Assembly (NCBI GenBank): GCA_018241165.1
Contig: JAFEEK010000043.1
Location: 1-10,250, forward strand
From: Pseudomonadota bacterium
Lineage (GTDB): Bacteria > Pseudomonadota > Gammaproteobacteria > Xanthomonadales > Rhodanobacteraceae
Reading direction: 5' to 3'
Length of the DNA: 10,250 nt
The translations under genes were made by a program, and so were the position numbers. Of this stretch, positions 1-10,250 are shown piece by piece. The notes beneath the pieces were generated by a model. That model did not search any database. It saw nothing but the letters and a program-made list of their open reading frames with translations, and was not told the origin of the DNA. Within the stretch, counting starts at the first letter, position 1; each line of letters begins with the position of its first letter.

Positions 1-145
1 CACCGCCGCGTCGCTGCTCGACCAGTTGATGAACGGCGTGGTGTTCCATTACCAGCAACGCTACGACATCTCGGCGCTCGACATCGCCGTGCTCAAGGAT
101 ACCGGGATCGCGCTCGACGGCGTTTTCGCCGATGGCTTCGAATGA
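1..145 (+). CDS. C-terminal fragment of a secreted protein, probably a zinc metallopeptidase
   Basis: Only the last 47 codons are present; the gene starts upstream of the window and ends at TGA 143-145. The fragment contains LMNGVVFHYQQRYDIS and then ALDIAVLKDTGIAL. A loop of the form LMN-x-V followed by [IL]S-x-LD-[IL]-A-x-L-x-D-x-G is, from memory, typical of the C-terminal end of secreted matrixin/leishmanolysin-like metallopeptidases, where it closes the catalytic domain. The zinc-binding motif would lie upstream and cannot be seen, so the peptidase call is inference. The protein ends in VFADGFE, almost identical to the end of the next protein (IFANGFE). That ending suggests a shared export or surface-processing tail. 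No terminator is visible in the 73 bases before the next start. Confidence 0.55.
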   Translation, partial: TAASLLDQLMNGVVFHYQQRYDISALDIAVLKDTGIALDGVFADGFE

Positions 146-207
146 GTCTGCAGCGCCTCGTCCCCGGCCAGCGCTCGCTCGCGACCGCAATGCCAATTCC
201 AATTTTC

Positions 208-213
208 GGGAGA
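208..213 (+). promoter_or_regulatory. Ribosome binding site fixing the start of the delta-60 repeat gene
   Basis: GGGAGA lies 5 nt before ATG 219. An in-frame ATG at 132 would add 29 residues in front of the signal peptide and would overlap the previous gene. ATG 219 with this site opens directly on a signal peptide, so it is the better start. Confidence 0.7.
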
Positions 214-218
214 TCACC

Positions 219-2435
219 ATGAAAACGTACTGGCCTGCCCTTGTGCTGGCGGTTTGCGCGTCCATCGCCACGACGTCCGCAGCGGCGCAGAATCCGCAGC
301 TCGCGGCCAACCCCAACTTGCAGCTGCTGATCGCGGGCGAGGTCGATGCCGTGCTGCGCCTGCCCGACGGCAGCGTGGTCATTGGCGGAAAATTCAGTTC
401 GGTGAATGGCACCACGCGCAAGAACATCGCCAAGATCAAGGCGGACGGCACGCTCGATACCGCATGGGATCCGGCGGCAAACGGCCAGGTTCGCGCACTC
501 GCGCGCGATGCGCAGAACAACATCTACGTCGGCGGATTTTTCAGCGACTATGGCGCGGCGCAGATCAGCATCGGCGGCCAGGTGCGCAACTACCTCGCGA
601 AATTATCGGCGACGGGCACCGGCGCGGCGGATGCAACGTGGAATCCGAATCCGGGTTCCGCTGTGTTCGCGCTCGCCTTCGACGGCATTGACGCGTTGTA
701 TGTCGGCGGTAGCTTCACGAATATCGGCGGCCAATCCATCGCGCGCTTGGCCAAGGTTTCTGCCGCGACGGCAACGGTCGATGCGAGCTGGAACCCGGCG
801 CCCGGCAACTCCAGCATCAATGCGCTCGTGTTCGACGGCGGCAGTGTTTACGCGGCTGGTGGATTCACGTCCATAGGCGGCCAGCCGTTCAAGGGCCTGG
901 CCAGACTTGCCGCGACCGGTACAGGCCAGGCCGATGCGGCCTGGAATCCTGCGCCCGACCAACCGGTGTCCGCACTGGCAGCCGACGGACTGGGCAATCT
1001 GTATGTCGGCGGCAGTTTCAACGCGATCGGCGGACAGACGCGTAGCTACCTTGCCCGGCTTGCCGCAGCGGGTAACGGCGCCGCGGATGCGACGTGGAAT
1101 CCGGCACCGAACAGCCTCGTCACCGCCTTGTGCGCCGACGCCGCGAACAACGCGATATTTGCCGGCGGGTATTTCACTTCGATCGGCGGCCAGTCGCGCA
1201 AATTCCTGGCGCGACTGTCCGGCATGGGCTCAGGCAACGCGGATGGCGCATGGGATGCTGCGGCCGACAGCCTCGTGCTCGCCCTCGCCAGCGGCGGCGG
1301 CAAGGTCTACGCGGGTGGTTCGTTTTCGCACGTTGCGACGCAGTTGCGCATGGGCTATGCCGCCATCGCCAGCAGCGGGGCAGCCACGCTCGCCGCCGCC
1401 GCAGACGTGGGCAATCCCGGATCGATACAAGCGCTGGTTCGACAAAACAATGGCGGCATCATTGCCGGTGGCGCCTTCGTCAAGGTCAATGGGCAGGCGC
1501 ACGGCAACCTGCTGCGCCTGAACCCCGACGGCACGCTCGACAACGGCTGGCATCCGCAGGTCGATGTGCTGGTCAAAGCGCTGGCGCTGGATGCGGTCGG
1601 CAACGTTTTTGTCGGCGGCGTGTTCTCGCAAATCGACGGCCTGTCGCGCAAGGGGCTGGCCAAACTGTCCGCCGCGGGCATCGTGGATCCGAACTGGAAT
1701 CCGCAACTCACCGCGACGCCGTTCAACGGCTACGCCATGGCGCTTGCGACCGACGCGGCCGGCAACGTGTATGTCGGCGGATCGTTCACGCAGGCCGCTG
1801 GCCTGGCGCGCAAGAACCTGGCGAAGATTCCCGGCAGTGGCAACGGCACGCCCGACGCGAACTGGATGCCGGAGCCGAACAACAACGTCTACGCACTGGC
1901 CACCGACAACGCCGGCAACGTTTTTGTCGGTGGTTCGTTCAGCAGCGTCGGCGGGGGCAACCACAACCATCTCGCCAAACTTTCTGCCGGCGGCGCCGGC
2001 AGCGCCGACCCGGCATGGACGATCAGTGGCGCCTACACGCAGGCTTTGCTGGTGTCGAATGGCTGGCTCTACGTCGGTGGCTCCTCGTACCTGAAGAAAA
2101 TCCAGATCGCCACCGGCAACATCGACGCGGGCTGGAATCCGGTTCCGAATTCGGCAGTCAACGCTCTGTCACTGGATGGCGGCGGCAATCTGTATGCCGG
2201 CGGCGATTTCGATCACATGGGCAGTTTCGCGCGCGAAGGCATCGCCAGGATATTTCCCGACGGCACGATCGATCCCGGCTGGGATGCGCAACTGGTGGAC
2301 GACTCCACCAAAGCCTTGATTGCCGAAGGCGGCGCGGTCGTGGCTGGCGGCTACTTCAACACCATCGCGGGCGGCGCGCGCATGGGACTTGCGCGTCTGC
2401 AAGGCGATTCGATCTTTGCCAACGGCTTTGAGTAA
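219..2435 (+). CDS. Exported delta-60 repeat (DUF5122) beta-propeller-like protein
   Basis: This 738-residue protein begins with a signal peptide (MKTYWPALVLAVCASIATTSAAAQ, cleavage likely near residue 23-24). It is otherwise built almost entirely of tandem units with the pattern ALA-x-D-x2-GN-[VLI]-[YF]-VGGSF-x3-GG-x-[ST]-R-x2-LA-[KR]-L-x-[AP]-x-G ending in [AT]WNP-x-P. I count 14 [VA]GG-x-F units spaced about 45-60 residues. The seventh has lost its W-x-P end and the twelfth has lost its Phe. This is the delta-60 repeat (DUF5122) family, expected to form beta-propeller or solenoid folds outside the cytoplasm. No enzymatic motif is visible. The last residues, IFANGFE, match the end of the upstream gene product. 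Its role is unknown; adhesion or surface binding is a guess. No promoter is recognised in the 73-bp gap, so it may be co-transcribed with the upstream gene. Confidence 0.9.
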   Translation: MKTYWPALVLAVCASIATTSAAAQNPQLAANPNLQLLIAGEVDAVLRLPDGSVVIGGKFSSVNGTTRKNIAKIKADGTLDTAWDPAANGQVRALARDAQNNIYVGGFFSDYGAAQISIGGQVRNYLAKLSATGTGAADATWNPNPGSAVFALAFDGIDALYVGGSFTNIGGQSIARLAKVSAATATVDASWNPAPGNSSINALVFDGGSVYAAGGFTSIGGQPFKGLARLAATGTGQADAAWNPAPDQPVSALAADGLGNLYVGGSFNAIGGQTRSYLARLAAAGNGAADATWNPAPNSLVTALCADAANNAIFAGGYFTSIGGQSRKFLARLSGMGSGNADGAWDAAADSLVLALASGGGKVYAGGSFSHVATQLRMGYAAIASSGAATLAAAADVGNPGSIQALVRQNNGGIIAGGAFVKVNGQAHGNLLRLNPDGTLDNGWHPQVDVLVKALALDAVGNVFVGGVFSQIDGLSRKGLAKLSAAGIVDPNWNPQLTATPFNGYAMALATDAAGNVYVGGSFTQAAGLARKNLAKIPGSGNGTPDANWMPEPNNNVYALATDNAGNVFVGGSFSSVGGGNHNHLAKLSAGGAGSADPAWTISGAYTQALLVSNGWLYVGGSSYLKKIQIATGNIDAGWNPVPNSAVNALSLDGGGNLYAGGDFDHMGSFAREGIARIFPDGTIDPGWDAQLVDDSTKALIAEGGAVVAGGYFNTIAGGARMGLARLQGDSIFANGFE
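333..2390 (+). repeat. Tandem coding repeats of the delta-60 type
   Basis: The coding sequence contains about 14 diverged tandem units of roughly 135-180 bp. Core stretches such as GGCAACGTTTTTGTCGG, GGCAACGTGTATGTCGG and GGCAATCTGTATGTCGG recur at 1600-1616, 1762-1778, 1915-1931 and near 994 and 2182. Conservation is stronger at the protein level than in DNA, so the array is old rather than freshly expanded. Confidence 0.8.
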
Positions 2436-2441
2436 GGATCG

Positions 2442-3260
2442 TCAATCCAGAAACAAATCCGGCAGCAACGGCTGTGCCGGGTCGACGGCGTAGCCGGAAA
2501 AATCGCTGACGCCCGACTCGCGCAGCACGTCCTCGTCGATGAAAAATCTGCCGGTCGCCGCACGTGCGGGCTGCGTCAGGATCGCATGCGCGGCATCGGC
2601 AAGTATTTCCGGCTTGCGGCAACGGTTCGTCGGAATCCCCGGAATCATGTTCAGTGCGTCGGTGGCGATGATGGTGCGCGGCCACAGTGCATTGATGGCG
2701 ACGCCCTTGCCGGCGAACTCGGCGGCAAGACCGAGCGTGACGAAGCTCATGCCCATTTTTGCGAGAGTGTAACCCGTGTGCGGCGCCCACCATTTCGGAT
2801 CGAGCGAGGGCGGCGGCGCCAGCGTGAGGATATGCGGATTGGATGATTTCAACAGATGCGGCAGGCAGGCCTGCGCGCACAGAAAACTGCCGCGCGCGTT
2901 GACCTGCTGCATCAGGTCGAAGCGCTTCATCGGCGTGTCGAGCGCGCCGCGCAGCCAGATCGCGCTCGCGTTGTTGACGAGGATATCGATGCCGCCGAAG
3001 CGCGCGACGGTGGCGGCAACCGCAGCGTGCACGTTGTCCTCTTCGCGGATGTCGCACTTGATCGCCAGCGCCTTGCCGCCGGCGGCTTCGACGGCCGCGG
3101 CCGCGCTGTGGATGGTGCCTGGCAGTTTCGGATTGGGTACATCGGACTTCGCCGCGATGACGATGTTGGCGCCGTCGCGCGCGGCGCTCAACGCGATCGC
3201 AAGGCCGATGCCGCGCGAGGCGCCGGTGATGAACAGGGTTTTGCCGGCCAGTGGGGTCAT
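2442..3260 (-). CDS. Short-chain dehydrogenase/reductase, HSDL2-like
   Basis: A 272-residue SDR-family oxidoreductase counted from ATG 3260. It has the cofactor motif TGASRGIG (12-19), the NNAS motif (96-99), an Asn in QQVNARG (121) and the YxxxK pair in YTLAK (Y164, K168). A C-terminal stretch, GRFFIDEDVLRESG and then FSGYAVDP, is typical of the N-terminal oxidoreductase domain of hydroxysteroid dehydrogenase-like protein 2 (HSDL2). There is no SCP2 sterol-carrier domain. Position 148, where HSDL2 has the active-site Ser (ISPP), is Ala (LAPPP), with a Ser four residues on. The substrate is unknown. A GTG at 3281 would add seven residues (MILDDID). I prefer ATG 3260 because MTPLAGKTLFITG begins like other SDRs; neither start has a strong ribosome site. 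The gene converges on the delta-60 gene with 6 bp between stops and diverges from the nor-like operon. Confidence 0.88.
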   Translation of the reverse strand: MTPLAGKTLFITGASRGIGLAIALSAARDGANIVIAAKSDVPNPKLPGTIHSAAAAVEAAGGKALAIKCDIREEDNVHAAVAATVARFGGIDILVNNASAIWLRGALDTPMKRFDLMQQVNARGSFLCAQACLPHLLKSSNPHILTLAPPPSLDPKWWAPHTGYTLAKMGMSFVTLGLAAEFAGKGVAINALWPRTIIATDALNMIPGIPTNRCRKPEILADAAHAILTQPARAATGRFFIDEDVLRESGVSDFSGYAVDPAQPLLPDLFLD

Positions 3261-3381
3261 GTCGATGTCGTCCAGGATCACGTTCCGAGTCTAGCGGATT
3301 GCGAGACGCGAAGGATTCAGGGTTGACAGCATGATTTTGCGGGAGTAAACCCGACGCGCACTCAGCGCGATGGGAGCCGCC
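3261..3381. promoter_or_regulatory. Divergent intergenic region, weak sigma70-like elements towards norS
   Basis: This gap separates the SDR gene (minus) from the nor-like operon (plus) and must hold the promoters of both. A perfect TTGACA is at 3323-3328. At 17 bp spacing the -10 position reads TAAACC (3346-3351), a poor match, so an activator may be needed. A small inverted repeat CGCGC-ACTCA-GCGCG lies at 3355-3369. No FNR/Dnr box (TTGAT-N4-ATCAA) and no clear NsrR site is visible. The promoter call is tentative. Confidence 0.3.
3372..3376 (+). promoter_or_regulatory. Ribosome binding site deciding the norS start
   Basis: GGGAG sits 5 nt before ATG 3382. The upstream in-frame ATG at 3370 has no Shine-Dalgarno sequence before it and overlaps this site, so 3382 is preferred. 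Confidence 0.65.
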
Positions 3382-3924
3382 ATGATCCAGGACGCGATTT
3401 GGTACATTGCATTGACCGGCATGGGCCTGGTCGCCGTGGGCTTCATCTACGTAATCTCCCAGGCAGGCAAGTCGGCCGACGCCGCCGCCACAAGCAAGTC
3501 CGCGCATACTTCCAACGTGCTGCGACGCTGGCTGTTCGGCGCATTGCTCGTCATCTTCGTCACCGGCAGCTACGCCACGCTGCACCGCTTTCCGATCCCG
3601 TCGCAGGACGCATCGCTGGATGCCAAACAGGTCGTGGACGTGGTCGGCCAACAGTGGTCATGGGCGATCAATCCCGCCACCGTGCAGGCCGGGACGCCGG
3701 TGGAATTCCGCATCAGCAGCCGCGACGTGAACCACGGCTTCGCGATCTATGCACCGGACGGCCGCATCGCGATCGAAGCGCAGGCAATGCCCGGCTTCAC
3801 CAACAAGCTGCTTTACACCTTTGCCGCACCTGGCACCTACAAGGTGATGTGCCTGGAATACTGCGGCCTGGGGCATGCACCGATGACCTCCCAAATCCAG
3901 GTCGTCGCCGCGAGGGGAGACTGA
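3382..3924 (+). CDS. norS: CuA-containing subunit II of a heme-copper reductase, NorS-like
   Basis: A 180-residue membrane-anchored cupredoxin. Two hydrophobic segments (about 3-25 and 49-69) precede a periplasmic domain that starts with the GQQWSW motif of cytochrome oxidase subunit II. All binuclear CuA ligands are visible: His118 (NHGF), Cys157, Glu159, Cys161, His165 and Met168 in the arrangement C-x-E-x-C-x3-H-x2-M. It should accept electrons from a periplasmic donor such as cytochrome c and pass them to subunit I, encoded 2 bp downstream. The protein is short for an A-type CoxB and has no cytochrome c domain. Taken alone it would be annotated as cytochrome oxidase subunit II. The NorS name follows from the gene order and the altered active site of the partner. 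It is probably the first gene of the operon. Confidence 0.8.
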   Translation: MIQDAIWYIALTGMGLVAVGFIYVISQAGKSADAAATSKSAHTSNVLRRWLFGALLVIFVTGSYATLHRFPIPSQDASLDAKQVVDVVGQQWSWAINPATVQAGTPVEFRISSRDVNHGFAIYAPDGRIAIEAQAMPGFTNKLLYTFAAPGTYKVMCLEYCGLGHAPMTSQIQVVAARGD

Positions 3925-3926
3925 CC

Positions 3927-5426
3927 ATGGCCACGATGACCCTGTATCCGGACGACGAACGCCTCGCTGGTGGCGAACGCACCGCGTTCAATCTCTACAT
4001 CATTTCCTCGGTCGCGCTGTTCGTACTGATGATGCTGCTCGGCCTGACCATGCGCATGTCGCAGGCGACCTGGCTGAACGTCGCGCCGGACCTGTTCTAC
4101 CGCATCCTGTCGATGCATGGCGCCGGCATGGTCGGCACGGCTGCGCTGGTCACCACTGCGGTGATGTGGTTCTTCCTGCGCAAGTACGTCACATTGCATT
4201 TGTGGGCGTTCGTCAGCAACTACGTGCTGTTCATGATCGGTGCGGTGTGCATCATCGTCGCAATTTTCATCGACGGCTACGGCGGCTTGTGGACGTTCCT
4301 GTATCCGCTGCCCGTGCACGCCATGGGCTTGTGGACACCGAACGCCGCCGCCTTGTTCATGGCCGGCTACCTGTTCATCGGCGTCGGATCGCTGCTGTTC
4401 TACCTCGATGCCGCGGCCGGCATCATCCGCAAGTTCGGCAACCTCGGGCGTGCGCTCGGCCTGCAATGGCTGTTCGGCGGCAGCATCGACCCGAACCATC
4501 CCAAGACCGTCGTCGCCAGCACGATGGTGATCATCGCGAACACGCTGGGCATCCTCGCCGGCGCCGTCGTGCTGGTGATGAGCCTGGTCAACATCTTCTT
4601 TCCGGAAATGGCGCTGAACGCGCTGGTAGCCAAGAACCTGATCTACTGGTTCGGCCACATGTACATCAACGCCACGATCTACATGGGCGTGATCGCGGTG
4701 TATGAATTGCTGCCGCGTTATTCGCAAAAGCCCTACCCGATCTCGCGGCCGTTCCTGTGGTCGTGGGCAGCGAGTTGCCTGTTCGTGATCGTCGTGTTTC
4801 CGCACCATCTGCTGATGGACTACGCCGAACCGCGCTGGCTGCTCGTCATGGGCCAGATCGTGTCGTGGGGCGCGGGATTCCCGGTGTTCCTGGTCACCGT
4901 GTACGGCGCGCTGACCAACATCTACCGCTCCGGCATGCGCTGGACGATGCCCTCGCGCCTGATGATCCTGTCTGTGTTCGGTTGGGCGGCGGGCATCGTG
5001 CCGGCCATCCTCGACGGCACGATCCGCAACAACCTGGTGATGCACAACACGCAATGGGTGCCGGGTCATTTCCATTTCTACCTGTTGCTGGGTGTGCTGC
5101 CGATGGCGCTGGCGCTGATGTTCCACGTGATCGGCGCGCGCGCCAACCGGCCGCCGAACACGGGTGCGGACCGGGTCGGATTCCCGGTCTACTTCATCGG
5201 TGGATTGATCTTCGTGCTGGCGTTCCTGGATGCCGGCCACCTGAGCGTGGCGCGGCGCATGGCCACGCACCTGCCGGAATGGCAGTTCACCGACAAGGTC
5301 GGTTCCATCGGTGCGATGCTGGTCGTGTTGGGCATGCTGTATTTCGCGATCCGCATCACGAGCGGACTGCTCAAGGCACCCGCCGGCGGGAGCCCGCGTG
5401 ACAGCACTGCGAACGCTGCTGGTTAG
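3927..5426 (+). CDS. norY: Heme-copper subunit I lacking the catalytic Tyr, NorY-like (sNOR type)
   Basis: A 499-residue polytopic protein with about 12-13 hydrophobic segments. GAGGGGAGA lies 6 nt before ATG 3927. All heme and copper ligands of the heme-copper oxidase superfamily are present: His64 (SMHGAGM) and His383 for the low-spin heme, His381 for the high-spin heme (GHFHFY), and His244, His293 and His294 for CuB (FGHM, FPHHLL). In oxygen reductases the helix VI motif is H-P-E-V-Y or H-P-x-V-Y, with a Tyr cross-linked to the CuB His. Here it reads H244-M-Y-I-N248, so the Tyr is replaced by Asn and a Tyr lies at +2 instead. Loss of this Tyr marks the nitric oxide reductases that evolved from oxygen reductases. 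With the neighbouring CuA subunit, SenC and small membrane protein this matches the norSY-senC-orfK (sNOR) cluster. Predicted reaction: 2 NO to N2O at the cytoplasmic membrane. Heme-copper membership is certain; the substrate is inferred. Confidence 0.8.
   Translation: MATMTLYPDDERLAGGERTAFNLYIISSVALFVLMMLLGLTMRMSQATWLNVAPDLFYRILSMHGAGMVGTAALVTTAVMWFFLRKYVTLHLWAFVSNYVLFMIGAVCIIVAIFIDGYGGLWTFLYPLPVHAMGLWTPNAAALFMAGYLFIGVGSLLFYLDAAAGIIRKFGNLGRALGLQWLFGGSIDPNHPKTVVASTMVIIANTLGILAGAVVLVMSLVNIFFPEMALNALVAKNLIYWFGHMYINATIYMGVIAVYELLPRYSQKPYPISRPFLWSWAASCLFVIVVFPHHLLMDYAEPRWLLVMGQIVSWGAGFPVFLVTVYGALTNIYRSGMRWTMPSRLMILSVFGWAAGIVPAILDGTIRNNLVMHNTQWVPGHFHFYLLLGVLPMALALMFHVIGARANRPPNTGADRVGFPVYFIGGLIFVLAFLDAGHLSVARRMATHLPEWQFTDKVGSIGAMLVVLGMLYFAIRITSGLLKAPAGGSPRDSTANAAG
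5388..5392 (+). promoter_or_regulatory. Ribosome binding site inside norY for the senC GTG start
   Basis: GGGAG lies 5 nt before GTG 5398, within the last codons of norY. It supports a GTG start that makes senC overlap norY by 29 nt. Farther upstream the frame has an ATG (5311), but the residues there lack SCO character. Confidence 0.6.
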
Positions 5427-6015
5427 TCTGCTCCTGGCGGCGGCCGGTATTGCGGTACTGGCCGGCGCCACCGACGGATTTCAAGCGTTCACGACCGAAA
5501 CCGCGCGCCGCATCGACATTCGCGAGCAGCCACGCACGGTGCCGCCGATCACGCTGCAAACCGCCGCCGGCACGGACACGAGTTTTGCGAATTTGCGCGG
5601 ACGCTGGCTGCTGGTCGATTTCATCTACACCCGTTGCACGACGTACTGCACGGTGCAGGGCGGCGAATTCGCGAAATTGCAGCACGATCTGGCCGTACCG
5701 ATCGCAACTGGCAAACTGCAACTGCTCAGCGTCAGTTTCGATCCCGCCCACGACGCGCCGCCCCAACTCGCCGATTACCAGCGGCGATTCGGCGATCGCG
5801 GCGCGGGCTGGCTCGCGGTGCGGCCGACGAATACGGCGGACCTGGCGACACTCATGCGCGTGTTCGGCGTCGTCGCAGTACCGGATGGTCTGGACGGCTT
5901 CGTGCACAACGCCGCGATCGCGGTGGTCGATCCCGATGGCAGGCTGGTCGCGATCCTGGATTGGGACGATCCGCAAGGCGCAGCGCGTTATGTCATGAAG
6001 GAACTCGCGCCGTGA
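5398..6015 (+). CDS. senC: SCO1/SenC-type copper chaperone / thioredoxin-fold protein
   Basis: A 205-residue protein with one N-terminal hydrophobic segment (about 5-26), acting as a membrane anchor or uncleaved signal, followed by a periplasmic thioredoxin-like fold. The SCO copper ligands are visible: Cys80 and Cys84 in RCTTYC (C-x3-C) and His170 in GFVHNAAIAVVDPDGRL. SCO proteins deliver copper to, or reduce, the CuA site of heme-copper reductases; the CuA subunit here is encoded two genes upstream. GTG 5398 is chosen for its Shine-Dalgarno site and because the signal segment starts right after it. The gene overlaps norY by 29 nt and the next gene by 4 nt, so it is translationally coupled to both. 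The usual C-P-x-x-C-P form is replaced by C-T-T-Y-C-T, which keeps both cysteines but loses the prolines. Confidence 0.87.
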   Translation: MTALRTLLVSLLLAAAGIAVLAGATDGFQAFTTETARRIDIREQPRTVPPITLQTAAGTDTSFANLRGRWLLVDFIYTRCTTYCTVQGGEFAKLQHDLAVPIATGKLQLLSVSFDPAHDAPPQLADYQRRFGDRGAGWLAVRPTNTADLATLMRVFGVVAVPDGLDGFVHNAAIAVVDPDGRLVAILDWDDPQGAARYVMKELAP

Positions 6016-6587
6016 CAGCGCCCCGCCGTGATTTTCTCGTCGGCGCGATCGCGTGGATGCTGTTGGTGATCCCGCCAATGCGGCAGGCGCTGGGATCCAC
6101 GATGACGTTGCAGATGCTGGTGCAGATTCCGCTGCTGGCGGCGGCAGGCTGGTTGATCGCGCAAGCAATCCCGGCACGGCTGGACGCCCGCATCGCACGC
6201 TGGAACCGCAGCGGCATCAGCGGCATCGTGCTGGCGTCTTTCGCCGGCATGGTGTGGATGCTGCCGAGAGCGCTGGATGCGGCGCTGGATGATCCGCATG
6301 TCGCCTGGGCCAAGTTCCTGAGCATGCCGCTGCTGGTCGGTGTGCCAATCGCGATGAGCTGGCCGCGCGCGGGATTCGTGGTGCGTGGTGTGCTGCTGAT
6401 CGAGTTGATCGCGACTGCGTTCCGGCTGGGCTGGCTGTACCTGATTTCCCCGGTGCGCCTTTGCAGCAATTACCTGCTCGACGACCAGCAGCAATTGGGC
6501 CGCTACCTGCTGGCGATCGGCGTCGTGGCCGTCGCCGTGCTGACGTGGAAACTCATGTGGGGGCGCGGTAATCCGGATCGAGTCTGA
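6012..6587 (+). CDS. Six-segment membrane protein, OrfK-like fourth gene of the nor cluster
   Basis: A 191-residue hydrophobic protein with about six membrane segments (8-22, 32-52, 69-84, 101-117, 122-145, 164-183). It has one cysteine, in RLCSNYLLDDQQQLG, which looks like a conserved loop before the last helix. GTG 6012 overlaps the senC stop (GTGA), and AAGGAA at 5998-6003 is a good ribosome site 8 nt before it. I recognise no catalytic or heme-ligand motif. Its place after senC matches the small membrane protein (orf1/OrfK) in the norSY-senC-orfK cluster of ammonia oxidisers, so a role in assembly or stability of the NO reductase is the best guess. Its last 35 bp overlap the end of the regulator gene on the other strand. 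Confidence 0.72.
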   Translation: MTAPRRDFLVGAIAWMLLVIPPMRQALGSTMTLQMLVQIPLLAAAGWLIAQAIPARLDARIARWNRSGISGIVLASFAGMVWMLPRALDAALDDPHVAWAKFLSMPLLVGVPIAMSWPRAGFVVRGVLLIELIATAFRLGWLYLISPVRLCSNYLLDDQQQLGRYLLAIGVVAVAVLTWKLMWGRGNPDRV

Positions 6588-7212
6588 AGCGGCACGCCGG
6601 CTGCCCGTGCAACATGCACGAGGTACGCTGCACGGGACGTCCAGTCGCGGCACTCATGAACGCAAGGTCGAAGCGGCATACGTCGGGATGTTGGCGAGCG
6701 AGCGCGTGGAATACGCAGTTCCAGGCTTCCACCTCCGTGTGACCATCGGCCGGCACGACCCGAGCTTCGTAACCGAGCGCATCGAGTTGCTCGGCGAGAA
6801 GGCGCGTGGCCTCATCGCGATCGGCGGCGGTGGCGATTCGCGCCGCCGCGTCCTTGCCGAGCGTCGCGCCCATTTGCGCCAGCATGTCCTGCACGGCGTG
6901 CGTGCCGGCATGCGCGTAAAGGTGTTCGATCATGCCGGCTGCAATCAGGGCGTAATTGCGCGGGAAAAGCTCGCGCCCTTGCGCAGTAATGACAAAGCAC
7001 GCGCGCGGCCGACCGCCGCTCGGCGCCGATTGGCCGCGCACGACGAAACCCTGCGCCAGCAATGCGGTCAGGTGTTGCCTGACCGCATTGTGGGTGACGC
7101 CCAATGCGCTGCACAGTTCTTCCACGGTCATGCCTTGCGCACTGGCAATCAGCGTGCGCAGCAATTTCTGCTGCGTGACCCCAAGTTGCCGCAGGGCGCT
7201 CGTGTTCTTCAA
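6553..7212 (-). CDS. Winged-helix transcriptional regulator with four-Cys Fe-S-type sensor domain (SufR/COG2345-like)
   Basis: A 219-residue protein with an N-terminal winged helix. MTVEELCSALGVTHNAVRQHL (28-48) is the helix-turn-helix, and the SGGRPR wing (65-70) is typical of the DeoR/ArsR-like group COG2345. The C-terminal half carries Cys166, Cys179, Cys199 and Cys207 (C-x12-C-x19-C-x7-C). In SufR-type members such cysteines hold an iron-sulfur cluster; the first spacing (x12) matches what I recall for SufR, the others differ. Fe-S binding is inferred. The start is TTG 7212, which overlaps the stop of the preceding gene (TTGA), with AAGG 4 nt before it. There is no other start between that point and the HTH, and upstream codons belong to the neighbour read in another frame. 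It is co-transcribed with the His-rich exported protein and faces the nor-like operon, which it may regulate. Confidence 0.82.
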   Translation of the reverse strand: MKNTSALRQLGVTQQKLLRTLIASAQGMTVEELCSALGVTHNAVRQHLTALLAQGFVVRGQSAPSGGRPRACFVITAQGRELFPRNYALIAAGMIEHLYAHAGTHAVQDMLAQMGATLGKDAAARIATAADRDEATRLLAEQLDALGYEARVVPADGHTEVEAWNCVFHALARQHPDVCRFDLAFMSAATGRPVQRTSCMLHGQPACRFRLDPDYRAPT

Positions 7213-7871
7213 TTGGCCTTGTCCGGGAACTGCTTGGCGATGCCATCGGCCAGGGTGTCGGCGATCATGTCCATGTGATGCTGCATCTGCGTCCACGACT
7301 TTTCCTGTTCGGCGGCAGGCGCGTTCGACATCATCTGGTCGACCTGGATCATGTGGTCGTTGACATGCATCGCCAAAGCGCCCTGCAGCGCGCCTTGCGT
7401 CCAGTTCGGGTTTGCGCCGGCAAGGAACTTGGCGATCGCCGTGCCGTTGTCGAGCGCAGCCGTCTCGGCTTTCTGCTCTGCGGTCTTGTCGCCGGCATGT
7501 GCGGCATCGGTCATGTCCTTGACCGCGCCCCAATGGCCAGCCAGCAATTTCAGCAGGCCGTCGCCCGCATCCTTGCCATAGAAGCCGGCAACCGCATTGG
7601 CGATGTCCTTGGCATTGGCGACGACCGCATCGGCCGCCTTCGTCTCATTGGCCTTGTTGCCGGCGTGCACCGCCAGCGCGTAGTCGTGCGTGGCGACGAG
7701 ATGGCCATGCCACAGCGAGCGCAGCGCCGCGTGCAACTTCGGCGCCGTCGCCGCCGCAGATACGGCGGTGGCGTGTGCAGAATGGGGCGCTTCGTGCGCA
7801 AAAATGGCCGGCGCGGACGCGGCGAACGCAAATCCAAGCGCCAATGCGCAGGCCAGAGGTAGACGTTTCAT
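7209..7871 (-). CDS. Exported His-rich helical protein with three 56-residue modules, function unknown
   Basis: A 220-residue protein with a signal peptide (MKRLPLACALALGFAFAASAPAIFA, cleavage near 25). The mature part is Ala- and His-rich and apparently all helical. It contains three tandem modules of 56 residues: His57, His113 and His169 are exactly 56 apart, HAGNK and HAGDK (69, 125) align, and IA pairs at 90, 146 and 203 align. A PNW motif is at 155-157, and the end reads IAKQFPDKAN. I recall similar uncharacterised proteins of about this size in Firmicutes, ending in a comparable QFPDKF; that is memory, not a search. The HDY, NDHM and MQHHMDM clusters could bind metal or heme, which is speculative. 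Start ATG 7871 has AGGAG 7 nt before it; an in-frame ATG at 7913 would place 14 residues before the signal peptide. It is the first gene of the regulator operon. Confidence 0.8.
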   Translation of the reverse strand: MKRLPLACALALGFAFAASAPAIFAHEAPHSAHATAVSAAATAPKLHAALRSLWHGHLVATHDYALAVHAGNKANETKAADAVVANAKDIANAVAGFYGKDAGDGLLKLLAGHWGAVKDMTDAAHAGDKTAEQKAETAALDNGTAIAKFLAGANPNWTQGALQGALAMHVNDHMIQVDQMMSNAPAAEQEKSWTQMQHHMDMIADTLADGIAKQFPDKAN

Positions 7872-7878
7872 GGTGGTA

Positions 7879-7883
7879 CTCCT
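7879..7883 (-). promoter_or_regulatory. Ribosome binding site deciding the start of the His-rich protein
   Basis: AGGAG on the minus strand lies 7 nt before ATG 7871 and favours it over ATG 7913. Confidence 0.7.
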
Positions 7884-7911
7884 GTTGGGTCGTCCAAATG
7901 GCGACCCCATC

Positions 7912-7966
7912 AAGATAATGTCTTATACCAGATATTCAATATACATATGTGTAAAGCATACATATC
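7912..7966 (-). promoter_or_regulatory. AT-rich promoter/operator region of the His-rich protein-regulator operon
   Basis: This AT-rich stretch stands out in GC-rich DNA. On the minus strand TGGTATAAG (7930-7922) is an extended -10 element. The -35 position at 17 bp spacing (7950-7945) reads ACATAT, not a sigma70 match. Around it are a palindrome ACATATGT (7943-7950), a second ACATAT (7960-7965) forming ATATGT-N9-ACATAT, a direct repeat ATACATAT (7941-7948 and 7958-7965), the palindrome ATATT-C-AATAT (7932-7942), and AAGA-N5-TCTT (7912-7924) over the expected transcription start. These look like operator half-sites, perhaps for the Cys-rich regulator encoded in the same operon. The element positions are direct readings; their function is inferred. 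Confidence 0.45.
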
Positions 7967-8008
7967 AACGTCTTCATGTACTATTGCCGCGGAATCGAAG
8001 AACTGCCA

Positions 8009-8590
8009 TCAGGGTTTCTGGAAGCGCGGCAGGTAGTGCATCAACTGCTCCAGACGCTGCAACGGATCGGTCATCTGCAACAGATGCTGGCGTTCGCGGT
8101 TTTCCAGCGGCAACGCTTCGGCGAGGCGAAATCCGACCCAGCTCGAATCATCATAGCGGTCACGCGACCCGGTCGCGTGGGCTCCGCCCATGCGTTCGAG
8201 CAGGCGTTCCAGGATCGTCGCCAGCAATGCGTACTCGGTCGGCACCGGCACGCGTGCCTCATCCGGCCAGAACTGCGCATCGCCGTGGACGAGACCGTTG
8301 TCGCGCACGCGCGTGTGCGCCACGCGAAAGCGCGCGCCGCCATTGGCGCGAATGCCGAGCAATCCGTCTCCGGTAGTATAGAAATCCACAATGTGCGCCA
8401 GCGTGCCGATCGCGGCCGGGATCGCCGGCTCGCCCGCTTCGTGTCCGTGCAGGATCAGGCATACGCCAAACCCGCTGTCTTTGCGCGCACAATCGCGCAC
8501 CAAGTCGAGGTAGCGTCGCTCGAAAACCCGCAATTCGAGCACGCCGCCGGGAAACAGCACGCAATTGAGCGGGAACAGGGAAATATCCAT
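8009..8590 (-). CDS. LON peptidase substrate-binding (N-terminal) domain protein
   Basis: A 193-residue stand-alone LON N-terminal domain. It opens with MDISLFPLNCVLFPGGVL and then ELRVFERRYLDLV, the hallmark PLFPL...LFPGG...L-x-[IV]FE-x-RY pattern. It then has GFGVCLI and GTLAHIVDF blocks and ends in a charged helical part (LLQMTDPLQRLEQLMHYLP). There is no AAA+ or protease domain, so it is not Lon itself. Family members of this size are common in proteobacteria and poorly characterised. ATG 8590 is preferred because the conserved block starts there. A GTG at 8599 would add three residues, and neither start has a clear ribosome site. It lies 29 bp downstream of mpl on the same strand and is probably co-transcribed with it. 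Confidence 0.88.
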   Translation of the reverse strand: MDISLFPLNCVLFPGGVLELRVFERRYLDLVRDCARKDSGFGVCLILHGHEAGEPAIPAAIGTLAHIVDFYTTGDGLLGIRANGGARFRVAHTRVRDNGLVHGDAQFWPDEARVPVPTEYALLATILERLLERMGGAHATGSRDRYDDSSWVGFRLAEALPLENRERQHLLQMTDPLQRLEQLMHYLPRFQKP

Positions 8591-8619
8591 GGCAGTCACG
8601 CTGCCAGTCTAAGCCGAAT

Positions 8620-10062
8620 TCAGCGCAATGCGTCCAGGAAACGCCGCGGCGCATTTTCGAATCCGCCGTTGGACATGAACACGACGTGGTCGCCGGCGCG
8701 CGCGGATTCGGCGAGCAGCGCGATCAGCGCATCGACCGTTGGCGCGGTGTGGCCGCGACCGCCGAGCGCATCGGTCACGCGCACGGCATCCCAAGCCAAT
8801 CCGGGCTTTTGCAGGAAGACGACGGCATCGGCGTCGCGCAAGGAAGGCGCGAGTTCGTCCGCGTGCGCGCCAAGCCGCATCGAGTTCGAACGCGGCTCCA
8901 TGCCAACGAGAATGCGCGCCTTGCCCACGCGCGCGCGCAGGCCCGCGAGCGTGGTGGCGATCGCGGTCGGATGATGCGCGAAGTCGTCGTACACTTTTAT
9001 ACCCGCGCCCTCGCCGACCAGTTCAAGCCGGCGCTTGGCGCTGCGGAAGTCCGCGAGCGCGGCGATTGCTTGTGGCACATCGACACCGCCGGCATCCGCC
9101 GCGGCGAGTGCGGCCAGCGCGTTCATCACGTTGTGGCGGCCGAGCAGGTTCCAGCGTACTTCGCCAAGAACCTTTCCCTCGTGCAACACGGCGAAACGCG
9201 AGCCGTCGGCATCTATCAGCCTCGCGCGCCAGTCGCCGGTGTCGATGCCGAAACTCGTCACCGGCGTCCACGCGCCCATCGCGAGCACTTCGGCGAGACG
9301 CGCGTCCTCGGCATTTACGATCAAATGCCCATTGCCCGGCACCGTTCGCACCAAATGGTGGAACTGGCGCTGGATCGCGGCCACATCGGGAAAAATGTCG
9401 GCGTGGTCGTATTCGAGGTTGTTGAGGATCGCGACCGTAGGCCGGTAGTGCACGAACTTGCTGCGCTTGTCGAAAAACGCGGTGTCGTATTCGTCGGCCT
9501 CCACGACAAAATCCGCAGCCGCAGGCTGCGACAATCGTCCCTCGCCCGCAAAGCGGGAGAGGGGGGGACCGTCGGCGGATGCCGACGGTGGGGTGAGGGC
9601 AAGCGGACCGCCAAGCCGCGCCGACACCCCAAAATTCTCCGGCACGCCGCCGACGAGGAATCCGGGATTGCGCCCGCATGAGTCGAGAATCCACGCCAGC
9701 ATCGCCGTCGTCGTGGTCTTGCCGTGAGTACCGGCGACCGCGAAGACGCACCGCGTTGCCAGCACGTTTTCGCCGATCCACTGCGGGCCGGAGATGTAGG
9801 GAATGCGTGCATCAAGCAAACGCTCGACGATAGGATTGCCGCGCGACAGCGCATTGCCGACGATGACGAGATCGGGCTTTGCGGCGTCCAGATGCTCGGC
9901 GCGATAGCCCGAATCCAGGTGTACACCAAGCGCGGCGAGCTGGTCGCTCATCGGCGGATAGATGTTCGCGTCGCAGCCGGCAACCTCGTGGCCGAGCTCA
10001 CGCGCAAGCGCGGCAACGCCGCCCATGAAGGTTCCGCAGATTCCCAGAATATACAATTTCAC
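8620..10062 (-). CDS. mpl: UDP-N-acetylmuramate:L-Ala-gamma-D-Glu-meso-diaminopimelate ligase
   Basis: A 480-residue Mur ligase of the Mpl type. It joins murein tripeptide recovered from the wall to UDP-MurNAc in the cytoplasm, the key step of peptidoglycan recycling. Visible features: the N-terminal Rossmann start LYILGICGTFMGG (3-15), the ATP P-loop GTHGKTTTT (111-119), EADEYDTAFFDKRSKF (188-203), NNLEYDHADIF (214-224), LLGRHNVMNALAA, DDFAHHPTAI and the EPRSNSMRLG C-terminal block. It is about 20-30 residues longer than usual. The extra part (about 152-182) lies between NFGVSARLG and DFVVEADEYD, where E. coli Mpl has only a short link. That insertion is encoded by three consecutive hairpins and is probably a repeat element read in frame. 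The start is GTG 10062, just before the conserved N-terminus; the ribosome site is weak. The gene lies 8 bp downstream of the stop of a membrane protein gene on the same strand. Confidence 0.95.
   Translation of the reverse strand: MKLYILGICGTFMGGVAALARELGHEVAGCDANIYPPMSDQLAALGVHLDSGYRAEHLDAAKPDLVIVGNALSRGNPIVERLLDARIPYISGPQWIGENVLATRCVFAVAGTHGKTTTTAMLAWILDSCGRNPGFLVGGVPENFGVSARLGGPLALTPPSASADGPPLSRFAGEGRLSQPAAADFVVEADEYDTAFFDKRSKFVHYRPTVAILNNLEYDHADIFPDVAAIQRQFHHLVRTVPGNGHLIVNAEDARLAEVLAMGAWTPVTSFGIDTGDWRARLIDADGSRFAVLHEGKVLGEVRWNLLGRHNVMNALAALAAADAGGVDVPQAIAALADFRSAKRRLELVGEGAGIKVYDDFAHHPTAIATTLAGLRARVGKARILVGMEPRSNSMRLGAHADELAPSLRDADAVVFLQKPGLAWDAVRVTDALGGRGHTAPTVDALIALLAESARAGDHVVFMSNGGFENAPRRFLDALR
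9514..9600. repeat. REP-like triple-hairpin element inserted in frame in mpl
   Basis: Three inverted repeats follow one another. CGCAGCC-GCA-GGCTGCG is at 9514-9530. CCCTCgCCCGC-AAA-GCGGGaGAGGG is at 9539-9563, with 10 pairs and one mismatch. CCGTCGGC-GGAT-GCCGACGG is at 9569-9588, with 8 perfect pairs, and is followed by a GGGGTGAGGG tail at 9590-9599. The CCCTCACCCC and CCCTCTCCCGC words on the minus strand are typical of dispersed palindromic repeats in proteobacterial genomes (from memory). The element has no stop in the mpl frame and reads as LTPPSASADGPPLSRFAGEG. Confidence 0.7.
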
Positions 10063-10070
10063 ATCGACAC

Positions 10071-10250
10071 TCAGGCCGCGGCCCCGGCCGGGCCACCCAA
10101 TGCAGCGCCCAGGCTCAACTCGGCCACGATCCAGAACAGTGCGATGAGCATGCCCGCGGCAAACGGCAGGTTCAGGCTATGGCGCAGGATGTGCGCGTCG
10201 ACGATCAATTTCCACACCACCACCGGCAACGCGAGCATGCCGAGCAGGGC
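10071..10250 (-). CDS. C-terminal part of a membrane protein, family not recognised
   Basis: The last 59 codons of a minus-strand gene that begins beyond the right edge, stopping at TGA (10073-10071). Two hydrophobic segments, GMLALPVVVWKLIV and then FAAGMLIALFWIVAELSLGAAL, are separated by a short polar link (DAHILRHSLNL). The end is Gly/Ala/Pro-rich. I cannot assign a family from this fragment. It ends 8 bp before the mpl start and is probably in one transcript with mpl and the LON-domain gene. Confidence 0.7.
   Translation of the reverse strand, partial: ALLGMLALPVVVWKLIVDAHILRHSLNLPFAAGMLIALFWIVAELSLGAALGGPAGAAA

Follow-up and report, generated by a model that had tools for sequence, protein, structure and literature searches.

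Does the four-gene operon at positions 3382–6587 of this Rhodanobacteraceae DNA encode a nitric oxide reductase (NOR) or an oxygen-reducing oxidase? The window analyzed here, the whole stretch of 10,250 nucleotides, carries on its plus strand closely packed genes for a norS-like subunit II, a norY-like subunit I, an SCO/SenC protein and a six-segment membrane protein (Table 1). We conclude that the operon very probably encodes a nitric oxide reductase of the sNOR type, a CuA enzyme of the heme-copper superfamily with two subunits, together with two accessory genes.

Table 1. Coordinates of the operon genes and the upstream promoter candidate in the window
Feature	Coordinates	Strand	Details
Possible sigma-70-like promoter	3323..3351	+	TTGACA, 17 nt, TAAACC; weak; read from the sequence
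norS-like CuA subunit II	3382..3924	+	180 aa; ATG start; COX2 Pfam 1.7e-8
norY-like heme-copper subunit I	3927..5426	+	499 aa; COX1 Pfam 3.7e-45
SCO/SenC copper-chaperone-like protein	5398..6015	+	GTG start; SCO1-SenC Pfam 4.9e-16
orf1 ('orfK') six-segment membrane protein	6012..6587	+	GTG start; hydropathy segments

An earlier note on this DNA had read the same four genes, separated by +2, −29 and −4 nt. The coordinates reproduce these spacings, and the gene content is borne out by the Pfam matches to COX2, COX1 and SCO1-SenC and by six hydropathy segments in the fourth product. We place the norS start at 3382, despite an ATG at 3370, because aligned relatives begin at the 3382 position. The four genes occur in a single order on a single strand in 82 of 85 related loci, and a contig edge cuts the other three; because so many loci keep the genes, their order and their strand, the arrangement is not due to chance. 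Larger intergenic gaps occur at two of these loci (1167 nt in L015 and 370 nt in L073). The order norS-norY-senC-orf1 is that printed as norSY-senC-orf1 in PMC4940428, with the fourth gene equated by its place in the order; a literature search under the earlier name, 'norSY-senC-orfK', returned no paper. A SufR-like regulator encoded on the minus strand (6553–7212) was considered as a further component and rejected, as tblastn found it at none of 80 related loci with flanks of up to 6 kb; among the 120 relatives listed for this regulator, most of those named are Rhodanobacteraceae. The window contains no tRNA and no Rfam family above its gathering score, and the E. coli collection holds no near match to the operon DNA.

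The class of the enzyme was addressed by placing NorY, which has 11 hydrophobic segments in a simple hydropathy scan, in a heme-copper tree of 65 rows. These comprise 29 sNOR-type sequences (including the window), nine A-type, three B-type and five C-type oxygen reductases, six eNORs, five cNORs and three qNORs; the B rows are plasmid and genome sequences other than T. thermophilus itself, and no Nitrosomonas row is present. In this tree, which is the check proposed in the earlier note, here without bNOR, gNOR or nNOR rows, NorY and the sNORs of Nitrococcus mobilis and Ruegeria pomeroyi (Ruegeria was formerly Silicibacter) belong to a single clade (100/99). This clade is separate from the A, B and C oxygen reductases and from eNOR, cNOR and qNOR. 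The operon is an ordinary member of the already known sNOR family.

Examination of the aligned subunit I sequences points the same way. NorY contains the motif H244-x3-N248-x3-Y252 and has His residues at 64, 244, 293, 294, 381 and 383. The H-x3-N-x3-Y helix, in which the strictly kept Tyr lies two turns from the CuB His, is found in 238 of 239 listed homologues, and Asn and Tyr occupy H+4 and H+8 in all 29 sNOR rows of the tree. At H+4 all 12 A and B rows have Tyr, where NorY has Asn248, and all six eNOR rows have Gln; the eight cNOR and qNOR rows have Glu at both H+4 and H+8. Membership in eNOR, cNOR or qNOR is therefore ruled out by site residues as well as by separate clades. The helix VII column that holds the C-type Tyr (five of five C rows) is Val in 28 sNOR rows, including V287 of the window, and Ile in one. 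Subunit I thus does not sit in an oxidase clade with its Tyr supplied from elsewhere, the outcome that the earlier note had set against its own reading: its clade is separate, Asn248 stands at the A/B position and the C-type Tyr is absent. Because the cross-linked Tyr of A- and B-type oxygen reductases is Asn248 in NorY, four-electron splitting of O2 is disfavoured. Some sNOR members may nevertheless keep a Tyr close to the active site, as the residue just before the CuB Pro-His-His is Tyr in 22 of the 29 sNOR rows and Phe in the other seven, the window among them. In these alignments H-x3-N-x3-Y is a sequence mark that sets sNOR apart from oxidases and from the three other NOR types covered, eNOR, cNOR and qNOR. 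For sNOR, Asn is also the residue published for this site (Table A4 of PMC8756737).

Two further assignments can be weighed against these data. Automatic annotation would make the operon an ordinary cytochrome c oxidase, in line with its COX1 Pfam match and with database names: as the earlier note had foreseen, most of the named homologues listed are called 'cbb3-type cytochrome c oxidase subunit I' or 'cytochrome c oxidase subunit 1', and KEGG labels sNOR coxA (PMC11388526). However, NorY passes no NCBIfam cut-off, scoring 62.7 bits for CtaD_CoxA, far under the 670.75 needed, and its own clade and missing active-site Tyr contradict this reading, which we consider hardly credible. We regard it as very unlikely that the operon belongs instead to another CuA-type family, either gNOR or the bNOR of Bacillota. 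Neither is represented in the tree, and bNOR (CuANor) likewise has Asn at the Tyr site according to Table A4 of PMC8756737, but the same table gives Asp for gNOR, and bNOR is described as so far confined to Bacillota (PMC11388526). Moreover, NorY groups with sequences from Ruegeria and Nitrococcus, which are named in print as sNOR carriers (PMC8756737, PMC6967387), and the gene order agrees with norSY-senC-orf1 (PMC4940428).

As in other sNORs, the gene for a CuA subunit II adjoins that for subunit I. NorS has two hydrophobic segments in a simple hydropathy scan. Its residues H118, C157, E159, C161, H165 and M168, which we take to be the CuA ligands, are invariant across seven aligned sequences, two of them B-type oxidase subunits. 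In four relatives NorS continues into a CxxCH heme c domain, a cytochrome c fusion that supports cytochrome c as the electron donor. Four 'NirK' matches within related operons, considered as a cupredoxin insert, proved to be this fused domain; they arise because the host NirK query also carries a heme c domain. In the sNOR reading, electrons, most likely from cytochrome c, would enter NorS at CuA and then reach the low-spin heme and the heme-CuB site of NorY, where two NO would be joined to N2O. We know of no sNOR that has been purified and assayed. Of the earlier statement that the operon makes N2O from NO, the sNOR class stands, on the tree and the Asn residue; the reduction of NO to N2O we infer, and it has a published rival in an oxidase function (PMC6967387). 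The same paper cites Fussel 2017 for a first, indirect line of evidence that the N. mobilis sNOR reduces NO, and a 2024 paper places sNOR among proposed NORs (PMC11388526).

The two remaining genes would act in copper delivery and assembly. The SCO protein has a C80-x3-C84 pair, H170 and a single, N-terminal hydrophobic segment. The fourth protein has no Pfam match and six membrane segments by a simple hydropathy scan; DUF1404 is matched at E ≤1 by 15 of 47 of its homologues, with a best value of 4.5e-4, although the protein from the window itself is not one of the 15, and hhalign against CtaG gives a probability of 68% (E 4.8e-5, 171 columns). We regard it as a probable, distant assembly factor of the CtaG/DUF1404 type.

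Regulatory sequences bear on what the enzyme responds to. Of 75 loci, 12 have an NsrR-type palindrome upstream of norS, and 11 of these 12 also have an NsrR-like gene nearby. About 0.1 would be expected: 0.06 when the remainder of the loci serves as background, and 0.06 to 0.14 when the upstream sequence is shuffled. An exact FNR/DNR box occurs in four of the 75 (0.03 expected, 0 in shuffles). Nineteen hold-out loci bear this out: four have the palindrome with at most one mismatch and nine an NsrR-like gene, and the hold-out control, 75 kb from norS onward, has no palindrome. In the window we found no NsrR box, FNR/DNR box or NsrR-like gene, and most relatives resemble it in this, with no NsrR-like gene seen in 64 of 81 sequences; a consensus scan called no promoter at the candidate in Table 1. 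In Nitrosococcus oceani, NsrR (Noc2967) is described near SenC, NorY and NorS (Noc2969–2971) (PMC3772326). The putative NsrR-type sites are a new observation here and look like NO-sensor switches in some relatives; also new are the motif count in homologues, the CtaG/DUF1404 lead and the NorS-cytochrome c fusions.

The three COX1-family genes of the host genome are one aa3-type, one cNOR and one sNOR, with no cytochrome bd match in an assembly that is 90% complete; this answers the search for norB and other terminal oxidases that the earlier note had proposed. Because the host also has a cNOR, a norB-based survey would catch this organism, so the prediction that the operon would be missed by such surveys fails for this genome, and the reference set of a 2025 survey already includes sNOR (PMC12569097). 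The host carries nirK, whose product is a possible source of NO; TIGR04244 gave no match. Weighing against the sNOR reading, among 20 sNOR-bearing genomes only nine have a nitrite reductase match that we count as strong, with NirK over the cut-off in three and the cd1 family in seven, some of these weak.

It could be argued that sNOR is mainly a high-affinity, NO-tolerant, O2-reducing terminal oxidase and that NO reduction is a side reaction. The slot for a high-affinity oxidase is empty in the host, although the missing tenth of its assembly may hold further oxidases. By profile the nearest solved chains are oxidases, T. thermophilus ba3 first (E 9.7e-22). FNR boxes respond also to low O2. 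In Ruegeria, cbb3 oxidase genes precede the operon, and in another genome, G115, they lie at a distance of 3 kb. A transcriptome study of N. europaea saw sNOR and senC transcripts increase 2.7- to 10.8-fold when O2 was limiting and argues for an oxidase role (PMC6967387). Against this, all 29 sNOR rows lack the active-site Tyr at the A/B position and at the C-type position alike, and NsrR-type boxes and NsrR-like genes accompany the operons of relatives. We consider a primary oxidase role unlikely.

Several described systems were compared with the operon. The Nitrococcus mobilis Nb-231 locus shares the four genes, their order, the Asn and the six His, with a subunit I 69% identical, but has other flanking genes, and its two COX1-family matches are one A-type and one sNOR, with no cNOR. 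The Ruegeria (Silicibacter) pomeroyi DSS-3 megaplasmid has the same genes, order and clade at 47% identity, but carries an Rrf2-family regulator and ccoNOQP upstream and a formate/nitrite transporter downstream. Nitrosomonas europaea NE0683-86, compared by description, has the printed order norSY-senC-orf1, also alongside a cNOR (PMC4940428), but unlike the host is an ammonia oxidizer. eNOR is, in print, also a CuA-type NOR with a cupredoxin subunit II, yet has Gln at the Tyr site and its own clade; the B-type ba3 oxygen reductase shares a CuA subunit II but has Tyr at the site and a separate clade. Three Tyr of ba3, presumably with a role in the proton channel that sNOR is expected to lack, were compared by alignment: those at H+4 and H+11 are replaced in NorY, and that at H+15 is kept.

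We tentatively conjecture, while doubting it more than we believe it, that sNOR is a specialized NO reductase, regulated by NO and chemically distinct. It would use heme-CuB, with no FeB; H-x3-N-x3-Y would replace the Glu pair of cNOR, the kept Tyr doing the proton or redox work of Glu, and the family would represent an independent way of reducing NO with the scaffold of an oxidase. It would be under NsrR control in several lineages, and the window's branch would have exchanged NsrR/FNR control for a simple promoter.

N2O is a greenhouse gas, and sNOR is among its least tested routes, with a substrate disputed in print (PMC6967387). Rhodanobacter and many related genomes carry sNOR, often named as an oxidase, and the putative NsrR-type boxes bear on whether NO or low O2 is the signal to which it responds.

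The earlier note placed a four-gene operon for a CuA-type nitric oxide reductase (NOR) of the sNOR family in the window. The four genes lie where it put them, with the spacings it stated (+2, −29 and −4 nt), and its family assignment is correct: the operon is an ordinary sNOR member. Three of the four operon proteins have a Pfam match, NorS carries the full set of CuA residues, and a simple scan finds 11 hydrophobic segments in NorY and six in the fourth protein. The closest NorY carrier is Rhodanobacter sp. B05 (86%), followed at 83% by metagenome-assembled genomes labelled Betaproteobacteria, Lysobacterales and Burkholderiaceae.

Coordinates of the sNOR operon and neighboring features in the window
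Position	Strand	Feature	Arrangement
222–2435	+	large protein with DUF5122 beta-propeller repeats (9 stretches)	
2442–3281	−	short-chain dehydrogenase	points away from norS, from which 100 bp separate it
3382–6587	+	norS, norY, SCO/SenC and membrane protein genes	
6553–7871	−	220-aa protein and SufR-like winged-helix regulator	convergent to the operon; 220-aa gene first; start and stop overlapping

The SufR-like regulator downstream has cysteines at positions 34, 72, 166, 179, 199 and 207, and matches the SufR model with an E value of 6.1e-17 (62 bits, below the cut-off of 178.8). Its named relatives are mostly from Rhodanobacteraceae, and together with the NorY carriers they make a Rhodanobacteraceae host probable. 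The adjoining 220-aa protein has one N-terminal hydrophobic segment and is without a significant Pfam match.

We placed NorY in a tree of 65 heme-copper sequences built with IQ-TREE under the LG+C20+F+G4 model, in which unnamed rows took their type labels from motif and similarity and the bNOR, gNOR and nNOR families are not among the rows. A single branch with support 100/99 splits off 29 sNOR rows, which include the window, Nitrococcus mobilis and Ruegeria pomeroyi, formerly a Silicibacter, and, more deeply, Thermomicrobium roseum and the genome G538. Silicibacter (Table A4, PMC8756737) and Nitrococcus (PMC6967387) appear as sNOR carriers in the available parts of those papers. The cNOR group is poorly supported (85/37), and five unassigned rows form no single group. 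One of the sequences, L205 (G716:C72), neighbours the sNOR clade on a very long branch; the IQ-TREE long-branch warning concerns the qNOR/cNOR side. L205 is a very divergent heme-copper protein with Glu and Ile at the two diagnostic positions described below, and possibly represents another uncharacterised NOR-like family. Genome G716 also encodes cNOR, eNOR and sNOR together. The eNOR-type genes (Gln at the site) of three sNOR-carrying genomes (G716:C120, G724:C5 and G366:C34; L195, L196 and L197) lie ∼1 to 13 kb from cytochrome cd1 family genes.

The active site of NorY distinguishes the family from the other types sampled. All six histidines are present in 29 of 29 sNOR rows. The residue four positions after the first CuB histidine (H+4; H244-x3-N248-x3-Y252 in the window) is Asn in every sNOR row, Tyr in the A- and B-type oxygen reductases (12/12), Gln in eNOR (6/6), Glu in cNOR and qNOR (8/8), and Gly or Ala in the C type (5/5). 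Four residues further (H+8), all 29 sNOR rows have Tyr, whereas all eight cNOR and qNOR rows have Glu. One of the two cNOR glutamates is an FeB ligand and the other a second-shell residue. The helix VII position of the C-type Tyr is V or I in sNOR rows; a Tyr directly precedes the CuB Pro-His-His in 22 of 29, and the window has Phe there. Among 239 homologues (the top matches listed of 1985 and 623, near-copies included), the Asn/Tyr pair occurs in all 238 in which the site was located, P0262 being the one in which it was not. For the T. roseum entry, the site was located in 119 of the 120 homologues listed, each with this pair. Asn at H+4 is already published as an sNOR mark (PMC8756737, seen in part); Tyr at H+8 was not found as an sNOR feature in the accessible portions of the sNOR literature.

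Gene order is conserved. From the 123 relatives that a scan of genome contigs turned up, 80 loci were kept; five added from whole genomes brought the loci compared with the window to 85. In 82 of these, norS, norY, SCO and the membrane protein gene share order and strand, and the three exceptions (L059, L061 and L079) are each cut by a contig edge. An even sample of 398 genomes from the phylum contained six, the window's included, with a NorY match of at least 47% identity (E 1e-126 or better), and the rest of the 73 genomes with any match reach E 1.8e-13 or weaker at 20 to 36% identity. Within the class, 14 of 369 genomes, again including the window's, have a match with an E value no higher than 1e-40; among these, G538 shows only 33% identity. 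The deep sNOR-like pair on the T. roseum plasmid (L118) lies near a formate/nitrite transporter gene and a CtaG gene, with no SCO annotated nearby. The sNOR operons of the R. pomeroyi megaplasmid (L117) and of G115:C1 have a set of cbb3 oxidase genes within ∼1 to 3 kb of them.

The fourth protein distantly resembles the copper-site assembly factor CtaG. A profile–profile comparison (47 versus 7 sequences) aligned 171 columns with a probability of 68% and an E value of 4.8e-5. A DUF1404 match at E 1 or less was seen in 15 of 47 homologues (best 4.5e-4); the window's own protein had none in the same scan. In T. roseum, the second gene downstream of the norY-like gene is a true Caa3_CtaG gene. 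With moderate confidence, we suggest that the fourth gene encodes a distant CtaG-type copper-site assembly factor.

Several relatives carry signs of possible NO-responsive control. Of the 80 loci and the window, 81 sequences in all, 17 showed an NsrR-like gene at an E value of 1e-10 or lower; three of the 17 are query sources, and that of L011 is a weak match 2 kb away. NsrR is the top NCBIfam model for the three proteins tested, with scores under the curated cut-off. Upstream of norS, 12 of 75 loci have a copy of the palindrome ATGYAT-N5-ATRCAT with no more than one mismatch; by our reading these loci represent about five lineages, since several box-bearing loci are close kin and independent cases are fewer. 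Four matches in 886 kb elsewhere in the loci predict 0.06 upstream of norS; shuffling the upstream sequences gave 0.06 (maximum 1), and random sequences of order 1 gave 0.14 (maximum 2). Eleven of the 12 palindrome loci have the NsrR-like gene, and the contig of the twelfth (L079) stops short of that place. An exact FNR/DNR box occurs at −78 to −80 in four of 75 loci (L006, L012, L019 and L022), with two matches elsewhere (0.03 expected) and none in 100 rounds of each shuffle.

Twenty further loci were held out, of which 19 were scored (L141 is without norS). The palindrome recurred in four (L086, L088, L132 and L137; at most one mismatch), with none in 75 kb from norS onward; NsrR-like genes in nine, including the query source L117; and exact FNR boxes in two (L086 and L142), with two matches at up to one mismatch in the same 75 kb. 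In Nitrosococcus oceani, a published table places NsrR two locus tags from SenC (PMC3772326, available in part), and the accessible literature on NsrR with norY or sNOR names no box. The window has neither palindrome nor FNR/DNR box upstream of norS. It has TTGACA-N17-TAAACC, and its near relatives L004, L057, L033, L007 and L011 also have a TTGACA hexamer; no candidate passed a promoter scan of the window, this one included.

One published alternative holds that sNOR reduces O2 instead (PMC6967387, seen in part). The active site and the link to NsrR argue for NO as the most likely substrate, and PMC11388526, in the part available, lists sNOR as a proposed NOR. The accessible literature on NOR families, including that since 2022, yielded no report of a purified sNOR. 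As to the electron donor, norS of L025, L028, L049 and L060 is extended by ∼130 residues with a CxxCH motif, a predicted caa3-like CuA-heme c fusion. These four surfaced by chance through a NirK query, and others may exist; such fusions fit cytochrome c as the sNOR donor.

The window, bases 1–10250 of contig C377, belongs to a 2.45-Mb genome in 515 contigs (89.6% complete). Cytochrome cd1, TIGR04244 NosZ, cytochrome bd and cbb3 were not found in it, and the assembly may lack ∼10% of the sequence. Its COX1 family comprises an A-type oxidase (C62), sNOR, and a NorB-type gene (C92) with the E/E motif that falls in the cNOR group of the tree and adjoins a NorC-like CxxCH protein. NirK scores above its cut-off. 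With NirK, cNOR and sNOR in one genome, NO can be made and two types of NOR are ready.
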